Source: Candidatus Poribacteria bacterium
GTDB taxonomy: Bacteria > Poribacteria > WGA-4E > WGA-3G
Direction of reading: 5' to 3'
Length of the DNA: 64,000 nucleotides
NCBI GenBank assembly: GCA_022821495.1
Contig: JAJEDN010000118.1
Location: 1-64,000, forward strand
The position numbers were made by a program, and so were the translations under genes. Numbering within the stretch: the first letter of the stretch is position 1; each line of letters starts with the position of its first letter. The notes below the pieces were generated by a model. That model had not been told where the DNA came from, did not search any database, and was given only the letters and a program-made list of their open reading frames with translations. Below, in pieces: positions 1-64,000 of the stretch.

Positions 1-323
1 CACAAACAGTCTTGTTGAACAACTCTTACCGAAGTCTATCCACTCGGTGACGGCTGCGGGTTTTGAGTTGAAACTCTTTTTATTTCTCATCGCTACAAAT
101 ATAAAAATGCGATTTGAAGATTAGTGGCAACTTGGGTTATACTAATAGTTAATATCAGACCTTAACATGACGAGATTATATTTTATTTCGCCTCAGAAGT
201 CAAATTAAATCTGTAGTCAAAATACAACACGCCTAAGTTGTTATCTTGCCCTCCTTCACAAGACGTGCAAAAAAACGATTCTGACACGTCCCAAAGTAAG
301 TGTACGCCCGACCAACAAAAGCG
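1..323. other. No confident gene; window edge
   Basis: No convincing gene is visible. On the + strand a frame is open from the window edge (base 2) to a TAG at 122-124, about 40 codons with a hydrophobic stretch near its end. It could be the tail of a gene lying to the left, but it resembles nothing I recognise. The rest is AT-rich spacer downstream of the minus-strand dehydrogenase. Confidence 0.3.
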
Positions 324-1361
324 TTAGTCCTGACAGACGTGTACTTTAACGGCACCGGAAGTTTTATCGGCAGAGACACGGAAAGCTTCGCTGATTTCCT
401 CAAGCGGATAGTAGTGGGTCACGAGTTTTGTGGCATCGACCTTACCAGAATCTATCAATTCAATCGCTGCTTCAAAGTCCGTCTCCATCCCGCTATAGCC
501 GTAACAGTTAGACCCTGTAATGAACGCCTCTGACCAGACGATGGTAGAAAGATTCACTTCAAGGGGTTTGTAATAGCCTGCGACAAGGACAACTGCCCCT
601 TGTTTCCGAACGATAGTTGTTGCGGTGTTGAAGTTCTCTGCCCCACCGACGGTTTCGATGACTGCATCAAAACCGATGCCATTTGTTACATCTTTGACGT
701 ATTCTTGAACATTGGTATCGCCAACGTTGACGATGTGATCTGCGCCGAGTGCTTTTGCTAACGCCGCTTGTTGTTCGTATTTGACGGTAATCAAGGTCTC
801 TTTAATACCTGCGGCGACGGCATCTGCTAAACAGAATTGTCCGATAGTGCCACCGCCAATAATAGCGATAGTATCGCGAGCGTTGGCACCTGAACGTGCG
901 ACGGCGCGGTGTGAGACAGCAAGCGGTTCAACGAGTGCGCCCTGTTCAAACGTCATCTGTTCCGGTAATTTAAAAAGCCCTGAGTGATGCGTCGCAGTAT
1001 ATTCTGCGAACCCGCCGTGCATATTCGGAGAGATCCAGGCTCTATTGACGCAGAGATTATACTGCCCTGTCTCACAATATTTGCAAGTCCCACAGTGTGA
1101 AAAACACTCTACGGCGACCTTATCCCCAATATCAAATTCTGTCACACCATCACCAAGAGCCACGACCACTCCACACGTTTCATGACCTGCGGCGTGTTCA
1201 TGCGATTGTCCCCAATGCCCGAAATAACTGTGTAGATCGCTCCCACAGATACCTGTTTGCTTGGTATCAACGAGTACAAAGCCCGGAGGCGGTTCGTTAC
1301 GTTCAACCTCACGAATAGCAATTTCTTCAATGCCTGTATAGATAGCGGCTTTCATTTTCAT
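324..1361 (-). CDS. Zinc-dependent medium-chain alcohol/polyol dehydrogenase
   Basis: A 345-residue medium-chain dehydrogenase, probably oxidising an alcohol or polyol with NAD(P) in the cytoplasm. The catalytic zinc site is seen as GICGSDLH near residue 40 and the GHE motif near residue 60. The structural zinc site is a four-cysteine cluster near residues 90-110 (CGTCKYCETGQYNLC). The Rossmann glycine motif is GGGTIG near residue 170. Length is normal for the sorbitol/threonine dehydrogenase branch. The ATG is preceded by AAAGGAG at a good distance. The acyl-CoA ligase ends 39 bases upstream on the same strand, so the two may be cotranscribed. The exact substrate cannot be told from sequence. 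Confidence 0.85.
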   Translation of the reverse strand: MKMKAAIYTGIEEIAIREVERNEPPPGFVLVDTKQTGICGSDLHSYFGHWGQSHEHAAGHETCGVVVALGDGVTEFDIGDKVAVECFSHCGTCKYCETGQYNLCVNRAWISPNMHGGFAEYTATHHSGLFKLPEQMTFEQGALVEPLAVSHRAVARSGANARDTIAIIGGGTIGQFCLADAVAAGIKETLITVKYEQQAALAKALGADHIVNVGDTNVQEYVKDVTNGIGFDAVIETVGGAENFNTATTIVRKQGAVVLVAGYYKPLEVNLSTIVWSEAFITGSNCYGYSGMETDFEAAIELIDSGKVDATKLVTHYYPLEEISEAFRVSADKTSGAVKVHVCQD

Positions 1362-1400
1362 GGGATTCTCCTTTAGGGTGTGAGGTACGAAGACCTCAAA

Positions 1401-3029
1401 TTACCGTCTTACTGTTGGTGCGAACATTTGAAGAATCGCGCGTTTATCAGATTTACCAACGCTTGTTTTAGGAATTTCATCAACAAAGACAAACTCGTCT
1501 GGAATCCAGAACTTTGGGAACTCAGATGTGAGGTGCTGCTTGAGGATATCCGCGATGTCTGCATCGGTGCGGTTAGAAACCGGACCGACCGGTGTAAGGA
1601 CGACGACAGCGAGAGGTCGTTCCCCCCATTTCTCGTCAGGTATGCCGACAACCACTGCCTCACGCACGTCGGGATGTTTCAGGAGTGCAGTCTCCAAAGC
1701 GACACTTGAAATAGACTCACCACCGCTTCGGATGAGTGCTTTCGCTCGGTCAACAATTTGCATGTAGCCGTCGGCGTCAATCGTAGCCATATCACCCGTG
1801 CGTAACCATTTATCGGTTGTGAAGTGTTCAGCAGAGGGTTCAGCTTTATAGTAGCTATTCGCTGTCCAAGGACTTCGCACCTGTAGTTCCCCGATTGTCT
1901 CGCCATCCCAAGGGAGCTCCGTGAAGCCGTTAGATGTTTCAGCTGCGAGTCTGAGTTGAACACCCGGTATGGGTCTCCCCTGCTTTGCCTTAATTTCCCA
2001 TTTTTCAGCATCCGACAAACTGCGATGGACACCGCGCAGCTTCGAGAATGTTCCGGTTGGGGACATCTCTGTCATCCCCCAAGCGTGGCAGACCTCAACG
2101 CCGAGTTCCTTTTCGTAGGCTTCAATCAGGGAGGGTGGCATCGCCTCACCACCGACGATCAATCGCCGCAATCTGCGGATATCCGTTCTCCTTTTGCGTA
2201 GTTCGGGATACGCCTCTGCCCAGATTGTTGGTACGCCTGCAGCGACAGTGACACCCGTTTCGGCAATAAGTTTGGCTATACATGGCGGTTTGATACCAGG
2301 TAACACTATATCTGCGCCAGCAAACATGCTTGCATAGGGCAGTCCCCACGCCATCGCATGGAACATCGGGACGAGCGGCAGGACGACATCTGCTTCCGTC
2401 ACCCCGAAGACATCGGCTTGGTTTGCTGCCAGTGTGTGGAGAAACATGGAGCGGTGTGTGTAGAGGACACCTCTCGGTTCTCCTTGTGTGCCGCTGGTGT
2501 AGCAAAGCCCCATTGCCCAGTTTTCATCTCGGATATCCCATGCATATTCGGGTGTAGCCTCAGCGATGAGTTGCTCATAAAGTGTCCGAGTATCGGCGAA
2601 CATCGGATCAAAGTTGATAACTTGATCACATTCAACTTTACTTCCGAATGTCTTAAATTGCTCAGCAAAAGCGTTATCAACAAAGATGAGTTTGTCTTCC
2701 GCCTCACGGATAATTTGCGACAATTGTACAGGCGAAAGACGGACATTAAGCGGGTGTAGCACGGCACCTATACACGGAATCGCGTAGTAGAGTTCTAAAT
2801 GTTGATAAGTATTGGAAGCATACGTCGCGACTCTGTCTCCGCAGTGAATCCCTAATTGGGTGATAGCGTTCGCCAATCGCTGCACGCGCTCGTATAAGGC
2901 AGTATAGTTATAACGGTGAAACGTTCCGTCAGGCAGCAGTGTAGTAACCTGTTTATCCCCGTGTATACGGTGTGCGTGCTCTATAATCTGCGCGAGCGTC
3001 AATGGGTAGTTCATCATCAAGCCGTGCAT
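1401..3029 (-). CDS. AMP-forming acyl-CoA synthetase (ligase)
   Basis: A 542-residue ANL-superfamily enzyme that activates a carboxylic acid to its CoA thioester through an acyl-adenylate. The P-loop-like motif YTSGTQGEPRGV lies near residue 180. The adenine-binding AWGMTE is near residue 320. The hinge-region TGDMATIDADGYMQIVDR is near residue 420, and the C-terminal catalytic lysine sits in PKTSVGKSDK near residue 525. Length and motif order match medium/long-chain fatty-acid ligases of the AlkK/DMSP-lyase-like branch. Methionines at residues 5 and 6 are alternative starts; none has a strong ribosome site. The downstream dehydrogenase on the same strand fits oxidation of an alcohol or side chain, but this link is inference. 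Confidence 0.85.
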   Translation of the reverse strand: MHGLMMNYPLTLAQIIEHAHRIHGDKQVTTLLPDGTFHRYNYTALYERVQRLANAITQLGIHCGDRVATYASNTYQHLELYYAIPCIGAVLHPLNVRLSPVQLSQIIREAEDKLIFVDNAFAEQFKTFGSKVECDQVINFDPMFADTRTLYEQLIAEATPEYAWDIRDENWAMGLCYTSGTQGEPRGVLYTHRSMFLHTLAANQADVFGVTEADVVLPLVPMFHAMAWGLPYASMFAGADIVLPGIKPPCIAKLIAETGVTVAAGVPTIWAEAYPELRKRRTDIRRLRRLIVGGEAMPPSLIEAYEKELGVEVCHAWGMTEMSPTGTFSKLRGVHRSLSDAEKWEIKAKQGRPIPGVQLRLAAETSNGFTELPWDGETIGELQVRSPWTANSYYKAEPSAEHFTTDKWLRTGDMATIDADGYMQIVDRAKALIRSGGESISSVALETALLKHPDVREAVVVGIPDEKWGERPLAVVVLTPVGPVSNRTDADIADILKQHLTSEFPKFWIPDEFVFVDEIPKTSVGKSDKRAILQMFAPTVRR

Positions 3030-3173
3030 GCTTCTAAGGATTCCGTTTCCGCTTCACTTTCTGCGATCAAAATAGATTCCGACGCATTTGAGGATCCTGT
3101 TAAAAATCACACTTCCGAAACAGATTTTGACTGCGAGGTTATATAGTGAAATCCATAATTAATTGGACACCTT

Positions 3174-3318
3174 AATTGGTACAACCCCCCTAGGGGAAAC
3201 ACCCCAGCAAAAACACCCACCTTATCAGGGGGGAATCTGGAGATTTAATCGGTATAACCCCGCTAGGGGAAACACCCCAGCAAAAACACCCACCTTATCA
3301 GGGGGAATCTGGAGATTT
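3174..3318. repeat. Tandem duplication of a 73-bp GC-rich repeat
   Basis: Two near-identical units (3174-3246 and 3247-3318) each join the core GGGGAAACACCCCAGC to the tail CTTATCAGGGGG. The tail is the right half of the window-wide repeat AACCCCCTAAATCCCCC / TTATCAGGGGGACTT. The core recurs inverted at 33487-33511 and in a diverged form at 12097-12121 and 48997-49020. A remnant of the tail lies at about 3476-3490. The repeats lie between the divergent ligase and TonB-receptor genes and encode nothing obvious. Confidence 0.9.
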
Positions 3319-3438
3319 GGTAAATGTCAATCTATTTTCGGGCTTTACTATAAATTATTATGACCCGTATTCATTTTACCATAAAACAGTGTTTAGTGTT
3401 AAAAAAAGTGATCCCCAATGTTATCCCTTTATTTTAAT

Positions 3439-3468
3439 TTGCATTTTGTGAGAAAGATAATGCATAAT
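3439..3468 (+). promoter_or_regulatory. Possible promoter of the first TonB receptor
   Basis: TTGCAT at 3439-3444 and CATAAT at 3463-3468 with an 18-base spacer resemble sigma-70 -35 and -10 boxes, about 65 bases before the receptor ATG. Each hexamer differs from consensus by at least one base, so support is modest. Confidence 0.35.
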
Positions 3469-3533
3469 TAAAGCGTATCAGGGGGACTTTAAGCGGTAAT
3501 GCGAAGTCCTCAGAGAACATTAGGAGGCATAGA

Positions 3534-6326
3534 ATGTCAATTTCAGATAATAAAAGGTCTTTCTGGTGCATTATAGCGATCTTGTTAGGCGTCGCATTAG
3601 CGATACCGATGACTGCCAGTGCTGAAGCATTTAAGGTAGTTGTTCAAGACCAGAACGGAAACGCTATTCCAGAAGCAAAAGTACAAATTGGAAACCAAGA
3701 ACAGACAACAGATGAATCCGGGAATGCTATGTTTAGCGACGTGACCGGTGCGCAATCACTGACAGTAATAGCCATCGGATTTTCGAGCAAACGACTTAAT
3801 ACGACTCCGGGACAGACCGAAGTGACGGTGGTACTTGCACCGATTCAAACGGTTGATGCGGTTGTAGTGGTAGGGACCCGGAGTATAGGCAGAAGCGTTC
3901 TGCAGGCACCCGTGCCGATAGAAGTGGTTAATAGAGAACAACTGAGCTTGACCGGTCAATCCGAAACGGGTCGTGTGCTTCAAATGTTAGTCCCTTCCTT
4001 CAATTTCTCAAGTTCAACGATCAGTGATGGTACAGATGCGCTACGTCCTGCAACGCTGCGTGGCTTGGGACCTGACCAAACGCTTGTGCTTGTTAACGGC
4101 AAACGTCGCCACAAGAGTGCATTGCTGCACGTTAATACATCGGTCGGTCGTGGGACTGCCGGCACAGATTTCAATGCGATACCGTCAGCGGCGATAGCGC
4201 GGATCGAAGTGCTACGCGATGGTGCGGCGGCGCAATACGGATCGGATGCGATTGCCGGTGTTATCAACATCGTACTCAAGGACGATGTGGATACAGGCAA
4301 TACTGACCTCTATTGGGGACAAACCTACGAAGGCGATGGCGATACATGGAACGGTAACGCCAACTACGGTCTGAAAGTCGGCGAATCTGGTTTCCTGAAT
4401 CTCACCGCTGAATGGCGCGACAGATACCGTACGAACCGCGCAGGACTTACGGGAACACAACAATATGATTGGGTGGATGTAGAGCAAGGTAGACCGGCAG
4501 ACCATGTTCTCGAAATCGAGAATGATGATGGCACTGTGACAGAGAAACCGGTGTGGTTCGATGGGCGCGAATACACTTTTGAACGGCAAAATTTCCGAAT
4601 CGGGGATGCTGATTCGTCCCAAAAAGTCGGATTTTATAACTTCGGACTCCCACTCGCCGAGGGTTTAGAACTCTATTCTTTCGGTGGATACTCCTCACGC
4701 GAAAACAATAGTGCGGGTTTCTATCGTAGAGCGAACCAGGCATCCAGAACCGTCACCGAAATTTACCCTGATGGCTTTCTCCCCGAAATTAACACGGACA
4801 TCGGTGACACCTCTCTCGCTTTAGGTATGGCATGGACACATGAATCGACTGACCTGAATGTCGATGTCAGCGTCAATCACGGATTGAACACATTTGACTT
4901 TTTCATTTCAAATTCGCTGAATGCGTCTTATGGTCCGAGCAGTCCAACGTCGGCAGATGCGGGTGGTTTTGAACTCTCGCAAACGACATTCAACTTGGAT
5001 GTCACGTATCCGTTGGACTATCAATCGTCGCTTATTAACCTTGCGGGTGGCATCGAATTCCGTAGGGAAGGTTATGGCATCCATGCGGGTGAACCGCTCT
5101 CATGGATTAATGCGGAACTCGGTGTAGACGGTGCCTCTGGCGGTATCCAAGTTTTTCCTGGCTTCCGACCGGACAACGAAGTGGACGAAAGTCGTACCAA
5201 CATCGCAGGTTACGCAGACTTTGAATCTTATCTGAGTGGACAACCCGGAACGGGACTTCTCGTCGGCGCAGCGGTGCGTGGCGAGCAGTATAGTGACTTC
5301 GGTGCGACCGTTACAGGAAAAGCGACGGCTCGCTATGATTTGACGAAAGCGGTTGCGGTTCGTGCTGCAGGCAGCACAGGTTTCCGAGCACCCTCATTGC
5401 AACAACTCTACTTCAATAATATCAGCACACAATTCAAAGTAGATGCTGACGATCTTGATAAGGACGGGAATACAGAAGAACTGATAGCACTTGAAGTTGG
5501 TACCTTCCGCAATGACAGCGATGCCGCAAGTGCGCTCGGTATCCCTGAACTGAAAGAGGAAACTGCCTTCAATGTTTCCGGTGGTTTCGTGTTGAAACCG
5601 CTCGAGAAAATGTGGCTCACGGTCGATGGATTCCTCATTCAAATTGATGATCGGATCGTCCTGAGTGGTAGTTTCAGTGCTGATGATATAACCGAATTAG
5701 CTGCAGCGGGTGCAAGCAGCGCGCAGGTGTTCACGAATGTTGCGCAGACACGCACACAAGGCGTTGATGTCGCGGCAGGTTACTTATATGCTTTTGACAA
5801 TGAATCTTTACTCAATTTGAGAGCTGCGTTGACGTGGGCGGATACTGAAGTCATTGGCGATGTGGATGCGCCAGAAATCCTTATTGGACGTGAGGATACG
5901 CTTTTCCCGTCGCAGGAACGCTCCATGATTGAAGAGTGGCAGCCGAACACACGTGTTAACATCAGTGTGGATTACATGATCGGTGATCTCACTATTGGGG
6001 GTGCCTTGCGCTACTTCGGTAGCTATACTGTTCAAGAGGGCAGCGGGGACGATCCGGCACGGCAGACTTACGGTGGAAAATGGCTCACCGACATCCAGAG
6101 CAATTACCAACTCAACGAAGGGCTCTCGCTGACCATCGGTGCGAACAATCTATTCGATCAGGTGCCTGACTTGAATGAAATTGGTCAGTCCCGCGGTGGC
6201 ACTTTAACGGATAGCACGGGTCGGGTCATTGTTGATTCACCGGGCGTGTTCACATATTCGAGAAGGTCCGCACCCTTTGGCTTCAACGGCGGACTTTATT
6301 ATGCGAAGTTATCCTATCGTTTTTAG
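3534..6326 (+). CDS. TonB-dependent outer-membrane receptor (copy 1)
   Basis: A 930-residue receptor that should import a ligand such as a siderophore or organic nutrient across the outer membrane using TonB energy. A signal peptide of about 30 residues ends at TASA. It is followed by a carboxypeptidase-regulatory-like Ig domain (residues 32-105) and a plug domain (about 108-240) carrying VLVNGKRRH and RIEVLRDGAAAQYGSDAIAG. The remainder is a 22-strand-type barrel ending in the outer-membrane sorting signal YAKLSYRF. The start is fixed by AGGAGG at 3522-3527, six bases before the ATG. The next gene is an end-to-end paralog. No SusD-like partner is present, so this is a stand-alone receptor. 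Ligand unknown. Confidence 0.92.
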   Translation: MSISDNKRSFWCIIAILLGVALAIPMTASAEAFKVVVQDQNGNAIPEAKVQIGNQEQTTDESGNAMFSDVTGAQSLTVIAIGFSSKRLNTTPGQTEVTVVLAPIQTVDAVVVVGTRSIGRSVLQAPVPIEVVNREQLSLTGQSETGRVLQMLVPSFNFSSSTISDGTDALRPATLRGLGPDQTLVLVNGKRRHKSALLHVNTSVGRGTAGTDFNAIPSAAIARIEVLRDGAAAQYGSDAIAGVINIVLKDDVDTGNTDLYWGQTYEGDGDTWNGNANYGLKVGESGFLNLTAEWRDRYRTNRAGLTGTQQYDWVDVEQGRPADHVLEIENDDGTVTEKPVWFDGREYTFERQNFRIGDADSSQKVGFYNFGLPLAEGLELYSFGGYSSRENNSAGFYRRANQASRTVTEIYPDGFLPEINTDIGDTSLALGMAWTHESTDLNVDVSVNHGLNTFDFFISNSLNASYGPSSPTSADAGGFELSQTTFNLDVTYPLDYQSSLINLAGGIEFRREGYGIHAGEPLSWINAELGVDGASGGIQVFPGFRPDNEVDESRTNIAGYADFESYLSGQPGTGLLVGAAVRGEQYSDFGATVTGKATARYDLTKAVAVRAAGSTGFRAPSLQQLYFNNISTQFKVDADDLDKDGNTEELIALEVGTFRNDSDAASALGIPELKEETAFNVSGGFVLKPLEKMWLTVDGFLIQIDDRIVLSGSFSADDITELAAAGASSAQVFTNVAQTRTQGVDVAAGYLYAFDNESLLNLRAALTWADTEVIGDVDAPEILIGREDTLFPSQERSMIEEWQPNTRVNISVDYMIGDLTIGGALRYFGSYTVQEGSGDDPARQTYGGKWLTDIQSNYQLNEGLSLTIGANNLFDQVPDLNEIGQSRGGTLTDSTGRVIVDSPGVFTYSRRSAPFGFNGGLYYAKLSYRF

Positions 6327-6421
6327 GGTCATCCTATCAAGACCTGCGTCAGATGTAAAAATTTAGAGAACACTGTTTTCTATCTCACGCACATACCACA
6401 AAGAAGTGGTGTAACGTTCAC

Positions 6422-6476
6422 AGAGAACTCCTTTTGGTAAGGGTTGTTTATCCCTCTATACTGTAAGGAGTTCTCT
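6422..6476 (+). terminator. Stem-loop terminator after TonB receptor 1
   Basis: A perfect 12-bp inverted repeat (AGAGAACTCCTT at 6422-6433 with AAGGAGTTCTCT at 6465-6476) encloses a loop holding a smaller AGGG/CCCT hairpin. It is followed by a T-rich run. It lies about 95 bases after the receptor stop and separates the two receptor genes into two units. Confidence 0.65.
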
Positions 6477-6545
6477 TTAATTAATTTTATTTTTTGATTA
6501 TCATTCATACCGAACTCATACATAGCTCATAGGGAATCTACTAAA

Positions 6546-9344
6546 ATGTTATTTTCAAATAATAGGCGATATTTCTGGTGCGTTGTCGCGATTTTATTAG
6601 GATTCGCATCAGTGATACCGATGACTGCCAATGCAGAAACGCTTAAGGTCGTCGTCCAAGATCAGAACGGGAATACCATTCCAGAAGCAAAAGTACAAAT
6701 TGGAAACCAAGAACAGATAACAGATGATTCTGGAGCAGTTACGTTTAGCGACGTGACAGGTGCGCAATTTTTAAACGTAACTGCAATCGGATTCTCCAGT
6801 AAACGAATGAATCTCACGGCTGGACAGACCGAAGTATTAGCCGTCCTTGCCCCGATCCAAACTGTTGATGCGGTTGTGGTGGTCGGTACCCGAAGCATAG
6901 GCAGAAAAGCGTTGCAGGCCCCCGTGCCGATAGATGTTGTCAACAGGGAGCAGCTGAGCCTTACTGGACAATCTGAAACCGGTCGCGTCCTGCAGATGTT
7001 AGTTCCCTCTTTTAACTTTCCAAGTTCGACAATCAGCGACGGAACGGACGCTTTGAGGCCAGCGACTTTGCGCGGTTTAGGTCCCGATCAGGTGTTGGTC
7101 CTTGTCAATGGTAAACGTCGTCATAAAAGTGCGTTGCTCCACGTAAATAGTTCGGTTGGGCGCGGCACTGCCGGAACAGACTTCAATGCGATTCCAGCCG
7201 CAGCGATAGAACGGATTGAAGTGCTACGTGATGGTGCGGCTGCACAATATGGCTCTGATGCTATCGCGGGCGTTATCAACATCGTGCTGAAAGATGATAT
7301 TAACACAGGTAATGCGGACATCTATTGGGGACAGACTTACGAAGGTGACGGTGATACATGGGTCGGAAATGGGAATTACGGGGTGAAAGTCGGTGATACC
7401 GGTTTCCTCAATCTAACGGTGGAGTGGCGTGACAGGTATCGCACAAATCGCGCCGGACTTACCGGTACGCGACAATACGATTGGGTAGAAGTGGATCCGG
7501 GTAGATTGCCTGATGCTACGCTTGAAGTAAAAGATGTAAACGGGGATGTAACAGGTGAAAAACCCGTCTGGTTTGATCCGCGTGAATACCATTTCAATCG
7601 AAAAAATTTTCGGGTTGGAGATGCTGATTCGTCCCAAAAAGTTGGCGTCTACAATTTCGGTTTACCGCTGACAGAGGCGTTAGAATTATACTCCTTCGGT
7701 AGTTACGCCACGCGCGAAAATAATAGTTCGGGCTTTTATCGCAACGCTAAGGATGTCAGTCGCAATGTGAAGTCGATTTATCCAGATGGATTTCTTCCTG
7801 AAATTAACACAGCGATTGAAGATGTATCCATCGCATTCGGAGTGGCTTGGAACCACGTTCCAACGGATTTAGATATCGACATCAGTTTCAATCACGGGCT
7901 GAACACGTTTGATTTTTTTGTTTCTAATTCATTGAACGCGTCTTATGGGTCTGGCAGCCCAACCGATGCCGATTCTGGGGGGTTTCGACTTAATCAAACG
8001 GCTTTTAACGTAGATGTTAGGTATCCGCTTATGTATCAATCGTCGCTCATTAACCTTGCAGGCGGTGTTGAATTGCGTCGGGAAGGCTATGGCATCCGAG
8101 CGGGTGAACCCGTTTCTTGGTTCAACGCTGGACTCGGTGTAGACGGTGCTGCTGCTGGCATTCAAGTTTTCCCTGGATTTCGACCGGATAACGAAGTGGA
8201 CGAAAGTCGAATCAACGTTGCAGGTTATGCAGACTTTGAATCCTATCTGAGTGGACAATCGGGCACCGGTTTGCTTGTCGGTGCAGCGGTGCGCGGCGAG
8301 CAGTATAGTGATTTCGGTGCCACTCTCACAGGAAAAGCGACGGCTCGCTACGACCTAACGAAACAGGTTGCGATTCGTGCTGCAGGGAGTACCGGCTTCC
8401 GTGCGCCTTTACTCCAACAACTCTATTTCAACAACATTAGCACGCAATTCAAAGCGGATGAGAAGGATTTTGATGGCGACGGGGACACGACAGAGTTACT
8501 CCCTTTTGAGGTCGGGACATTTCGCAATGACAGCGATACCGCGCGTGCGCTCAACATTCCAGCACTTAAAGAAGAGACCTCGGTCAATGTCTCTGGCGGT
8601 ATTGTTATCAAACCAATTCAGAATCTATGGCTGACGCTTGATGCATTCCAAATTGACATCAATGATCGGATTGTTCTCAGTGGAAGTTTTAAAGCGGATG
8701 CCTTATCTACCTTGGCAGAAGCCGGGGTCAATCAAGCACAAGTTTTTACGAATGTCGCGCAAACGCGCACGCGCGGTATTGACATAGCAACGGGTTACCT
8801 ACTCGCATTTGAGAATGAATCTGTCTTGAATTTCAAGGTTGCGGCAACTTGGGCGGATACTGAAGTCATCGGTGACGTGCAAGCTCCGGGTCCTATTCTG
8901 ATCGGTCTTGAGGAAGTGCTTTTCCCAGAACGAGAACGCTCTATCCTTGAGGAGTGGCAACCCAATACGCGCATAAACCTCACAGCAGATTATATCATTG
9001 GCTCCCTGAAGATCGGATCTGCTTTGCGTTACTTCGGCAGCTACACCGTCCAAGCAGGAAGCGGAGCGAGTGCGCAGCGGCAAACCTACAGCGGAAAATG
9101 GCTCGCTGACCTTCAAGGGATATACCAGCTCAACAAATCTTTAACGCTAACGCTGGGGGTAAACAATTTTCTTAACCAGTTGACTGACCTGAACGAATTA
9201 GGTCAAGCACGCGGTGGCACTTTGGTAGATAGTACTGGGACAGTCATTGTGGATTCGCCAGGCGTCTTCACGTATGACCGGGCGGCTGCACCTTTCGGTT
9301 TCAACGGTGGACTTTACTATGCGAAGTTATCTTATCGTTTTTAG
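6546..9344 (+). CDS. TonB-dependent outer-membrane receptor (copy 2)
   Basis: A 932-residue paralog of the preceding receptor, alignable from signal peptide (ending TANA) to the identical C-terminal YAKLSYRF. It has the same order of regulatory-like domain, plug (RIEVLRDGAAAQYGSDAIAG) and barrel. The plug and the barrel stretch around ENNSxGFYR are nearly invariant. Differences cluster in loops, for example the acidic loop near residue 310 and the repeat-like DEKDFDGDGDT near residue 640, where ligand contacts are expected. The copies probably arose by tandem duplication and then diverged in specificity. No strong Shine-Dalgarno is seen before the ATG. Confidence 0.92.
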   Translation: MLFSNNRRYFWCVVAILLGFASVIPMTANAETLKVVVQDQNGNTIPEAKVQIGNQEQITDDSGAVTFSDVTGAQFLNVTAIGFSSKRMNLTAGQTEVLAVLAPIQTVDAVVVVGTRSIGRKALQAPVPIDVVNREQLSLTGQSETGRVLQMLVPSFNFPSSTISDGTDALRPATLRGLGPDQVLVLVNGKRRHKSALLHVNSSVGRGTAGTDFNAIPAAAIERIEVLRDGAAAQYGSDAIAGVINIVLKDDINTGNADIYWGQTYEGDGDTWVGNGNYGVKVGDTGFLNLTVEWRDRYRTNRAGLTGTRQYDWVEVDPGRLPDATLEVKDVNGDVTGEKPVWFDPREYHFNRKNFRVGDADSSQKVGVYNFGLPLTEALELYSFGSYATRENNSSGFYRNAKDVSRNVKSIYPDGFLPEINTAIEDVSIAFGVAWNHVPTDLDIDISFNHGLNTFDFFVSNSLNASYGSGSPTDADSGGFRLNQTAFNVDVRYPLMYQSSLINLAGGVELRREGYGIRAGEPVSWFNAGLGVDGAAAGIQVFPGFRPDNEVDESRINVAGYADFESYLSGQSGTGLLVGAAVRGEQYSDFGATLTGKATARYDLTKQVAIRAAGSTGFRAPLLQQLYFNNISTQFKADEKDFDGDGDTTELLPFEVGTFRNDSDTARALNIPALKEETSVNVSGGIVIKPIQNLWLTLDAFQIDINDRIVLSGSFKADALSTLAEAGVNQAQVFTNVAQTRTRGIDIATGYLLAFENESVLNFKVAATWADTEVIGDVQAPGPILIGLEEVLFPERERSILEEWQPNTRINLTADYIIGSLKIGSALRYFGSYTVQAGSGASAQRQTYSGKWLADLQGIYQLNKSLTLTLGVNNFLNQLTDLNELGQARGGTLVDSTGTVIVDSPGVFTYDRAAAPFGFNGGLYYAKLSYRF

Positions 9345-9350
9345 GAGCTG

Positions 9351-9379
9351 CGTAGGGGTTGGGTTACCCAACCCCTACG
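9351..9379. repeat. Perfect 14-bp palindromic repeat
   Basis: CGTAGGGGTTGGGT (9351-9364) is followed after a single base by its exact reverse complement (9366-9379), seven bases after the receptor stop. It belongs to the same style of GTAGGGG...CCCCTAC palindrome found twice at 22613-22690. It may end transcription but lacks a T run. Confidence 0.85.
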
Positions 9380-9434
9380 GTTCCCTTCGCGTGTGGAAAT
9401 AATTATGGGCTTTACTATAAAAAATTGCAACTGT

Positions 9435-9461
9435 AGGCGTGGTTTGAAACCGCGCCTTTTT
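9435..9461 (+). terminator. Rho-independent terminator candidate
   Basis: AGGCGTGGTTT (9435-9445) pairs with AAACCGCGCCT (9447-9457), with G-T wobbles, and is followed by TTTT. It sits 90 bases downstream of the second receptor and before the cytochrome gene. Confidence 0.55.
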
Positions 9462-9533
9462 GCTTAATTTCTATTGCATCTATTTCCATGATGTGCTAAA
9501 TTGAGTCGGAGTTTTGAATCTAAGGAGAACTTA

Positions 9534-10103
9534 TTGGAAATGCATCGAAATCTCTTAATCTTTTGTGTGGTGGTACTGTTTATAGGTGCCGTTATTGCGT
9601 TGAATATCCGCGCTGTCGAGAGTCAGAGCGATAGGGTCCAGCGTGGCAAATATCTCGTAGACGCGGTTGCTGCGTGTGGATATTGTCATACGCCGCGTGC
9701 GGGTGCCGACTATAACATGGACATGTATCTTGCTGGACATCCGGCTGGGCAGTCTGTTCCACGTTATAATTTCCGTATGATCCGAGACGGCATTTTTATC
9801 GTAACTGCGCCACAGCTCAGTGCCTTTTCAGGTGCGTTTGGAACCAGTTTCGCCTCAAACTTGACTCCTGATAAAGAGACGGGGTTAGGCGAATGGACGG
9901 AAGAGATGTTCATCGGAGCACTGCGAACGGGACACCATCAAGGCATCGAAAGCAACCGGAAGATCTTTCCCCCGATGCCGACGAAGCACTACGCCCAAAT
10001 GAACGATGAAGACCTAAAAGCGATCTGGGCATACCTTCGGACGATTAAACCGGTCAGAAACGAAGTTAACCCCGCTTTGGACCACCAAGGCAGACCCAAA
10101 TAA
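9534..10103 (+). CDS. Membrane-anchored or exported c-type cytochrome
   Basis: About 190 residues. An N-terminal hydrophobic segment (residues 6-23) acts as a signal or anchor. A single haem-binding motif CGYCH follows near residue 46. A C-terminal helix pattern (KIFPPMPTKHYAQM...AIWAYLRTIKPV) is typical of diheme/gluconate-dehydrogenase-like cytochrome c domains, with a methionine available as distal ligand. It should carry electrons outside the cytoplasm. The longest frame starts at a TTG (9501), but AAGGAG at 9522-9527 points to TTG 9534 (six bases) or ATG 9540 (twelve bases). The electron donor and acceptor are not encoded nearby. Confidence 0.8.
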   Translation: MEMHRNLLIFCVVVLFIGAVIALNIRAVESQSDRVQRGKYLVDAVAACGYCHTPRAGADYNMDMYLAGHPAGQSVPRYNFRMIRDGIFIVTAPQLSAFSGAFGTSFASNLTPDKETGLGEWTEEMFIGALRTGHHQGIESNRKIFPPMPTKHYAQMNDEDLKAIWAYLRTIKPVRNEVNPALDHQGRPK

Positions 10104-10225
10104 TTGAAAAGGAGTAAGTTGGTCAATGCTTGTCAGTCACTGTTCGCGTTTTAATGGTTTTTGGTCAACACTGACAACTATTTCTGACGTAACTGATAAC
10201 TGACAACTAATAACTGACAACTATT
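10104..10225. repeat. Spacer made of TAACTGATAACTGACAACT-type repeats
   Basis: The 120 bases before the Gfo/Idh gene contain several copies of AACTGACAACTA and TGATAACTGACAACT. The last copy runs directly into the ATG at 10226, so no Shine-Dalgarno is visible. The same family occurs at about 22128-22275, 25606-25720, 28046-28190, 43180-43325, 45575-45783 and 57178-57290. Confidence 0.8.
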
Positions 10226-11299
10226 ATGGCATCAGCAAAAAATCCTGTCCGCATCGCCGTTGTCGGTATGGGTATCGGTAAACCCAACGGAACAGCGCTC
10301 GCCAACAATCCGAGAGGTAAGGTTGTCGCGCTCTGCGATCTATTTGAAGACAAGATGAAAGCCTTCGCTGCGGACCTACCGGACAAAGTTAAATTCTACA
10401 CAGACTACAAAGAGATGTGTAAAGCATCCGATATTGACGCGGTATTTGTCGGCACGCCGAACCAATGGCACGTGCCGATCGCATTAGAGGCGGTGCAGAA
10501 CGGCAAACACGTCATGGTAACGAAACCACTTGCCGACTCTGAAGCCGCGGCGAAGAAATTAGTAACGGCAGCAGAAGCAGCAGGTGTCGTGAATATGATG
10601 TCGCTCTCGACGCGTTTTGGGAAGGAATGCCAATATCTGGGTAACCTCGCACGCGACGACTACTTTGGAGAACTCTATTACGCTCGGGCACGGAGCGTCC
10701 GCAGGAGTGGTATCCCGGACTGGAATCTCGGTTTCATCCAGAAAGGTGGCGGCGCGTTTCGGGATATGGGTGTCCATGTGCTTGACTCGGCGTGGTGGAT
10801 CCTCGGATTACCGAAGCCAATCGCTGTACTCGGTGCTGCAGGTGCGAAGTTCGGTCCCCGAGGCCTCGGCTACTGGAAAGGGACGAAAGCCCCGAAAGAG
10901 CTCTACGAGAAATATGATTCTGACGACTATGCCGGCGGGTTTATTACCTTTGAAGGTGGTACCGGCTTGCAGGTCGAAAGTTTCTGGGCATCACACCAAC
11001 CCGACGAATTTCAGATCGAGTTGTTCGGTACCGAGGCGGGGGCGACGATGAGTCCGTTGCGGCTTTACCGAACCGACAAAAAAGGCGAATTTGAGGATAT
11101 AGACGGAAAGCCTCCAAAAAGTAAGTTTGGAAAGACGTGGGATGCTATTGCCGATCACTTCATTGAATGCATCTTGGATGACGTAACCTGCCAGGCACCC
11201 CTCCGACACGGGTTGGTTGTGCAGCAGATGATGGAAGGGCTGCTCAAAAGTGCTGAGACAGGACGCGAAGTCCATATTGATGCCACTGGAGAAGTTTAG
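10226..11299 (+). CDS. Gfo/Idh/MocA-family oxidoreductase
   Basis: A 357-residue NAD(P)-dependent dehydrogenase, probably acting on a sugar, inositol or related polyol. The Rossmann motif is VVGMGIGKPNGTA near residue 12. The family's EKP-type motif appears as VTKPLA near residue 95, and the catalytic-domain signature GGGAFRDMGVHVLD near residue 175. The C-terminal half matches the Gfo/Idh sheet domain. No twin-arginine signal is present, so it is cytoplasmic. The PhyH gene begins four bases after its stop, indicating cotranscription. This pairing of sugar dehydrogenase with PhyH suggests one catabolic or modification route, by inference. Confidence 0.85.
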   Translation: MASAKNPVRIAVVGMGIGKPNGTALANNPRGKVVALCDLFEDKMKAFAADLPDKVKFYTDYKEMCKASDIDAVFVGTPNQWHVPIALEAVQNGKHVMVTKPLADSEAAAKKLVTAAEAAGVVNMMSLSTRFGKECQYLGNLARDDYFGELYYARARSVRRSGIPDWNLGFIQKGGGAFRDMGVHVLDSAWWILGLPKPIAVLGAAGAKFGPRGLGYWKGTKAPKELYEKYDSDDYAGGFITFEGGTGLQVESFWASHQPDEFQIELFGTEAGATMSPLRLYRTDKKGEFEDIDGKPPKSKFGKTWDAIADHFIECILDDVTCQAPLRHGLVVQQMMEGLLKSAETGREVHIDATGEV

Positions 11300-11302
11300 A
11301 AA

Positions 11303-12010
11303 ATGCCTCTCGACATGACAACACTACGCAACGATTTCGTGGAAACCGGTTTCGCTATCGCACCGAATCTGTTTCAGCGCGACGAAGCGCAACGGCTTAA
11401 GTCCGAGTGTATTGACATTCTGGAAGCGGTTAAAGCAGAGACGGGTGCAGTCGCTGGACACGGTGTTTATGTGGGTTTGGCTGCCCGGAGTCCGGTTTTT
11501 CAAACCGCAGTCGGTGATACACGATTACTCGATATTTTGGAAGGCATCCTCGCGCCAGATATCGAGTTTCTGAGCGACAAGGTGGTTTTTAAGAGTGAAT
11601 CAACGACGTTCGCGAGTCCTTGGCACCAAGATTGGCACTATTGGCACGGTGCTCACAAAGTCTCGATCTGGGTGGCACTCGACGATGCGACTGTTGAAAA
11701 CGGGTGCCTTAAACTCTTTCCGGGTTCTCATAAGTCCGCTATTGTCCACGACGGTGATGCGAGTGACGGACACGGGTTTGGAAATCGGCTCCGTCCGGGT
11801 GCTGTTGATGAAAATCTCGCTGTCACCGCTGAGATTGAAGCGGGCGGTGCCGTCTTTTTCCACGATTTGACGCTCCATTCGAGCCACCCGAACCGTTCTG
11901 GCGAAGAACGCTGGGTCTGGATTCCGACATACCGCGACGCAAAAGCGGAGGATACGGATTATCCGTGGGCTGTGGCTGCGAAGGTTTTGCGCGGCCAAAA
12001 GATTGTCTGA
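11303..12010 (+). CDS. Phytanoyl-CoA dioxygenase family protein
   Basis: A 235-residue Fe(II)/2-oxoglutarate oxygenase of the PhyH family. The HxD iron motif is seen as WHQDW near residue 108, the distal histidine in LTLHSSHPNRSG near residue 195, and the 2-oxoglutarate arginine in the same stretch. It should hydroxylate or oxidatively cleave a small organic substrate. Only four bases separate it from the upstream Gfo/Idh gene, and a sugar isomerase-like gene follows. The actual substrate cannot be deduced, and phytanoyl-CoA itself is unlikely to be implied by the family name. Confidence 0.85.
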   Translation: MPLDMTTLRNDFVETGFAIAPNLFQRDEAQRLKSECIDILEAVKAETGAVAGHGVYVGLAARSPVFQTAVGDTRLLDILEGILAPDIEFLSDKVVFKSESTTFASPWHQDWHYWHGAHKVSIWVALDDATVENGCLKLFPGSHKSAIVHDGDASDGHGFGNRLRPGAVDENLAVTAEIEAGGAVFFHDLTLHSSHPNRSGEERWVWIPTYRDAKAEDTDYPWAVAAKVLRGQKIV

Positions 12011-12062
12011 ATCAGGATTTACAAGATAAGAGGATTCGCTGGATTAGAGACAGTGAGGTTCT

Positions 12063-12332
12063 AAAACGTTAGCCCGTAATGAAGCAGATCGCTTATGGGG
12101 TTTTTGCTTGGGTGTTTCTTCAAGTACGCCGCAAAATGGAGGGCGACTTTACGGGAAAGAACATGAAAGTTTCTAACTCGCCTGACCGAACCGCAAGGAA
12201 ATATAAACACATGTTCTGTCCGGTGTAACATCAAAAACGTTAGCCCGTAATGAAATGGAGGGCGGCTTTACGGGAAAGGACGTGAAAGTTTCTAACTCGC
12301 CTGACCGAACCGCAAGGAAATATAAAAATATG
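12063..12332 (+). promoter_or_regulatory. Duplicated structured leader before the isomerase gene
   Basis: Two copies of one leader (12063-12213 and 12234-12332). Each has a hairpin (CCCGTAA...TTTACGGG), the block TACGGGAAAG, about 20 bases, then CCTGACCGAACCGCAAGG (12181-12198 and 12300-12317), then exactly 12 AT-rich bases and ATG. Copy 1 opens only a five-codon frame (12211-12228, ATG to TAA). Copy 2 opens the isomerase. Copy 1 also carries a roughly 50-base insertion with the short repeat at 12097-12121. The same leader plan recurs at 26793, 28692, 37776, 48747 and 52110 on the other strand. Confidence 0.7.
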
Positions 12333-13184
12333 TTTAAGAACTTGAGCACGGGAGCAATTGGCATCCGGGCAAATATGACAGAAGGCTTAGCATTAGCAAA
12401 AAATTCGGGTTTTGAAGGTCTGGATCTTAGCATCGACGAAGCCAACCAACTCGCACAAGAGCATTCCGTGCAATACGTCAAAGACCTCTGGTCGGAAGCA
12501 GGGATTGCGATGGGCGGTTGGGGATTCGGTGTTAATTGGCGCGGTCCCGAGGCTGACTTTAATGCGGGTTTAGCGCAGCTACCGGAACGTGCGGCACTCG
12601 CGGCGGAACTCGGTTGCTACCGAACGACGACCGTTGTCGGTCCTGCTTCAAACGATATGACCTTTCAGGAGAATTGGGATTTTTCTGTCAAACGATTGCG
12701 TTCCGTCACCGAGATTCTCAAAGACCATGGGCATTCACTCGGACTTGAGTTTATCGGACCCGCAACGAGCCGCAAAGGCTCTACGTACCTCTTCGCCTAT
12801 TCAATGGATGCGATGTTAGGACTTGCTGCTGCTGTCGGCACTGGGAACGTTGGGCTGTTGTTTGATACATGGCACTGGTACACCTGCCGTTCCACGACTG
12901 ACGATGTTCGCAAACTCTCCGCATCAGATGTCGTTTACGTCCACATCAACGATGCACCTGCTGGCATCGACCCATATGATCAGATTGATAATATCAGATG
13001 CCTTCCTGCTGAGACGGGTGTGATCCCGCTCACTGAATTGATGCAAATCCTGACGGAGATCGGTTACGAAGGACCTGTGACACCCGAACCTTTCAGCGAG
13101 AAGGTGAACGGCATGGAACCCGCAGACGCAGCAAAAGCCACCGCGGAATCACTGGATCAGGTATGGGAAAACGCGGGGTTGTAG
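12330..13184 (+). CDS. Sugar phosphate isomerase/epimerase-like TIM-barrel protein
   Basis: About 284 residues of the xylose isomerase-like/AP endonuclease 2 TIM-barrel family, which isomerises or epimerises sugars and inosose-type compounds with a divalent metal. Metal-ligand positions are suggested by GLEFIGP, LLFDTWHWY, VYVHINDAP and the final PEPFSE. An upstream in-frame ATG at 12255 would add 25 residues encoded by the repeated leader, so the start is placed at 12330, twelve bases after the CCTGACCGAACCGCAAGG box. It follows the Gfo/Idh-PhyH pair and precedes RraA, consistent with a small carbohydrate or polyol pathway. Confidence 0.82.
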   Translation: MFKNLSTGAIGIRANMTEGLALAKNSGFEGLDLSIDEANQLAQEHSVQYVKDLWSEAGIAMGGWGFGVNWRGPEADFNAGLAQLPERAALAAELGCYRTTTVVGPASNDMTFQENWDFSVKRLRSVTEILKDHGHSLGLEFIGPATSRKGSTYLFAYSMDAMLGLAAAVGTGNVGLLFDTWHWYTCRSTTDDVRKLSASDVVYVHINDAPAGIDPYDQIDNIRCLPAETGVIPLTELMQILTEIGYEGPVTPEPFSEKVNGMEPADAAKATAESLDQVWENAGL

Positions 13185-13263
13185 GTGCAATTTCCTATAC
13201 TGGACGCATAGAATTAGGACATCGGCTCACGGACATCTATCAGTACTGGTATCGCGCAGCGTA

Positions 13264-13917
13264 TTGGAATGGCAAATACCCGTATATTCTCATGTCATCT
13301 ACCTGCGCCCAGATGCTGGTAGAACAGACTCAGGGTCCTATGAACAACAGATAGCAGGTCATCAAGTTTTTGTTCAGTACCGAGTTTTTCGTCTGATTGA
13401 GATGGATGGGGAGCAGGTGCTTGATGCGCGTGCAGCCGGTTTACTTCCGTTCACACCCTTGATGAAACGTCCTATTGGTGTAGATGCTGAGGAGTGGTTG
13501 CGACGTTGTGTCCGGGTTGCAGATAGTATAGAGGTTTCTGATAAAGCGGAGTATCTGGCATGTCTCGCAGTTTTAGGGAATTTAGTTTACGAACCACAAA
13601 CGGTTTTATCTATTATTTCGGAGGAAACGATGCAAGAATCAACACTCATTCAATACATAGCGGAAAAAGCAACAGCGGAAGCACATCAACAAGGAATCCA
13701 ACAAGGAATTCAACAAGGTGGAAAAACCCGTGTGCTTGAAGATATCCTTGAAGTAATAGCGTTCGGTTTAGGCGCGAACGCGGCACAACGTTTCAAACCT
13801 GCCCTTTATGCGATTGACGACCTACAACGTCTCAAAGGCTTATTACGTGCTGCGCTCTCGGCAGAAAATCCAGAAGATTTCCAGCAGGCACTCGATTCAA
13901 GTAATAGCGAGACCTAA
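13264..13917 (+). pseudogene. 5'-truncated Rpn/PD-(D/E)XK-type transposase-nuclease relative
   Basis: The readable frame gives 217 residues beginning inside a family I associate with Rpn recombination-promoting nucleases: IPVYSHVIYLRPDAG, then GHQVFVQYRVFRLIEMDG. A Gln-rich HQQGIQQGIQQGGKTR linker and a C-terminal helical domain (LKGLLRAALSAENPEDF) follow. Homology-like sequence continues upstream of the ATG (about 13210) but the N-terminal nuclease core of roughly 80 residues is missing, because the isomerase stop lies at 13184. It is therefore most likely a decayed, inactive copy fused by deletion to the preceding operon. Confidence 0.5.
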
Positions 13918-13974
13918 CCGCGTAAATCAACATGAACAAGGCAGATTTTAGCAAATATAGGAGTATGACGCAAC

Positions 13975-14781
13975 GTGCAACTTATTGATAAAGAGAGCAT
14001 CCTCGCGATGACACACTTATGGGAAGGCGATCGGTTTCCTGACGGACGACCCCGCGTTCCCGACGATATCATTCAACGCATGAAGGCTATCAGTATCGAG
14101 CAGGCGTGGGGTGTTCTGCACGGCAACAACTATAAGCTCCAATTCGCTGGCGATTGGATGAACCTCCATCCAGATCGAGTGCTTGTCGGTAGAGCGGTGA
14201 CATGCGCATTTGTGCCCATCCGCCCTGATTTCAACGATGCTATCGCTGCACAAGGTGAAAAAGAGGGACGCGTCGGTGGTCAAAACTCGTGGGTGATTGA
14301 TACGCTCGTCCGCGATGATGTGATTGTCGTGGATCTCTTCGGTAAAGTGAAGGACGGCACTTTCGCTGGTGATAACCTCGGTAATTCTATCTATGCGAAA
14401 ACTGGGACGGGTATGGTCATCGACGGTGGTATCCGGGATCTGGACGGTATCTATGAATTGCCTAATTTTTCTACATTCGTGCGCGGTGTGGATCCGACAG
14501 GGATTGCGAACGTCACCCTCACTGGCATCAATATCCCCATCCGTATTGCGGAGGCGACTGTTTTACCGGGAGATGTGGTTTTAGGGAGGCGCGGCGGTGT
14601 TATCTTTATCCCACCGCATTTCGCGCAGCAGGTGGTCGAACAAGGCGAAGAGGTGGCACTCCGAGATCGGTTCGGGCATCAACGGTTGCGGGAGGGTAAA
14701 TATACGCCGGGTGAAATAGATCGGAAATGGTCGGAGGAGATTGAGGCGGATTTTGCTGAATGGCGTGAAAATCAGGAATGA
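13975..14781 (+). CDS. RraA-family aldolase/decarboxylase-like protein
   Basis: A 268-residue member of the RraA/HMG-aldolase fold. Members either cleave 4-hydroxy-4-methyl-2-oxoglutarate-type acids or bind RNase E. The family signature VIDGGIRDLDGI is near residue 150, preceded by GDNLGNSIYAK near residue 130, which forms the substrate/metal pocket of HMG aldolases. The C-terminal GDVVLGRRGGVIFIPP is typical. Translation starts at GTG 13975, eleven bases after AGGAG; an ATG at 13965 is in another frame that stops quickly. The extra N-terminus fits the catabolic aldolase subgroup better than the E. coli regulator. Context suggests carbon catabolism. Confidence 0.8.
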   Translation: MQLIDKESILAMTHLWEGDRFPDGRPRVPDDIIQRMKAISIEQAWGVLHGNNYKLQFAGDWMNLHPDRVLVGRAVTCAFVPIRPDFNDAIAAQGEKEGRVGGQNSWVIDTLVRDDVIVVDLFGKVKDGTFAGDNLGNSIYAKTGTGMVIDGGIRDLDGIYELPNFSTFVRGVDPTGIANVTLTGINIPIRIAEATVLPGDVVLGRRGGVIFIPPHFAQQVVEQGEEVALRDRFGHQRLREGKYTPGEIDRKWSEEIEADFAEWRENQE

Positions 14782-14857
14782 AAGCCGCTATTCAAATTGC
14801 TAACGACGCACATTTCTGTTAAAATTAAAGGAAGAACACGCAGATACAAAGTGAAGC

Positions 14858-15706
14858 ATGAAACCTGTTAACGACTTCGCACGCAAACAGCACAAATATA
14901 TGCCAACCTTCGCGAAAGCGACTGGGAAACCCACCGTTTACATACCCGGCTACTCCTACGAAGACGAGGAACATATACCTACAACCGGATTCCACGGAGA
15001 ACAGATCAGCATCTTGTACGAACAACTCTCCAGTTATTTCGCAACGCAACCACACATCTATGTCGGCGTTGACAACTTCATCTACTACCGTGAAGGCGAT
15101 GTCACGAAAAGTGTCGCGCCCGATATTTATGTCGTTTTAGGTGCAGCGAAATTTCCACTCCGCAGGAGTTTCTACACCTGGGCAGAAGGTGCGACACCAA
15201 CGGTTGTTTTTGAGTTCCTATCGGATTCGACAGCCAATGAGGACCGAAAAGAAAAAGTACATATCTATCTGCGGGATATGGGGGTACAGGAGTACTTTCT
15301 CCATCAACCTGAGATGGAGAAACCTGCAGAGTTTCGCGGGTGGCGGCGGGAACCTTCAGGCACCATTGTTGAGATAACCTCCGATCCGCGGGGTGCCTTG
15401 TTCAGCGAGTCATTAAACCTGTCGTTCCGGTGGACAGATCAACACCATAGCCATGTCCGGTTGTTGCGTCCATACTTGCCCGATGGCACCCCGATCACGA
15501 CGGCTATAGAGGAGCGGAACCTTCACGCTGCAGCAAAAAAGCGTGTGGAAGCAGCGGAACTGGGGCTGGAAGAAGCAGAGCTCCGTGTAGAAGCAGAACG
15601 GGATCTTCGCGCAGAAGCGGAAGCCCGGGCTGCAGAAGAGACGGTTCGGCGGCAGGCGTTAGAACGTGAGTTAGAACAACTCCGCCGAGAACTCGAAAAC
15701 CGATAA
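14858..15706 (+). CDS. Uma2-family endonuclease-like protein with C-terminal coiled coil
   Basis: A 282-residue protein of the Uma2 (DUF820) PD-(D/E)XK nuclease-like family. Core motifs are VAPDIYVVLG near residue 90 and VVFEFLSDSTANEDRKEKVHIY near residues 115-135, giving the D...E.K pattern of the fold. The last 70 residues are a charged Ala/Glu/Arg coiled coil. Uma2 families are greatly expanded in some cyanobacteria, planctomycetes and poribacteria, and their role is unsettled. It stands alone beside a broken transposase. A second Uma2 protein is at 57357-57926. Confidence 0.8.
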   Translation: MKPVNDFARKQHKYMPTFAKATGKPTVYIPGYSYEDEEHIPTTGFHGEQISILYEQLSSYFATQPHIYVGVDNFIYYREGDVTKSVAPDIYVVLGAAKFPLRRSFYTWAEGATPTVVFEFLSDSTANEDRKEKVHIYLRDMGVQEYFLHQPEMEKPAEFRGWRREPSGTIVEITSDPRGALFSESLNLSFRWTDQHHSHVRLLRPYLPDGTPITTAIEERNLHAAAKKRVEAAELGLEEAELRVEAERDLRAEAEARAAEETVRRQALERELEQLRRELENR

Positions 15707-15863
15707 CAGAAAATATGCCTGCACTTGTAAGTGGTGTCGCATAACCTGTTAGGTTGTGCATCGTTGTTTCGCAAAATGGCGAGCGAACCAAAAGTGAGGT
15801 CTATCTGAATCAATGTGAATTTGATAAATAATTGAGGGTGGTTCATAAATAAAGTTGAGTCGT

Positions 15864-15931
15864 GTCAGGATAATGGGTATCCTTTAATGAAAAGCAACCC
15901 ATTGAAGGAGTTTCCCATGTATTATCCTGAC
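15864..15931. repeat. Inverted repeat at the transposase start
   Basis: GTCAGGATAAT (15864-15874) is the reverse complement of ATTATCCTGAC (15921-15931), whose second arm lies in the first codons of the transposase gene. The hairpin would include AAGGAG and the ATG, so it could hide the ribosome site, as found in some insertion sequences. Confidence 0.55.
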
Positions 15932-16447
15932 ATGAAAGATTATATCACATTTTTGTTTTCTTTACTTGACGAGTTTCTTGAAAGCAAAGAAATCGCTACC
16001 TATCAAGGTAGACCCAAGATTTATTCAGATGCTTCCTTAGTCGTCTTTTACACCCTAATGATGTTGAAGCAAATCAATGCGATTCGCGGGCAGCATCAGT
16101 GGTTATACACGCATCCGATTATGCTTGAAAGGCTCCGGTTGTCATCTTGTCCCTCTCGTTCGACACTCGGTCGCCGATATAAAGCCTTGGCAGTGTTTGT
16201 CAGTGAGTTTTCTGAGTTCATTGTAGATTCAGGCGTTTCAAGGAGATACGGTTTTTCACACGATCTGGCTTATGAAGATAAGAGTTTATTCAAAGCAAAG
16301 GGTTCCGTCTGGCACTTCAACCCTTTTTATTTCTCGGATGGAATATCTACAGCATGGCAGTACAAAATTAACGTTAGCACTTCATTTATCTTTTCAAGTT
16401 TCCCAAAATTTTACACACCCACTCTAAAGTTTTCGTTTGACATTTAA
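15917..16447 (+). pseudogene. Truncated DDE-type IS transposase
   Basis: The start is ATG 15917, six bases after AAGGAG (15905-15910), in place of the upstream in-frame ATG 15887. The first 130 or so residues read like an IS4/IS5/IS1182-type transposase N-terminus, with a helical DNA-binding part, SRSTLGRRYKAL, and LAYEDKSLFKAKGSVWH, probably leading into the first catalytic aspartate region. After SVWH (about 16315) the frame continues as low-complexity unrelated sequence and stops, so the catalytic core is gone. It marks a recombination junction at the left edge of the accessory pair at 16.8-20.1 kb. Confidence 0.65.
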
Positions 16448-16466
16448 ACAGAAAACATGGTATAAT
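16437..16466 (+). promoter_or_regulatory. Consensus sigma-70 promoter upstream of the GIY-YIG-like/vWA pair
   Basis: TTGACA at 16437-16442 and TATAAT at 16461-16466 are both perfect consensus hexamers with an 18-base spacer. Transcription would start near 16473, giving a leader of about 350 bases before the next gene. No other recognisable gene lies in that leader (16467-16820). Confidence 0.65.
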
Positions 16467-16820
16467 TTCTTATAAAGTTTAGGCAGTTTTAAACATAGTA
16501 CTCCATTGGTGTTCTGTCCACTATAAAATGAAAGTATTTAGAATGCGTCTGGCTTCCGAGTTGTGCTCGCGATCTCTGCCCTCTTCAACTTTGGCGTGAA
16601 AAAGCACAAGCGTGCAGGGGTGCTGCGATTTTCTGCTTCGGTATAAATGTACTGTTGGGTTTAGTTACGTCCCAAACCGAAACTCGAAAACAGGTCCTGG
16701 AAACTCACGCAGATTGTCCGAATTTTTAATCTTTATTATCCCACTTGTAAGTCACGTTCGCCTTCCCAGCATAGTTTGCCAAGTCTTGCTATACAAGGTA
16801 ACACCATCGCCCACCGCAGA

Positions 16821-19064
16821 ATGGTACTGAATACTGAATCAATGTTTGAGGAAACGACTATAGGATATGTCTATATTTTAGAAAATGATGCAATGCCGGG
16901 CTTAATAAAAATCGGCAAGACATCCCGTGATAGTACGGAGCGAGCAAGGGAACTCTCAGCTACAACAGGAGTGCCAACACCTTTTGAGGTTGCTTTTGAG
17001 TTATTCTCCGAGAGATATGAAATGCTTGAAAGGGAGATGCATAACAGACTTGCTAAGTACCGTGTTGCTTCTAACCGTGAGTTTTTTAAGTATCCAGTGA
17101 ATAAAGCAATCGCTTTGCTTGAAAACCTTGACACTGAAAAGCAAGACGAGATGAGACCAGAAGCCTTTAGAGATAAAAAGAACCTTATAACTCGCGTATC
17201 GAATTTTTTCAAGCAGTTCTTGCGACCTAATACTAAATCTGATGACTCCCCCAAAATTAAGAGTGATAATAGGGTACCTACTGAAACGGTAGAAAGAGGC
17301 AGCAAGTCCGTTGACCTAACACCACCAGCCAACCCGCCAAAACCGAACCTCAACTATATAATCAAGGACAGACCTTTGCAAAACGAATACAGGGAAAATG
17401 CGGTTGAGCCAAGTTTGAATGGCAAACCTTATTATAGTGAAGAAAATGGCTTCTATTGGGCTGCGAATCACCAAGGCATAGTTGAATGCTTGCCGCAACA
17501 TATCAAGCGAATTATCCATAACGAGGAATTAGAAATTGCCTCTACTCGTGACCAACTCGAACAAGAACTCAATGCTTTGGATGAAGAAATAGTTAAGTTA
17601 GAAGAACAGAAAGGCGAATGTGAACAGGAAATCAAAGGACGCTTTCAAGAACTCGCCGAGAAAAAAGAAGAATTAGCAGGACTTGAGGTCCAATTGAAAA
17701 CGCTATCGATAAACAGATTAGAGCCTATTGCAACTGAAGGAATGTCTGAAGATTCCAACCCTGAATTCCTCAATACTGCGACTGTTGAAAATATACCTGA
17801 CAATCCACTCACAAAGCGGTTTGAAGAAGAAATTAACGATTTGCATCAGGAAAAAGCACAGATAGAACAAGCAATTGAGGAAAAGAACCAAGCATTGGCA
17901 GATAGCAAAGAGGAACTTGCAGGACTTGAAGTCGAATTACAAGGTCCAACAGAAGCAGAATTAAAGTCGATCACCTTGGGCACCTCCGCTCACGACCCTA
18001 CGTCTACCAAACACCGAGCTTCAGGTATAAGTATTATCACTGCGATTATCTCTACTATATTCTGTGTTTTCCTTGCCACTTATCTTTTCTTTTTTTACGC
18101 TTCGGCCGTTGATAAAGCCTTCTTTCTAAACACAGAAGCAATCCAAGCCCAATTAGCTCAGGGCACCTATGCTGGAGTCAATGATGTTGTTAACCCAAGG
18201 GCTTTATTCAAGGCTTTCCAAGGTGAGTGGAATCTGTTCGTCGTTATGTTTCCATTTGTTTTTTTAGCCTTTGCAATTGTGCTCGACTATTTTTGGGAAC
18301 AAAAAAAATGGGGATATTTAGTAGCAACTGTATTAGCAGCTCTTACATTGATATTTGATGGCATACTTGCAATTCAGATTTCGCAAAAAATACACCAAGC
18401 CAAAATTCTCATGGGACAAGAGACAGAACAATGGCGCTTCAGAATGAATGATCTCAATATGTGGACAGTTATTTTTTGCGGTTTTGTTGTCTCGCTGTTA
18501 GTCAGTATTACTTATCATGTGATGAATCAGCGATGGAAAGCTGCGGATCCTATCCAAGAAAAATCTGAGGCAGAGAACATACGCGAGTCAGAAATAAAAA
18601 ACGAGAAAACACAACGTGAGACACGAATTGCTGTCTTAAAAGCCGGAATGGAGAATTCGCAAAATGAGATTGAGCATCTTAAGGAAAGAGAGAGAACCAC
18701 AGAAGAAAAAATTGTAAAAGCCGTTAGGACCCCAATTGATAGCCAAATTGCCATCTTGAATGTCCAAACAGAGAACTTAGAGAGCGAGATTGAACAATTC
18801 AAGAGTAGAGATACAAATCTCCAACAGAAGATCGACAAAACGCGATCAAAAATTGAGGAATTGTTCGGGAACTTTAACAAACGAGTGGTCAACCGCAATA
18901 AAATGGAGTCGCAAGTTAACCAATTCTTGAATGGATGGTGCCGTTTCGTTGCCCACAGGGGCGATGGTACCTCTGAGGTATCCGACGAAATCGATAGAGT
19001 TAAACAAGTTGCAAATGATACACTCGATCTCTATTACCAAGGTGTTCCTGATTATTCCGATTAA
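16821..19064 (+). CDS. T5orf172/GIY-YIG-like, coiled-coil, four-TM membrane protein
   Basis: Residues are numbered from an upstream TTG at 16776. The N-terminal domain (30-115) matches the T5orf172/Meiosis family of GIY-YIG-like nucleases: GYVYILEN, LIKIGKTS, an arginine helix (ERARELS), LEREMH and NREFFKYP. A proline-rich linker and a long coiled coil (250-390) follow. Four hydrophobic segments come next (about 417-441, 485-507, 512-535, 562-583). A second charged coiled coil (590-700) and a C-terminal tail end the protein. Start is uncertain: ATG 16821 or ATG 16842, neither with a clear ribosome site. It is followed by a vWA-like lipoprotein 144 bases downstream. I do not recognise the complete architecture; membrane-tethered nucleic-acid or stress sensing is inference. 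Confidence 0.75.
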   Translation: MVLNTESMFEETTIGYVYILENDAMPGLIKIGKTSRDSTERARELSATTGVPTPFEVAFELFSERYEMLEREMHNRLAKYRVASNREFFKYPVNKAIALLENLDTEKQDEMRPEAFRDKKNLITRVSNFFKQFLRPNTKSDDSPKIKSDNRVPTETVERGSKSVDLTPPANPPKPNLNYIIKDRPLQNEYRENAVEPSLNGKPYYSEENGFYWAANHQGIVECLPQHIKRIIHNEELEIASTRDQLEQELNALDEEIVKLEEQKGECEQEIKGRFQELAEKKEELAGLEVQLKTLSINRLEPIATEGMSEDSNPEFLNTATVENIPDNPLTKRFEEEINDLHQEKAQIEQAIEEKNQALADSKEELAGLEVELQGPTEAELKSITLGTSAHDPTSTKHRASGISIITAIISTIFCVFLATYLFFFYASAVDKAFFLNTEAIQAQLAQGTYAGVNDVVNPRALFKAFQGEWNLFVVMFPFVFLAFAIVLDYFWEQKKWGYLVATVLAALTLIFDGILAIQISQKIHQAKILMGQETEQWRFRMNDLNMWTVIFCGFVVSLLVSITYHVMNQRWKAADPIQEKSEAENIRESEIKNEKTQRETRIAVLKAGMENSQNEIEHLKERERTTEEKIVKAVRTPIDSQIAILNVQTENLESEIEQFKSRDTNLQQKIDKTRSKIEELFGNFNKRVVNRNKMESQVNQFLNGWCRFVAHRGDGTSEVSDEIDRVKQVANDTLDLYYQGVPDYSD

Positions 19065-19208
19065 TTACGATTTTGCTCTACTATGTAAACATCTTGCCCA
19101 CTGTCAAGGTGGGACTTTTATCACAGTTATTTCGGGGTGCGAAACTCAGAGAAAAATATACCCAGCACCCACGACACAAATTGCCCAACTTGCGTAAAGG
19201 AGTATCAC

Positions 19209-20108
19209 ATGGAAAAAGATATTAAGGTTTTGGCAAGAGTATTCGCTGTTACTCTTTTGTTGTTAACAGTTGGGTGCACAAGCGACAAATCAGATGCCAA
19301 GAATATTTCATCAGAAACATCACTTATGAAACCGGTAAATATTATTGTTATTATTGACACCTCTGACCGGATTTCCCAAACGAAGAATCCTCATCAAGTA
19401 AAGAAGGATATTAAAATTACAGAAAGTATCGTTAATATGTTTGAAGAAAAATTCGTACGCCCAAATCTGTATATCGGTTCTAAAGACACACTTGCTTTTG
19501 TCGTCCCCGAACAGCCAAATGTTGATCCAATTCAACAGCAAGCATTAATGAATCTCAAAATTTGGCCGACACCTGAGCAAAGAGCAGGTGGAGCTCCAGA
19601 ATTTAAAAAAATGAAAACCAACCTTATTGGAGCAATCGACGAATTGTACCAATCTGTCAGTAAACAGAAGGTGTTCACTGGATCGGATGTTTGGAAGTGG
19701 TTTCGAGATAGTGCAGAAGTCTACCTAAAGCCTGACGCTCTTAACTACATCATTTGCCTCTCCGATGGTTACCTTGATTTCAACCACAATATTCAAATCG
19801 AGCGGCCTAAGAGAACCTACATTTCTTACCGTCAAGTCGCCAAGTTACGCGAGGCCCCAAACTGGAAACAGAAATTTCACACTGAAAAACATGGTTTGTT
19901 GGAAATTGGAAAAGACTTCAGCAATTATAACGTGAAGTTCTTGATGGTTGAAATCACACATCGGCACATGCTTGACTTGGAAATTGTTAAAGAATATTGG
20001 CAGACTTGGTTGAAATCAATGGGCATCACAGATTCCCAATTCCTATCTACGCAGGATGATCCGCAAATCGTCATACGGAAAATTATAGAGTTCACTTCAA
20101 CAGAGTAA
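19209..20108 (+). CDS. vWA-like lipoprotein
   Basis: About 299 residues. A lipoprotein signal peptide ends in the lipobox LTVGC (Cys 23), followed by a polar linker and a domain starting NIIVIIDTSDR near residue 45. That opening resembles a von Willebrand A strand with an incomplete MIDAS (DxS present, third Ser/Thr missing). The rest alternates strands and helices, including YIICLSDGYLDF near 180, where vWA folds carry the second metal-site loop. ATG 19209 is set by AAAGGAG at 19196-19202. It probably sits on the periplasmic face of a membrane as a partner of the preceding protein. Base composition matches that gene and is poorer in G+C than neighbours. Confidence 0.65.
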   Translation: MEKDIKVLARVFAVTLLLLTVGCTSDKSDAKNISSETSLMKPVNIIVIIDTSDRISQTKNPHQVKKDIKITESIVNMFEEKFVRPNLYIGSKDTLAFVVPEQPNVDPIQQQALMNLKIWPTPEQRAGGAPEFKKMKTNLIGAIDELYQSVSKQKVFTGSDVWKWFRDSAEVYLKPDALNYIICLSDGYLDFNHNIQIERPKRTYISYRQVAKLREAPNWKQKFHTEKHGLLEIGKDFSNYNVKFLMVEITHRHMLDLEIVKEYWQTWLKSMGITDSQFLSTQDDPQIVIRKIIEFTSTE

Positions 20109-20279
20109 CATCATGAACGTCTAAGATCCACATGATAAAAAGATGGTAGAACTCCGTCACTCCGATCTGGGATTTCGCACACTTTCTCATTTACCAGTAT
20201 TTTTTTCGTAGAATATAAGTGGTATAAGTTGCTACCGTTGTGAGAATACCTCTCGATCACGTGCAATGTATTTGAAAAT

Positions 20280-20308
20280 TTGACTTTTTGCGGGGTATAT
20301 GTTATACT
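20280..20308 (+). promoter_or_regulatory. Promoter of the cysteine-synthesis cluster
   Basis: TTGACT (20280-20285) and TATACT (20303-20308) with a 17-base spacer closely match sigma-70 boxes, 68 bases upstream of the cysK ATG. No repressor site is obvious. Confidence 0.6.
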
Positions 20309-20376
20309 TTAAAGTGAATTTTTAACTTAGGACAGGGGTGCAAAAGCGGTGTCGTGCGTTGCTATCTGGATGAAAA

Positions 20377-21327
20377 ATGAAGATCGCTAAGAACTTGACA
20401 GACCTCATCGGGAATACACCGACGATTCGCCTGAATGCTCTGCCCGGTAAGGACGATGCGACTATCTTCGCTAAATTGGAGGCTTACAATCCGGGTGGTA
20501 GTATCAAGGATCGGATTAGCTATGCGATGGTCGTCGATGCTGAAGAACGCGGTATCCTTAGAAAAGGGGATACTATCGTTGAACCTACCGCTGGTAATAC
20601 AGGTTTGGGGCTGTCTATCGTTGGCATCGCACGAGGGTACCCTGTCGTTTTGACGATGCCAGAGAACGTGAGTCGTGAGAAGTATGAACTCCTCTCCGCT
20701 TTCGGTGCGAAAATTGTGCTAACGCCGGAACACGGCGGTATGGCAAGTGCGATTTGGGAGGCAGAATCGATTGTTAGGCAGAACCCACGACACTATATAC
20801 CGAACCAGTTCACGAACCCCGCGAACCCCGAAATACACCGCCGTACAACAGCAGTCGAAATTCTTAAGGCGATCGGTACAGACATCGATTTTTTCGTTAC
20901 AGGGGTCGGCACAGGCGGTACATTAACAGGCGTTGGAGAGGTTTTAAAGATAGAATGCCCGAATGTAAAAGTGGTTGCTGTGGAACCGAGCGTTTCAGCG
21001 GTGCTTTCTGGCGGTAAACCGGGTCCTACTCGGATTGATGGACTCGGCGCGGGGATGATTCCTGAAGTGCTCAATGTAGATGTTATTGACGAGGTTATCA
21101 CAGTCTCTGAAAAAGAGGCTTACGAGATGATGAAGTCCATTTCGACAGCCGAGGGATTGTTGGTCGGGATGTCGTCAGGTGCGAATGTCTATGCGGCATT
21201 ACAGGTCGCGAAGGCACAGGGACCGGATAAAACGGTTGTTACCATTCTCCCAGATGCCGGAGAACGTTATTTCAGTTTGAGTCGTTATTTTGAAATCGAA
21301 TCGGACGTTATGGATATGCTCCCGTAG
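20377..21327 (+). CDS. cysK: PLP-dependent cysteine synthase
   Basis: A 316-residue fold-type II PLP enzyme that makes cysteine from O-acetylserine or a related ester and a sulfide donor. The PLP lysine is K44 in NPGGSIKDR. The substrate loop is PTAGNTG near residue 70 in place of the usual TSGNTG. The phosphate-binding glycine loop is GVGTGGTLTG near residue 175, and MSSGAN near residue 265 closes the site. Genes for APS reductase, a CysO-like sulfur carrier and a JAMM protease follow. By analogy with mycobacterial CysM-CysO-Mec, the sulfur donor may be a protein thiocarboxylate, although free sulfide cannot be excluded. Confidence 0.9.
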   Translation: MKIAKNLTDLIGNTPTIRLNALPGKDDATIFAKLEAYNPGGSIKDRISYAMVVDAEERGILRKGDTIVEPTAGNTGLGLSIVGIARGYPVVLTMPENVSREKYELLSAFGAKIVLTPEHGGMASAIWEAESIVRQNPRHYIPNQFTNPANPEIHRRTTAVEILKAIGTDIDFFVTGVGTGGTLTGVGEVLKIECPNVKVVAVEPSVSAVLSGGKPGPTRIDGLGAGMIPEVLNVDVIDEVITVSEKEAYEMMKSISTAEGLLVGMSSGANVYAALQVAKAQGPDKTVVTILPDAGERYFSLSRYFEIESDVMDMLP

Positions 21328-21362
21328 TTTTTTAAACTGCGTCGAGAAACAAAAATAAAAAA

Positions 21363-22127
21363 TTGGATTATCCAGTAGATCAGACTCTCTGCCAAGAAGT
21401 TCTGTTGACGGAGAGTCCCCAAGAAATTCTTTTCTCTCTCTTTAAACGGTTCAAAGAACGCGCCGCGATCGTCACAAGTGGGCAACTTTCGGGTATGGTG
21501 ATGGTTCACTTAGCCGCTGAAAACGGATTGCCGTTCCGTGTCTGCACACTCGACACACTGCGTCTGTTTCCGGAGACCTACGCTTTCCTTGAGCAGGTAG
21601 AATCGCGTTACGGTATCAAGATCGAACAGATTCAACCTGACCCGCAAGAAGTTCAGGAGATGGTTACACAGCACGGTGAATATCTGTTTTTCGATAGTAA
21701 AGCGAAACAGGAATACTGTTGTAACATCCGGAAAGTCCGTCCGATGCAACGGCTTTTAGAAAACTTGGATGTCTGGATAACCGGTTTACGTCGTGATCAG
21801 TCAGAAGCCAGAAAACAGCTCCGAAAGGCAGAAATTATCTCATCTGCGACACATCCTGTGCTGAAGGTGAGTCCGTTGATTCAGTGGACTGCCGATGAAG
21901 TGTGGCAGTTTGTCCGTGAAAACGAGATTCCTGTGAACCCGTTGCTTGAAGCGGATGCACAGGGGCATTATTATGAATCCATCGGATGCGTTATCTGTAC
22001 AACACCGATAAAACCAGGAGAACCGAACCGTGCGGGACGGTGGCGCTGGCAGAACGCGCCCGCTGCATCAGAAAACGCTGACGCAGAAGAAAATGCTAAA
22101 GAGTGTGGATTACATTATTCGATTTAA
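21363..22127 (+). CDS. cysH: Assimilatory adenylyl-sulfate (APS) reductase
   Basis: A 254-residue PAPS/APS reductase-family enzyme reducing activated sulfate to sulfite. The PP-loop-like VTSGQLSGM is near residue 38. Cys119-Cys120 and Cys209/Cys212 form the CC...CxxC [4Fe-4S] site that distinguishes APS from PAPS reductases. The C-terminal ECGLH motif at 247-251 carries the catalytic cysteine. The start is a TTG at 21363 without a strong ribosome site, 35 bases after cysK, so translation may depend on readthrough transcription. Sulfate adenylyltransferase and sulfite reductase are not in this window. Confidence 0.9.
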   Translation: MDYPVDQTLCQEVLLTESPQEILFSLFKRFKERAAIVTSGQLSGMVMVHLAAENGLPFRVCTLDTLRLFPETYAFLEQVESRYGIKIEQIQPDPQEVQEMVTQHGEYLFFDSKAKQEYCCNIRKVRPMQRLLENLDVWITGLRRDQSEARKQLRKAEIISSATHPVLKVSPLIQWTADEVWQFVRENEIPVNPLLEADAQGHYYESIGCVICTTPIKPGEPNRAGRWRWQNAPAASENADAEENAKECGLHYSI

Positions 22128-22287
22128 TGGTTATAAGTTATAAGTTAAGAGGGTTTTTGAAACAGTTCCGTTCTCTGTGAAGGTTTCCACAGAAAACTTC
22201 TTTAACTGTTAACTAAAAGGTTTTTCGTAGAAAAACCGTACTTATAACTGATAACTGACAACTATTCCAAAAGGAGAAATATATTCT
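22128..22287. repeat. Repeat-filled spacer inside the sulfur cluster
   Basis: The spacer contains TTATAAGTTATAAGTTA, a hairpin GGTTTTTCGTAGAAAAACC (22219-22237) and TAACTGATAACTGACAACT, members of the window-wide repeat family. AAAGGAG shortly before 22288 is the ribosome site for the sulfur-carrier gene. Confidence 0.75.
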
Positions 22288-22575
22288 ATGGCTGTAATAG
22301 TCCGTATTCCAACGCCGCTGAGACGTTTGACGCAAAATATGGCGGAAGTTGAGACAGAAGGTGCCGATATTGAAGGCGTTATTGAGAATCTTGAAGCGAA
22401 CTATCAGGGGATGAAAGAACGTCTCTGTTATGAAGGCGGAAATATCCGTCGGTTTGTGAATATCTATCTTAACGATGAAGACATCCGTTTCCTCGATGGA
22501 AAAGCGACCACTGTCGCAGACGGTGCTGAAATCTCTATTATTCCGGCGATTGCTGGCGGACGTCATCAATCTTAA
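22288..22575 (+). CDS. ThiS/MoaD-like sulfur carrier, CysO type, with C-terminal extension
   Basis: A 95-residue beta-grasp sulfur carrier. The body fits the CysO/MoaD family (VRIPTPLRRLT at the start, FVNIYLNDEDIRFL in the middle, GAEISIIPAIAGG at the end). The family's terminal Gly-Gly, which is adenylated and converted to a thiocarboxylate, is at residues 90-91 but is followed by Arg-His-Gln-Ser. The protein would therefore need trimming before activation. The next gene is a JAMM protease able in principle to do this. QbsE/QbsD in thioquinolobactin synthesis is a known precedent for removing residues after GG. An E1-like activating enzyme is not present in the window. Confidence 0.82.
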   Translation: MAVIVRIPTPLRRLTQNMAEVETEGADIEGVIENLEANYQGMKERLCYEGGNIRRFVNIYLNDEDIRFLDGKATTVADGAEISIIPAIAGGRHQS

Positions 22576-22603
22576 TCGTTATTGCTGTCGGTTATAGACT
22601 ATG

Positions 22604-22705
22604 GGAAACCTTGTAGGGACGAGGGGACCTCGCCCCTACGACGGCTGCTATTCTGGAAACCTTGTAGGGACGAGGGGACCTCGCCCCTACGACGGCTGCT
22701 ATTCA
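22604..22705. repeat. Two tandem 51-bp palindrome-bearing repeats
   Basis: Units 22604-22654 and 22655-22705 are identical except at their last bases. Each contains a GTAGGGACGAGG...CCTCGCCCCTAC palindrome (22613-22639 and 22664-22690). The second unit ends one base before the JAMM gene ATG. An in-frame ATG at 22601 would translate the repeats, but this seems accidental. Confidence 0.9.
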
Positions 22706-23170
22706 ATGTTAACTTTTCAATCAGACACCCTCAGCCAGATTTGTGACCATGCGAAATCGGAATTTCCGGATGAATGTTGTGGTGTTATTTTAGGTACAAA
22801 TGCCCAAGAGTTTGTCCGAAAATGCCGGAATATACAGAACAAATTGCATCAGGAAGATCCGAACACATATCCGCGCGATGCGCGCACGGCGTACGTTATA
22901 CACCCTGACGACTTAATTGCTATCCACAAAGAAGCAGATACACAGCAATGGCAGATTAAGGCGTTCTACCATTCACACCCGAACCACGAAGCATATTTTT
23001 CAGAAAAAGACAAAGCAGACGCAACGATGTGGGATGAACCCGCCTATCCGGGTACTACATATCTGGTTATCTCTGTTTACGACACTGAGATCCGCGCGGT
23101 GAAGGCTTTCGTGTGGGACGATACGGCGAAAGATTTCATTGAGGTTGAGGGAGCACTTGGGGAAATCTAA
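22706..23170 (+). CDS. JAMM/Mov34 metalloprotease, Mec-like
   Basis: A 154-residue zinc metalloprotease of the JAMM family. Glu23 in PDECCGV is the catalytic acid. His89 and His91 in YHSHP, Ser99 and Asp102 (SEKD) complete the canonical zinc site. The mycobacterial Mec enzyme releases cysteine from CysO-cysteine; JAMM proteases can also trim sulfur carriers to expose GG. Position directly after a sulfur carrier with four surplus residues supports either or both roles. The start is placed at ATG 22706, where family similarity begins, because the longer frame from 22601 only translates palindromic repeats. Confidence 0.85.
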   Translation: MLTFQSDTLSQICDHAKSEFPDECCGVILGTNAQEFVRKCRNIQNKLHQEDPNTYPRDARTAYVIHPDDLIAIHKEADTQQWQIKAFYHSHPNHEAYFSEKDKADATMWDEPAYPGTTYLVISVYDTEIRAVKAFVWDDTAKDFIEVEGALGEI

Positions 23171-23174
23171 ATAG

Positions 23175-23345
23175 TGAGGCAAGAACTATGCAACGCTGGC
23201 ACGTCTACCTTCAGCACCGCCCTAACCCCCCTAACCCCCCTTATCAGGGGGGAACTGGAACTTGGAATCCACTATAAGAAGCACAGTAAGTTTGTGCTTG
23301 TATTGAGGCAAGAACTATGCAACGCTGGCACGTCTACCTTCAGCA
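23175..23345. repeat. Duplicated gene start flanking an inserted repeat
   Basis: A 42-bp sequence covering the ribosome site, ATG and first nine codons of the membrane-protein gene occurs at 23175-23216 and again at 23304-23345. Between them lies the CCCCCCTTATCAGGGGGG repeat (about 23223-23255) and unrelated spacer. The first copy runs into the repeat and gives only a short proline-rich frame, so the functional start is the second copy. Confidence 0.85.
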
Positions 23346-25605
23346 ATTTATGCCGGACATGCGCGTTGTGAAAGCCTCTGCCCTTAAGCCTTACGTTGGA
23401 CTTCTCACCTTCTCTGCTGCATCCCTTGCGATTGCTATAGGGATGACCCTCCAAAACCACATCGCTTTTGAATACCACTCAAGTTCCGGTGTTGTCGGCT
23501 GGCTGAGTGTTAACGCGTACCCAAAACAACAAGAATACTTCTACTATTTGCTGGCACTGCTCGGTATTCCGATAGCGATATGTCTATATTGGTTCGGATG
23601 GTGGATCTATTCGCGCTGGTGTGCGAAACTAACGGTACAACCGATTGCGCGTGTGCTTAAAGCGAATGCCTTGGCATCTATACCGTTATGTCTCTGTTGG
23701 TTACAGGTCTATTATATCGGGCAGAATGTGCTGATAGGATTGGTCTTGCCGCTCGTTTTGTCGGTGCTGCTGAAGTTGGTGCTACTGTATGCGCGGTATT
23801 TTCCGGGACTGTGGGATTCTGGTGATAGTATAAGCGAGGTTGCAAACCTCGCCAGCGAAGATGGCGGAAACCTCGCCAGTGAAACGGATGGTGTCTCCGC
23901 TCCTGTAAGCTATAGAACCACAAAGATTTGGCGTGGTGGACTTGAATACATTATCCTTCCGATTTTCATCTATCTCCTTACCTACTCTGCAAGTATTCAC
24001 GGCAATATAGACTTATTCCACGAGGGTGAGCGGCTCGCGCCTCTCAATGAAATGCTACGCGGTGGGGTGCCGTTCCGGGATATCTATATTCAGCACGGAC
24101 TCTTCCAAAACGCTTACTTGGCATGGGTTGGTAGCCAACTCTTTGAACCCACCCTATTCGGTGTGCGTTCAATGGAGGACATATTGGCCCCGCTCGGCTA
24201 TGTTGCGCTCTATGTGCTCGGTCTGCAAGTATTCCGAAGTCGGTTCTTAGTTGCCTTCTTATGTGTGGTTATCGCTTCTGGAACCCAGTTCTGGGTGTCT
24301 CCACGGCATAGTCTCGGCTTAATTAGTTTCGCTTTCGTAGCGAATGCCCTTACGCACTCCCAAGAGACTCGCACGAATAAGGTCCCTACCTATGTATGGA
24401 AACTACTTCTCGCTGGGATTTCTACGAGTTTGGCATTCTGGTATAGCACTGAAGTCGGACTCTACACACTCGGTGCCATCGGATTGTTTCTGGTTATATA
24501 TGTAGGACAAGGCGGCTTTAGAACAGCGCATGGAAGCAGCAAAAGCCAGCTGGAAAAACATAGGCGAGAATACCTGCGCCCCTTAATCAGTTATGGTTGC
24601 GGGGTGTTGGTAGGTTTTCTTTCCGTAGGCATCTACTTCCTGTCCCACGGTGCTTTGGACGATGTCATCTGGAATTCCTATATCCAGTGTCGCTATCAAC
24701 TCGCAACGTGGGGGCTTGCTTTCCCATCTCTATCTAAAACGCTTGCGCTGTTGTCAACAGATGGATGGCATGCATTCATCTTCAGCGAAGGGTTTCGATG
24801 GTATCTACCGATCTGTATCTTTCTGATTATCGCTGCCTACTTGACCTACCGGGGACTATCCAGCACGCATTCAGTCAATACGATGAAACTTCTTCTCTTA
24901 CTCCTCGGCGGTATCGCATTCTTCCGGACGGCACTGGGTCGTTCAGATGGTGGACACCTGATTTATGGTGCGACCTTCTTATGGATGCTCTGTCTACTTC
25001 CGTTAGAGAGTGGTATTGTCAAAATATTCCGAGTCGGTTTATCGTCTCTAAGGGGTGAGAGACCTTGGCACGCTGCAGTGAAGGCAGCATGGGTACTCAT
25101 TCCGATAGCGATATTCTGTTGGTACGTTGGGGAAGCGCATCAACCTTTGGCGGGTTTCAATCAGAGATGGCAACGCTTGCGTCAGAATCCGTTCAAGCAA
25201 AACACCGTAGCACAAGAATTAGTACGCGCGGGAGGGGTGGATATCCCTGATGACCAAGTTGAACAGATCCAAAAGGTCGTCGCTTACATTCAAGAAAACA
25301 CTGAACCGAAGGAAAAGATTTTTGATTTTACGAGTCAGGGCGCGTACTACTTCTTCGCGAATCGACCCGGTGTCTCTCGATTCCATCAGGTCTCATACGC
25401 ATCGACCCCTTCAATGCAGCAAGAGGTGATTGAGGCTCTTGAACGCGACAAAACGCGTTTGGTAATCTTTAAAACAGGGGGTTGGTTCGATGCTGTTGAT
25501 GGTATCCGTGTTGAGGAACGGCACGCTTTGATTGCAGCGTACCTACAGGAAAACTATGAACCTGCGGTAAACATCAATAATACGGAGATTTTGATGCGGA
25601 GATAG
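23317..25605 (+). CDS. Large polytopic membrane protein, GT-C glycosyltransferase-like
   Basis: A 762-residue integral membrane protein with roughly fourteen hydrophobic segments spread to about residue 620, then a soluble C-terminal domain (about 640-760). The loop FHEGERLAPLNEMLRGGVPFRDIYIQHG near residues 235-262 contains acidic and polar residues typical of the first extracytoplasmic loop of GT-C lipid-linked sugar transferases, but no family motif is decisive. Residues about 173-190 are a low-complexity insert (EVANLASEDGGNLASE) encoded by a palindrome, see the separate entry. It follows the sulfur cluster but has no visible link to it. Confidence 0.6.
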   Translation: MQRWHVYLQQFMPDMRVVKASALKPYVGLLTFSAASLAIAIGMTLQNHIAFEYHSSSGVVGWLSVNAYPKQQEYFYYLLALLGIPIAICLYWFGWWIYSRWCAKLTVQPIARVLKANALASIPLCLCWLQVYYIGQNVLIGLVLPLVLSVLLKLVLLYARYFPGLWDSGDSISEVANLASEDGGNLASETDGVSAPVSYRTTKIWRGGLEYIILPIFIYLLTYSASIHGNIDLFHEGERLAPLNEMLRGGVPFRDIYIQHGLFQNAYLAWVGSQLFEPTLFGVRSMEDILAPLGYVALYVLGLQVFRSRFLVAFLCVVIASGTQFWVSPRHSLGLISFAFVANALTHSQETRTNKVPTYVWKLLLAGISTSLAFWYSTEVGLYTLGAIGLFLVIYVGQGGFRTAHGSSKSQLEKHRREYLRPLISYGCGVLVGFLSVGIYFLSHGALDDVIWNSYIQCRYQLATWGLAFPSLSKTLALLSTDGWHAFIFSEGFRWYLPICIFLIIAAYLTYRGLSSTHSVNTMKLLLLLLGGIAFFRTALGRSDGGHLIYGATFLWMLCLLPLESGIVKIFRVGLSSLRGERPWHAAVKAAWVLIPIAIFCWYVGEAHQPLAGFNQRWQRLRQNPFKQNTVAQELVRAGGVDIPDDQVEQIQKVVAYIQENTEPKEKIFDFTSQGAYYFFANRPGVSRFHQVSYASTPSMQQEVIEALERDKTRLVIFKTGGWFDAVDGIRVEERHALIAAYLQENYEPAVNINNTEILMRR
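23834..23887 (+). repeat. Palindromic repeat embedded in a coding region
   Basis: GCGAGGTTGCAAACCTCGC (23834-23852) is a perfect palindrome, and AACCTCGCCAG is repeated again at about 23869-23879. Both are read in frame and create a hydrophilic linker between two membrane segments of the 762-residue protein. The same GCGAGGTTT/AAACCTCGC theme occurs in intergenic DNA near 50283-50363, so a mobile palindrome has apparently been tolerated within the gene. Confidence 0.7.
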
Positions 25606-25715
25606 TTTTATTAGTTTTCAGTTGTCAGTACTCAGTTTTTAGTTAAAGAGGCTTTGGTTGAACGATGACGGTTTCGTTTGCAAATCGCCTCTTACTGAAA
25701 ACTGACGACCAATAA
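25606..25715. repeat. MITE-like repeat with terminal inverted repeats
   Basis: About 110 bases between convergent genes. The left end AGTTTTCAGTTGTCAGT is mirrored by ACTGAAAACTGACGACC at the right end, with AGTTAAAGAGGC and GCCTCTTACTG inside. The right arm supplies the TAG stop of the following minus-strand gene. It belongs to the TAACTGACAACT family. Confidence 0.75.
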
Positions 25716-26780
25716 CTATTTCTGCTGCTCAATAAAGATTCGGTAGATGTCCTCGAAGAGTCGGACATCCGTGAGTGTATCTTCGGCTGAAGACCGGAAG
25801 GGTTCGTCGTTGCGGATGTTCGCGACGAAGTATTCTGCTTCTCTGTGATATGCCCACGTCCAACTCGGTCTCGGAATTGGGCGCGTGATTTCCTGTTCTT
25901 CGCCAGCGCGATAGATTTCAACCTCGGCAGGCGTGTTCTTCAAGAGCAACGGCGGTGCCCAGGTATGAACCCACCCATTTTCAAAATAGACTTGGCTATG
26001 CTCGTCCCAACGATAGTGCGAAACATGTCCTGTTTCGAGTGTGACACGGATGCCGTCCATATCGAAGATGACAACCCCGGAGTATCCGTTATCATCTAAA
26101 TCGACGGCTTTGACGGTGACTTTGTCGCCCGCATCAAGGAACCAGCGCATGAGATTGATGTTGTGCGTGTACTGCTGGAGGTATCCTAAATAGGAACCTC
26201 GATACTGCTCAGGTATCCATTCTGGGGTTTTGACGGGCGCGCTCGGTTTTGGTTCGTCAGTGCCGTCCATGTGGGTGTCAAGGTTGCAGACCCAATCGCC
26301 GCCGAAGCCGTGATTTCTAGCATACGTCAAACGTCCGAGTTCGCCGGTCTCTCGGAATTGTGCTACCTTCGCCTTAACGATCTCGTTGCCTGCATCGTAG
26401 CGTTTCATGTAGCCGACCATCAACTTTTTGCCAGACTCCTGCGATGCTGCGACGATCGCTTCAGCCTGTTCAGTGGAGACAGCCATCGGTTTCTCCATGA
26501 AGACGTGTTTACCTGCTAAGAGGAGGTCTTTGGCAATTTCGCCTTGTAAGGCGAAGTCCGCGGATACGGCTACTGCTTCAATGTCGGCGTTTTGTGCGAG
26601 TGCATCGTGGTCGCGATAGAGTTCGGGGATCCCGAAACGGGTCTGGACCGTTTTTCCGAGCTCGGTGCGCATCTCGGCGAGTCCAATAAGTTCACAGTTG
26701 GGGATGCTCACGAAATTCGGGATGTGAACCTTCTGTGCCATGAATCCACAGCCGATATACCCCAGTCGAATTCTTTCCAT
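25716..26780 (-). CDS. Gfo/Idh/MocA-family oxidoreductase
   Basis: A 354-residue NAD(P)-dependent dehydrogenase for sugars or polyols. The Rossmann motif GYIGCGFMAQ is at residues 7-16 and the family lysine lies in EKPMAVS near residue 95. LMRWFLDAGD near residue 205 is in the catalytic domain. No export signal is present. The gene is transcribed alone, reading toward the membrane-protein gene. Its ATG is exactly twelve bases after CCTAACCGAACCGCAAGG, part of the recurrent leader. The stop codon is provided by the adjacent repeat, suggesting repeat insertion at or near the original terminus. Confidence 0.85.
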   Translation of the reverse strand: MERIRLGYIGCGFMAQKVHIPNFVSIPNCELIGLAEMRTELGKTVQTRFGIPELYRDHDALAQNADIEAVAVSADFALQGEIAKDLLLAGKHVFMEKPMAVSTEQAEAIVAASQESGKKLMVGYMKRYDAGNEIVKAKVAQFRETGELGRLTYARNHGFGGDWVCNLDTHMDGTDEPKPSAPVKTPEWIPEQYRGSYLGYLQQYTHNINLMRWFLDAGDKVTVKAVDLDDNGYSGVVIFDMDGIRVTLETGHVSHYRWDEHSQVYFENGWVHTWAPPLLLKNTPAEVEIYRAGEEQEITRPIPRPSWTWAYHREAEYFVANIRNDEPFRSSAEDTLTDVRLFEDIYRIFIEQQK

Positions 26781-26792
26781 ATTTTTAACTTT

Positions 26793-27070
26793 CCTTGCGG
26801 TTCGGTTAGGTCAATTGTACCAAAAACAACCCTCTCCGTATATCCAGCCCGGCGCGTTGCTTGGGCTTCCGTTCTTTATGATCGCTTACGCAAAAAGCAG
26901 TAACCTCGGTATTTTAAACCCCCTAAATCCCCCTTATCAGGGGGACTTGAAGAGGGTCCGTATATCCAGCCCGGCGCGTTGCTTGCGCTTCCGTTCTTTT
27001 ATCATCACTTACGCAAAAAGCAGTAACCTCGGTATTTTAAACCCCCTAAATCCCCCTTATCAGGGGACTT
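26793..27070 (-). promoter_or_regulatory. Recurrent leader with tandemly duplicated upstream block
   Basis: Reading on the minus strand, a hairpin (GCCCAAGCAACGCGCCGGGC), the block GGATATACGGAGAGG, 20 bases, then CCTAACCGAACCGCAAGG (26793-26810), then twelve bases to the ATG of the Gfo/Idh gene. The hairpin block is present twice with a 122-bp period (26836-26957 and 26958-27070). Each unit also carries the AACCCCCTAAATCCCCC...GGGGACTT repeat (26917-26948, 27039-27069). Confidence 0.7.
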
Positions 27071-27133
27071 TAATTAGACCAAAAACGCATCTTTCCTTAT
27101 ATCTGCCTCATTTATCTGTACGGACTTCGCGTG

Positions 27134-27574
27134 CTAAGTCGTGTGTCGTGATTCTATTTGTTCGACGGCTGTTTTAGCACCTTCCCGCACGAGTGCGGAA
27201 GCATCGGCTCGGGCAAGCTGCTTCAATTTACCGAGACCGAGGCTTGCTTCGAGTTTACCGAGGGCAACAGCGACGAAATAACGTACATCGGCATCTTCGT
27301 CGTCTAACGCTTCGAGCAGTGCGTTTGTATCCATCATGGTGGCGAGGTGCCGATCGGCATCGCCGATATTAATCAACGCTTGGGCGGCGATCCGCCGTGA
27401 ATGGACATCTCCGTGCCGAAGGGAGGTGAGGAGTTCGTCGTTGCCTTTCGGAATAATCGTGAGGTTATCCCAGTCGCAATCCAAGCAGAACCATGAGTTT
27501 CCGTCCAACCGTCGGAGGTTCGCATTTTCACACGCGGGGCATTCCTCAAATTCCTGTTGTTGATTCACATCCAT
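27134..27574 (-). CDS. Small zinc-ribbon plus HEAT-repeat protein
   Basis: About 146 residues from ATG 27574. The N-terminus holds a rubredoxin-like zinc ribbon (CPAC and CLDC, about 15 residues apart). It is followed by HEAT/PBS-lyase-type repeats: ELLTSLRHGDVHSRRIAAQALINIG, LLEALDDEDADVRYFVAVALGKL and LKQLARADASALVREGAKTAV. Such proteins bind other proteins. An upstream in-frame start at 27643 is possible but adds residues without family character. It precedes no obvious partner; another HEAT protein with zinc cysteines is at 52750-53316. Confidence 0.7.
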   Translation of the reverse strand: MDVNQQQEFEECPACENANLRRLDGNSWFCLDCDWDNLTIIPKGNDELLTSLRHGDVHSRRIAAQALINIGDADRHLATMMDTNALLEALDDEDADVRYFVAVALGKLEASLGLGKLKQLARADASALVREGAKTAVEQIESRHTT

Positions 27575-27649
27575 TGTTTTGATTACGGCACATACCGTGT
27601 GCCTGCTCCTTTTCGCGCCGTGTTTGGCGTGTAAGTCGTTCACCTATTT

Positions 27650-28045
27650 TCAGGCAGTTGTTACAGTTTCGTCAATCGTAGGATTTCCTTCCAGTTCTGG
27701 TAGTTCGCGCCAGATTTCGGGTCCCTCTGGCTTGAAATTAATCGTGCCGATAAATTGCATGCCGTGATAGAAGTTGATTTTGAATTTGCCGCCCCCGAAA
27801 TTCTGTTTAAGATATTCCAACGGCGCTTCAACTAACGGTCCCATTTCGTCTGCATGATAAAACGCGAGCGCCTTAAAGCGCACCGTATTGCCCACGGGTT
27901 CCTGCACGAGGAGCTGCGCCGAAGTTGCGGGAAAGAGCACTTGAAAGGCTTTCCAAAGGTCCGAAACAGTCGGATTCTCGTTCCCGATCCGCTTTTTGAA
28001 GTCGTTTTCAAGGTATTCTGAGAAGGTGTTAAAAACCCAGTCCAT
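27650..28045 (-). CDS. Conserved-looking protein of unknown function
   Basis: A 131-residue soluble protein that I do not recognise. It has no signal peptide or membrane segment, an aromatic-rich middle (VRFKALAFYHADEMGPLVEAPLEYL) and a KINFYHGMQFIGTINF strand pair suggesting a compact alpha/beta fold. It reads in the same direction as the zinc-ribbon/HEAT gene 75 bases downstream and may share its transcript. A block of TTATAAGTTATAAG repeats lies immediately upstream. Confidence 0.6.
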   Translation of the reverse strand: MDWVFNTFSEYLENDFKKRIGNENPTVSDLWKAFQVLFPATSAQLLVQEPVGNTVRFKALAFYHADEMGPLVEAPLEYLKQNFGGGKFKINFYHGMQFIGTINFKPEGPEIWRELPELEGNPTIDETVTTA

Positions 28046-28256
28046 AGTGAATAGTTATAAGTTATAAGTTATAAGTTATAAGTTAATCTCTTGTGGTGGT
28101 TGCTTTTGTTGCCCCTGTCATAGTGTGATGCTTTAACTTATAACTGAAAGATTTTTGGCAGAAAAACCGAACTGCCGACAGCCATTACAGCGGTGCCTTT
28201 AAGAAGTCCTTCCAATCAAAATTAGGCAGAGGGAACTCCTCTGTGGCTTCACATTG
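28046..28256. repeat. TTATAAG and AACTGAAAGATTTTT repeats
   Basis: Five head-to-tail copies of TTATAAGT (about 28052-28084) precede a hairpin-forming stretch AACTTATAACTGAAAGATTTTTGGCAG, members of the same family seen near 22128, 43286, 45742 and 57249. No gene is visible. Confidence 0.7.
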
Positions 28257-28670
28257 TCAAAATGTCGCGGCTTTCTCGAAAAAGTCAATATCGACGCGTT
28301 CAATACCAGCGTCCCGTGCGTTTTCAGCAACCCGCTGGACAACCATCTCTCGGACAAACGGGATCGGTATCCGTTTAACCCGGTGTTCAACTTCCTCTGT
28401 GCAAGGCACTGTGGTGTTATCAAGGTAGGGACCATCCTGAAGCACGGCTTCATCCGGATGTTCGCATGTCTCTGGCACGAGTTGTTGTAACCGCATTGAA
28501 ACGTAATTGGTCACCCATTCCTTAAACGCTTCCGCCTTCTCGGTGTCTACCGCACCCAGATCAGGACGCTGTTCCAACTTCTCATTGATGCTGACGAGTA
28601 GGTTTTCGACACGTGTCAAGCGTTCTTCTACATCTGTAAGTCGTTTGTTTGCACTGTTTGGTTCGTTCAT
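28257..28670 (-). CDS. Coiled-coil protein with PCP_red-type C-terminal domain
   Basis: A 137-residue protein. Residues 1-35 form a coiled coil (LTDVEERLTRVENLLVSI). A middle segment has two cysteines, and the last 45 residues (HRVKRIPIPFVREMVVQRVA...) match the small helical domain found at the C-terminus of light-independent protochlorophyllide reductase subunit B (PCP_red). The same domain ends the radical SAM protein at 30472-31830. The domain's role is not settled; no chlorophyll genes are present. The leader box here ends in CAAGA and is followed by an extra GAGGAG ribosome site. Confidence 0.65.
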   Translation of the reverse strand: MNEPNSANKRLTDVEERLTRVENLLVSINEKLEQRPDLGAVDTEKAEAFKEWVTNYVSMRLQQLVPETCEHPDEAVLQDGPYLDNTTVPCTEEVEHRVKRIPIPFVREMVVQRVAENARDAGIERVDIDFFEKAATF

Positions 28671-28691
28671 GTTTCTCCTCTTTTTATATTT

Positions 28692-28736
28692 TCTTGCGGT
28701 TCGGTTAGGTAGGTTTGCTACTTTTTACCGCCTCTC
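28692..28736 (-). promoter_or_regulatory. Recurrent leader box before the PCP_red-domain gene
   Basis: On the minus strand TACGGAGAGG is followed after 21 bases by CCTAACCGAACCGCAAGA (28692-28709). Distance to the ATG is 21 bases in place of 12, because GAGGAGAAAC has been added. Just upstream AGACTACTATGTCT could form a small hairpin. Confidence 0.6.
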
Positions 28737-28842
28737 CGTAGACATAGTAGTCTGTCAATGTTAAACGGTTGCTTGCTGTTTTTCATCGGAACCCCGATTT
28801 GGACATCGGACAAATCGGAGCAGAAACCCAATATTTAAAAAA

Positions 28843-29562
28843 CTAAATTGCCCAATATTTCCAAAGGTCATCTGGGATTTCGTGTTTGATCTCCTCCCGC
28901 TTTTGATGGGAATAGCGAGCAAAGATCCCAAAACGCGGAACATCTCTTATATTCGCAGATCCGGTATGACATAGAAAAGCATGCCATAGGACGACATCGC
29001 CCGCGCTCCCCGTAAATTCGCGAGGGCCTTCCGGCGACAAATCTGAGAGCACGTGCCATCCCCAATCCTCGATGTCGTAGAAACTGCCATCAATCTGCTC
29101 AGGATATTGGAGGAAGTATTTATGTGTTGAATGGTGGCTCTGGGGCCAAAAGACGAAGGCACCACCGTTGGGTTCAACATCGTAGAGATAGGTTGTCGCG
29201 CCGAGCATAAAAGGACTCCAACCCCCCGGACCGTACGCGTCAATGTGGCCGCTGCCCGGCATTGCCCACGCTTCTTCAGGATTGGGCCATTTGACGAGCG
29301 GAGAACCGCCACCGCCTGCGAATTGTCCGCCACCGAGTTGCTCGGTAATCTCCTGCATTGCAGGCAGTTGCCCGAAAAGTGGTGAAAAACTGAAGTTTTG
29401 GACCACATAATCGTTGGGCCAAGTCTCTGGCGTTTCAAGGCTGGAATCGAAATGCTTCCAGATTTGTTCCCGCCATCCGTTAATTATCTCCGAATCAATA
29501 AAATTTTCAAGGATAAGGTATCCGTGTTCCTGAAAAAACGCAATCTGATCTGCTGTAAGCAT
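28843..29562 (-). CDS. Phytanoyl-CoA dioxygenase family protein (tandem copy A)
   Basis: A 239-residue Fe(II)/2-oxoglutarate oxygenase. Iron ligands are suggested by HIDAYG near residue 105 and LWHAFLCHTGSANIRDVPR near residues 190-208, which also provides the arginine for 2-oxoglutarate. The C-terminus is DDLWKYWAI. It lies directly downstream of a very similar gene (29616-30341) in the same orientation, so the two arose by tandem duplication. Substrate unknown. This subgroup, with the GGGSPLVKWPNPEEAW stretch, differs from the PhyH protein at 11303. Confidence 0.83.
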   Translation of the reverse strand: MLTADQIAFFQEHGYLILENFIDSEIINGWREQIWKHFDSSLETPETWPNDYVVQNFSFSPLFGQLPAMQEITEQLGGGQFAGGGGSPLVKWPNPEEAWAMPGSGHIDAYGPGGWSPFMLGATTYLYDVEPNGGAFVFWPQSHHSTHKYFLQYPEQIDGSFYDIEDWGWHVLSDLSPEGPREFTGSAGDVVLWHAFLCHTGSANIRDVPRFGIFARYSHQKREEIKHEIPDDLWKYWAI

Positions 29563-29615
29563 CTAAGTTCCCTCTATCCGTAAAGGACTGATGGCTGATA
29601 ACTGACAACCACCTC

Positions 29616-30341
29616 TTAAATCGCCCAATATTTCCAGAGATCCTCTGGAATCTCGTATTTAATCTCATCCGCTTTTTGATGGGCATACCGTGCAAAGAGA
29701 CCGAAACGCGGGACATCTGTTACATTCTCTGACCCGGTGTGGCAGAGAAAGGCGTGCCACAGGACGACATCCCCCGCGGCACCAATAAATTCGCGAGGGC
29801 CTTCCGGCGACAAATCTGAGAGCACGTGCCATCCCCAATCTTCGATATCGTAGAAACTGCCGTCAATCTGCTCAGGATATTGGAGGAAGTACTTGTGCGT
29901 TGACTGGTGGCTTCGGGGCCAAAAGATGAAAGCACCGCCGTTAGGTTCAGCATCGTAGAGATAGGTTGTCGCGCCGAACATAAAAGGACTCCAACCCGCC
30001 ACGGCACCATACGCGTCGATGTGTCCGTCCTTCGGCATTTCCCACGCTTCTTTGGGGTTGGGCCATTTGATGATCGGTGAACCGCCGCCACCCGTAAAAA
30101 ACTGTCCGCCACCCAGTTGCTCGCTAATCTCTTGCATCACAGGTAGGTGTCCAAATACCGGTGAGAACTTGAATCCCGGAATTTCATAGTCGTTGGGCCA
30201 GGTCTCCGGTGTTTCAAAACTGGAATTAAAATGCTTCCAAACCTGTGTCCGCCATACATCAATTACTTCCAAATCAATGAGGTTTTTAAGAATCAGGTAT
30301 CCGTGTTCTTGAAAAAATGTTATCTGTTCGGCAGTTAGCAT
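29616..30341 (-). CDS. Phytanoyl-CoA dioxygenase family protein (tandem copy B)
   Basis: A 241-residue paralog of the adjacent gene, with the same opening (MLTA-QITFFQEHGYLIL) and the same ending (DLWKYWAI). Iron-site motifs HIDAYG and LWHAFLCHTGSENVTDVPR are retained. AGGAAA lies seven or so bases before the ATG. Between the two genes lies only a short GATAACTGACAACC repeat, so they may share a transcript. Retention of both active sites argues for divergence in substrate or dosage, not decay. Confidence 0.83.
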   Translation of the reverse strand: MLTAEQITFFQEHGYLILKNLIDLEVIDVWRTQVWKHFNSSFETPETWPNDYEIPGFKFSPVFGHLPVMQEISEQLGGGQFFTGGGGSPIIKWPNPKEAWEMPKDGHIDAYGAVAGWSPFMFGATTYLYDAEPNGGAFIFWPRSHQSTHKYFLQYPEQIDGSFYDIEDWGWHVLSDLSPEGPREFIGAAGDVVLWHAFLCHTGSENVTDVPRFGLFARYAHQKADEIKYEIPEDLWKYWAI

Positions 30342-30398
30342 ACAAATTTCCTATACGGTTGTTATTATGGCACCGTGGCGCGGGACCAACGGTGTTTT

Positions 30399-30430
30399 AA
30401 CCCCCTAAATCCCCCTTATCAGGGGGACTT
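30399..30430. repeat. CCCCCTAAATCCCCC...GGGGGACTT repeat
   Basis: One full copy of the short repeat that also occurs at 26917, 27039, 37032 (inverted) and three times at 56005-56116. It lies between the radical SAM and PhyH genes, and the inner CCCCCTTATCAGGGGG can form a hairpin. Confidence 0.85.
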
Positions 30431-30471
30431 TAATCTGTCACGGCACAGCGGCGTGTGCCTACGACCTTGCA

Positions 30472-31830
30472 TCAGCGTTTTGGTCGGAAAGATGGGATGC
30501 CGGTTTTATCAAATCGTTTCTTAACGGCTTGCATGAGTTCCGGAGTGACCTCTCGGTGACCGTGCTCACGTGCGTACTTTTCGACACTTTTGACGACCAT
30601 ACCGCGGGCAAATGATGGTACACGTTTTAACCGCTTTTCTGCTGCCTCCGTCCACTGTAAATCGTAATCGGTTTCCGTTGCAAAAGCAACCTTTTTCTCA
30701 ATTTGAACAGGCGATGCACTGTTTTGCGCTGTCTCAGACGATCCCGGTTCATATTCGCATGATGCATCTTCAGCGAGGTAGTTGCCGGTAGTGGCATAGG
30801 CACGTGCCCTACAACCGCCACACACCTCTTTGAATTCACACATGCCGCATTTCCCTTCAAGTAGATCCCGGTTCCGCAAGTCCTGAAAAGTTTTTGATTC
30901 ATTCCAGAGTTTAACGAAACTCTCGTCTTTGAGGTTTCCGACGCTAACCGGTAGATAAGGGCAAGGTGTCAGTTCACCCTCAGGCGTGATGCGACAGTAG
31001 TAAATGCCACACGGACAGGTGCCGCTTGGATACCCTTGCAGGAAGGCGGAGTCGGATTGTTGCCCATAGATAACACGCTTGTAGTGTGGCGCGCATTTTG
31101 CAGCGATGAGCATCTTCCCTTTATAGGCTGCTTGCAACTCGAACATTGTCTCAAGCATCTTCTCATACTGCGTAGGTGTAAGATCCATTACCGTCTTACC
31201 TCTACCGGTTCGGACGAGGAAATAGAGGTTGAGTACTTTGGCACCGAGCTGGTACGCGAAGTCCACGATTTTTGGAATTTCGTCGTAATTCCACTGCGTC
31301 ACGGAGGTCTGGACGAGGAAATCCATTTGTGCCCGTTTGAGTGCCTCAACACCGTTCATTGTCGCTTTCCACGCGCCCTCCATCCCTCGAAACTTGTCGT
31401 GGTCTGTCGGTCGGATAGCGTCGAGACTCACGCCTGCGCCGGTGACCCCGTGCTGTTGCATCTGCTCGACCACAGCATCGTTGAGCAAGACACCGTTTGT
31501 GCCCATGACAACAAGAAACCCGGTATCGGAGGCATATTTCGATATCTCCAAGATATCCGGGCGTAATAACGGTTCACCACCAGTGAGAATAAGGAGGATG
31601 TGCGGATTGATTTCGGCGATCTCGTCAATGACTCGGAAACATTGGGATTGGCTTAACTCCGATTCACGTGCGTATTCCGTGGAACCTTGAATATCAGAGA
31701 GTTGAAAGTTTCCGTTCCCTAACTCGTTTGTGTCTACGAATCCTGCTGGAAGATAGCAGTGTGTACATTTCAGGTTACACAATCGGGTGATATTCCATGA
31801 GACTGCCTGAACTTTGGTATTTTTAATCAT
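30472..31830 (-). CDS. Radical SAM/SPASM protein with C-terminal PCP_red domain
   Basis: A 452-residue radical SAM enzyme. Cys18, Cys22 and Cys25 (CNLKCTHC) bind the SAM [4Fe-4S] cluster. The SAM-binding GGEP motif is near residue 85. A SPASM-like cysteine set near residues 275-365 (CPCGIYYC, CPY, CGMCEFKEVCGGCRARAY) holds auxiliary clusters. The latter stretch resembles NirJ/AhbC/AhbD enzymes of alternative haem and haem d1 synthesis. The last 50 residues form a PCP_red-like helical domain (EKRLKRVPSFARGMVVKSVEKYARE). Function may be haem-related or peptide modification; no precursor peptide or other ahb gene is visible nearby. Confidence 0.8.
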   Translation of the reverse strand: MIKNTKVQAVSWNITRLCNLKCTHCYLPAGFVDTNELGNGNFQLSDIQGSTEYARESELSQSQCFRVIDEIAEINPHILLILTGGEPLLRPDILEISKYASDTGFLVVMGTNGVLLNDAVVEQMQQHGVTGAGVSLDAIRPTDHDKFRGMEGAWKATMNGVEALKRAQMDFLVQTSVTQWNYDEIPKIVDFAYQLGAKVLNLYFLVRTGRGKTVMDLTPTQYEKMLETMFELQAAYKGKMLIAAKCAPHYKRVIYGQQSDSAFLQGYPSGTCPCGIYYCRITPEGELTPCPYLPVSVGNLKDESFVKLWNESKTFQDLRNRDLLEGKCGMCEFKEVCGGCRARAYATTGNYLAEDASCEYEPGSSETAQNSASPVQIEKKVAFATETDYDLQWTEAAEKRLKRVPSFARGMVVKSVEKYAREHGHREVTPELMQAVKKRFDKTGIPSFRPKR

Positions 31831-31970
31831 GCCTAGCTCGGTGGATGTGTTTTGTAGTTGTAAATGCTGTGAAAATCTCGTCAGAGTTTTTTGACGTAAA
31901 CCCTAAAAATTGCTTCTGCCAAAGGATACCCTTGGGCATTTCAGGTATATGAACCTTCACGGGACTGGTT

Positions 31971-32447
31971 CTATAAGCGCATAGCGAGGGCGAAAACGAT
32001 TAAGCCTGCAATCAGCGTTAAACCTCTCCAGATATTGATATAGGGACTCTGGTTGTGATGCGCTTCGCTGTCCGGTGGCGTAACCTCAAGATGCCGCCGA
32101 TAGAGCGAACTGTATAATCCCCAAAAGAGTGCCATGAGCCCAAACGCCGCAAGCTTCGCGACGAAAGTTAACACATAGGTTTTGAAATCGCTACCACCCT
32201 GCTGCGTGAAAAACCCGTTATTTAGGGCAACAATAAAGAACACCATCGCGCCCGTTGTCAGGAGGACATGAATCATCAACCGTATCCAAGTCCGAAAACG
32301 GTTGTGGACTGCTAACAGGTCTTGCGGTGGCAAATTTTGTTGCAGGATTGGCATAGCGATGAAGGTAGAAAAGAGGACACCTCCGAACCAGATGATTGCT
32401 GCGATCAGGTGGATGCTTCGGATGACAAGTTCTACGTTCTCCCGCAT
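31971..32447 (-). CDS. CopD-like four-helix membrane protein
   Basis: About 158 residues with four hydrophobic helices (near 8-28, 52-72, 85-105, 138-156 from ATG 32447). The histidine in LVIRSIHLIAAIIWFGG and a second in RLMIHVLLTTGAM are typical of CopD/YcnJ or small haem-binding membrane proteins. The longer frame from 32504 adds 19 residues without family support. It could take part in copper or haem handling. The nearby radical SAM protein might point the same way, but this is inference. Confidence 0.6.
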   Translation of the reverse strand: MRENVELVIRSIHLIAAIIWFGGVLFSTFIAMPILQQNLPPQDLLAVHNRFRTWIRLMIHVLLTTGAMVFFIVALNNGFFTQQGGSDFKTYVLTFVAKLAAFGLMALFWGLYSSLYRRHLEVTPPDSEAHHNQSPYINIWRGLTLIAGLIVFALAMRL

Positions 32448-32559
32448 TATTTTTGTGAATCCCGATTTTTGATAAATGATACCATATTTTGTGCCTAAAG
32501 TCAAATTTGTCTTTAGCTAAGGGCGTGTAAATATTTTGCTAAATTGTAGGTATCGCAAA

Positions 32560-33429
32560 TTATGATTTCAGGTTAACAAAGATGAGAGCAACAGTTGCCA
32601 GCAGGGCACCGATGAGAGAGGTACGGCTCAACCGTTCATGGAGGAACACCATACCGACGAACATCGTGAACAGTACGCCACCGGAACTTGACATCGGAAA
32701 AGCGATTAACGCACTGACTTGATCCAAAGCGATGAGCAGTGCCCAACTGCCACCGACATTACAGACACCTATTAGCACGCCATAGAAGACTTCCCACCAA
32801 TTCGGCCATATTCTCTGATAGAGGCATATACCGAAATAGATAACTGTGGCGACACCGAAAAGTAGACTCATATAGAGCGATTTCTCGTCGATAGGACACA
32901 TTTCGTTGAAGGCTTTCATAGTGAGCCGTGAGATACCGGTAACCAACAGAATCGTAATAGCGACAGCGAATCCCAACCCTTGCGGCACTTCCGGCTTGTC
33001 AGGTGTGAATGCATACGTCGGCTCTTTCTCACGCTGGCTGAGGAGTGGAATCGCTACGAAGGTTAAGAGAAGCCCTATGGTTTGCCATAGGTTTGGAATC
33101 TCTTGCCAGAATATCATTGCTACCAAAATTGGTAACACGATTGACAGTCTGACGAGTGCAGCCGTGACGACAATCCCACTGAGCCGGATACCGATAGTGA
33201 ATAGTTCAAACCCGACAGCATACGTCACGCCATTTGATATGCCTAATGCGAAGGTCAGTTTTGAGAATTCAAAGTCTTGTTCTTGGGAGAGTACCCAGAT
33301 GCTGATGAAGAACGCGGTGAGATAGTTAACAAAACCGATCGGGTTTAGGCGTTGTTGGTTATTTTTCGCGTGCTTGAGAAATAGCCCAAAACCGGAGAGC
33401 AAGATGATGTTGAGTACGAGGAACAACAT
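32560..33429 (-). CDS. EamA/DMT-superfamily transporter
   Basis: A 289-residue membrane protein with about ten predicted helices in two repeats, as in drug/metabolite transporters. The C-terminal repeat includes SALIAFPMSSSGGVLFTMFVGMVFLHERLS, the typical EamA pattern with a glutamate in the second-last helix loop. Substrate unknown. It is followed downstream by the CopD-like gene and preceded by a Gfo/Idh gene on the same strand, with a repeat-rich spacer between. Confidence 0.75.
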   Translation of the reverse strand: MLFLVLNIILLSGFGLFLKHAKNNQQRLNPIGFVNYLTAFFISIWVLSQEQDFEFSKLTFALGISNGVTYAVGFELFTIGIRLSGIVVTAALVRLSIVLPILVAMIFWQEIPNLWQTIGLLLTFVAIPLLSQREKEPTYAFTPDKPEVPQGLGFAVAITILLVTGISRLTMKAFNEMCPIDEKSLYMSLLFGVATVIYFGICLYQRIWPNWWEVFYGVLIGVCNVGGSWALLIALDQVSALIAFPMSSSGGVLFTMFVGMVFLHERLSRTSLIGALLATVALIFVNLKS

Positions 33430-33563
33430 AGGCTTTAAAGGTTGGAAGGTTGGAAGAGTAGCAGACGCATGGCTGGAAGAGTGGAAGTGTTTTTGCTGGG
33501 GTGTTTCCCCTAGGAAGATTGGAACCCATCCTTCCTCCCTTCCAGCCTTCCACTCAAACCCTT
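33430..33563. repeat. Spacer with GGTTGGAAG repeats and the GGGGTGTTTCCCC element
   Basis: The spacer contains GGTTGGAAGGTTGGAAGAG, its inverted partner CTTCCAGCCTTCCACTC, and the short element TTTTTGCTGGGGTGTTTCC (within 33487-33511), the inverse of the cores at 3192-3216 and 3265-3289. The flanking inverted GGAAG/CTTCC tracts could fold into a large hairpin. No gene is visible. Confidence 0.7.
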
Positions 33564-34541
33564 CTATTCCTCCATCGGCAGTGCGACCTTAGTTTTCGCT
33601 TTCGCCGATTCGTAAGTTGCCAAAACGACTTCTACGGCGTGTTTGCCACCTCTGCCGTCAATCATAGGAGTTCTGTCTTCCCGGACGCAGTCAACAAAAT
33701 GGGTTAATTCACCGACGACACCGTGCGGTCCCTCACGATTCGGAACGATTTCTTCCCAGTCGCCGCCTTTCTTTTTTAAATAGGCGAGATCGGATGACAT
33801 ATTCAGACGGAGTGATCCTTCGGAACCGTCGATAATCGTATCGTTGGTGCCGCGTGCGCCGAGGAAACCGCCCCATCGTAAAATACCGACCGCGCCCGAA
33901 TCGTAGCGGATGAGCGAGACGGTGTAATCTTCCCAATCGTCGTGTCCGGAGAAACTTCCCACCTCAGCGGCGACAGTCAGCGCGGTGCCACCGAACCAGT
34001 TAATCAGGTCGGATTTGTGGATACCGTTTTCCAAGAGTCCACCGACAGTGCCGTACCAACTCTCGGGTCTGCTGCGCGGGGCGTTATAGGGACCCGAGTA
34101 GTCAGTTTCAATGTAGGTGATGTCACCGATATCGCCGTTGTCCACCATCTGCCGACCGAGTTCATGGACAGGATAGAAACGCAGCACCTGCCCGACCATC
34201 AGATGCGTCCCTGCCTTATCCGATGCTTCAATCATCGCATCTGCGTCAGCGAGGGTCAAGGAGAGCGGTTTTTCGCAGAAGGCATGCACGCCCGCCTCCG
34301 CTGCATCAACGACGACCTGTGTATGTGCAACAGGGGGTGTCGCGACGACGACAGCGTCCACAACAGCAAATAATTCCTGATAGTCTTGGAAGGCGCGAAT
34401 CTGAAGCCGCTCTGCAACGGCTTCCGCCGCTTCCAAGCGAAGATCTGCGACACCTACAAATTCACAATTTTCAACATTCGGGAGGGCGTTGCAATGGCCG
34501 TTGCCCATGCCGCCGACTCCAACTACACCGATACGAACCAT
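33564..34541 (-). CDS. Gfo/Idh/MocA-family oxidoreductase
   Basis: About 325 residues. Start at ATG 34541 is supported by AAAGGAG upstream and by the Rossmann motif VGVGGMGNGH beginning at residue 6. CEKPLSL near residue 90 carries the family lysine, and LLENGIHKSDLINW near residue 175 the catalytic histidine region. It is an NAD(P)-dependent dehydrogenase of sugars or polyols. The L,D-transpeptidase gene ends 13 bases upstream on the same strand, so the two are probably cotranscribed despite unrelated functions. Confidence 0.85.
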   Translation of the reverse strand: MVRIGVVGVGGMGNGHCNALPNVENCEFVGVADLRLEAAEAVAERLQIRAFQDYQELFAVVDAVVVATPPVAHTQVVVDAAEAGVHAFCEKPLSLTLADADAMIEASDKAGTHLMVGQVLRFYPVHELGRQMVDNGDIGDITYIETDYSGPYNAPRSRPESWYGTVGGLLENGIHKSDLINWFGGTALTVAAEVGSFSGHDDWEDYTVSLIRYDSGAVGILRWGGFLGARGTNDTIIDGSEGSLRLNMSSDLAYLKKKGGDWEEIVPNREGPHGVVGELTHFVDCVREDRTPMIDGRGGKHAVEVVLATYESAKAKTKVALPMEE

Positions 34542-34554
34542 TTTGAATTCTCCT

Positions 34555-35325
34555 TTATTCCAACGAGGGGTCTGAAAACTGATACACACCCTGCCGATTT
34601 ACAGAGATCTTCGGCAGTTTCCGAGACTTTTCAAACCAATTATATCCGATTTTCAGATTTTTCCAAAAGTTTATCAGAGCGTCGTCATTTGGAAAAGTGT
34701 TTTGTAAGCGTCCCATTGTCCGATCATCCAATTCTGTTGGAAAAATGTGCACAGGGATTTTTGCGTGTCCGTTTGATTTCGCTTGAACTGCTAACCAATA
34801 GACCTCCTTAATATATTCATTAGTGATTGGCACACAGCCGATCGTAGTACATCCGCCGTGTATAAATATATCCCCTCCAAGTTCGCCTTTTTTGCCCAAA
34901 ATCTTATCCGCCTGGTTTGGATAATTAATCCCAAGTGATAGGTAAAATTTGCTTTCGGGATTAAATCTATCGATATAATAAAAACCCTCTGGAATTTGCA
35001 AGTCGCCCTCGCGTTTTTTGGGTCCCAAATTTCCTGACGTGCGGCAGATCGGATAGTGTTTCACGAGTTTGAAAACAGCATCGGATGTTGAAAATGCCCA
35101 GACTTCCAAAATCTTTTCTTGTTTGAAGACTCGGATAAAGAGTTTCTGTGGTGGATAGGGGATACCCTGGTCAACAAACAGACTACGAAGTGGACCGTCT
35201 TTTTCTTCAAACGCTGCCTGGGTGCGAGGGTGCCTTCGCTGTTTGTCCGCGAAATTTTGTGGGTCCGTTGGCTGACAAGCACAGATCATCGTAAAAGTGA
35301 AGGAAAGGACAATGTGTAGTTTCAT
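34555..35325 (-). CDS. L,D-transpeptidase (YkuD) lipoprotein-like
   Basis: A 256-residue YkuD-family enzyme that would form or remodel peptidoglycan cross-links or attach proteins to the wall. The active site is IHGGCTTIGCVPI near residues 155-167, with His156 and catalytic Cys164. A short N-terminal signal ends near Cys15/Cys17 (MICAC), which could be a lipobox. TVP38-like gene ends 9 bases upstream and a Gfo/Idh gene follows within 13 bases, so it is in the middle of an operon-like run starting at rsmI. Confidence 0.82.
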   Translation of the reverse strand: MKLHIVLSFTFTMICACQPTDPQNFADKQRRHPRTQAAFEEKDGPLRSLFVDQGIPYPPQKLFIRVFKQEKILEVWAFSTSDAVFKLVKHYPICRTSGNLGPKKREGDLQIPEGFYYIDRFNPESKFYLSLGINYPNQADKILGKKGELGGDIFIHGGCTTIGCVPITNEYIKEVYWLAVQAKSNGHAKIPVHIFPTELDDRTMGRLQNTFPNDDALINFWKNLKIGYNWFEKSRKLPKISVNRQGVYQFSDPSLE

Positions 35326-35334
35326 AATTAGTTG

Positions 35335-36045
35335 TCAGTTTTCAGTACGGTTTTTTCGAGTTTTGACGAGCCATATTATAATTGATAATGAAATTAAAAT
35401 ACAGAAACTCCACAATATCAGTTTGGTGTGTGCAGAAATTCTGTCCCCAAGGTAAGAATAAACCAAGGTGGCTGGCATTTGACCGATGCCAGTGGCAATC
35501 CAAAAACCGAGAAACCGCATCCGAGTCGCCCCTGCAAAATAGCTGACGACATCAAAAGAGATAACCGGAATCAAGCGAGCAATGAGGATGGCGTAAGTGC
35601 CATACTTTTCAACGAAATCGTTTGTTTTGTCTACTGCCGGTTGGCTAACCAGTCGTGTGATCCGTTGAATGCCGAGGTAGCGGGCAATATAGAAGCAGAA
35701 TGCCGCACCGATCATTGAGCTGCTCCAAGATAGGAGCGATCCCCACCAGAAACCAAAAAGTGTGCCGTTTGCAAAGGTAATCAGGAACGCCGGCAGCGGT
35801 GCGATCACGCTCTGAAAGATCATGAGAACCGCTGATATAACAGGCGCGAGTGCACCATAACTTTTGATGTACGCACGTGCCGTTTCAATGCTCTGAAAAG
35901 CAGCGGTGAGTTCAAGGAGATACTCCCAAACCCGCTTGTGATAGACTCCCAGCAGGATTAAACCCATTAGTATCACAAACAGTAATATAATGTGACGCTT
36001 GGTCTGGACGATAGAACGGAGTCTGTCTAATATCTTAGCCTGCAT
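35335..36045 (-). CDS. TVP38/TMEM64 (DedA-like) membrane protein
   Basis: A 236-residue integral membrane protein of the TVP38/TMEM64 or SNARE-associated family. The signature GSLLSWSSSMIGAAFCFYIARYLG near residues 120-143 and FVEKYGTYAILIARLIPVISFDVVSYFAGAT near 170-200 contain the re-entrant G/P/R motifs typical of DedA-type lipid scramblases or transporters. It lies between 3-hydroxyacyl-CoA dehydrogenase and an L,D-transpeptidase, suggesting an envelope role. Its 5' end is partly duplicated upstream (36006-36073). Confidence 0.82.
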   Translation of the reverse strand: MQAKILDRLRSIVQTKRHIILLFVILMGLILLGVYHKRVWEYLLELTAAFQSIETARAYIKSYGALAPVISAVLMIFQSVIAPLPAFLITFANGTLFGFWWGSLLSWSSSMIGAAFCFYIARYLGIQRITRLVSQPAVDKTNDFVEKYGTYAILIARLIPVISFDVVSYFAGATRMRFLGFWIATGIGQMPATLVYSYLGDRISAHTKLILWSFCILISLSIIIWLVKTRKNRTEN

Positions 36046-36073
36046 GTGTGGACGGCAGAACGGAGTCTGTCTA
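36006..36073. repeat. Short direct duplication spanning a gene start
   Basis: The sequence ending AGAACGGAGTCTGTCTA occurs at 36006-36029, inside the first codons of the TVP38 gene, and at 36050-36073, just upstream of its ATG. The period is 44 bases and the copies match at all but two positions. It is a tandem duplication of a gene start like those at 12063-12332 and 23175-23345. Confidence 0.8.
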
Positions 36074-36078
36074 CTACT

Positions 36079-37017
36079 TTATATCTCTTTTGCTTGCTGT
36101 ATCAATGCGCGGTTCATTCGATCTCGAAGTTCCTGTATCTTGTCATCTGTCCAACTATAGAAACCTTCTTTAGACTTTACACCGAGTTTTCCGGATTCAA
36201 CCATTTGTCGGAGGAGCGGATTGATGTCAGCCGAGCTGTTAAGGTCTTTATAGAGTTCTTCAAAGGCGGCAAGCACGAGGTCCCACCCTGCGAGTTCAAA
36301 GACTTCAAAGGGACCGGCGACGCTGAGTCTGCGTCCGAAACTGTTCCGGACGACGAGATCAACGGTTTCTGCACTGGCGATGCCTTGCTCCACGATAGCG
36401 AATGCTTCTCGGATTAAGGCGGCTTGTAACCTCGGTCCGACGAAACCGAGTGCCTCTTTCTCAATAACCGCAGGCGTTTTTCCGATTGCTGTTAAGAGTT
36501 CAAAAGTCACCGCGACCGTTTCATCGGAGGTATCAGGACTGCGAATGAGTTCGACCAAGGGGATCAAGTAGGGCGGATTAAAATAGTGGGTGTTGAGTAT
36601 CTGATCCTTGCGTTTCGCATTCATACCGATCTGGCTTGGCATCAATGCGGTTGTATTGCTCGCTAAGATTGTGTGTGGTGGACAGATCGCATCCAATTCC
36701 TCAAATATCTGCTGTTTTAATGCCAAATTCTCGGTGACGGCTTCGACGACAAAATCGGCGTTTTTGGCGACAGTGGAGAGTTCGGTAGCGGTTTGAACCC
36801 GCTGTAGCGTTGGCGCGATATTCTCTTTTTCAATAACAGCATTTTCAGCGAGTACATTGAGGTTTTTCTCAATCTGGACACGCGCCGTTTCGAGGTGTTC
36901 GTCGGTAACATCGTGCATCAGGACGCGGTAGCCTGCACATGCGAACTCTTGTGCGATGCCGTGTCCCATCAATCCTGCACCGATAACCGCTATTTGCCTG
37001 ATTTCGTCAACTGTCAT
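36079..37017 (-). CDS. 3-hydroxyacyl-CoA dehydrogenase
   Basis: A 312-residue NAD-dependent dehydrogenase of the PaaH/FadB2 type, oxidising 3-hydroxyacyl-CoA or the related 3-hydroxybutyryl-CoA. The Rossmann motif is VIGAGLMGHGIA at residues 11-22. ASNTTAL near residue 118 and the catalytic histidine in LNTHYFNPP near residue 140 follow. The C-terminal dimer domain has GFVGPRLQAALIREA. Length is normal for the single-function enzyme. It follows rsmI on the same strand after 35 bases filled by a repeat. It may work with the acyl-CoA ligase at 1401-3029, by inference. Confidence 0.9.
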   Translation of the reverse strand: MTVDEIRQIAVIGAGLMGHGIAQEFACAGYRVLMHDVTDEHLETARVQIEKNLNVLAENAVIEKENIAPTLQRVQTATELSTVAKNADFVVEAVTENLALKQQIFEELDAICPPHTILASNTTALMPSQIGMNAKRKDQILNTHYFNPPYLIPLVELIRSPDTSDETVAVTFELLTAIGKTPAVIEKEALGFVGPRLQAALIREAFAIVEQGIASAETVDLVVRNSFGRRLSVAGPFEVFELAGWDLVLAAFEELYKDLNSSADINPLLRQMVESGKLGVKSKEGFYSWTDDKIQELRDRMNRALIQQAKEI

Positions 37018-37031
37018 TTTTGCTCCTTTCC

Positions 37032-37062
37032 AGTCCCCCTGATAAGGGGGATTTAGGGGGTT
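37032..37062. repeat. CCCCCTAAATCCCCC repeat supplying the rsmI stop
   Basis: An inverted copy of the CCCCCTAAATCCCCC...GGGGGACT repeat overlaps the last codons of rsmI. Its CCCCCTAA end is read as Pro-stop, so the repeat itself terminates that gene. Confidence 0.8.
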
Positions 37063-37763
37063 TTCGTGTCATCTTTCCTCCTTTTGCCAGCAATAAGAAT
37101 CGTAAATTCGCCGCGTGGCTCAGTATCTCGGAACCTCTCCAAGGCTTCAGTGACATTTCCGCGGAATATCTCTTCAAATTTTTTGGTCAACTCTCGTGTT
37201 ACGACGATGTCGCGCTCACCGATCACTTCACGAACATCTTCAAGGAAACGGCAGAGCCGGTGCGGTGATTCAAAAAAGATTAACGTTCTCGCCTCATCAG
37301 CGAGCGCGCTTAGTTGACGCTTTCTTTTTCCAGATTTTGGTGAGAGAAACCCTTCAAAGGTAAAGTTATGCAGCGGTAACCCAGACACGGAGGCGGCTGT
37401 GATAACGGCTGATGTGCCGGGAATTGGAACAATAGAGATTTCCGCGTCGATGCACCCACGCAGCAGTGGATACCCTGGATCTGAAATAATAGGCGTGCCA
37501 GCATCCGAGACGAGTGCAATTGTTTCACCTGCTTTCATGCGTTCAATCAGTTTGTCCGCCTTCACTTGCTGGTTACCTTCAAAGTAGCTTGTCAGGGGTG
37601 TCTGAATGTTGTAGTGTGTTAGGAGACGGCGTGTTTGACGTGTGTCTTCAGCGGCGATGAGGTCTACCTCTTTGAGGGTACGGAGGGCGCGCAGGGTAAT
37701 GTCCTCTAAATTTCCGATCGGTGTACTAACGAGGTAAAGCGTGCCAGATGGCGTATTTTGCAT
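37053..37763 (-). CDS. rsmI: 16S rRNA 2'-O-ribose C1402 methyltransferase
   Basis: About 236 residues from ATG 37763. RsmI uses SAM to methylate the ribose of C1402 in 16S rRNA. Tetrapyrrole-methylase-fold motifs are visible: YLVSTPIGNLEDITLRAL at the start, AAEDTRQTRRLL, VSDAGTPIISDPGYPLL, PGTSAVITAASVSGLP and FFESPHRL. An upstream in-frame start at 37886 would translate the recurrent leader and is rejected. The stop is embedded in a short repeat. It heads an operon-like series with 3-hydroxyacyl-CoA dehydrogenase, TVP38, L,D-transpeptidase and Gfo/Idh. Confidence 0.92.
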   Translation of the reverse strand: MQNTPSGTLYLVSTPIGNLEDITLRALRTLKEVDLIAAEDTRQTRRLLTHYNIQTPLTSYFEGNQQVKADKLIERMKAGETIALVSDAGTPIISDPGYPLLRGCIDAEISIVPIPGTSAVITAASVSGLPLHNFTFEGFLSPKSGKRKRQLSALADEARTLIFFESPHRLCRFLEDVREVIGERDIVVTRELTKKFEEIFRGNVTEALERFRDTEPRGEFTILIAGKRRKDDTKTP

Positions 37764-37775
37764 TCTTCTAATTTG

Positions 37776-37850
37776 CCTTGCGGTTCGTTCAGAAAAGCTA
37801 TAGCAAAAGCGACCTCTTCCGTATATCCAGCCCGCCCGTTGGTTGGGCTT
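37776..37850 (-). promoter_or_regulatory. Recurrent leader before rsmI
   Basis: Minus strand order: hairpin (GCCCAACCAACGGGCGGGC), GGATATACGGAAGAGG, about 19 bases, TCTGAACGAACCGCAAGG (37776-37793), twelve bases, ATG. Compared with the consensus box the first bases CCTAACCG are TCTGAACG, and the upstream block contains AGA in place of AGG at the potential pairing position. Confidence 0.65.
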
Positions 37851-37930
37851 ATACGAATTTTTAACCGACAGCCGGCTCACAGACAACCATTCCCTTGCTA
37901 TATTGGATGTTTCATGCTAAATTACGGGCA

Positions 37931-38737
37931 ATGAAAGTTACCTACACTATCATAAGTCTTCTGTGGTTGATAACACCTATATATGCGCAGACAGAATACC
38001 CATTTGAATCGGCGCGTCCGCTCTATGTCGGTGCGCGTGCATTAGGGATGGGTAATGCCTTCACCGCCGTAGCAGATGATGCCACTGCCGGTTTCTGGAA
38101 TCCTGCGGGACTCATCCAGTGGCAAGGTGTGAAACTTTTCGGTGTCAATAAGTTTTATAACCGAGAGGATTATCGGTTCGACCCGAAAGGTGTCGGCTAT
38201 AGCTACCGGGGTTATAGTCTCTTCTGGGGCAACAAAATCGCTATCGGCGTTGACAGTGGTGTTCCCGACTTCAACTACTATGGCATCGCCCGCCAGTTCG
38301 GTCCGTATCTCGCTGCAGGATTGAGTCTCAAGTTTAAGCGCAGACACCCGTCCGCTATCTACCAATTTTTCGGGTATCAGACGAACTATGATCTCGGTTT
38401 GCTTTTCAAGCCGCGCCCAGATCTCAAATTCGGATGCCTTGTACAAAACCTTGAAGGTTACAGTATCCAATGGTTGACGCTCGGCACCGCTTACCGCTAC
38501 ACTGACTATCAATTCTCAGTAGATATTGCGTTCCCTACTGACCGAACAACGCCAGAGTTGTTCATCGGTGCTGAGTGGGATCCGTTTCCTGTTATCCCAC
38601 TCCGACTCGGCTTCTCAAACGGGTCACTTACAGCGGGGATGGGGATCATCTGGAAAAGCATACATATTAGTTACGCGCACATCTTTGAGAAGCACTTCGC
38701 ATCCGATTTCATTGAATTAGCTATCAGTTTTCAGTAA
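37931..38737 (+). CDS. PorV/UPF0164-like outer-membrane barrel protein
   Basis: About 268 residues from ATG 37931. A signal peptide ends at PIYAQ. The segment ARALGMGNAFTAVADDATAGFWNPAGL is the opening signature of PorV/FadL/UPF0164-type barrels. The remainder alternates short amphipathic strands (YDLGLLFKPRPDLKFGCLV, FSVDIAFP) to a terminal aromatic Phe-Gln end. It would be a small outer-membrane barrel. It is convergent with the protease gene that ends one base after it. Confidence 0.7.
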   Translation: MKVTYTIISLLWLITPIYAQTEYPFESARPLYVGARALGMGNAFTAVADDATAGFWNPAGLIQWQGVKLFGVNKFYNREDYRFDPKGVGYSYRGYSLFWGNKIAIGVDSGVPDFNYYGIARQFGPYLAAGLSLKFKRRHPSAIYQFFGYQTNYDLGLLFKPRPDLKFGCLVQNLEGYSIQWLTLGTAYRYTDYQFSVDIAFPTDRTTPELFIGAEWDPFPVIPLRLGFSNGSLTAGMGIIWKSIHISYAHIFEKHFASDFIELAISFQ

Positions 38738-38738
38738 A

Positions 38739-40166
38739 CTACTCACTCCCCACCTCTTTCCAGTCCAACGCCTCTTGACTCCATTCAAACTGTTGTAATG
38801 GACCGAATTTAAGGTTGACTGTTAAACTTTTGGGGGTTGGTGAACTGTCAAACAGATTGAAATCCCGGACCACAACGTATGTGTGCTGTCCATCTGTAAT
38901 CGATTTGCACGCCTCAATGAAGTCATCAAGGTTGCGGATCTGTTTTCCGTTTATATCGAGGATGACAATCTTAGAGTTGCCGTTTCGTTCTTGGACACCG
39001 ACCCGTGAAAAACTACTGCCTGCAACGGCATGTGGTAGATAGACACCATCGGCTTCAAGGAAAAGGATACGGCGCAGTTGCGGCGTAATATCGTGAAAGA
39101 TTGCACCACCAAACCTGACGAAACGACGCACTTTCTTCGCCTCCAAGTCCTCTACAGGGACATTAATACTCAAATTTTCTCCGTTCCGAAAGATGTCCAA
39201 ATTGACGCTTTTCCCAACATTCTGATTCAGGAGCGCGTCGAAGGTGTAGAGGTCATCCTTGATAAGTTCGTTATTGATACGATAGATAATATCGGATGCG
39301 CGAAGGTCGGTTTCACCGGTAGTCCTCGGTACAATGGATTCGATTTGGATAACCTTGGGTGTCCCGGCTTTGGAGGGGCCAATCTCTTTTCGCAATTCAG
39401 CGGGGAAGTTAAAGTGCTTGATAGCTTCACCGATAGAGACGAGTTCCAAGTCTACACCGATCTCTCCGCGTTGGATGGGGATACTGTTCCGAATCAATTC
39501 AAGGGCATCGTAGAGGTAATCGATTGGCAGTTCAAAACTGGAGGTATCTGTGCCGCGTGCGTGAATCCCGATCACTTGACCAGCAGTATTCCAGACAGGG
39601 CTTCCGCTGGAGCCGCCTGTCCGGTCAAACGTGGTGTGAATGTAACTGGAGTGCCGATCCCCTTTGTTAACATTAAGGTTCGTAATTCTTCCGAATTTGA
39701 TCGTATATTCCTCTTTCTCGTTGTTACCGATAAGCAAGAGTTCATCCCCAAGCGCGAGCGAGTCCCATTCGCCGAGTTCAACGGCTTGGAGTTCAAATTC
39801 GACCTCGGCAGGATCAATCTGATAAAACCCGAAGTCGTGCGTAGGATCGTAGTAAAGAATCTGTGCTTCCGTGAAACTACCGTCGTGGAAGTTAATTTTG
39901 ACGTAAGAAGGGCTGCTGCCGGTGACGTGACGGTTCGTAGCGATAATACCACGTTCTGCATCAACAACGAAACCGGTGGCAAAATTTGTGCCTTTCACTT
40001 CAGTTTCAAAGACGACTTCCGAGGAGGTTTCAACATTGACCACCATCGGTTTGTAAGCGGCAATCTGTTCTGTCCAGTCATGTTCGGCATTGGCGTTTGC
40101 GAGGAAAATAAAAACGGCAAGAACCGTGAAAACTATACTATTTGTGCGTTCAAAACTCTGTTTCAT
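38739..40166 (-). CDS. HtrA/DegP-like (S1C) serine protease with PDZ domains
   Basis: A 475-residue exported protease. A signal peptide ends at ANA (about 27). The catalytic triad fits His80 (ATNRHV), Asp111 (HDFGF) and Ser187 in TGGSSGSPV. A PDZ-like domain follows from about 215 to 320 (TDLRASDIIYRINNELI), and a second PDZ-like region is near 385-450. The role is probably quality control or signalling in the periplasm. The Ser motif GGSSGSP differs slightly from the usual GNSGGP but is common in trypsin-like bacterial proteases. A consensus-like promoter lies at 40206-40234. Confidence 0.82.
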   Translation of the reverse strand: MKQSFERTNSIVFTVLAVFIFLANANAEHDWTEQIAAYKPMVVNVETSSEVVFETEVKGTNFATGFVVDAERGIIATNRHVTGSSPSYVKINFHDGSFTEAQILYYDPTHDFGFYQIDPAEVEFELQAVELGEWDSLALGDELLLIGNNEKEEYTIKFGRITNLNVNKGDRHSSYIHTTFDRTGGSSGSPVWNTAGQVIGIHARGTDTSSFELPIDYLYDALELIRNSIPIQRGEIGVDLELVSIGEAIKHFNFPAELRKEIGPSKAGTPKVIQIESIVPRTTGETDLRASDIIYRINNELIKDDLYTFDALLNQNVGKSVNLDIFRNGENLSINVPVEDLEAKKVRRFVRFGGAIFHDITPQLRRILFLEADGVYLPHAVAGSSFSRVGVQERNGNSKIVILDINGKQIRNLDDFIEACKSITDGQHTYVVVRDFNLFDSSPTPKSLTVNLKFGPLQQFEWSQEALDWKEVGSE

Positions 40167-40205
40167 AATGTATCCTTTTTGATTGGATTTTTTAAATTTT
40201 TTAAG

Positions 40206-40234
40206 AGTTTAGCACAGCGATTTCAGGATGTCAA
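40206..40234 (-). promoter_or_regulatory. Promoter of the HtrA-like gene
   Basis: On the minus strand TTGACA (40234-40229) and TAAACT (40211-40206) have a 17-base spacer, 40 bases upstream of the ATG. It is divergent from the promoter at 40269-40297. Confidence 0.6.
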
Positions 40235-40268
40235 ATGTTTTTTGGAAACCCAAAATCAAATGCTTACC

Positions 40269-40297
40269 TTGACGAGACCGCTCAAACGTGGTATATT
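40269..40297 (+). promoter_or_regulatory. Promoter of the acetamidase gene
   Basis: TTGACG (40269-40274) and TATATT (40292-40297) have a 17-base spacer, about 50 bases before the ATG at 40348. It faces away from the protease promoter. Confidence 0.6.
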
Positions 40298-40347
40298 GTT
40301 CACAAAACTGCCCAGTCACCTTGAAACGCAGGAGAGGAATTTTAAAA

Positions 40348-41274
40348 ATGGCGACACATCACTTTGAACCGACAGTCTATTATACAGCAATCGGGGCACA
40401 CGAACCGGTGCTGCATATTGAGAGTGGCGACACTGTTTTTACGACCACTGTGGATAATGCAGGATACGATGCCAATGATGTACAGGTAACCGAGAGGGGG
40501 AACCCACAGACGGGTCCCTTTTATATCGAATCGGCGGAACCGGGAGATACGCTATCCGTTCATTTTGATCGGATCGTTCCGAATCGCTCTATTGGCCGGA
40601 CGGCTATGACTGTTGCCGCCAATGTTCTTGATCCGAACTATGTCGCGTCCGAGATGCCGGAAGGTGATCGTGGTCTCGCTGAGTGGCATGTGGATGTGGA
40701 GCAGTGGACAGCGACGTTGATGACCCCTGAGACGCAGTTGGGTAAACTCACGCTCCCGCTTGAACCGATGGTCGGATGTTTCGGTGTTGCACCACCCCGT
40801 GGGCAAGCGATCTCGACAGCGACCTCCTCTACACACGGCGGTAATATGGACTATCGCGGTTTTAAGGAAGGTGTTACCGTCTACTTTCCTGTCTTTGTTC
40901 CCGGCGCGCTCTTTTTTCTCGGTGATGGGCACGCCGTACAGGGTGATGGCGAAATCGTCGGCACTGGCATTGAAATCTCTTTTGATGTGCAGTTTACAGT
41001 TGAAGTGCTGAAAGGCAAGAGCATCAACTGGCCCCGTGCGGAAAACAATGACTATATCCTGACCGCAGGCAATGCGCGCCCGTTAGATCAGGCGGTGCAA
41101 CACGCAACGACGGAGCTGCTTCGATGGTTGGATGAACTCGGTTTGGAGAAACGCGCAGCGCATACCTTGTTAGGACAAGCCGTAGAGTATGACATGGGTA
41201 ACGTGTTCGATCCGGCGTATACGATGGTCTGTAAAATCAAAAAGTCGATACTGCGCGATATTGGGATTATGTAA
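40348..41274 (+). CDS. Acetamidase/formamidase family protein
   Basis: About 308 residues from ATG 40348, preceded by AGGAGAGG. The family hydrolyses short amides to ammonia and the acid. Visible family stretches are HIESGDTVFTTTVDNAGYD, NPQTGPFYIESAEPGDTLSVHFDRI, FGVAPPRGQAISTATSSTHGGNMD and GDGHAVQGDGEIVGTGIE. These contain the conserved acidic and histidine positions of FmdA-type enzymes. No signal peptide is present. It stands alone with its own promoter. Confidence 0.85.
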   Translation: MATHHFEPTVYYTAIGAHEPVLHIESGDTVFTTTVDNAGYDANDVQVTERGNPQTGPFYIESAEPGDTLSVHFDRIVPNRSIGRTAMTVAANVLDPNYVASEMPEGDRGLAEWHVDVEQWTATLMTPETQLGKLTLPLEPMVGCFGVAPPRGQAISTATSSTHGGNMDYRGFKEGVTVYFPVFVPGALFFLGDGHAVQGDGEIVGTGIEISFDVQFTVEVLKGKSINWPRAENNDYILTAGNARPLDQAVQHATTELLRWLDELGLEKRAAHTLLGQAVEYDMGNVFDPAYTMVCKIKKSILRDIGIM

Positions 41275-41299
41275 TGTGTTTGGCGGGATGTTTATCTGA

Positions 41300-41842
41300 C
41301 TAAAGAAGCTTAGCGTTCGCAGTGAGAATAGGTATTTCCTGAGTCTTGAAATCGCCATCGTTTGTTATTAGCGTGAATCCGTTGTTTTTGCAGATTTCTG
41401 TTATGACTTGATCATTGAAGTCGAAATCTCCGGTGGCGTAATCATTGAGCAGATTGTCCATACCAAGCGTTGCAAAGCCGCTTTCAATCCGCGTGCAATG
41501 GTTCAAAACAAGCTTAACATCAGCGGCAATATTTTCAGCGACTGTCTTAAAATCTGAACTGCTGCGAAAAGTTTTGAAGGTATTCGGATAGGACGAGGCA
41601 TCTCTCCATTTCAACCTGGCGTAAGCATTAATAAATTCTGAAACAACAAGCACATCAATATAAATTCGGCTTTTTGCTCTCACCATACGGTTAAAGACGC
41701 TTGCGTAGATAGGTCTCCAATAAGATCTCGGTTTCGGTGGACCGTACAGATATAACCAGATATTAGCATCCAGAAACAGTTTGTCTTGTGCGGTGAAGTT
41801 ATAATGACGGATCTCGCCTGTTTTATACCTCATCGTCGTCAT
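41300..41842 (-). CDS. PIN-domain ribonuclease, VapC-like
   Basis: A 180-residue PIN-domain protein. Acidic active-site residues fit FLDANIWLY (Asp near 25), the glutamate in VVSEFINAY, the aspartate in FDFNDQVITEI and TNDGDF near the end. It should be a metal-dependent RNase. Its start overlaps the end of the STAS-like gene by 20 bases, so the two are translated together as a toxin-antitoxin-like pair. The partner is not one of the usual VapB folds. Confidence 0.78.
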   Translation of the reverse strand: MTTMRYKTGEIRHYNFTAQDKLFLDANIWLYLYGPPKPRSYWRPIYASVFNRMVRAKSRIYIDVLVVSEFINAYARLKWRDASSYPNTFKTFRSSSDFKTVAENIAADVKLVLNHCTRIESGFATLGMDNLLNDYATGDFDFNDQVITEICKNNGFTLITNDGDFKTQEIPILTANAKLL

Positions 41843-42188
41843 CCCCTAAGACCTCTTGAAATATTTGATTGTATCTTTGGGGGTTTTTAAAATATAGTTT
41901 GACATCGCGAACGACGCGTTCCAGAAAAGCAAGGTGGTCTGGTGCTATATCTTCCACTTTCAATAGAGACCGAATTTCTTCTTCACTGAATGTTCCGTAC
42001 AATTCACCGATCGCGGCGGTGAGGAAAGGCGTTGTTAATGCCGTAATATTGTGAAATGAGAGGACGACCTCTTGATTCGCTCTCAGCGCAGCGTCAAGGT
42101 GTTTATGAACTTTTTGCCCATCATCGGTAGCGACACAAAAAGGGCTGCCCACGACTTCAAACATGGATATTTGAATGTTTTTTGACAT
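41823..42188 (-). CDS. STAS-like domain (DUF4325-type) protein, partner of PIN
   Basis: A 121-residue protein. The stretch VVLSFHNITALTTPFLTAAIGELYGTFSEEEI matches the STAS-like DUF4325 pattern (beta strand, helix with small residues), and the C-terminus is a helix followed by an acidic tail DDDDEV. It overlaps the PIN gene by 20 bases. Position and coupling suggest an antitoxin or regulator; DUF4325 proteins are otherwise known beside ATPase or kinase-like genes. No DNA-binding motif is seen. Confidence 0.65.
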   Translation of the reverse strand: MSKNIQISMFEVVGSPFCVATDDGQKVHKHLDAALRANQEVVLSFHNITALTTPFLTAAIGELYGTFSEEEIRSLLKVEDIAPDHLAFLERVVRDVKLYFKNPQRYNQIFQEVLGDDDDEV

Positions 42189-42330
42189 GAGTATCTCCTT
42201 AAAAAAATGACGCTGAGTGCGAGATTAACTGCTCTGATATTATAAGACAGAAATCCCTTAAATTCAAGTGCGCAAACGATGTTCAGTCAATCTCTTAACA
42301 TCAAGTCCGCCTGCAGGAAGATAGCCTATC

Positions 42331-43161
42331 CTACTTCTCTTTATTCATATCCAATTCCGCCATAGACCTCAGATTCAATAACGGGGTCATCACACCACCG
42401 GCAGCGGGGAGAACTACGCCGGTATCGTATAGCTTCATCGCAGAAATGGTGGCGTGTGCGACATCTTCAGGGGCACCCGCACGGACCATAAAGATATAGC
42501 CTTTCTCTGCTGCCTCTTCATAATCGGGAATACGGACGCGTGAGAGATCTGTATCAATCACACCGGCAGCGATGCCGTTCACTTTGATGCCGTGCTGCGC
42601 CAAGCGTCCGGCGTAGGCGCGCATGCTCATCTCTAACCCTGCTTTCGAGATACAGTAGGCGGTGCGGTTGTCGGATGCCACTGTATCGGAAATCGAGAGG
42701 GTGTAGATGATGCATCCTCTGACCTCGTTGGCTACCATGTAGTTTGCGACGCGTTGCGTGAGGAAGTGGGTCGCCTTGAGGTTGGTATTGACAATCAGAT
42801 CGAACTGTTCGGGGGTTTCCTCAAGAATATCAGCAATACGGGTGATACCGGCGTTGTTGATGAGGATGTCCACCTTCCCAAAGGCATCGTGTGCGGTGTC
42901 GAGCAGTCTTTCGTGTGAATCGAGGTCGCTGATGTCGGCTTGGATGATAACCGCTTTTCTACCAAGTGCCTCCACCGCTTGCTGCACGGATTCGGCAGCA
43001 CCTCGGTTTTGGTTGTAGTTGATAAGCACGTCAGCACCTTGGCGCGCTAATTCAATAGCAATTGCGCGTCCAATGCCGCGACTCGAACCGGTTACAATTG
43101 CGGATTTGTCTGTGAATGAAACGTCTGTTGCGAAAAATCCAATATCCATATCTGTTGGCAT
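42331..43161 (-). CDS. Short-chain dehydrogenase/reductase (SDR)
   Basis: About 276 residues of the classical SDR family. The cofactor motif is TGSSRGIGRAIA near residue 22, NNAGI near residue 103, and the catalytic YCISKAG (Tyr, Lys) near residue 175. The C-terminal PAAGGVMTPLL is typical of FabG-like proteins. ATG 43161 is preferred over ATG 43173 because GGAGAAAAAC fits as its ribosome site. It is downstream of the ABC importer permeases and may act on an imported compound. Confidence 0.85.
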   Translation of the reverse strand: MPTDMDIGFFATDVSFTDKSAIVTGSSRGIGRAIAIELARQGADVLINYNQNRGAAESVQQAVEALGRKAVIIQADISDLDSHERLLDTAHDAFGKVDILINNAGITRIADILEETPEQFDLIVNTNLKATHFLTQRVANYMVANEVRGCIIYTLSISDTVASDNRTAYCISKAGLEMSMRAYAGRLAQHGIKVNGIAAGVIDTDLSRVRIPDYEEAAEKGYIFMVRAGAPEDVAHATISAMKLYDTGVVLPAAGGVMTPLLNLRSMAELDMNKEK

Positions 43162-43173
43162 GTTTTTCTCCAT

Positions 43174-43327
43174 TTTTATTTGTTGTTAGTTGTTAGTTCT
43201 CGGTTTTCGGTTAACAACTTGTGGCTGGAATGTTGGCTAACACTGCCACACCCCTCTTTAACTCTCACTGCGAGGCAAACCGAAAGGTTTTTCGGAGAAA
43301 AACCGGACTGATAACTGACAACCATTT
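43174..43327. repeat. TAACTGACAACC-type repeat with hairpin
   Basis: GTTAGTTGTTAGTTCTCGG at the left is roughly inverted by the ACTGATAACTGACAACC end at the right. GGTTTTTCGGAGAAAAACC (43286-43304) forms a strong stem-loop. It separates the SDR from the permease gene without coding potential. Confidence 0.75.
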
Positions 43328-44422
43328 TTAATCTGAATATGGGTCTGCGGCATCGCGGAGGGCATCTCCTAAGAAGTTAAAGGCGATGACAACAACAAGC
43401 ACCGGCAAAGCTGGGAAGATGAGCCACGGGTAGTGGAGCAGAACGGTGACACGCTGCGCCTCTTCTAACAACACTCCCCAACTCGTCATCGGCGGACGGA
43501 TACCCAATCCTAAGAAGCTGAGTGCGGTCTCCCCCAAAATCATACCCGGGATCGCGAGTGTAGCGATAACGATGATATGGCTGTAACATCCGGGTAGCAG
43601 ATGCTTTGTGATGATGTGCCAATGCCCGGCACCAGCGGCACGCGCCGCCATAACGAAATCACTTTCCCGATATGCCAAGACCTTTCCACGTACCTGCCGT
43701 GCCAATCCACCCCAACGGATAATCGACAAAATGATCGTAATGCCGAAGTAGATTTGGATGCTCGACCAGCCGGGTGGTAGCGCTGCACCGAGTGCCATCC
43801 ACAAGGGGATGTCAGGGAACGCTGAAAGGATCTCAATAATACGTTGGATCAAGTTATCTACCCATCCGCCCCAATATCCAGATATAGTGCCGAGGATAGA
43901 ACCGAGAACGATGCTTAACAAGACACCGACTAAGCCGAGCGTCATCGAGACGCGCGCGCCGTACATAATTCGTGAAAGTAGGTCGCGTCCCATCCGATCG
44001 GTACCTAACAGGAACATGGGACCAGCGGAACTAAAGAGATGCCTTCTGCCCTTCGCATCCTTGAAAAAGAATTCAACAGGGTGGCGTTGCATCAGATCTT
44101 TAGTGAATTCCAACTCAAGGCTTTCTGAGTTGCGGACAGATTTCAAACCGTGAACATAGAATCCATCTGAGAATGAAAAATGGAGACGTTGCGGTGGGAC
44201 GTGCCGCAGCCGCATGTTGATCTCGTTGTAGTGATACGGAGCGAAGAAGTCTGCGCCAATAGCGAGGATATAAAAAAGCAGCAAAAGGGCACCCGCGATA
44301 ACACCCATCCGATTCTTACGGAACCGCCGCCATATCAGTTGACGGTAACTCAGTTGTCCGCCATCTGCCCAAGGGTCGCCTGCACCCTCAACTTCTTCTG
44401 TTATCTCAATTGTAGGTTTCAT
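43328..44422 (-). CDS. ABC transporter permease, DppC/OppC type
   Basis: A 364-residue inner-membrane permease of the dipeptide/oligopeptide/nickel importer family. A cytoplasmic N-terminus with FRKNRMGVIAGALLLLFYILA contains the first helix. A long periplasmic loop, longer than usual, precedes the core. The EAA loop is RAAGAGHWHIITKHLLPGCYS near residue 270, and GETALSFLGLGIRPP follows. It pairs with the permease at 44566-45552 and the ATPases at 47739-50180. The orphan leader box at 44537 lies just upstream. Confidence 0.9.
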   Translation of the reverse strand: MKPTIEITEEVEGAGDPWADGGQLSYRQLIWRRFRKNRMGVIAGALLLLFYILAIGADFFAPYHYNEINMRLRHVPPQRLHFSFSDGFYVHGLKSVRNSESLELEFTKDLMQRHPVEFFFKDAKGRRHLFSSAGPMFLLGTDRMGRDLLSRIMYGARVSMTLGLVGVLLSIVLGSILGTISGYWGGWVDNLIQRIIEILSAFPDIPLWMALGAALPPGWSSIQIYFGITIILSIIRWGGLARQVRGKVLAYRESDFVMAARAAGAGHWHIITKHLLPGCYSHIIVIATLAIPGMILGETALSFLGLGIRPPMTSWGVLLEEAQRVTVLLHYPWLIFPALPVLVVVIAFNFLGDALRDAADPYSD

Positions 44423-44536
44423 ATTTTTAACTATTGGGTTTCCGCTCCGATTTTTCCGTTGTCAAAATCGGGTTTCTGATAAAAAACAGTGAGCAACTGT
44501 AGCCTGAACGAAGACGCACTTCAAGGGTCAAATCCA

Positions 44537-44566
44537 CCTAACCGAACCGCAAGGAAATCTAAAAAT
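44537..44566 (+). promoter_or_regulatory. Orphan, inverted copy of the leader box
   Basis: CCTAACCGAACCGCAAGG (44537-44554) on the + strand is followed by the usual twelve AT-rich bases but then CAT, not a start codon, and abuts the 3' end of the opposing permease gene. It is the only copy without an open frame in its own direction. Confidence 0.7.
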
Positions 44567-45552
44567 CATTCATAGCGAATCCTCGGATCTACCCAAGCAA
44601 GGGCTATATCTGCGATCAGGTTCCCGATAACCAAAAGGAGACTCAACATCATAATCAGCGTACCGGCAAGGTAGATGTCCTCGTTCAACAAACTGTTTAA
44701 GAGAATGGGTCCGACCGTCGGCAACCCCAATACAATAGAGACAATCGCTGAACCGGAGAGGATACCGGGCAGGCTCATTCCTAAAATACTGATGAGTGGA
44801 TTAATCGCAATTCGCACCGCGTGCTTACTCACGACGACGATTTCTTTAAGCCCCTTTGCACGTGCTGTCTGAACAAACGGCTGCCCTAATACATCAAGCA
44901 GATTGCCGCGCATGATACGCATTAAACTCGCCGTGCCGTTAATACCGACAACAATCACTGGAATCCAGAGGTGTTTAAAAAGATCACCGAGTTTGCCCCA
45001 TGTCCAGGGCGCGCCCTCATAGTAAGCCGAGAATAATCCGAATAACGGAACGTCAAAGATTTCAAACGCAAACACCATCAACGAGAGTGCCAAGAGAAAC
45101 GCCGGTATTGACATTCCGACAAAACTGAGGAAAGTGAGGAAGTGGTCTGACCATTTGTATTGGTGCGTGGCGGAATAAATTCCGAGCGGGATAGCGACAA
45201 TATAGGTGAAAATAAGCGATCCGACAGAAATAATAAGCGTAAAAGCGATCCGATCCCATATCAGTTCATCGACTTCGCGTTTATATTCAAACGACTCGCC
45301 GAAGTTACCGCGAACAAAACCGCTGATCCAGATGAGATAGCGTTTCCATAAGGGCGCGTTCAATCCGTAGCGTTCACGCAATTCCTCGACTTGTGCCAGC
45401 GAGCTGCTATCGCCGAATTCCTCTTCTAACCGTTGGATTTCGCGGTCGAGGTAATCGCCTTGTGGTAGTTGGATGATAATAAAAGAGATGATAGAAATCG
45501 CCAAAAGTGTCGGAACAGCGATGAGACATCGGCGAATGATATAGGTAATTAT
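44566..45552 (-). CDS. ABC transporter permease, DppB/OppB type; non-standard start
   Basis: About 328 residues. Family sequence begins before the TTG at 45504: in the same frame the codons from 45552 read Ile-Ile-Thr-Tyr-Ile-Ile-Arg-Arg, the normal N-terminus of DppB-type permeases. There AAGGAG (45566-45561) is eight bases before an ATA codon and eleven before ATT, with no ATG, GTG or TTG at that place. Initiation at ATA/ATT, or a sequence error of ATG, is implied. The permease core has GFVRGNFGESFEYKREV and the EAA loop RAKGLKEIVVVSKHAVR. It pairs with the DppC-type protein. Confidence 0.88.
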   Translation of the reverse strand: MITYIIRRCLIAVPTLLAISIISFIIIQLPQGDYLDREIQRLEEEFGDSSSLAQVEELRERYGLNAPLWKRYLIWISGFVRGNFGESFEYKREVDELIWDRIAFTLIISVGSLIFTYIVAIPLGIYSATHQYKWSDHFLTFLSFVGMSIPAFLLALSLMVFAFEIFDVPLFGLFSAYYEGAPWTWGKLGDLFKHLWIPVIVVGINGTASLMRIMRGNLLDVLGQPFVQTARAKGLKEIVVVSKHAVRIAINPLISILGMSLPGILSGSAIVSIVLGLPTVGPILLNSLLNEDIYLAGTLIMMLSLLLVIGNLIADIALAWVDPRIRYE

Positions 45553-45569
45553 GGGTGCGTCTCCTTTTT

Positions 45570-45780
45570 TTAAAGTTATCAGTTGTCGGTTGTCGGTTGT
45601 CAGAAGAATGGTTGTTAGTTGTTGGTTGTTAGTTGTTGGTTAAGAGGGGTGTTGTGGCAGTCAGAGGAAAAGTTCCCGACACAAGAGATTAACTTATAAC
45701 TTATAACCAATAACCATTAACTTCTTTAACTGACAACTGAAAGATTTTTTCGCAGAAAAAATCGTACTGACAACTGATAA
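45570..45780. repeat. Repeat-rich spacer within the importer operon
   Basis: Contains repeated GTTGTTAGTTGTTGGTT, ATAACTTATAACC, GATTTTTTCGCAGAAAAAATC (a hairpin near 45742-45764) and ACTGACAACTGATAACTA. The last unit provides the TAG stop of the solute-binding-protein gene. No coding potential is seen. The insert separates oppA-like and oppB-like genes, which are usually adjacent. Confidence 0.8.
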
Positions 45781-47736
45781 CTATTTCTTAGATATCCAAC
45801 ACTGTTCGGGATAATGGGTTGCGGGTGTTACAATTGCCCAAGGTCCCAAAATGCCGTCGTTTGGGACATTGTGAAAATGGTTCGCAACGACCAAGAGCGA
45901 CGGCGAACGCGCTGCAGAACCGAGATGAAAGGGTCCCTCGTCAATGTGAATCCTGACTGCATCCCGAACATATTGATGTCGCTGTTTTTCATCGGGTTCG
46001 CGCTTAATCGCATCGTATAAGTCAAGCAGCTTCTTCAGCGGACCCGTAGCAGGCTCACCCTTTTCACCGCCGGTTTCATACCACTTTCCGACTTTGGGAT
46101 GCCAGTACTTCGGGAGTGTCGGGAACACCCAATCCGGATAAGTAAAGAGATCCATTTCCGCTTCACCGTGCATGCTGATCGTGAATTTGCCGAGCGTGCG
46201 ACGTAGACTTAATTCGGCACCCGGCGGTGTATAAAGCAACGTCTCTAAACCGAGCTGCTCCCACCCCTCCTGAATAATCAACCCGATGTCGTTCTCTTGG
46301 CTGTTAAGGTTAGAACTCGGTACATCCATGAGTATCTCAATCCGTTCGCCATCCGGGCGCAGTCTATAACCGTCCTTATCACGTTCTGTAAGTCCCATTT
46401 CATCTAAGAGTCGGTTTCCGGCATCGATATCAAAATCTGCGTCGGCGCGCTTCCACTCTTCAAAGAGCGTCTGACCATCTTCATCGGCGAAGTGCCATCC
46501 CTCTTGGCTGACAGTCGCTGCCTGTGGTTCCAGCAACCCGCGCCATGCGATTTCATTACATTTCACGCGGTCGATACCATAAGCGAGTGCCTTGCGGAAC
46601 CGCTGGTCGCGGATAATTTTTCTTAACACCGGGTCGGGCGCCGTCCAGTTAATCAGAATAGCGGGTTGTGCACCGGCAGTGCTTTTCCAGCGTCGGACCT
46701 TATAGTTTCCCTTCTTTTGTCCTTTCAGATAGAGCGCGAGATCTCGGAGTTCCATCCCGCGATATTGGCAATCAATCTCACCTGCGAGGATTTTAAGCAC
46801 ACGAACTTGGGGTTCAGGGACTAAGGAGGTTTTGACCTTGTCGATGTAAGGGAGTTGTCTGCCGAGTGTATCGACGACGTAGTAATACGGATTTCGTTCA
46901 AGTTCGACCCGGAAGCCACCCTTTTCATATTTTGTCACCCGCCAGGGCCACAACGTCGGACGCTCTGGGTTCTGGTGTGGGATATTTTCTTTCTCAAATC
47001 GGATGAAATCGTCATATTTGGGGTTGTGGTCAGGATGGAACTGCTGCATGTGGTGCGCTGGGATGTTATATTGATTGCACCACCAAAAACCTGTCGCCAA
47101 CCAAAGGGGCACGAGCCAGTTGGGACCCGCGAATTTCATTACAATTGTATAGTCATCGGGCGTTTCGACTTCCATAGGGATGCCGTTGACCTTACACCAG
47201 ACAGGTGCGCCGTACTTGTGTCGCTCATCAAGACAGAGATCGTAATAGTAAGCGAACGAGGCAGAAGTATAAGGATGTCCATCCGACCACTTGACCCCCT
47301 TGCGGAGATGCAGTGTTAACATACTGCCGTCTTCGTTAAATTCCCATGACTCCGCAAGACCGGGTTCCAAACCGGAGGCATCAAACTTCCATCGGATGAG
47401 GGGTGCATAGCCTGCCGTCATCTTCCATGTCCCTAAATCTGGATGTGTGTGGAACCGGTGCCACGTTCCACCATAGGGACCGGGCGCTTCATACCCGTCG
47501 AAATCGGTTTTGGCGACGAGCGGATTTTCGGGGAGCCGTTCCGTAAGCGGCGGCAGTTTGCCTGCTGCGACCCGTTTTGCCCACATCGGTGCCTCTTTCG
47601 CCTCAATCCCGCGTGGAAAATCGGAGAGATCTTCTAACGGGTTCCCTGAACATCCAACGATGAAAATCAGCGAGATCAACAAGGCTTTATTAATGAGATG
47701 CCAGATTGTAATCTGAGATGTTTTTTTCGTTGACAT
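45781..47736 (-). CDS. ABC importer solute-binding lipoprotein (family 5)
   Basis: About 651 residues. A lipoprotein signal ends at VGC (Cys29 from ATG 47736), anchoring the protein in the cytoplasmic membrane. The body is a family-5 extracellular binding protein: LAESWEFNEDGSMLTLHLRKGVKWSDGHPYT near residue 120 is the hallmark, and RFRKALAYGIDR near 390 the second. It should capture peptides, opines or other solutes for the permeases. ATG 47736 is preferred over GTG 47739 because of GGAG spacing. The gene touches the upstream ATPase gene, so the two are coupled. Confidence 0.88.
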   Translation of the reverse strand: MSTKKTSQITIWHLINKALLISLIFIVGCSGNPLEDLSDFPRGIEAKEAPMWAKRVAAGKLPPLTERLPENPLVAKTDFDGYEAPGPYGGTWHRFHTHPDLGTWKMTAGYAPLIRWKFDASGLEPGLAESWEFNEDGSMLTLHLRKGVKWSDGHPYTSASFAYYYDLCLDERHKYGAPVWCKVNGIPMEVETPDDYTIVMKFAGPNWLVPLWLATGFWWCNQYNIPAHHMQQFHPDHNPKYDDFIRFEKENIPHQNPERPTLWPWRVTKYEKGGFRVELERNPYYYVVDTLGRQLPYIDKVKTSLVPEPQVRVLKILAGEIDCQYRGMELRDLALYLKGQKKGNYKVRRWKSTAGAQPAILINWTAPDPVLRKIIRDQRFRKALAYGIDRVKCNEIAWRGLLEPQAATVSQEGWHFADEDGQTLFEEWKRADADFDIDAGNRLLDEMGLTERDKDGYRLRPDGERIEILMDVPSSNLNSQENDIGLIIQEGWEQLGLETLLYTPPGAELSLRRTLGKFTISMHGEAEMDLFTYPDWVFPTLPKYWHPKVGKWYETGGEKGEPATGPLKKLLDLYDAIKREPDEKQRHQYVRDAVRIHIDEGPFHLGSAARSPSLLVVANHFHNVPNDGILGPWAIVTPATHYPEQCWISKK

Positions 47737-47738
47737 CA

Positions 47739-48734
47739 CTAAACTCCCTGTAACTCCAATGTATCACTGTGGTGACATGCTACCTGAACCCCCGGGGCAA
47801 CCGCTCGGAGTTCAGGGGTTTCCTGCTTGCATATATCGGTTGCGTAACGACATCTCGGATGAAAATAGCACCCCGTCGGCGGTTGCGATGGATCCGGCAC
47901 ATCTCCCTCAAGGCGGATATGTTCACGTTTCCGCTGCGCATTGGGGTCTGGGAGCGGCACAGCGGATATTAACGCTTCTGTGTAAGGATGCTTCGGCGAT
48001 TCGTAGAGCGTTTCAGCATCGCTAATCTCAACAATTTTGCCGAGATACATAACTGCAACACGGTCACTAATGTGTTCAACGACGCTGAGATCGTGTGCGA
48101 TAAAGATATAAGAGAGATTGAATTCTTCTCGGAGTTCTGACAAAAGATTAAGGATTTGCGCTTGGACAGAGACATCTAATGCGGAGACGGGTTCATCGGC
48201 GACGATGAGTTCGGGTTGGAGTGCTAACGCGCGCGCGATACCGATGCGTTGACGCTGCCCGCCACTAAAGGCGTGTGGGTAGCGACGCATATCTTGGGAT
48301 CTTAAACCGACAGACTCCAACAGTTCTACAATCCGATCTTGGAGTGCTGCCCCTTTTTCGATGCGATTGACACGCATCGGCTCCCCAACGATATCTGCCA
48401 CCGTCATCCGTGGGTTGAGTGAGGCGTGTGGGTCTTGGAAGATCATCTGGATGCGTCTACGAAAAGGACGCATCTCTTGATGCGTTAATTTCGCCAGATC
48501 TACCTGTTCTTCACCGAAAATGAAACTGCCGCTCGTCGGCGGTATTAATCGGAGTAGACAACGCCCGGCAGTCGTCTTTCCACAACCGCTTTCACCGACG
48601 AGGCCGAGTGTTTCGCCAGGATTCACGTCGAAACTGATCCCGTCTACTGCTTTTACATGGCCGACGGTGCGTTGGAAGATCCCTTTCTGTATAGGGAAAT
48701 ACTTTCTAAGATCGTTCACCTGAAGCAATTTCAT
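47739..48734 (-). CDS. ABC transporter ATPase, DppF/OppF type
   Basis: A 331-residue ATPase energising the peptide-type importer. Walker A is [12 protein letters not shown] near residue 47, the ABC signature [15 protein letters not shown] near 157, Walker [12 protein letters not shown] near 178. The C-terminal oligopeptide-transporter extension holds [19 protein letters not shown] with three to four cysteines that could bind an iron-sulfur cluster, as seen in Dpp/Opp ATPases. The ATG is twelve bases after the nearest of four leader boxes. Confidence 0.92.
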
Positions 48735-49060
48735 TTTTTAATTATACCTTGCGGTTCGGTTAGGCAAATTAGTGAATTTTAATTATACCTTGCGGTTCGG
48801 TTAGGCAAATTAGTGAATAATGTCAATCGGCGTATATCCGCCTGCGCCGTTGTTGCAGGCTACCACTTTGGTTTAATGATTCAAAAAAATATCAAAAAAT
48901 ATACCTTGCGGTTCGGTTAGACAAGTTAGTGAATTTTAATTATACCTTGCGGTTCGGTTAGGCGAGTTAATGAATAATGTTAATCGGCGTATATCTGAAG
49001 AAACACCCAAGCAAAAACCCTGCGCCGTTGTTGCAGGCTACCGTTTCGGTTTAATAATTC
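48735..49060 (-). promoter_or_regulatory. Array of four leader boxes with hairpins before the ATPase gene
   Basis: CCTAACCGAACCGCAAGG boxes lie at 48747-48764, 48788-48805, 48904-48921 (one base different) and 48945-48962 on the minus strand. They form two 41-bp doublets inside a larger unit of about 157 bases. Each doublet is preceded by a hairpin region GCCTGCAACAACGGCGCAGGC followed by GGATATACG. The upstream unit has the short element GAAGAAACACCCAAGC (48997-49020 region) inserted within the hairpin region. Only the last box directs a start codon. Confidence 0.8.
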
Positions 49061-49145
49061 AAAAAACATCAAAATTCCCAAACCCAGCACAAACCCATCG
49101 AAAACCTATGCGTAATAGAATAGCGCGCAGTCCAAGCGCAATAAA

Positions 49146-50180
49146 TCAAAAATCTGTGTGGAGCCAGCATCGTACAGCGTGTGTGTCGTTGTTCGCTTTC
49201 TCATCAATTATCTCAAGTTCGGGCATCTGTTCACATTTTGGCATCCGTTCGGGACATCGCGGTTGAAAAGAACACCCTGTCGGCAGTGCCAATGGATGCG
49301 GCACTGTCCCCGGTATAGAGGGTAAGGTTTTCTGAACCGTTCTACCGAGAACCGGGATGGATTTGAGCAATCCCTGTGTGTAGGGATGTAGCGGGTTATA
49401 GAAGATGTCATCAACGCTCCCTCTTTCAACGACGCGCCCTGCGTACATGACAACAACCTCATCCGCGAGATCGGCGATAACACCGAGGTCGTGCGTGATG
49501 AGCATAATTGCCATCCCCATTTCGGCTTGGAGTTCCTGCATGAGGCCGAGTACCTGTGCTTGGATCGTTACATCAAGTGCGGTTGTGGGTTCGTCCGCGA
49601 TGAGTAGTGCGGGTGCGCAACAGAGTGCCATTGCGATCATGACGCGTTGGCGCATACCCCCGGAGAGTTGGTGTGGATATTCATCAACGCGTTGCGTTGG
49701 GGCGGGGATACCGACGCGCGTGAGCATCTCAATCGCACGTTCACGGGCAATTTTTTTATCAACCTGTTCATGTAGGGCAACCGCTTCGGCAATCTGGTTT
49801 CCAACGGTATACACAGGATTGAGCGAGGTCATGGGTTCTTGGAAAATGATGGCAATTTCGTTGCCGCGGATCTGGCGTATCAACTCACTTTTCGGTGGCA
49901 CCTGTGTGATGTCCAAGGGTTCACCATCGCCATTGCGATAGAACAAAATCTCACCGGCTTCAATCCTGCCCGGTGATGGCACGAGTTGAAGAAGCGAGAG
50001 TCCGGTGATACTTTTTCCACAACCGCTTTCACCGACGACGCCTACGGTCTGTCCACGTGCAATAGAGAAACTGACATCGTTCACGGCGTTTACAATGCCA
50101 TCGTCTGTTGGGAAGACTGTCTTTAATCCTGAAATTTCCAGAAGCGGTTCTTGGTAAGATGTTTCTTGTGATGCGGTCAT
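49146..50180 (-). CDS. ABC transporter ATPase, DppD/OppD type
   Basis: A 344-residue ATPase, first gene of the importer cluster. Walker A is GESGCGKSITG near residue 56, the signature LSGGMRQRVMIAMAL near 168, Walker B LIADEPTTALD near 190, H-loop LITHDLG near 222. The C-terminal extension CSFQPRCPERMPKCEQMPELE has the cysteine-rich motif of Opp/Dpp ATPases. A perfect promoter lies 40 bases upstream. The spacing before the next gene (411 bases) is filled by the leader array. Confidence 0.92.
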   Translation of the reverse strand: MTASQETSYQEPLLEISGLKTVFPTDDGIVNAVNDVSFSIARGQTVGVVGESGCGKSITGLSLLQLVPSPGRIEAGEILFYRNGDGEPLDITQVPPKSELIRQIRGNEIAIIFQEPMTSLNPVYTVGNQIAEAVALHEQVDKKIARERAIEMLTRVGIPAPTQRVDEYPHQLSGGMRQRVMIAMALCCAPALLIADEPTTALDVTIQAQVLGLMQELQAEMGMAIMLITHDLGVIADLADEVVVMYAGRVVERGSVDDIFYNPLHPYTQGLLKSIPVLGRTVQKTLPSIPGTVPHPLALPTGCSFQPRCPERMPKCEQMPELEIIDEKANNDTHAVRCWLHTDF

Positions 50181-50219
50181 TCTTTTTTGTCACTTTGCGG
50201 GTATGCCAGATTTTAGGGT

Positions 50220-50248
50220 ATTATACACAAAAGAGGGATATGTGTCAA
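50220..50248 (-). promoter_or_regulatory. Consensus promoter of the peptide-type importer
   Basis: Minus strand TTGACA (50248-50243) and TATAAT (50225-50220) are exact consensus hexamers with 17 bases between. Transcription would start near 50213, about 33 bases before the first ATG. Confidence 0.75.
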
Positions 50249-50388
50249 TTTTTTTTGATAGTGATTGTCAGTAATGCGGAGGCGAGGTTTCAAATCCGGG
50301 CAGTGGTAGAAAGGATGATGGGACATTTAAATGATGAGGGGCGAGACACAAAACCTCGCCCCACACATTTACATTTATGAGATATGCA
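50249..50388. repeat. Palindromic GGGGCGAG...CTCGCCCC spacer
   Basis: GGCGAGGTTT near 50283 and the inverted pair GGGGCGAG / CTCGCCCC (about 50339-50363) form hairpins. The latter lies about 25 bases after the anti-sigma stop and could act as its terminator. No gene is present. Confidence 0.6.
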
Positions 50389-51108
50389 CTACAATTCCGT
50401 TTTAATGTGATTCCAAAATACAGTCAACTTTTCGCTCGCCGTGTCTTGCAGGTAATTCGCAACGTTTGTTTCACCCGTTTGTCCGTTGGCATCTACAGTA
50501 TCCGTGTGCCACATCTTCGATGAATTTCGCGTTGGATTAAAGAAATGATTACGCTCACCCTGAACAGCAATTATCGACTGCTGTGACATGCGATGCATCT
50601 CCGTTTCTGTTTCGGTATCTTTAATCACCGCCCACGGAGATGTAGAAATTTTGATGTTATGGAGCATTGTCTTTTTCATTGCCATCAAGCCGGATTCTGG
50701 TTCCGGTGGGTTCGTGAAAAATGCGAATTTCATGACAAAACCGGAAGCGGCGAGGAAAACGAGCAGTGCTGTGGCGTTGACAACCCTTGGAGAGAAATCC
50801 AACTTCAATCGTTCGAGACACCACGCCAATGGATTCGCAAAGAATGCCAACTGCTGGCGTTGATGGAGTGCTCGGACGCGTTGCTGAATGTTCCCTACCA
50901 ATTCCGGCGGTGCAGTCGGTTGGTCTGTACTTTCCAGGACACTTGCAGTGTGCCATAATGCTTCGTACTCGCGCTGACATTCTGGACAGGTTCGGAGATG
51001 CTCCAAAACCGCACGCCGCGACGTTCCTGCTGAAACGCGATGCGTTGTTTCTGTATTTTCTTCCATTACCAAGTGAGGCAAATTGTTAAGCGTTTGTTCG
51101 CAATTCAT
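50389..51108 (-). CDS. Anti-sigma factor with zinc-finger (ZAS-like) domain
   Basis: A 239-residue membrane protein. The N-terminal HLRTCPEC near residue 38-45 fits the HxxxCxxC zinc-binding anti-sigma signature. One hydrophobic helix (residues 108-128, NATALLVFLAASGFVMKFAFF) crosses the membrane, and the rest is probably extracytoplasmic. It should hold the ECF sigma factor encoded upstream and release it on an envelope signal. The two genes are normally adjacent or overlapping, but here about 430 bases of structured, IS-like DNA lie between them. Confidence 0.8.
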   Translation of the reverse strand: MNCEQTLNNLPHLVMEENTETTHRVSAGTSRRAVLEHLRTCPECQREYEALWHTASVLESTDQPTAPPELVGNIQQRVRALHQRQQLAFFANPLAWCLERLKLDFSPRVVNATALLVFLAASGFVMKFAFFTNPPEPESGLMAMKKTMLHNIKISTSPWAVIKDTETETEMHRMSQQSIIAVQGERNHFFNPTRNSSKMWHTDTVDANGQTGETNVANYLQDTASEKLTVFWNHIKTEL

Positions 51109-51114
51109 TTAATC

Positions 51115-51535
51115 TTCGGGCAGGAGACCCCATGCTTTAGCTTGCGGAGGAATGCCCGCTCCTTTTTTTGTTGACAAATGTTCCTAAATCTGCTAAACTC
51201 CTAATAGGAAAGTTCGATCACACGAAGTCGTGTGTGAGGTTGTCCGCAGTCTACGGTGTTAGATACTTTGCGGCGCATAAAACTGAAAAAGTATTTACGC
51301 TTTCACCACCATAGACGACAGGAGAGTGCAGGAAAACCTGCACATGATGTAATGAACTGCCACAGGTAAAAGCGTGGGTTCGCAAACGCACTCTCAAAAA
51401 CAAATAGTCAACTTTCGGTTGAGAGGGCTGCTTGGGGCCCTCTGTGGAGATGGTGTAAGACGCTTCTTCGGAAACGCTACTGTCTACGAAGCACAAGCCC
51501 CTGCCTTTAGGCAGTGGGCACCTTGACTGAGACAC
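51115..51535 (+). ncRNA. Highly structured element, IS200/IS605 or OMEGA-RNA-like relic
   Basis: Starts after the anti-sigma ATG. It contains two right-end-like hairpins with a central TTTAG (GACCCCATGCTTTAGC, about 51126-51141; CCCCTGCCTTTAGGCAG, about 51499-51515), a palindrome CACACGAAGTCGTGTG (about 51220-51235), a stem GAGAGTGC...GCACTCTC around GTGCAGGAAAACCTGCAC, and AGAGGGC...GCCCTCT. A promoter-like TTGACA-17-TAAACT (51171-51199) points into it on the + strand. The + strand end (51417-51526) reads GALCGDGVRRFFGNATVYE, reminiscent of a TnpB C-terminal tail. It may be a decayed transposon end or a guide-type RNA; the strand of any RNA is uncertain. Confidence 0.45.
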
Positions 51536-51539
51536 CTCC

Positions 51540-52097
51540 TTAGAGATAATATTTGCTCAACTTCCGCTTAAGATTCTTCAGCGCCTGATTCAAGCGCGAG
51601 GCGACTGTGCCTTCCGAACACACCAAGATCTCCGCAATTTCCCGATACTTGAGGTGTTGCATGTAATATAGCGTGACCACCTCTCGTTGCTTTGGTGGTA
51701 ACTGATCAATGGCATTTTGAACCATCTCACTCTGCTCAGCTTTAATCATTACACGCTCGGGCGAGTCGTGCTCAGCGGGACGCCCTTGGATTTCCGCCTC
51801 TTTGGTGTAAGCGGTAAGCTTGCGCTCATTCGATTGCGATTTACGAATGTATTGCTGGCATGTATTAATGCCGATACGATATAGCCATGTTCCGAATTGG
51901 GATTGAAATTGGAACGTTTTAACGGACTTATATGCCTCCAAAAACGTTTCTTGTGTCGCATCAGCGGCATCTTCAGCGTTGCCGAGCATCCTGTATGCAA
52001 GCCCATAAATTTTTGAATGATGCCGATTGACGAGCTCGTTAAATGCCTCGGCATCGCCCTCTACTGTCTGGTGTACGTACACATCATCAGGAATCAT
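51540..52097 (-). CDS. ECF-type sigma-70 factor
   Basis: A 185-residue extracytoplasmic-function sigma factor. Region 2 is visible as YGLAYRMLGNAEDAADATQETFLEAYKSVKTFQ...FGTWLYRIGINTC (residues 30-80). Region 4 is ALDQLPPKQREVVTLYYMQHLKYREIAEILVCSEGTVASRLNQALKNLKRKL in family terms (about 135-183), with the helix-turn-helix. It would direct RNA polymerase to envelope- or stress-response promoters and be held by the downstream anti-sigma factor. Its ATG lies twelve bases after the leader box at 52110-52126. Confidence 0.92.
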   Translation of the reverse strand: MIPDDVYVHQTVEGDAEAFNELVNRHHSKIYGLAYRMLGNAEDAADATQETFLEAYKSVKTFQFQSQFGTWLYRIGINTCQQYIRKSQSNERKLTAYTKEAEIQGRPAEHDSPERVMIKAEQSEMVQNAIDQLPPKQREVVTLYYMQHLKYREIAEILVCSEGTVASRLNQALKNLKRKLSKYYL

Positions 52098-52109
52098 ATT
52101 TTTAATTTA

Positions 52110-52126
52110 CCTTGCGGTTCGGTGAG
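52110..52126 (-). promoter_or_regulatory. Leader box before the ECF sigma gene
   Basis: CTCACCGAACCGCAAGG on the minus strand, exactly twelve AT-rich bases before the ATG. The upstream block TACGG is not obvious here; poly-A/T tracts are found in place of the GC hairpin. Confidence 0.65.
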
Positions 52127-52217
52127 ATTGGTGTGTTATTTGTTTTGTTGCATCAGAATCAATTTTTCTTCATTTTTTTTATTAAGGGTAAAAAAAAGCA
52201 AATGCGTACTGATTTTT

Positions 52218-52691
52218 TCACGATTGATTCTGCGGCGACCGCCACGCTTGACAATGTCCGGCAAAGCGTTTTAACGCCCCACTTTTAATGATAATTGCTT
52301 CTGGACGTAGGACTGTAGCGTAGGACGTAAGCAGCGCAATTGTGTCAAGCAGAGAGTTATAGCCTGATATGCCTGACATATCAATGTAAATTTTGCTGAA
52401 CGGTTCGCCGAGATCCAGTGCTGCTTTAACATCAAAGCCGTCAAGCACCTCAAAATCGAGTTCGGGGTGCCTCTCTTTCGCCCGTTCAATACATTTGGGA
52501 CTGATGTCCGTGCCAATAACTTTTTTGCAGTAAGGCGCAATCAGGGTTGTCGTTGTTCCCCATTCACAGCCGATTTCTAACACGACATCGTCGGCGTTTA
52601 CCCAGACGGGAATCGTTTCTCGATATTCTTTTACGCCGCGGGTCGCGACGAAATCGGTATATCCTTCAAATAACTGATTTTGAATCGCCAT
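52218..52691 (-). CDS. Class I SAM-dependent methyltransferase-like protein
   Basis: A 157-residue protein with motif I VVLEIGCEWGTTTTLI near residues 36-51 and the acidic end of strand 2 in KKVIGTDISPKCIERAKERHPEL. Later strands (SKIYIDMSGISGYNSLLDTIALL) fit a small Rossmann methyltransferase without an added substrate domain. Product and substrate unknown. A C-terminal basic tail (HCQAWRSPQNQS) follows. It lies 120 bases downstream of the sigma-factor promoter region but reads in the same direction as the sigma gene, from its own start. Confidence 0.7.
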   Translation of the reverse strand: MAIQNQLFEGYTDFVATRGVKEYRETIPVWVNADDVVLEIGCEWGTTTTLIAPYCKKVIGTDISPKCIERAKERHPELDFEVLDGFDVKAALDLGEPFSKIYIDMSGISGYNSLLDTIALLTSYATVLRPEAIIIKSGALKRFAGHCQAWRSPQNQS

Positions 52692-52749
52692 AAAAGTTTT
52701 TTACAAACATTATTTCATAAATATCAGACGAAATCCAACTACCAAAGGT

Positions 52750-53316
52750 TTACACGGTCTCACACGCCTCACAGACCAGAGCGAATCGTTTGGTGCCGTT
52801 CGTCTCAAATTCTGTTTCGTAATCGTGGCTGACAGGGACGTTTGACGCGCCGCACCAATCGCATCGCCCAGAAAAGGTGTGCGCTTTCTGTCCCAACAGC
52901 ATCTCCTTCTGTTCTTCGACTTTTCGGGTGGCAGCGATGAGGTCAAGTGCGCGTTGACGTAACTTCGGATCGATCTCCTCTTTAGCGATTTTTTCGAGGA
53001 GCGGTTGGAGCCTCGGATCGTTCGGGTTTCCGCCGTCATCGAGTGTGTGCCACGCGGCTTTGCGGACACGCACGTCTGGATCGACCATGCCTTTGTAGAG
53101 TGCCACCCAAACTTTGTCGATGCTTTTGCGAACATGACACGGGCAGAGATTGTCCATCGCCTCAACGCGATCATCCGCGTTAGCAGAGTAGGCAAGTTCA
53201 AGATAGTATTCAACTTCGTTGCCACGCAAGCGATCTTCACCGCGACGATGCGCATTCTTCTGGTGCTTGTTCATACCTCTCATTTTTTTTTGCTTCGGAA
53301 TTCCATGTTTTGGCAT
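52750..53316 (-). CDS. HEAT-repeat protein with C-terminal zinc cysteines
   Basis: A 188-residue protein. A basic, lysine-rich N-terminus (MPKHGIPKQKKMRG) is followed by HEAT-like repeats (DRVEAMDNLCPC, DVRVRKAAWHTLDD, KLRQRALDLI) and a C-terminal four-cysteine zinc site (CDWCGASN ... CEACE). The combination resembles the 27134-27574 protein in reversed domain order. Such small HEAT proteins usually mediate protein contacts; no catalytic residues are visible. Confidence 0.7.
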   Translation of the reverse strand: MPKHGIPKQKKMRGMNKHQKNAHRRGEDRLRGNEVEYYLELAYSANADDRVEAMDNLCPCHVRKSIDKVWVALYKGMVDPDVRVRKAAWHTLDDGGNPNDPRLQPLLEKIAKEEIDPKLRQRALDLIAATRKVEEQKEMLLGQKAHTFSGRCDWCGASNVPVSHDYETEFETNGTKRFALVCEACETV

Positions 53317-53408
53317 CTGTTTCCTCCCATATTAACTTTAACCTAATCTACGCTGCTTTTCTTCAAAAAATACGAAGTTTACAGAAATCGCCAACCGAAT
53401 ATCTCTTC

Positions 53409-53606
53409 TTAATCAAATCTAAGCTGCTCCGTAACTTGTCGAAGCACTTCGTTTACTTTTTGTAACACCTCTTTTGATGGAGGTTCGCCCTCGGCGGTGA
53501 TTGTGATGCGAAACTGGAAGTCAAGTTCAGGCGCAATATCCGCCAAATCAGCGACCGCTTCAGCCAAATCTTGAATTTCAATTAAGTTGCCCGTCCGTAA
53601 TTTCAT
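53409..53606 (-). CDS. Small protein of unknown function in PIN module
   Basis: A 65-residue protein that I do not recognise: an acidic helix (LIEIQDLAEAVADLADIAPELD), a short beta strand FQFRITITAEG, and a C-terminal helix. It overlaps the preceding 124-residue gene by four bases, so it is translationally coupled and probably part of the PIN module. Confidence 0.55.
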   Translation of the reverse strand: MKLRTGNLIEIQDLAEAVADLADIAPELDFQFRITITAEGEPPSKEVLQKVNEVLRQVTEQLRFD

Positions 53607-53977
53607 AGTTGTTTGAAATGCTGTGTGATAAATCTCAACAGTCCGTAACCTTTGAGTTCATCTGCCAGGATTTTAAATCCGAGTTCATAAATTTCAATAT
53701 CGGTGAGTTCTACTAACCCTTTACGCCATGCTGTGATCCGTTCAGCTTTGATATGTTCCGCCTCTTTCCGCGATGCTTCACCCTGTTGAATCCGTTTTGC
53801 GAGCGTATAGATATCTGGGTCGTTAGCCATGTATTTATGTCGCTCAGCAGTATAATCGTACTTGCGCGGTTTGCAGTGCTGGAGGAATTGTGTCGCATAC
53901 GCGGGCCCCAGTTGTTCTGTTAGTTCCTTAATGCCAAGTTCATAAATCTCAAGATCTGTCATCTGTAAAACGTCCAT
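53603..53977 (-). CDS. Internally repeated small protein in PIN module
   Basis: A 124-residue protein that I do not recognise. It contains two related segments, TDLEIYELGIKELTEQLG near residue 7 and TDIEIYELGFKILADELKG near residue 92, so it arose by internal duplication. A charged middle region (DYTAERHKYMANDPDIYTLAKRIQQGEASRKEAEH) connects them. Its ATG follows GGAGG by nine bases and overlaps the PIN gene by 29 bases. It may be the antitoxin for that PIN protein, by position only. Confidence 0.6.
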   Translation of the reverse strand: MDVLQMTDLEIYELGIKELTEQLGPAYATQFLQHCKPRKYDYTAERHKYMANDPDIYTLAKRIQQGEASRKEAEHIKAERITAWRKGLVELTDIEIYELGFKILADELKGYGLLRFITQHFKQL

Positions 53978-54440
53978 TTTCTGTCACCTCCCGTAACCAC
54001 GTTTCTGGGTTTTTGACATGGATGTGAAGCCGGGTCTGGTACCGTTGTGCTCTCCGAAGCAGTCTATCATCTGTTGTTAGGAAAACGTCAGCCTCGCCAC
54101 TTTCAGCACAGGCAAGATGTAAGGCATCTTTTTCCTTAAAACCCAACGATTCAAGTTGTAAGCCTCTTGATATTTCCCTTGCTCCGACAGAAATGATCTG
54201 ATGTGCAAGCATTAGCAAGGTTTTGATTTGGGTGCGCTCTTCCAAATCCGGTGTTTGATCAACTTCGTCTATTATGACGTTACTGGCAATCCAATGCCAA
54301 TACCCGCGAAAACAGTAAGTGAGAATTTGATTAGTAGCTTCGGCTTCCTCTACAACACGTGCTTGAGTAGGCGGATCAAAAAGGCGGCTCAAACAACATG
54401 TATCAAGATAAATTTTCCAGAATGGCAAAAAAGTTTGCAC
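53949..54440 (-). CDS. PIN-domain ribonuclease-like protein
   Basis: A 163-residue PIN-family protein: IYLDTCCLSRLFD (first aspartate near residue 12), SNVIIDEVDQTPD (glutamate near 58), FKEKDALHLACAESGEADVFLTTDDRLLRRA (last acidic residues near 102-122). It should be a metal-dependent RNase. It is followed by two small coupled genes and preceded by a truncated nucleotidyltransferase gene eight bases upstream. The order differs from ordinary vapBC pairs. Confidence 0.78.
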   Translation of the reverse strand: MQTFLPFWKIYLDTCCLSRLFDPPTQARVVEEAEATNQILTYCFRGYWHWIASNVIIDEVDQTPDLEERTQIKTLLMLAHQIISVGAREISRGLQLESLGFKEKDALHLACAESGEADVFLTTDDRLLRRAQRYQTRLHIHVKNPETWLREVTENGRFTDDRS

Positions 54441-54448
54441 GCGTCTAT

Positions 54449-54604
54449 CTAAACCTCATCGAAATCTACTAAGAGATCCAGATCGCTGTCTGCGTGGAAA
54501 TCGCTGCGGGTGTATGAACCGAAAATCCCCTTAATCTCGGCTTTATATCTCTGGCGGATGACGTCCTGCATCTCTACTATTAGTCTTCTTAAGTTTTCAA
54601 TCAC
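54449..54604 (-). pseudogene. Truncated MNT-type nucleotidyltransferase
   Basis: From GTG 54604 (AAGGAG six bases upstream) about 51 residues remain of the minimal nucleotidyltransferase fold: GIFGSYTRSDFHADSDLDLLVDF holds the GSxxR...DxD active-site motif. The frame stops immediately after DFDEV, while full family members (about 95-100 residues) continue with a further helix and the third aspartate. It is therefore either a minimal remnant or a broken antitoxin gene of a MNT/HEPN module whose HEPN partner is missing. Confidence 0.55.
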
Positions 54605-54654
54605 GATGTGCTCCTTCAAGTTGAGAATTAGGGTGGACACCATACGGAATATGC

Positions 54655-55962
54655 CTACCACTTTGTGCTACGGACAAGTGCTTCGATTTCATCAATCTCT
54701 TTCGGGACACCCTCTGTTAGCACCTCGCAACCGTCCTCAGTGACGAGAATGTCGTCCTCTATGCGGATACCGATCCCCAGATAGTCTGGTGATACATTTT
54801 TTGTATCGTCGGCGACGTAGAGTCCAGGTTCAATCGTCATCACCATCCCCGGCTGGAAGGTTTTAAATTCGCCATTCGGTTCGCGGACACAGTTGACATC
54901 GTGTACATCTAAGCCGAGCATGTGTCCGATACGGTACATGTAAAACTGCCTGTATTTTTCTTTTTCTATCAATTTCTCCGCTTTTCCCTTTAGAAGACCG
55001 AGGCTGAGCATGCTTTCTGTTAACAACTCAATCGACTTTTGGTGCGGTTCGTCGATGGAAACACCCGGACGGATACCGTCAATAATAGCACAGTGCGCCT
55101 CAAGGACGCGCTGATAGATTTCTCTTTGTGCGTCAGTGAAGGTGCCGTTTGCCGGAAAGGTACGGGTCACGTCGCCGCAGTACCGACCGTATTCCGCGCC
55201 TGCGTCAATGAGGACGAGTGTTTCGTCTTCAATTTGACGATCATTTGTCGTATAGTGGAGTATCGTCGCGTTGCTACCGCTCGCCACGATAGTAGGAAAA
55301 GCAGGACTGCCAGCACCATTCATACGGAACGTCGATTCGACGAGGGCTTCTAAATCGTATTCATACATCCCCGGACGCACTGCCTTCATCGCCGCGACAT
55401 GCCCGGCTACTGTAATCTCTGTTGCCATCTGGAGGCGCTGCAATTCGGTCTCGTTTTTGATGAGTCGCAGTTCGCTGAGAATCGGGCTTGGATCGACAAG
55501 CGTATCAAACCCTTTGCCGGATCGGATCCGTGACTTCACAGACTGCGAAAAACGGGCAAGAATTTCGGCATCAACATCTTCATTAGAGCCGAGCGTATAG
55601 TAAAGCCTTTCAGCACCTTGCAGGTATTTCCCGATTTTTTCACTGAATTCTTCTATCGGATAGGCTTTATCCGCGCCGTAATATTGACGTGCATCTTTAA
55701 CGCCGACGCGCTTACCGTTCCAAATTTCTGCCTGCTTGTCTTTCGGACGAACAAACAGGATATATTGGTGCTTCGAATGTTCAGGTGCGATGACACAAAT
55801 CGACTCCGGTTCTTCAAACCCTGTCAGGTAATAAAAGTTCGGATCCGGACGGTAAAGATATTCAGTGTCGTGGTTCCACCTTGCGGGTGGCGTACTGGCG
55901 AAGATAGCGACACCGCCACTTCCCATTTTTTCGATAAAGGCTTTACGATTCTGTTTGTGCAA
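54655..55962 (-). CDS. pepP: Xaa-Pro aminopeptidase (M24B)
   Basis: A 435-residue metallopeptidase removing N-terminal residues preceding proline. The N-terminal aminopeptidase-P domain (1-175) includes PDPNFYYLTGF. The pita-bread domain supplies metal ligands: LIDAGAEYG, CGDVTRTFP (two aspartates), YRIGHMLGLDVHD (histidine), MTIEPGLYV and IRIEDDILVT (glutamates). All are present, so it should be active. Its end lies 51 bases upstream of the truncated nucleotidyltransferase start. Triple repeats lie upstream. Confidence 0.93.
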   Translation of the reverse strand: MHKQNRKAFIEKMGSGGVAIFASTPPARWNHDTEYLYRPDPNFYYLTGFEEPESICVIAPEHSKHQYILFVRPKDKQAEIWNGKRVGVKDARQYYGADKAYPIEEFSEKIGKYLQGAERLYYTLGSNEDVDAEILARFSQSVKSRIRSGKGFDTLVDPSPILSELRLIKNETELQRLQMATEITVAGHVAAMKAVRPGMYEYDLEALVESTFRMNGAGSPAFPTIVASGSNATILHYTTNDRQIEDETLVLIDAGAEYGRYCGDVTRTFPANGTFTDAQREIYQRVLEAHCAIIDGIRPGVSIDEPHQKSIELLTESMLSLGLLKGKAEKLIEKEKYRQFYMYRIGHMLGLDVHDVNCVREPNGEFKTFQPGMVMTIEPGLYVADDTKNVSPDYLGIGIRIEDDILVTEDGCEVLTEGVPKEIDEIEALVRSTKW

Positions 55963-56004
55963 GCTGTGTCCTCCTTCAAAATAAATTAGGGCTCCGGTAT
56001 TTTA

Positions 56005-56116
56005 AACCCCCTAAATCCCCCTTATCAGGGGGACTTTTAGATTCAACCCCCTAAATCCCCCTTATCAGGGGGACTTTCAGATTCAACCCCCTAAATCCCC
56101 CTTATCAGGGGGACTT
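56005..56116. repeat. Three tandem copies of the CCCCCTAAATCCCCC repeat
   Basis: Units of AACCCCCTAAATCCCCC + TTATCAGGGGGACTT at 56005-56036, 56045-56076 and 56085-56116, spaced 40 bases apart with the linker TTAGATTC or TCAGATTC. It is the densest cluster of this family in the window and lies between two peptidase-like genes. Each unit can fold CCCCCTTATCAGGGGG into a hairpin. Confidence 0.95.
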
Positions 56117-56145
56117 TCAGAGGAAATGCGTAAGTCCTATAAATA

Positions 56146-57132
56146 TTAGAGATACCCAATCGGTGTGCCGATTTTACCGACGAAACCGCCACTCGCAACC
56201 ATTGGATAAATAGGTTTTGCCCAGAAAATACCGTCAACTGGCGAAGATATGGATTCCTGAACATTGCCAAAGACATCGCAAATATCAGCAACGGGTTGAG
56301 ACGCTGTTAGGTGTTCATATAATTCGGCTCTATAATAGATAAAACCGCCTTCATTGCTAATAAGCGACACAAATTGTTTAACAACAACCTGCTGTTCAGG
56401 AATCTCTGGCGTTCCAGGAATAAAATCATAGTATTGTAGCACATTGCGCACACCGCGCACGCCTTTTTCGATGCTCGTTGCATCCCAGCCGTGGGTTCCA
56501 CCCAATTCTGGATCAATGGTTGGGATGCCGATCTCCGGTGCTGCCTGTGCGAGTTGCCCCTTCGGTCCTTTCTGATTGAGAATATGTCCGATACCGAAGA
56601 CGCGTGCGAGTTCAAGACACGCACCATGTAGCGTATGTTTTTCGCTGACGCGAACACGCACCTCGTCTATCATTGGAGATACGCCGCCTTGGTGCAGATC
56701 AAGGCAGTAGTCGGCTTGCTGTACGGCGTGTTGAAAAAGATGATAGGCGATCCGTTCACTTGACGTGCCATCACGTTTGCCCGGAAAACAGCGGTTCATT
56801 TTACGGTTGTCTACAGGACTGAATGCTTGTTTTGCATGAAACGCGTGGAAGTTAACGAGCGGGACAGCGATAATTTTACCGTGCAATTGCTCTGGCGTGA
56901 CCGTTCCGAGAATTTTATGAATAACGGCGATTCCGTTGAGTTCATCTCCGTCGCTAATCGCTTGGATGTAGAGTGTTTTACCCGGGTACCTCCCGTTGAT
57001 CAGGACGACAGGCAGTCGAACAGCGGTTCCGTCAGGCATTGTGCCAACTTTGAGGTGACCTTCCATCCGAGTTGCAGGTTCAGCAACCAATTGTCCAACC
57101 ACCAAATTGCTATGGCGAATATTGTTCCTCAT
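56146..57132 (-). CDS. Succinylglutamate desuccinylase/aspartoacylase-like zinc hydrolase
   Basis: About 328 residues from ATG 57132. The family removes acyl groups from amino acids or acts as a carboxypeptidase. Zinc-site candidates are NRKMNRCFPGKRDG (N-R pair) and CLDLHQGG (His) near residues 120-160, and the C-terminal VDGIFWAKPIYPMVASGGFVGKIGTP domain is typical of AstE/AspA-like proteins. The Glu catalytic base fits PTIDPELGG. No signal peptide remains after the start is moved from 57168. It stands alone. Confidence 0.8.
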   Translation of the reverse strand: MRNNIRHSNLVVGQLVAEPATRMEGHLKVGTMPDGTAVRLPVVLINGRYPGKTLYIQAISDGDELNGIAVIHKILGTVTPEQLHGKIIAVPLVNFHAFHAKQAFSPVDNRKMNRCFPGKRDGTSSERIAYHLFQHAVQQADYCLDLHQGGVSPMIDEVRVRVSEKHTLHGACLELARVFGIGHILNQKGPKGQLAQAAPEIGIPTIDPELGGTHGWDATSIEKGVRGVRNVLQYYDFIPGTPEIPEQQVVVKQFVSLISNEGGFIYYRAELYEHLTASQPVADICDVFGNVQESISSPVDGIFWAKPIYPMVASGGFVGKIGTPIGYL

Positions 57133-57177
57133 GACGGTTATTTTAGCACAACCGGCAAAAAGAATCAAATGTTTTGT

Positions 57178-57290
57178 TGGTTATCAGTCGTCAGTTTCCA
57201 GTTTTTATGGTCGTCAGTTAAGAGGTTTCTTATAACTGATAACTGAAAGGTTTTTCGCAGAAAAACCGAACTGATAGCTACATAAAAACT
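57178..57290. repeat. TAACTGATAACTG-family repeat with hairpin
   Basis: GTTATCAGTCGTCAGTTTCCAG at the left is followed by CTTATAACTGATAACTGAAAGG and the stem-loop GGTTTTTCGCAGAAAAACC (57249-57267). It fills the divergent spacer between the zinc hydrolase and the Uma2 gene. Confidence 0.75.
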
Positions 57291-57356
57291 TGATTTTCAG
57301 GAGATTGTTTGATAAACTTATAGGGATAATATAAATCACATCCGTGGAGGCAAAGC

Positions 57357-57926
57357 ATGTCATCTGCAGCAGCCGAGGCTTACATTACCCCCGAAGCATA
57401 CCTCGCTTCGGAACGCAGGGCAAAATACAAAAGCGAATACATTAATGGCGAAGTCCTGGCAATGTCCGGGGCAAGTAACGCACATAATATAATCACGGTC
57501 GAAATAACCACTGAACTGAACATCCAATTAAGGCCACGGGGTTGCTTCATTTACAGCGGCGATATGCGCGTTAGAACTACTCCAACGGGCTCGTACTTCT
57601 ACCCAGACGTCGCCGTTGTTTGCGATAAACCGCGTTTTGAGGATAATGTTTTTGATACGCTTCTCAATCCGATCCTTGTCGTAGAGGTACTTTCACCCTC
57701 AACTGAAACTTATGATAGAGGTGAAAAATTCGCACACTATCAAGAACTTGCGTCCTTGCAAGAATATATCCTTGTTTCACAGGACAGGATTCAGGTTGAC
57801 CATTATCGCCTTATGGAAACGCAGTGGGTGCGGAAAGCGTTTCACACGCTTGAAGATGTGCTGCTCCTGAACTCTATTGAATGCAAATTGCCGTTGCAAG
57901 ATATCTATGCACGCGTCACAATATAG
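57357..57926 (+). CDS. Uma2-family endonuclease-like protein
   Basis: A 189-residue Uma2 (DUF820) protein, shorter than the one at 14858 and lacking the coiled coil. Visible motifs are NGEVLAMSGASNAHN near residue 30, FYPDVAVVCDKP near 83 and ILVVEVLSPSTETYDRGEKFAHYQ near 102-125, with the D...ExK pattern of the nuclease fold. The start is supported by GGAGG seven bases before the ATG. It is a solitary gene upstream of rpiA. Confidence 0.85.
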   Translation: MSSAAAEAYITPEAYLASERRAKYKSEYINGEVLAMSGASNAHNIITVEITTELNIQLRPRGCFIYSGDMRVRTTPTGSYFYPDVAVVCDKPRFEDNVFDTLLNPILVVEVLSPSTETYDRGEKFAHYQELASLQEYILVSQDRIQVDHYRLMETQWVRKAFHTLEDVLLLNSIECKLPLQDIYARVTI

Positions 57927-58029
57927 TGTAAACTGAACGTGCTACGAAGAAAATAAAGTTTGTGATACAACAACGTCTATCTTTGACGCGCGATATAATC
58001 AAAACCCCCCATTTTGGACGAAAGTATTG

Positions 58030-58719
58030 ATGAACACTGAAAACCAGAAAAAAATAGCTGCAGAAAAAGCGACAGAAAGTGTCCAATCCGGTATGATCGT
58101 AGGATTAGGGACAGGTTCCACCGTCTATTACGCACTCTTGAAACTCGGCGCGATGGTATGTGAAGGACTTGATATTATCGGTATACCCACCTCCGAGGGT
58201 ACCGAAAAGATTGCCTTAGAAGAAAAGATACCCCTGACAACGCTCGCCACACATCCGACCATTGACTTGACGATTGACGGTGCTGATGAGGTAGACGCAC
58301 ATCTCAATCTGATTAAAGGTGGCGGTGCTGCGCTCGTTAGAGAGAAGATTATCGCTAACGCATCGAAAGAGATACTGATTGTTGTTGATGAAAGCAAAGT
58401 ATCACGCGTTCTCGGCACTAACTTTCCGCTCCCTGTGGAAATTGTGCGATTCGGATGGGAAGCGACCCAAACTGCTGTCAATCGGATTTGCGGAAAATCA
58501 ACACTACGGCAGAACACTTCAGAAGACGATAATCCGTCCCCACTCATTACCGACAACGGCAACTATATCCTGGACTGCCACTTTGACGGCATCCCAGCCC
58601 CGGAAAAAGTTGAAACGCAGCTAAACAACATTCCCGGTGTGGTCGAGAACGGAATTTTCGTGAATCGGGCTGACAAAATCATCATCGGCACACCTTCGGG
58701 TATCCAGTATATGGAGTAG
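58030..58719 (+). CDS. rpiA: Ribose-5-phosphate isomerase A
   Basis: A 229-residue enzyme of the pentose phosphate pathway interconverting ribose 5-phosphate and ribulose 5-phosphate. Motifs GLGTGSTVYYAL near residue 26, TIDGADEVDAHLNLIKGGGAALVREKI near 80-105, and VDESK near 120 carry the active-site residues (Asp, Glu, Lys). The C-terminus has DNGNYILDCHF and GVVENGIF. A TTG three bases upstream is in frame, but ATG is preferred. The next gene begins six bases after the stop. Confidence 0.93.
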   Translation: MNTENQKKIAAEKATESVQSGMIVGLGTGSTVYYALLKLGAMVCEGLDIIGIPTSEGTEKIALEEKIPLTTLATHPTIDLTIDGADEVDAHLNLIKGGGAALVREKIIANASKEILIVVDESKVSRVLGTNFPLPVEIVRFGWEATQTAVNRICGKSTLRQNTSEDDNPSPLITDNGNYILDCHFDGIPAPEKVETQLNNIPGVVENGIFVNRADKIIIGTPSGIQYME

Positions 58720-58724
58720 CACCA

Positions 58725-59603
58725 ATGGTTCGTTTCCTGTTTACGCTCTTTCTGATCGTTTCTGTATTCATCTGGGTCTCTAACCCGGTCAGGGGTGAAG
58801 TGTTTACAGAAACTGGATTGGTAAATATGCCAACCGGTAGGGTGTTGAAACACGGGATATTTGAGGCAGGTACTTACCTCGGTTTCCAACAACAATCGAT
58901 GCCTCACACGACTGCGAATTTTGGTGATGCGGTCGCAATTCGGCTGAACTTCGGGCTGTTCGACCGAGTTGAATTCGGACTGACGCACCTATGGAACGAA
59001 CACGGCATTGAACCTTCTGCTGACCGTACAGCACACCTGAAATTACAATTCTTAAAAGAACAAGAAACCGGCGCGCGCCCGAATATAGCGATAGGTATAG
59101 AGCGACTTGGTAAAAATATTGCTTTGTGGGATTCGGAACAGGAGGAAGATGAAATCCCCTCGGCGTTTCTTGCTATCAGTAAAACTTTCAACCTGCCGCG
59201 GATACATCGATTTTCTGGACATATCGGGGTTGGCACGCAGCGGTTTGCGTTTGAAGAAGGGCCTATCGGCGTGTTTGTGGGGCTGAGCAAAGAATTCCAG
59301 CCAGCTTTTGCGCGCGGTGACATCACGACGAGTCTTGAATTCGACGGTGTCGGTGTGAACGTGGGTTTGCGCTATTCGGCATCCAATGGACTTCAGGTTG
59401 CCCTCGGTGCTGAAACCCTGAACGATCCAGATGCATTGCGCTATCTTGTTTCCGTTTCGTGGACAAACGCGCAGATATTGGAACAGATTGACGAAACGCA
59501 ACGGTTGATCAAGCGCGCGACAGAACTTGCGGTAGAAGCGAAACGCGCGGTTTCAAAGAAAAAAGCGGAGGCGGAAACTACTGAGCCACCTTCGTCTCAA
59601 TAG
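58725..59603 (+). CDS. YjbH-like exported barrel protein with C-terminal helix
   Basis: A 292-residue protein. A signal peptide (MVRFLFTLFLIVSVFIWVSNPVRG) precedes EVFTETGLVNMPTGRVLKHG, a pattern of YjbH-like outer-membrane lipoprotein families involved in polysaccharide export. The middle is rich in amphipathic beta strands. The last 45 residues are a basic/acidic helix (DETQRLIKRATELAVEAKRAVSKKKAEAE). It starts six bases after rpiA and ends overlapping the opposing OmpA-like gene by 26 bases. Confidence 0.6.
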   Translation: MVRFLFTLFLIVSVFIWVSNPVRGEVFTETGLVNMPTGRVLKHGIFEAGTYLGFQQQSMPHTTANFGDAVAIRLNFGLFDRVEFGLTHLWNEHGIEPSADRTAHLKLQFLKEQETGARPNIAIGIERLGKNIALWDSEQEEDEIPSAFLAISKTFNLPRIHRFSGHIGVGTQRFAFEEGPIGVFVGLSKEFQPAFARGDITTSLEFDGVGVNVGLRYSASNGLQVALGAETLNDPDALRYLVSVSWTNAQILEQIDETQRLIKRATELAVEAKRAVSKKKAEAETTEPPSSQ

Positions 59604-60480
59604 ATGTCATCACATTTTGGAGCGATGTTAGGAGTTCAGCCAAAAAATCTTGCGGTGGCACGAGTATAATTTCGATCCTCCGATTTTTGGCTTTTGCCTC
59701 TGGTGTTTCAGCGGTATCTATGGGTTGATAGAAGGCGTAGCCAGTGGCTGCGAGACGTTCCGCACTCACGTCAGCATGTTCCTGCAAGTATTTCACCGCT
59801 GCGATTGCGCGCTCGGTTGAGAGGTTCCAGTTCCGCAGCGCGTCGCCGCCGATAGGCGTATTGTCTGTATGTCCCTCAATTCGTATCGCGTAATCCGAAT
59901 AGGCTGCGTTTAGCAACACTTCTTCTGAAATTGCGTCCAGAAGTTCTTTTCCCTCTGTGCTTAGAATCGCGCTGCCTGTTTCAAACAGGATTTTTCCCTT
60001 GACATCAAGTGTCAATCGTCCTGCCTCATCCAACACAGCACCTACCGTATCTTTAAACCGCTCTTGGATAGCCGCAATTGAACGTTGCGATTGCTCCCGA
60101 ATCCGCTGTAATTCGGATTCAATCTCGGTGAGTTTCGCGCGGAGATTCTCTTTTTCGCGTTCCAACGCCCTTTTATCCTTTTGAAGTGTACTCCGTTCAG
60201 CGGCGATTTTTCGGGCGGCTTCGCTGGCATTTTGTAATATTTCTTGGGTCTGGCTGAGGTCCAAACGCGTTTTCTCCAGCGTACTTTGCGTTTCGGTTAA
60301 CTTCTTTTCCAGATTAGCTTTGGCGGTTTCAGTTTCTTGCAAGGCAATGTTGGTGATAGCCAATTCTGCTTGCGTCTGTTCGAGATCCGTTGAGGTTGAA
60401 TGGAGCAATACCGCCAAAATGATGGCGGCAATCGCGAGAACACAGATGGATACAATTGCAAGTATGCCTTTTTTATTCAC
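59578..60480 (-). CDS. OmpA/MotB-like membrane-anchored protein with coiled coil
   Basis: A 300-residue protein. An N-terminal transmembrane helix (residues 5-27) without cleavage site is followed by a long coiled coil (about 33-150) and an OmpA-type peptidoglycan-binding domain (about 165-285): ILFETGSAIL, IRIEGHTDNTPIG, NWNLSTERAIAAVKYL and KNRRIEIIL. It would span from the inner membrane to the wall. GTG start overlaps the RNHCP stop (GTGA) with AAGGAG eight bases upstream. It is the last gene of a four-gene chain beginning with an AAA ATPase. Confidence 0.85.
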   Translation of the reverse strand: MNKKGILAIVSICVLAIAAIILAVLLHSTSTDLEQTQAELAITNIALQETETAKANLEKKLTETQSTLEKTRLDLSQTQEILQNASEAARKIAAERSTLQKDKRALEREKENLRAKLTEIESELQRIREQSQRSIAAIQERFKDTVGAVLDEAGRLTLDVKGKILFETGSAILSTEGKELLDAISEEVLLNAAYSDYAIRIEGHTDNTPIGGDALRNWNLSTERAIAAVKYLQEHADVSAERLAATGYAFYQPIDTAETPEAKAKNRRIEIILVPPQDFLAELLTSLQNVMTSIETKVAQ

Positions 60481-60779
60481 AGGATGTCTCCTTGTAGACT
60501 GAGGATAGTCGCAAAACTATCGTTTTTTGCTGTTTTGTTCTTTTTTTCGATGCCACATGTGGTGCAGCGGTGTGTCAGGATATAATTGCCGTGCTTTACG
60601 GTAAACCCCACCGGTTCCATCATGCCTTGACAAAATGCAGCTCGGTCGCCGGGGTTGATATCGACGTGTCGGCTCCAGAGACATTCTGGACAGTGGTTGG
60701 TGTAGCCATCTCCCGTGACGGCGGCACCACACTGTGTGCAGGTGAAATCTTCAATGTGGCGTTGGAATTTTTTGTTCAC
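60477..60779 (-). CDS. RNHCP-family zinc-finger protein
   Basis: A 100-residue protein matching the RNHCP domain: FTCTQCG near residue 12, YTNHCPECLWSRHVD near 26-40 (the NHCP signature) and HRCTTCG near 70. Three cysteine pairs suggest zinc binding. Function of the family is unknown. It overlaps the genes on both sides by four bases (GTGA), so it belongs to the AAA/TOPRIM/OmpA operon. Confidence 0.85.
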   Translation of the reverse strand: MNKKFQRHIEDFTCTQCGAAVTGDGYTNHCPECLWSRHVDINPGDRAAFCQGMMEPVGFTVKHGNYILTHRCTTCGIEKKNKTAKNDSFATILSLQGDIL

Positions 60780-61387
60780 TGGTCAGTTCCCGCGTTTTTC
60801 TCTTGAGCAAGCCGGTCTAATGTGCGTTTTAGACTTAGAGAGGCGGTCGCAGCGCGTTCCAAATCCCAATGGTTTTGGACGAATTCGCTTAAAAGCGTGT
60901 TATATTGATTCCCGATACTGAGTGTTGAATCTCGTGTGGGCACTAATGCTTCACGGACAATTTTCCTTTTACTTCTTCGGGCAAGCGATATAAGGAACTC
61001 TTTGGGATTCAAAATGTCGTCTGTTGACGATGGAATTCGATGCAATGGAATTGATAGAAAAGCTGCAAATCCTATCCTATCTGCTATTATCCAAGATTCA
61101 ACCTCCATAACCGCCACACGAAAGAAAAATTTTGGATTGAGAGAACCTTTAATCCATGAGCGGATAAGTCCTGGTGGACACTCCCGGGACGAATCCAAAT
61201 CTGTCAACATAAACACGGTTATACCCCTGGCTGCTCGGTTGAGTTCAGGAGCTTTTCGTTCAAGGTCCGATTTTCCTTGAAATCCGATTCTTTCTACGAT
61301 TTCAACATCAAACTTCTCAAGAATTTTGGTCGCCACTGCATCGCTGAGCCTATCCTCAATTGCGAGAATTACGTTATTCAGGTTCAT
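60776..61387 (-). CDS. TOPRIM-like (DUF4276/DUF4435-type) protein
   Basis: A 203-residue protein with TOPRIM features: Glu11 at the end of the first strand (ILAIEDRLSDAVA), the DxD pair Asp63 and Asp65 (MLTDLDS), and the VMEVESWIIAD segment near residue 94-103 that is typical of OLD-associated DUF4276/DUF4435 proteins. It would nick or cut nucleic acid with metal. It overlaps the ATPase gene by four bases (ATGA), which is the arrangement of split OLD or PARIS-type defence pairs. RNHCP and OmpA-like genes are coupled downstream. Confidence 0.7.
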   Translation of the reverse strand: MNLNNVILAIEDRLSDAVATKILEKFDVEIVERIGFQGKSDLERKAPELNRAARGITVFMLTDLDSSRECPPGLIRSWIKGSLNPKFFFRVAVMEVESWIIADRIGFAAFLSIPLHRIPSSTDDILNPKEFLISLARRSKRKIVREALVPTRDSTLSIGNQYNTLLSEFVQNHWDLERAATASLSLKRTLDRLAQEKNAGTDQ

Positions 61388-62523
61388 TTTACTAGGCTCG
61401 ATTGTTTCGGATATCTGGTTAGCACAACTTCACCGGCTGTGAGGCCCGCCTTAAGGAGTGTCCGGATATAGTCAACATCAGACGCGATTTTGATGACTGT
61501 TCCTTCTTTTTCGGGTATAAGCAGAAGCACTTCTCTCCCATCAATGCCGGGTTCTATAAGTAGTACATTGCTTTGTGTACTAACCAATACCTGAGATCCT
61601 CGGCTTCTTTGTAGGCGAGAAATGGAAGGTGCGAGCTGAGAGACGATGCCTATATTTAAAGAGAGTTCAGGTTCCTCTAATAACACGATTGAGTCGCTTT
61701 CAAGAAGGGACCACAAGAGTCCAATGAGCCGAAGTACCCCATCCGAAAATTGGTCTTCGTGCTGGCCTTCTTGATTTGAACACCAGTGGGAATAATATGC
61801 CTGTAAATGTGGTCGACCCCCGTTGTCACGAATAAATTCCAGTTTTTCAAATTGCGGGACTGCAATTTTGAGGGTGTGTTCAATCTTTTTCAGGCGGGAC
61901 CGGCGAGTGCTTGGGTGTGCAGTCGCGACTCTTTCAAGGAACGCCTGACCGAAAGGGTCGTCTTCAATAATTTTGCCTTGTATTGAATCCGCGAAACGAA
62001 TAAGTTGTGGGACCAGATGGAGATAAGTAACACTCCGGAGAAATCCTCCAATCTCTCGGAACTTCGCATTGGTAGCGATCTGCTCAAGCGCGGTCTGCGT
62101 AAGACGATCTGGGTCCCTGTTGTCGTTTGCATCGGGTCTGTCGAGAAGTAATTCACCGTCTCTCCAAACGCGTTCATGCGTGAGATAAGTTTGGTGGTGT
62201 CCGTGATCTTCATGGTGAAACCCAATACCATATCGCCATGTGGCGGGAGCATCTGGCGTGTCGGCGATGTGAATTTCGATGGCAACCTCTGGGTCTTGTT
62301 CCGCTGACAGACATCGAATTTTGGAAGTGCCGCCTCGGTCACTGATTGCTTTTTGGAGTCCACCGCCTTCGGCTTTAGCGATATCGCGGAGAAAGCGAAA
62401 GATGTCCAGCAAGTTAGATTTGCCAGAAGCATTTGGGCCGACGATAAACTGCCGTTCTCTAAGCGGAACATTAATCTGCTGAAAATTCCGCCAGTTCTTT
62501 ACGATAAGCCGATTGATAATCAT
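61384..62523 (-). CDS. AAA (RecF/OLD-like) ATPase
   Basis: A 379-residue SMC-like ATPase from ATG 62523. Walker A is GPNASGKSN at residues 29-37. The signature-like FSDGVLRLIGL is near 258, Walker B IVLLEEPELSLN near 275, and SQVLVSTQSNVLL near 310 holds the H/Q-loop region of AAA_21 proteins. Such ATPases partner with TOPRIM effectors in anti-phage systems (OLD, PARIS, Gabija-like). The TOPRIM-like gene follows with a 4-base overlap. No DNA-repair recF context is present. The longer frame from 62583 is less likely. Confidence 0.85.
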   Translation of the reverse strand: MIINRLIVKNWRNFQQINVPLRERQFIVGPNASGKSNLLDIFRFLRDIAKAEGGGLQKAISDRGGTSKIRCLSAEQDPEVAIEIHIADTPDAPATWRYGIGFHHEDHGHHQTYLTHERVWRDGELLLDRPDANDNRDPDRLTQTALEQIATNAKFREIGGFLRSVTYLHLVPQLIRFADSIQGKIIEDDPFGQAFLERVATAHPSTRRSRLKKIEHTLKIAVPQFEKLEFIRDNGGRPHLQAYYSHWCSNQEGQHEDQFSDGVLRLIGLLWSLLESDSIVLLEEPELSLNIGIVSQLAPSISRLQRSRGSQVLVSTQSNVLLIEPGIDGREVLLLIPEKEGTVIKIASDVDYIRTLLKAGLTAGEVVLTRYPKQSSLVK

Positions 62524-62659
62524 AATAGCAAGTTTCCCCACAATAGATAGTTCTGCAAATGTGATATGAAAATGATAACACATCTAAGGCAGGGAATCAA
62601 ACCAAAATGGGCAGTCATATCCACTCTTTGCAAAGAGGCGAGATACTGTTAGTAAGGTT

Positions 62660-64000
62660 TTAAGCGTCTATGAAGGGTTTTAGATCCCACAACAGGATTG
62701 TGCAATCGTGACTCCCACTTGCGAGAAGCGTGTTGTCTGGCGAAAAGGCGAGTGACTGTACGTCCGTTGGATGTCCCCAAAAGGTCGTGATCTCTTCACC
62801 GGTAGCAACGTCCCATAAACGGATTGCCATTTTCTCCATTCCTTCCTCCCTCCGCCACCAAGTCCCGGATGCGAGATACTTACCACACGGTGAAAACGCG
62901 AGGGCGTACGGTTTCTGTGTCTGTGGCTGCGGTATCTCCAAAAGGGTTGTCAGCGTTTCGGCACACCATAAATGGAGTCCGCCGAACATGGCTGTAGCAA
63001 TTATGCTGCCACACGGTGAAAATGCTACCCCCATAAGCGTCCGAGAATCATCTAAGGGAAATGTTCCAATTTGCTCACCCGACGCAGTATCCCACAATTT
63101 GGAGGTTTTATCGCTTGAACTACTGACCAGTCGCTTGCCATCCGGTGAAAAAGACACCGACCAGATGAAATCTGTATGCCCTATGAGCGGTTTCAACCTC
63201 TCCTGACAATTGAAATCGTATAGATAGATTGTACCTTCTCTACTTCCGACTGCAAGTCGATCACCTGTCGGTGCAAATGCGGTTTTCCATATCAAATGGG
63301 CCTGTTCGGCTTCAGTAAATTCAGCAATCGGTTCACCAGATTTCTCAGCATCCCACACCGTGACATTTTCGTCCTGTATACTTGCAGCCAACATGTTTCC
63401 GCAAGGCAAAACAGTAAAAGAGGAGATACGCTTATCCGCCAGTAATGTTTTCTGTGCCTGCTTACGTTCAACATCCCATAACACAACTCCCATGCGATAG
63501 CCCTTTGTAGCAAGGGTTGCGCCATCTGGTAAAAACAGTACCGGATCTGGATAACAAACAAACTCACGAAGCGTTAAAGATGTATGTCCATCGCCGATCT
63601 CAGTTTTTTTGTCGGCAATAGCCCGTTGCGGAAATTTTTTAAACCAATTAGCATACACACTCAGCGGGTGCGATTCGAGCGTGTGTAGTTTTTCGCGGTG
63701 CTCCATATTCCAAATCTCAATCGTATCTTCCCGATCAACAGCAGCAAGTAGCACACCTTCTGGCGAGTAGAATGGCTCTTTCGAGAATTTACCTGAGTCT
63801 GTATAAACCATCTTTTCTACCCCGTTTCGGAGTTCCCATACACGCAGTATTTTTTCTTCACCATCTTCACCGCTTGATGCAGACGATGCTAAGAATAGAC
63901 CACATGGTGAGAAAACAATACGATGTCCCCATTTGCTATGTTCTGTGAGGTAAGCGAAGCGTTCCCCGGTCGCGATTTCCCATACAGAGATAAAATTGTA
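62660..64000 (-). CDS. WD40-repeat protein, 5' end beyond the window
   Basis: The open frame continues to base 64000, so the gene is incomplete; a start at 63811 would be internal. At least eight WD40 repeats are readable, with recurring endings such as IWNMEHRE, VVLWDVER, VWDAEKSG, LWDTASGEQ and LWDVATGEEI, and GH/FSP motifs (IGHTDFIWSVSFSPDGKRLVSSSSDKT). It forms one or two beta propellers used for protein binding. It lies 136 bases upstream of the AAA operon on the same strand but need not belong to it. Confidence 0.85.
   Translation of the reverse strand, partial: YNFISVWEIATGERFAYLTEHSKWGHRIVFSPCGLFLASSASSGEDGEEKILRVWELRNGVEKMVYTDSGKFSKEPFYSPEGVLLAAVDREDTIEIWNMEHREKLHTLESHPLSVYANWFKKFPQRAIADKKTEIGDGHTSLTLREFVCYPDPVLFLPDGATLATKGYRMGVVLWDVERKQAQKTLLADKRISSFTVLPCGNMLAASIQDENVTVWDAEKSGEPIAEFTEAEQAHLIWKTAFAPTGDRLAVGSREGTIYLYDFNCQERLKPLIGHTDFIWSVSFSPDGKRLVSSSSDKTSKLWDTASGEQIGTFPLDDSRTLMGVAFSPCGSIIATAMFGGLHLWCAETLTTLLEIPQPQTQKPYALAFSPCGKYLASGTWWRREEGMEKMAIRLWDVATGEEITTFWGHPTDVQSLAFSPDNTLLASGSHDCTILLWDLKPFIDA

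What the first reader, a model, noticed from the sequence alone, without database searches (positions are those of the whole stretch)
16437..20108. AT-rich two-gene island: GIY-YIG-like membrane protein plus vWA-like lipoprotein
Seen: perfect TTGACA-18-TATAAT promoter, a protein with T5orf172 domain, coiled coil, four membrane helices and second coiled coil, then a lipoprotein with DTSDR motif; broken transposase on the left. Known: T5orf172 domains are GIY-YIG-type nuclease relatives often encoded by phages and mobile elements. Inference: a membrane-spanning conflict or sensing system, the lipoprotein reading a periplasmic cue and the cytoplasmic GIY-YIG-like domain acting on nucleic acid. 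I do not know a named system with this pair.
Basis: partly seen in the sequence, partly recalled or inferred. Interest (0 to 1): 0.75.

Follow-up and report, generated by a model that had tools for sequence, protein, structure and literature searches.

The report
Membrane nuclease with periplasmic partner
A pair of neighbouring bacterial genes makes a membrane protein carrying a DNA-cutting domain and a matching protein outside the inner membrane; the same membrane pair recurs in other phyla with different cutters or inside CRISPR immune loci, which points to an unnamed antiviral module that acts at the cell envelope.

Summary
Gene A (16842-19064) is a 740-aa protein: GIY-YIG (T5orf172) domain, coiled coil, four membrane helices, coiled coil. 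Gene B (19209-20108) is an exported vWA-fold lipoprotein.

The genome is a Candidatus Poribacteria relative. In that phylum 22 of 85 genomes have the membrane core of A, and all 22 have B. The nuclease is exchangeable: GIY-YIG fused, GIY-YIG as a separate upstream gene, or a PD-(D/E)XK (HSDR_N_2) domain fused at the same place. The window's clade is nested among PD-(D/E)XK versions, so the nuclease was swapped.

The core-plus-vWA pair without a nuclease also occurs elsewhere: in 19 of 396 Bacteroidota genomes (adjacent in 19/19; a separate HSDR_N nuclease gene nearby in 8), in a second other phylum next to CARF and Cas6 genes, and as one fused protein inside a Runella type III-B CRISPR locus. 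One Bacteroidota copy sits beside BREX genes. The window copy lies in a site that in sister genomes is empty or holds Zorya-like or Tiamat-like genes.

Best reading: an unnamed, envelope-anchored, nuclease-armed anti-phage module, working like Zorya or SNIPE but homologous to neither. Defence rests on genomic context; signal direction and nuclease activity are untested.

The parts
16437..16466 (+). Perfect sigma-70-type promoter, TTGACA-18-TATAAT
   Evidence: 12/12 match; hexamers conserved in sister loci L040 and L041
16467..16841 (+). 375-nt leader between the promoter-like site and the ATG of gene A; function unknown
   Evidence: within a block about 94% identical to L040 and L041; no Rfam match
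16842..19064 (+). Gene A: GIY-YIG / coiled coil / 4 TM / coiled coil protein, 740 aa (alternative starts ATG 16824, TTG 16776)
   Evidence: dN/dS 0.13-0.20
16860..17129 (+). GIY-YIG (T5orf172) nuclease domain, aa 7-96, the swappable part
   Evidence: Pfam PF10544 2.4e-15; PADLOC PDC-S57 1.1e-31 and PD-Lambda-1 1.7e-7; residues conserved in 17 homologues
17409..17516 (+). Start of the conserved core (YYSxxNGF motif), the point where split genes begin
17538..17942 (+). First coiled coil (aa 233-293 and 322-367)
   Evidence: AlphaFold2 helices
18024..18542 (+). Four-helix membrane region (aa 395-567)
   Evidence: hydropathy and model; a 4TM-only profile finds the Runella protein at 43 bits with no false hit among 889 ORFs
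18357..18359 (+). Asp506, acidic residue inside the third membrane helix
   Evidence: D in 35 and E in 7 of 42 core sequences from three phyla
18564..18875 (+). Second coiled coil (aa 575-678)
18924..18944 (+). F-x-x-G-W-C-R motif after the second coiled coil
   Evidence: G698 in 42/42 and W699 in 41/42 sequences
19090..19113 (+). Terminator-like hairpin in the 144-nt A-B gap
   Evidence: consensus match only
19209..20108 (+). Gene B: vWA-fold lipoprotein, 299 aa
   Evidence: Foldseek hits are vWA domains; adjacent to gene A in all complete loci
19275..19277 (+). Lipobox cysteine (Cys23)
   Evidence: sequence; a Cys after the signal peptide is visible in most relatives
19356..19370 (+). DTSDR, MIDAS-like motif (aa 50-54); last position Arg instead of Ser
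   Evidence: D50, S52 and R54 each in 44/45 sequences
19761..19769 (+). SDG loop (Asp186), third MIDAS-like position
   Evidence: D186 and G187 in 45/45 sequences
15887..16447 (+). Transposase remnant left of the pair
   Evidence: PF13737 E 0.0097; no second copy in the genome
14782..20275 (.). Whole insert in the RraA-cysK site (Uma2 gene, IS remnant, A, B)
   Evidence: the interval is about 190 bp in G017, G023 and G030

Best explanation
An envelope-anchored DNA-targeting defence system. Shown by sequence: A has a nuclease domain at its N-terminus, a four-helix membrane region and long coiled coils; B is an exported vWA-fold protein; the membrane core and B form one conserved unit, whereas the nuclease is exchanged. 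Inferred: A sits in the inner membrane with nuclease and coiled coils in the cytoplasm, and B is held at the membrane in the periplasm and binds the short periplasmic loops of A. When a phage disturbs the envelope or injects DNA, B and the membrane helices (with their buried acidic residue) change state, and the coiled coil releases or positions the nuclease, which cuts the incoming DNA near the entry site. In type III CRISPR versions the same transducer works without its own nuclease, together with CARF proteins.
For: Strict pairing: 22/22 Poribacteria genomes and 19/19 Bacteroidota loci with gaps of -80 to 32 bp. Core and vWA are one polypeptide in Runella: hhalign E 1.3e-15 and 2.2e-17. Nuclease swap: T5orf172 against HSDR_N_2 at the same place, at least two changes on the core tree, a single HSDR clade rejected with p-AU 8e-49. 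A separate HSDR_N nuclease lies near 8/19 Bacteroidota pairs. Catalytic-type residues are conserved in both nuclease types. Defence neighbours: type III-B CRISPR, CARF + Cas6, Card1 + Cas_NE0113, BREX PglZ/BrxL, and a site shared with ZorA/ZorB-like and TmtA-like genes. D/E506 conserved in 42/42. Zorya and SNIPE show that membrane-anchored nucleases of this layout defend cells (PMC11890865, PMC13190303).
Against: No experiment. In 14/19 Bacteroidota loci the neighbours are a TerB-like protein, a response regulator and a TPR histidine kinase, which also fits a stress response. In type III CRISPR the trigger is intracellular, so a periplasmic sensor is not obviously needed there. The third MIDAS serine is an arginine, so metal binding by B is doubtful. 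Several B proteins lack a lipobox. The full model of A has low pTM (0.37), so the domain arrangement is not predicted.
Confidence: 0.5

Rival explanations
1. Inside-out membrane effector. The conserved core plus vWA is itself the killing or dormancy part: a cytoplasmic trigger (a CRISPR second messenger through CARF partners, or DNA bound by the nuclease domain) opens or reshapes the membrane, and the nuclease is a sensor or a second effector.
For: The part shared by all phyla is the membrane core plus vWA, not the nuclease. Type III CRISPR uses membrane effectors gated from inside (Csx23, PMC11014256; the CorA-type effector, PMC10600005). An acidic residue inside TM3 is conserved in 42/42.
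Against: The exchange of unrelated nucleases at the N-terminus is the usual pattern of an effector, not of a sensor. No second-messenger-binding domain was found in A or B.
Confidence: 0.25
2. An envelope-stress or maintenance response, not defence against phage: the vWA protein senses cell-wall state and the linked genes handle DNA damage or signalling.
For: In 14/19 Bacteroidota loci the pair sits with TerB-like, response-regulator and TPR-kinase genes.
Against: Patchy distribution (25/85 and 19/396 genomes), decayed copies, a variable insertion site, nuclease swapping and CRISPR/BREX neighbours.
Confidence: 0.15
3. A barrier to incoming plasmid or transformed DNA rather than to phages, with the membrane nuclease cutting DNA that crosses the envelope by other routes.
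For: The membrane nuclease anatomy fits DNA entry of any kind.
Against: Nothing specific; the defence genes sharing the site (Zorya-like, Tiamat-like) belong to anti-phage families.
Confidence: 0.07

Closest known systems
SNIPE (PD-Lambda-1; PMC13190303)
   Same: Membrane-anchored GIY-YIG nuclease with a long helical part; the window's GIY-YIG matches the PD-Lambda-1 model in its nuclease region.
   Different: SNIPE has one N-terminal TM, DUF4041 and a C-terminal nuclease, with no periplasmic partner. Here the nuclease is N-terminal, there is no DUF4041 hit, there are four TM helices and a coiled coil, and a vWA protein is strictly paired.
Zorya (PMC11890865)
   Same: Inner-membrane complex with a long cytoplasmic helical tail, a periplasmic partner domain, a functionally important charged residue in the membrane, and exchangeable nuclease modules. 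Zorya-like genes occupy the same genomic site in sister genomes.
   Different: No MotA/ZorA or OmpA/ZorB homology in A or B; the periplasmic partner is a separate vWA protein; the nuclease may be fused.
Kiwa (KwaA/KwaB; summarised in PMC12904381)
   Same: Two-gene, membrane-embedded, DNA-directed defence.
   Different: KwaB binds DNA and does not cut it; no Kiwa model matched A or B in PADLOC.
Type III CRISPR ancillary membrane proteins (Csx23, CorA)
   Same: Membrane proteins encoded in type III loci, as in Runella and G091.
   Different: Those bind a nucleotide messenger and lack a vWA partner; no Pfam CorA match here.
PDC-S57 (PADLOC phage defence candidate)
   Same: The GIY-YIG domain matches PDC-S57 (E 1.1e-31).
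   Different: The match covers only the first ~100 residues; the membrane core and gene B have no PADLOC match apart from low-complexity coiled-coil hits.

Membership tests
GIY-YIG / T5orf172 nucleases | Profile match above cut-off | tested here: met
   57.3 bits against cut-off 20
GIY-YIG / T5orf172 nucleases | Conserved motif residues (VYIL, KIG, R, E, H, REFF) | tested here: met
   conserved across 17 homologues
GIY-YIG / T5orf172 nucleases | Nuclease fold by structure comparison | tested here: inconclusive
   strand/helix order fits and local pLDDT is about 90, but Foldseek on the whole chain returned coiled coils only
GIY-YIG / T5orf172 nucleases | DNA cleavage activity | not testable with these tools
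   needs the purified protein
SNIPE | DUF4041 domain between TM and nuclease | tested here: not met
   no DUF4041 hit up to E 1
SNIPE | N-terminal TM and C-terminal GIY-YIG | tested here: not met
   reverse order, four TM helices
Zorya | ZorA (MotA/ExbB-like) and ZorB (OmpA-like) genes | tested here: not met
   no MotA_ExbB, OmpA or Zor model in A or B; TolQ/ExbB appear only at E about 1 in the fold search
Kiwa | KwaA and KwaB | tested here: not met
   no Kiwa model matched in PADLOC
von Willebrand A domain (gene B) | vWA fold | tested here: met
   vWA domains of several families at probability 0.97-1.00
von Willebrand A domain (gene B) | Complete MIDAS (DxSxS...T...D) | tested here: not met
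   DxSDR: third serine replaced by arginine in 44/45 sequences
Bunzi (TerB-containing defence system) | BnzA/BnzB homologues | tested here: inconclusive
   TerB-like neighbour in 14/19 Bacteroidota loci, but no Bunzi model matched; presence of Bunzi models in that library was not verified
Type III CRISPR accessory genes | Encoded within type III loci | tested here: inconclusive
   met in Runella, L144 and L166; no CRISPR genes recognised among the neighbours inspected around the Poribacteria copies

The most novel reading that the evidence does not exclude
A previously undescribed periplasmic-vWA / four-helix transducer family that reports events at the envelope to interchangeable intracellular nucleases and has also been recruited into type III CRISPR loci, linking entry sensing at the membrane with adaptive immunity.
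Probability: 0.35. Interest if true: 0.85.

Novelty: new variant of a known kind. Interest (0 to 1): 0.72.

Why it matters
Few defence systems are known to act where phage DNA crosses the envelope (Zorya, Kiwa, SNIPE), and how they sense entry is unsettled. This is an unnamed family with the same layout, present in about 5% of sampled Bacteroidota and 26% of Poribacteria genomes. It comes in natural versions with different nucleases and in a single-chain version inside a CRISPR locus. Those variants allow domain-swap and complex-formation tests in culturable hosts, and they ask directly whether a membrane module can serve both innate nuclease defence and type III CRISPR.

Tried and rejected
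Two-gene system confined to phages or plasmids: rejected; no match in viral contigs, phage records match only the GIY-YIG domain, one plasmid hit. Gene A as a SNIPE homologue: rejected, no DUF4041 and reversed order. Gene A as ZorA: rejected. The Uma2 gene as part of the system: rejected, because it flanks the RraA gene in sister genomes with and without the pair. Coiled-coil similarity as the reason for the Runella match: tested with a profile of the four membrane helices alone, 43 bits and no false hit among 889 ORFs. Structural RNA in the leader: no Rfam match. Whole-chain fold search of A gave only coiled-coil matches. Database structure search with the GIY-YIG part by sequence found nothing. 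A first core tree had one row out of frame and was replaced. Two accessory-gene surveys of type III CRISPR were not held, nor was the 2022 survey that named Bunzi, so prior listing of this pair could not be excluded.
Full report
WHAT IS IN THE WINDOW. Gene A runs from ATG 16842 to 19064 (740 aa) and gene B from ATG 19209 to 20108 (299 aa), same strand, 144 bp apart. A carries a T5orf172/GIY-YIG domain at aa 8-94 (E 2.4e-15). AlphaFold2 (32 sequences, mean pLDDT 74, pTM 0.37) gives a compact beta-beta-alpha-beta-alpha-beta-alpha unit there with pLDDT about 90, then coiled coils (233-293, 322-367), helices at 395-428, 465-486, 491-523 and 538-567 that match four hydrophobic stretches, and a second coiled coil (575-678). 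B has a signal peptide with a lipobox and no Pfam, PADLOC or convincing PHROG match. Its AlphaFold2 model (pLDDT 85) matches vWA domains of TFIIH subunits, pilus-tip adhesins, CMG2 and von Willebrand factor. Both genes are under purifying selection, dN/dS 0.12-0.20. The promoter-like site at 16437-16466 is exact and keeps both hexamers in two sister genomes, but it lies 375 bp upstream of A. The transposase remnant is a weak match and unique in the genome.

PAIRING IN THE HOME PHYLUM. Named relatives found by a scan of 84,980 species are all Candidatus Poribacteria. Of 85 held genomes of the phylum, 22 have the membrane core of A at high score and all 22 also have B; three more have only B remnants. 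Wherever the locus is complete, B follows A with a gap of -4 to 144 bp. Some copies are decaying: an in-frame TAG in G029, frameshifts in G012 and G070, a truncated A in G035.

THE NUCLEASE IS EXCHANGEABLE. Three arrangements occur. In G000, G014, G017, G047 and G074 the GIY-YIG domain is fused to the core. In twelve loci (L048-L056, L110, L112, L114) it is a separate gene of about 130 aa directly upstream, often overlapping the core gene. In G012, G028, G041, G043 and G061 the N-terminus is instead a PD-(D/E)XK domain (HSDR_N_2, E 6.5e-10 to 6e-9 above cut-off in three, weaker in G012; G061 by alignment) with its E, D, E-x-K and Q residues conserved. The window protein and the G028 protein are 69% identical over the core yet carry unrelated nucleases. 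On the core tree the window's GIY-YIG clade is nested among PD-(D/E)XK proteins by starred branches; at least two changes are needed, and holding the PD-(D/E)XK proteins together is rejected (p-AU 8e-49). The window's GIY-YIG domain is closer to a stand-alone GIY-YIG gene (about 71% identical) than to that of the split systems (about 54%), and groups with it in a small tree of modest support (86/86). The simplest reading is capture of a nuclease domain by a constant membrane module.

THE MEMBRANE CORE PLUS vWA OCCURS FAR AWAY. A tblastn search with B in plasmids gave one hit, Runella sp. SP2 pSP2_2 (E 4e-11). The 704-aa protein is core, fifth membrane helix and vWA in one chain, without a nuclease, inside a type III-B CRISPR locus with cmr genes, Csx2, Csx20, cas1 and cas2. 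Profile comparison gives E 1.3e-15 for the four-helix part and 2.2e-17 for vWA. A profile of the four helices alone scores 43 bits, with no false hit among 889 ORFs. A genome of another phylum (G091) has an operon of a Cas_APE2256 CARF protein, Cas6, core and vWA on a 4.4-kb contig. In an even draw of 396 genomes of the phylum of G145, a SusD-rich genome taken as Bacteroidota, 19 have B, and in all 19 the core lies directly upstream (gaps -80 to 32 bp). Near these pairs lie a TerB-like gene (14), a response regulator with a TPR histidine kinase (14), a stand-alone HSDR_N nuclease (8; E 4.2e-15), an endonuclease/exonuclease/phosphatase-like gene judged by sequence motif only (3), Card1 and Cas_NE0113 (one locus), and PglZ plus BrxL of BREX (one locus). 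So the same nuclease superfamily that is fused to the core in Poribacteria is a separate neighbour in Bacteroidota.

THE SITE. The window copy sits between an RraA-like gene and cysK. In 20 genomes of the genus with both flanks on one contig, the interval is about 190 bp (empty) in three and 1.9-22.6 kb in the rest. It holds this system in four, large clusters with ZorA/ZorB-like, tubulin-like and Hsp70- or actin-like proteins in eight, Hsp70/GrpE-like clusters in three and a Tiamat (TmtA)-like gene in two. This is a variable site occupied by several defence-like systems. In the sister genome G014 a Tiamat-like gene stands where the window has the transposase piece.

CONSERVED RESIDUES. In 42 core sequences from three phyla, position 506 inside the third membrane helix is D (35) or E (7); F418, Y419, G547 and G698 are invariant. 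In 45 B sequences D67, Y147, G158, D160, D186, G187, W264 and W267 are invariant, and D50, S52 and R54 occur in 44. The usual third serine of a MIDAS site is arginine, so metal binding is uncertain.

HOW IT PROBABLY WORKS. Shown by sequence: the parts, their pairing, the swap, the context. Inferred: nuclease and coiled coils in the cytoplasm (an even number of membrane helices; a fifth helix carries vWA across in Runella), vWA in the periplasm. The closest working analogies are Zorya, where a membrane complex with a long cytoplasmic tail and a periplasmic domain recruits a nuclease (PMC11890865), and SNIPE, a membrane-bound GIY-YIG nuclease that cuts phage DNA during injection (PMC13190303). 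By that analogy the vWA protein and membrane helices sense or locate phage entry and the nuclease cuts the DNA. The main rival is that the membrane core is itself the effector and is triggered from inside, as type III CRISPR membrane effectors are; the nuclease-free CRISPR copies favour this, the nuclease swaps speak against it.

WHAT IT IS NOT. It is not SNIPE (no DUF4041, reversed order), not Zorya (no ZorA/ZorB homology) and not Kiwa (no match). PADLOC recognises only the GIY-YIG part, as candidate PDC-S57. The core and B have no Pfam, NCBIfam or PADLOC family of their own. Prior listing in surveys that were not held cannot be excluded.

LIMITS. No phage protection, nuclease activity, topology or A-B contact was measured. 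Nothing here fixes the direction of signalling. Neighbour counts in Bacteroidota rest on 19 loci, many from related families, without an enrichment test.

Noticed in passing
L115 2288-14092; same cluster in L116, L120, L125, L130, L132: Eight-gene cluster in the RraA-cysK site with a ZorB-like OmpA protein, a ZorA-like protein with long coiled tail, a tubulin-like protein, an actin-like protein and a lipoprotein; looks like an undescribed Zorya relative.
   Followed up: partly
L129 420-16540; also L121: Second version of the Zorya-like cluster with a Tubulin_2 protein (E 9.7e-44), an Hsp70-like protein and a protein with a vWA-like DVSGS motif.
   Followed up: partly
L040 4771-8526; L124 1831-5535: Sacsin-type ATPase with a weak C-terminal HNH match, matching Tiamat TmtA models (E 1.4e-64), in the same site and next to the A-B pair.
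   Followed up: partly
L117 1822-8257; L122 1800-9115; L127 2501-9227: Cluster of Hsp70-like proteins with a GrpE-like membrane protein in the same site.
   Followed up: no
L139 409-1942; L140 5865-7263: Stand-alone 259-aa GIY-YIG gene followed by a second conserved gene; likely kin of the donor of the window's nuclease domain and perhaps a two-gene system of its own.
   Followed up: partly
window 19090-19113: Terminator-like hairpin in the A-B gap of the fused version, while split versions have gaps of 9-16 bp.
   Followed up: no
L168-L183: Bacteroidota operon that adds a TerB-like gene, response regulator, TPR kinase, DUF4236 or DUF6804 proteins to the core-vWA pair.
   Followed up: partly
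L172 12001-12498; L176 435-878: Unnamed family on the opposite strand near two of the Bacteroidota pairs, no Pfam or PADLOC match.
   Followed up: no
L046 7606-10575; L047 6760-9884; L041 8744-11077; L111 6862-8729: Decaying copies of gene A (truncated, frameshifted or with an in-frame stop), mostly beside an intact gene B.
   Followed up: partly
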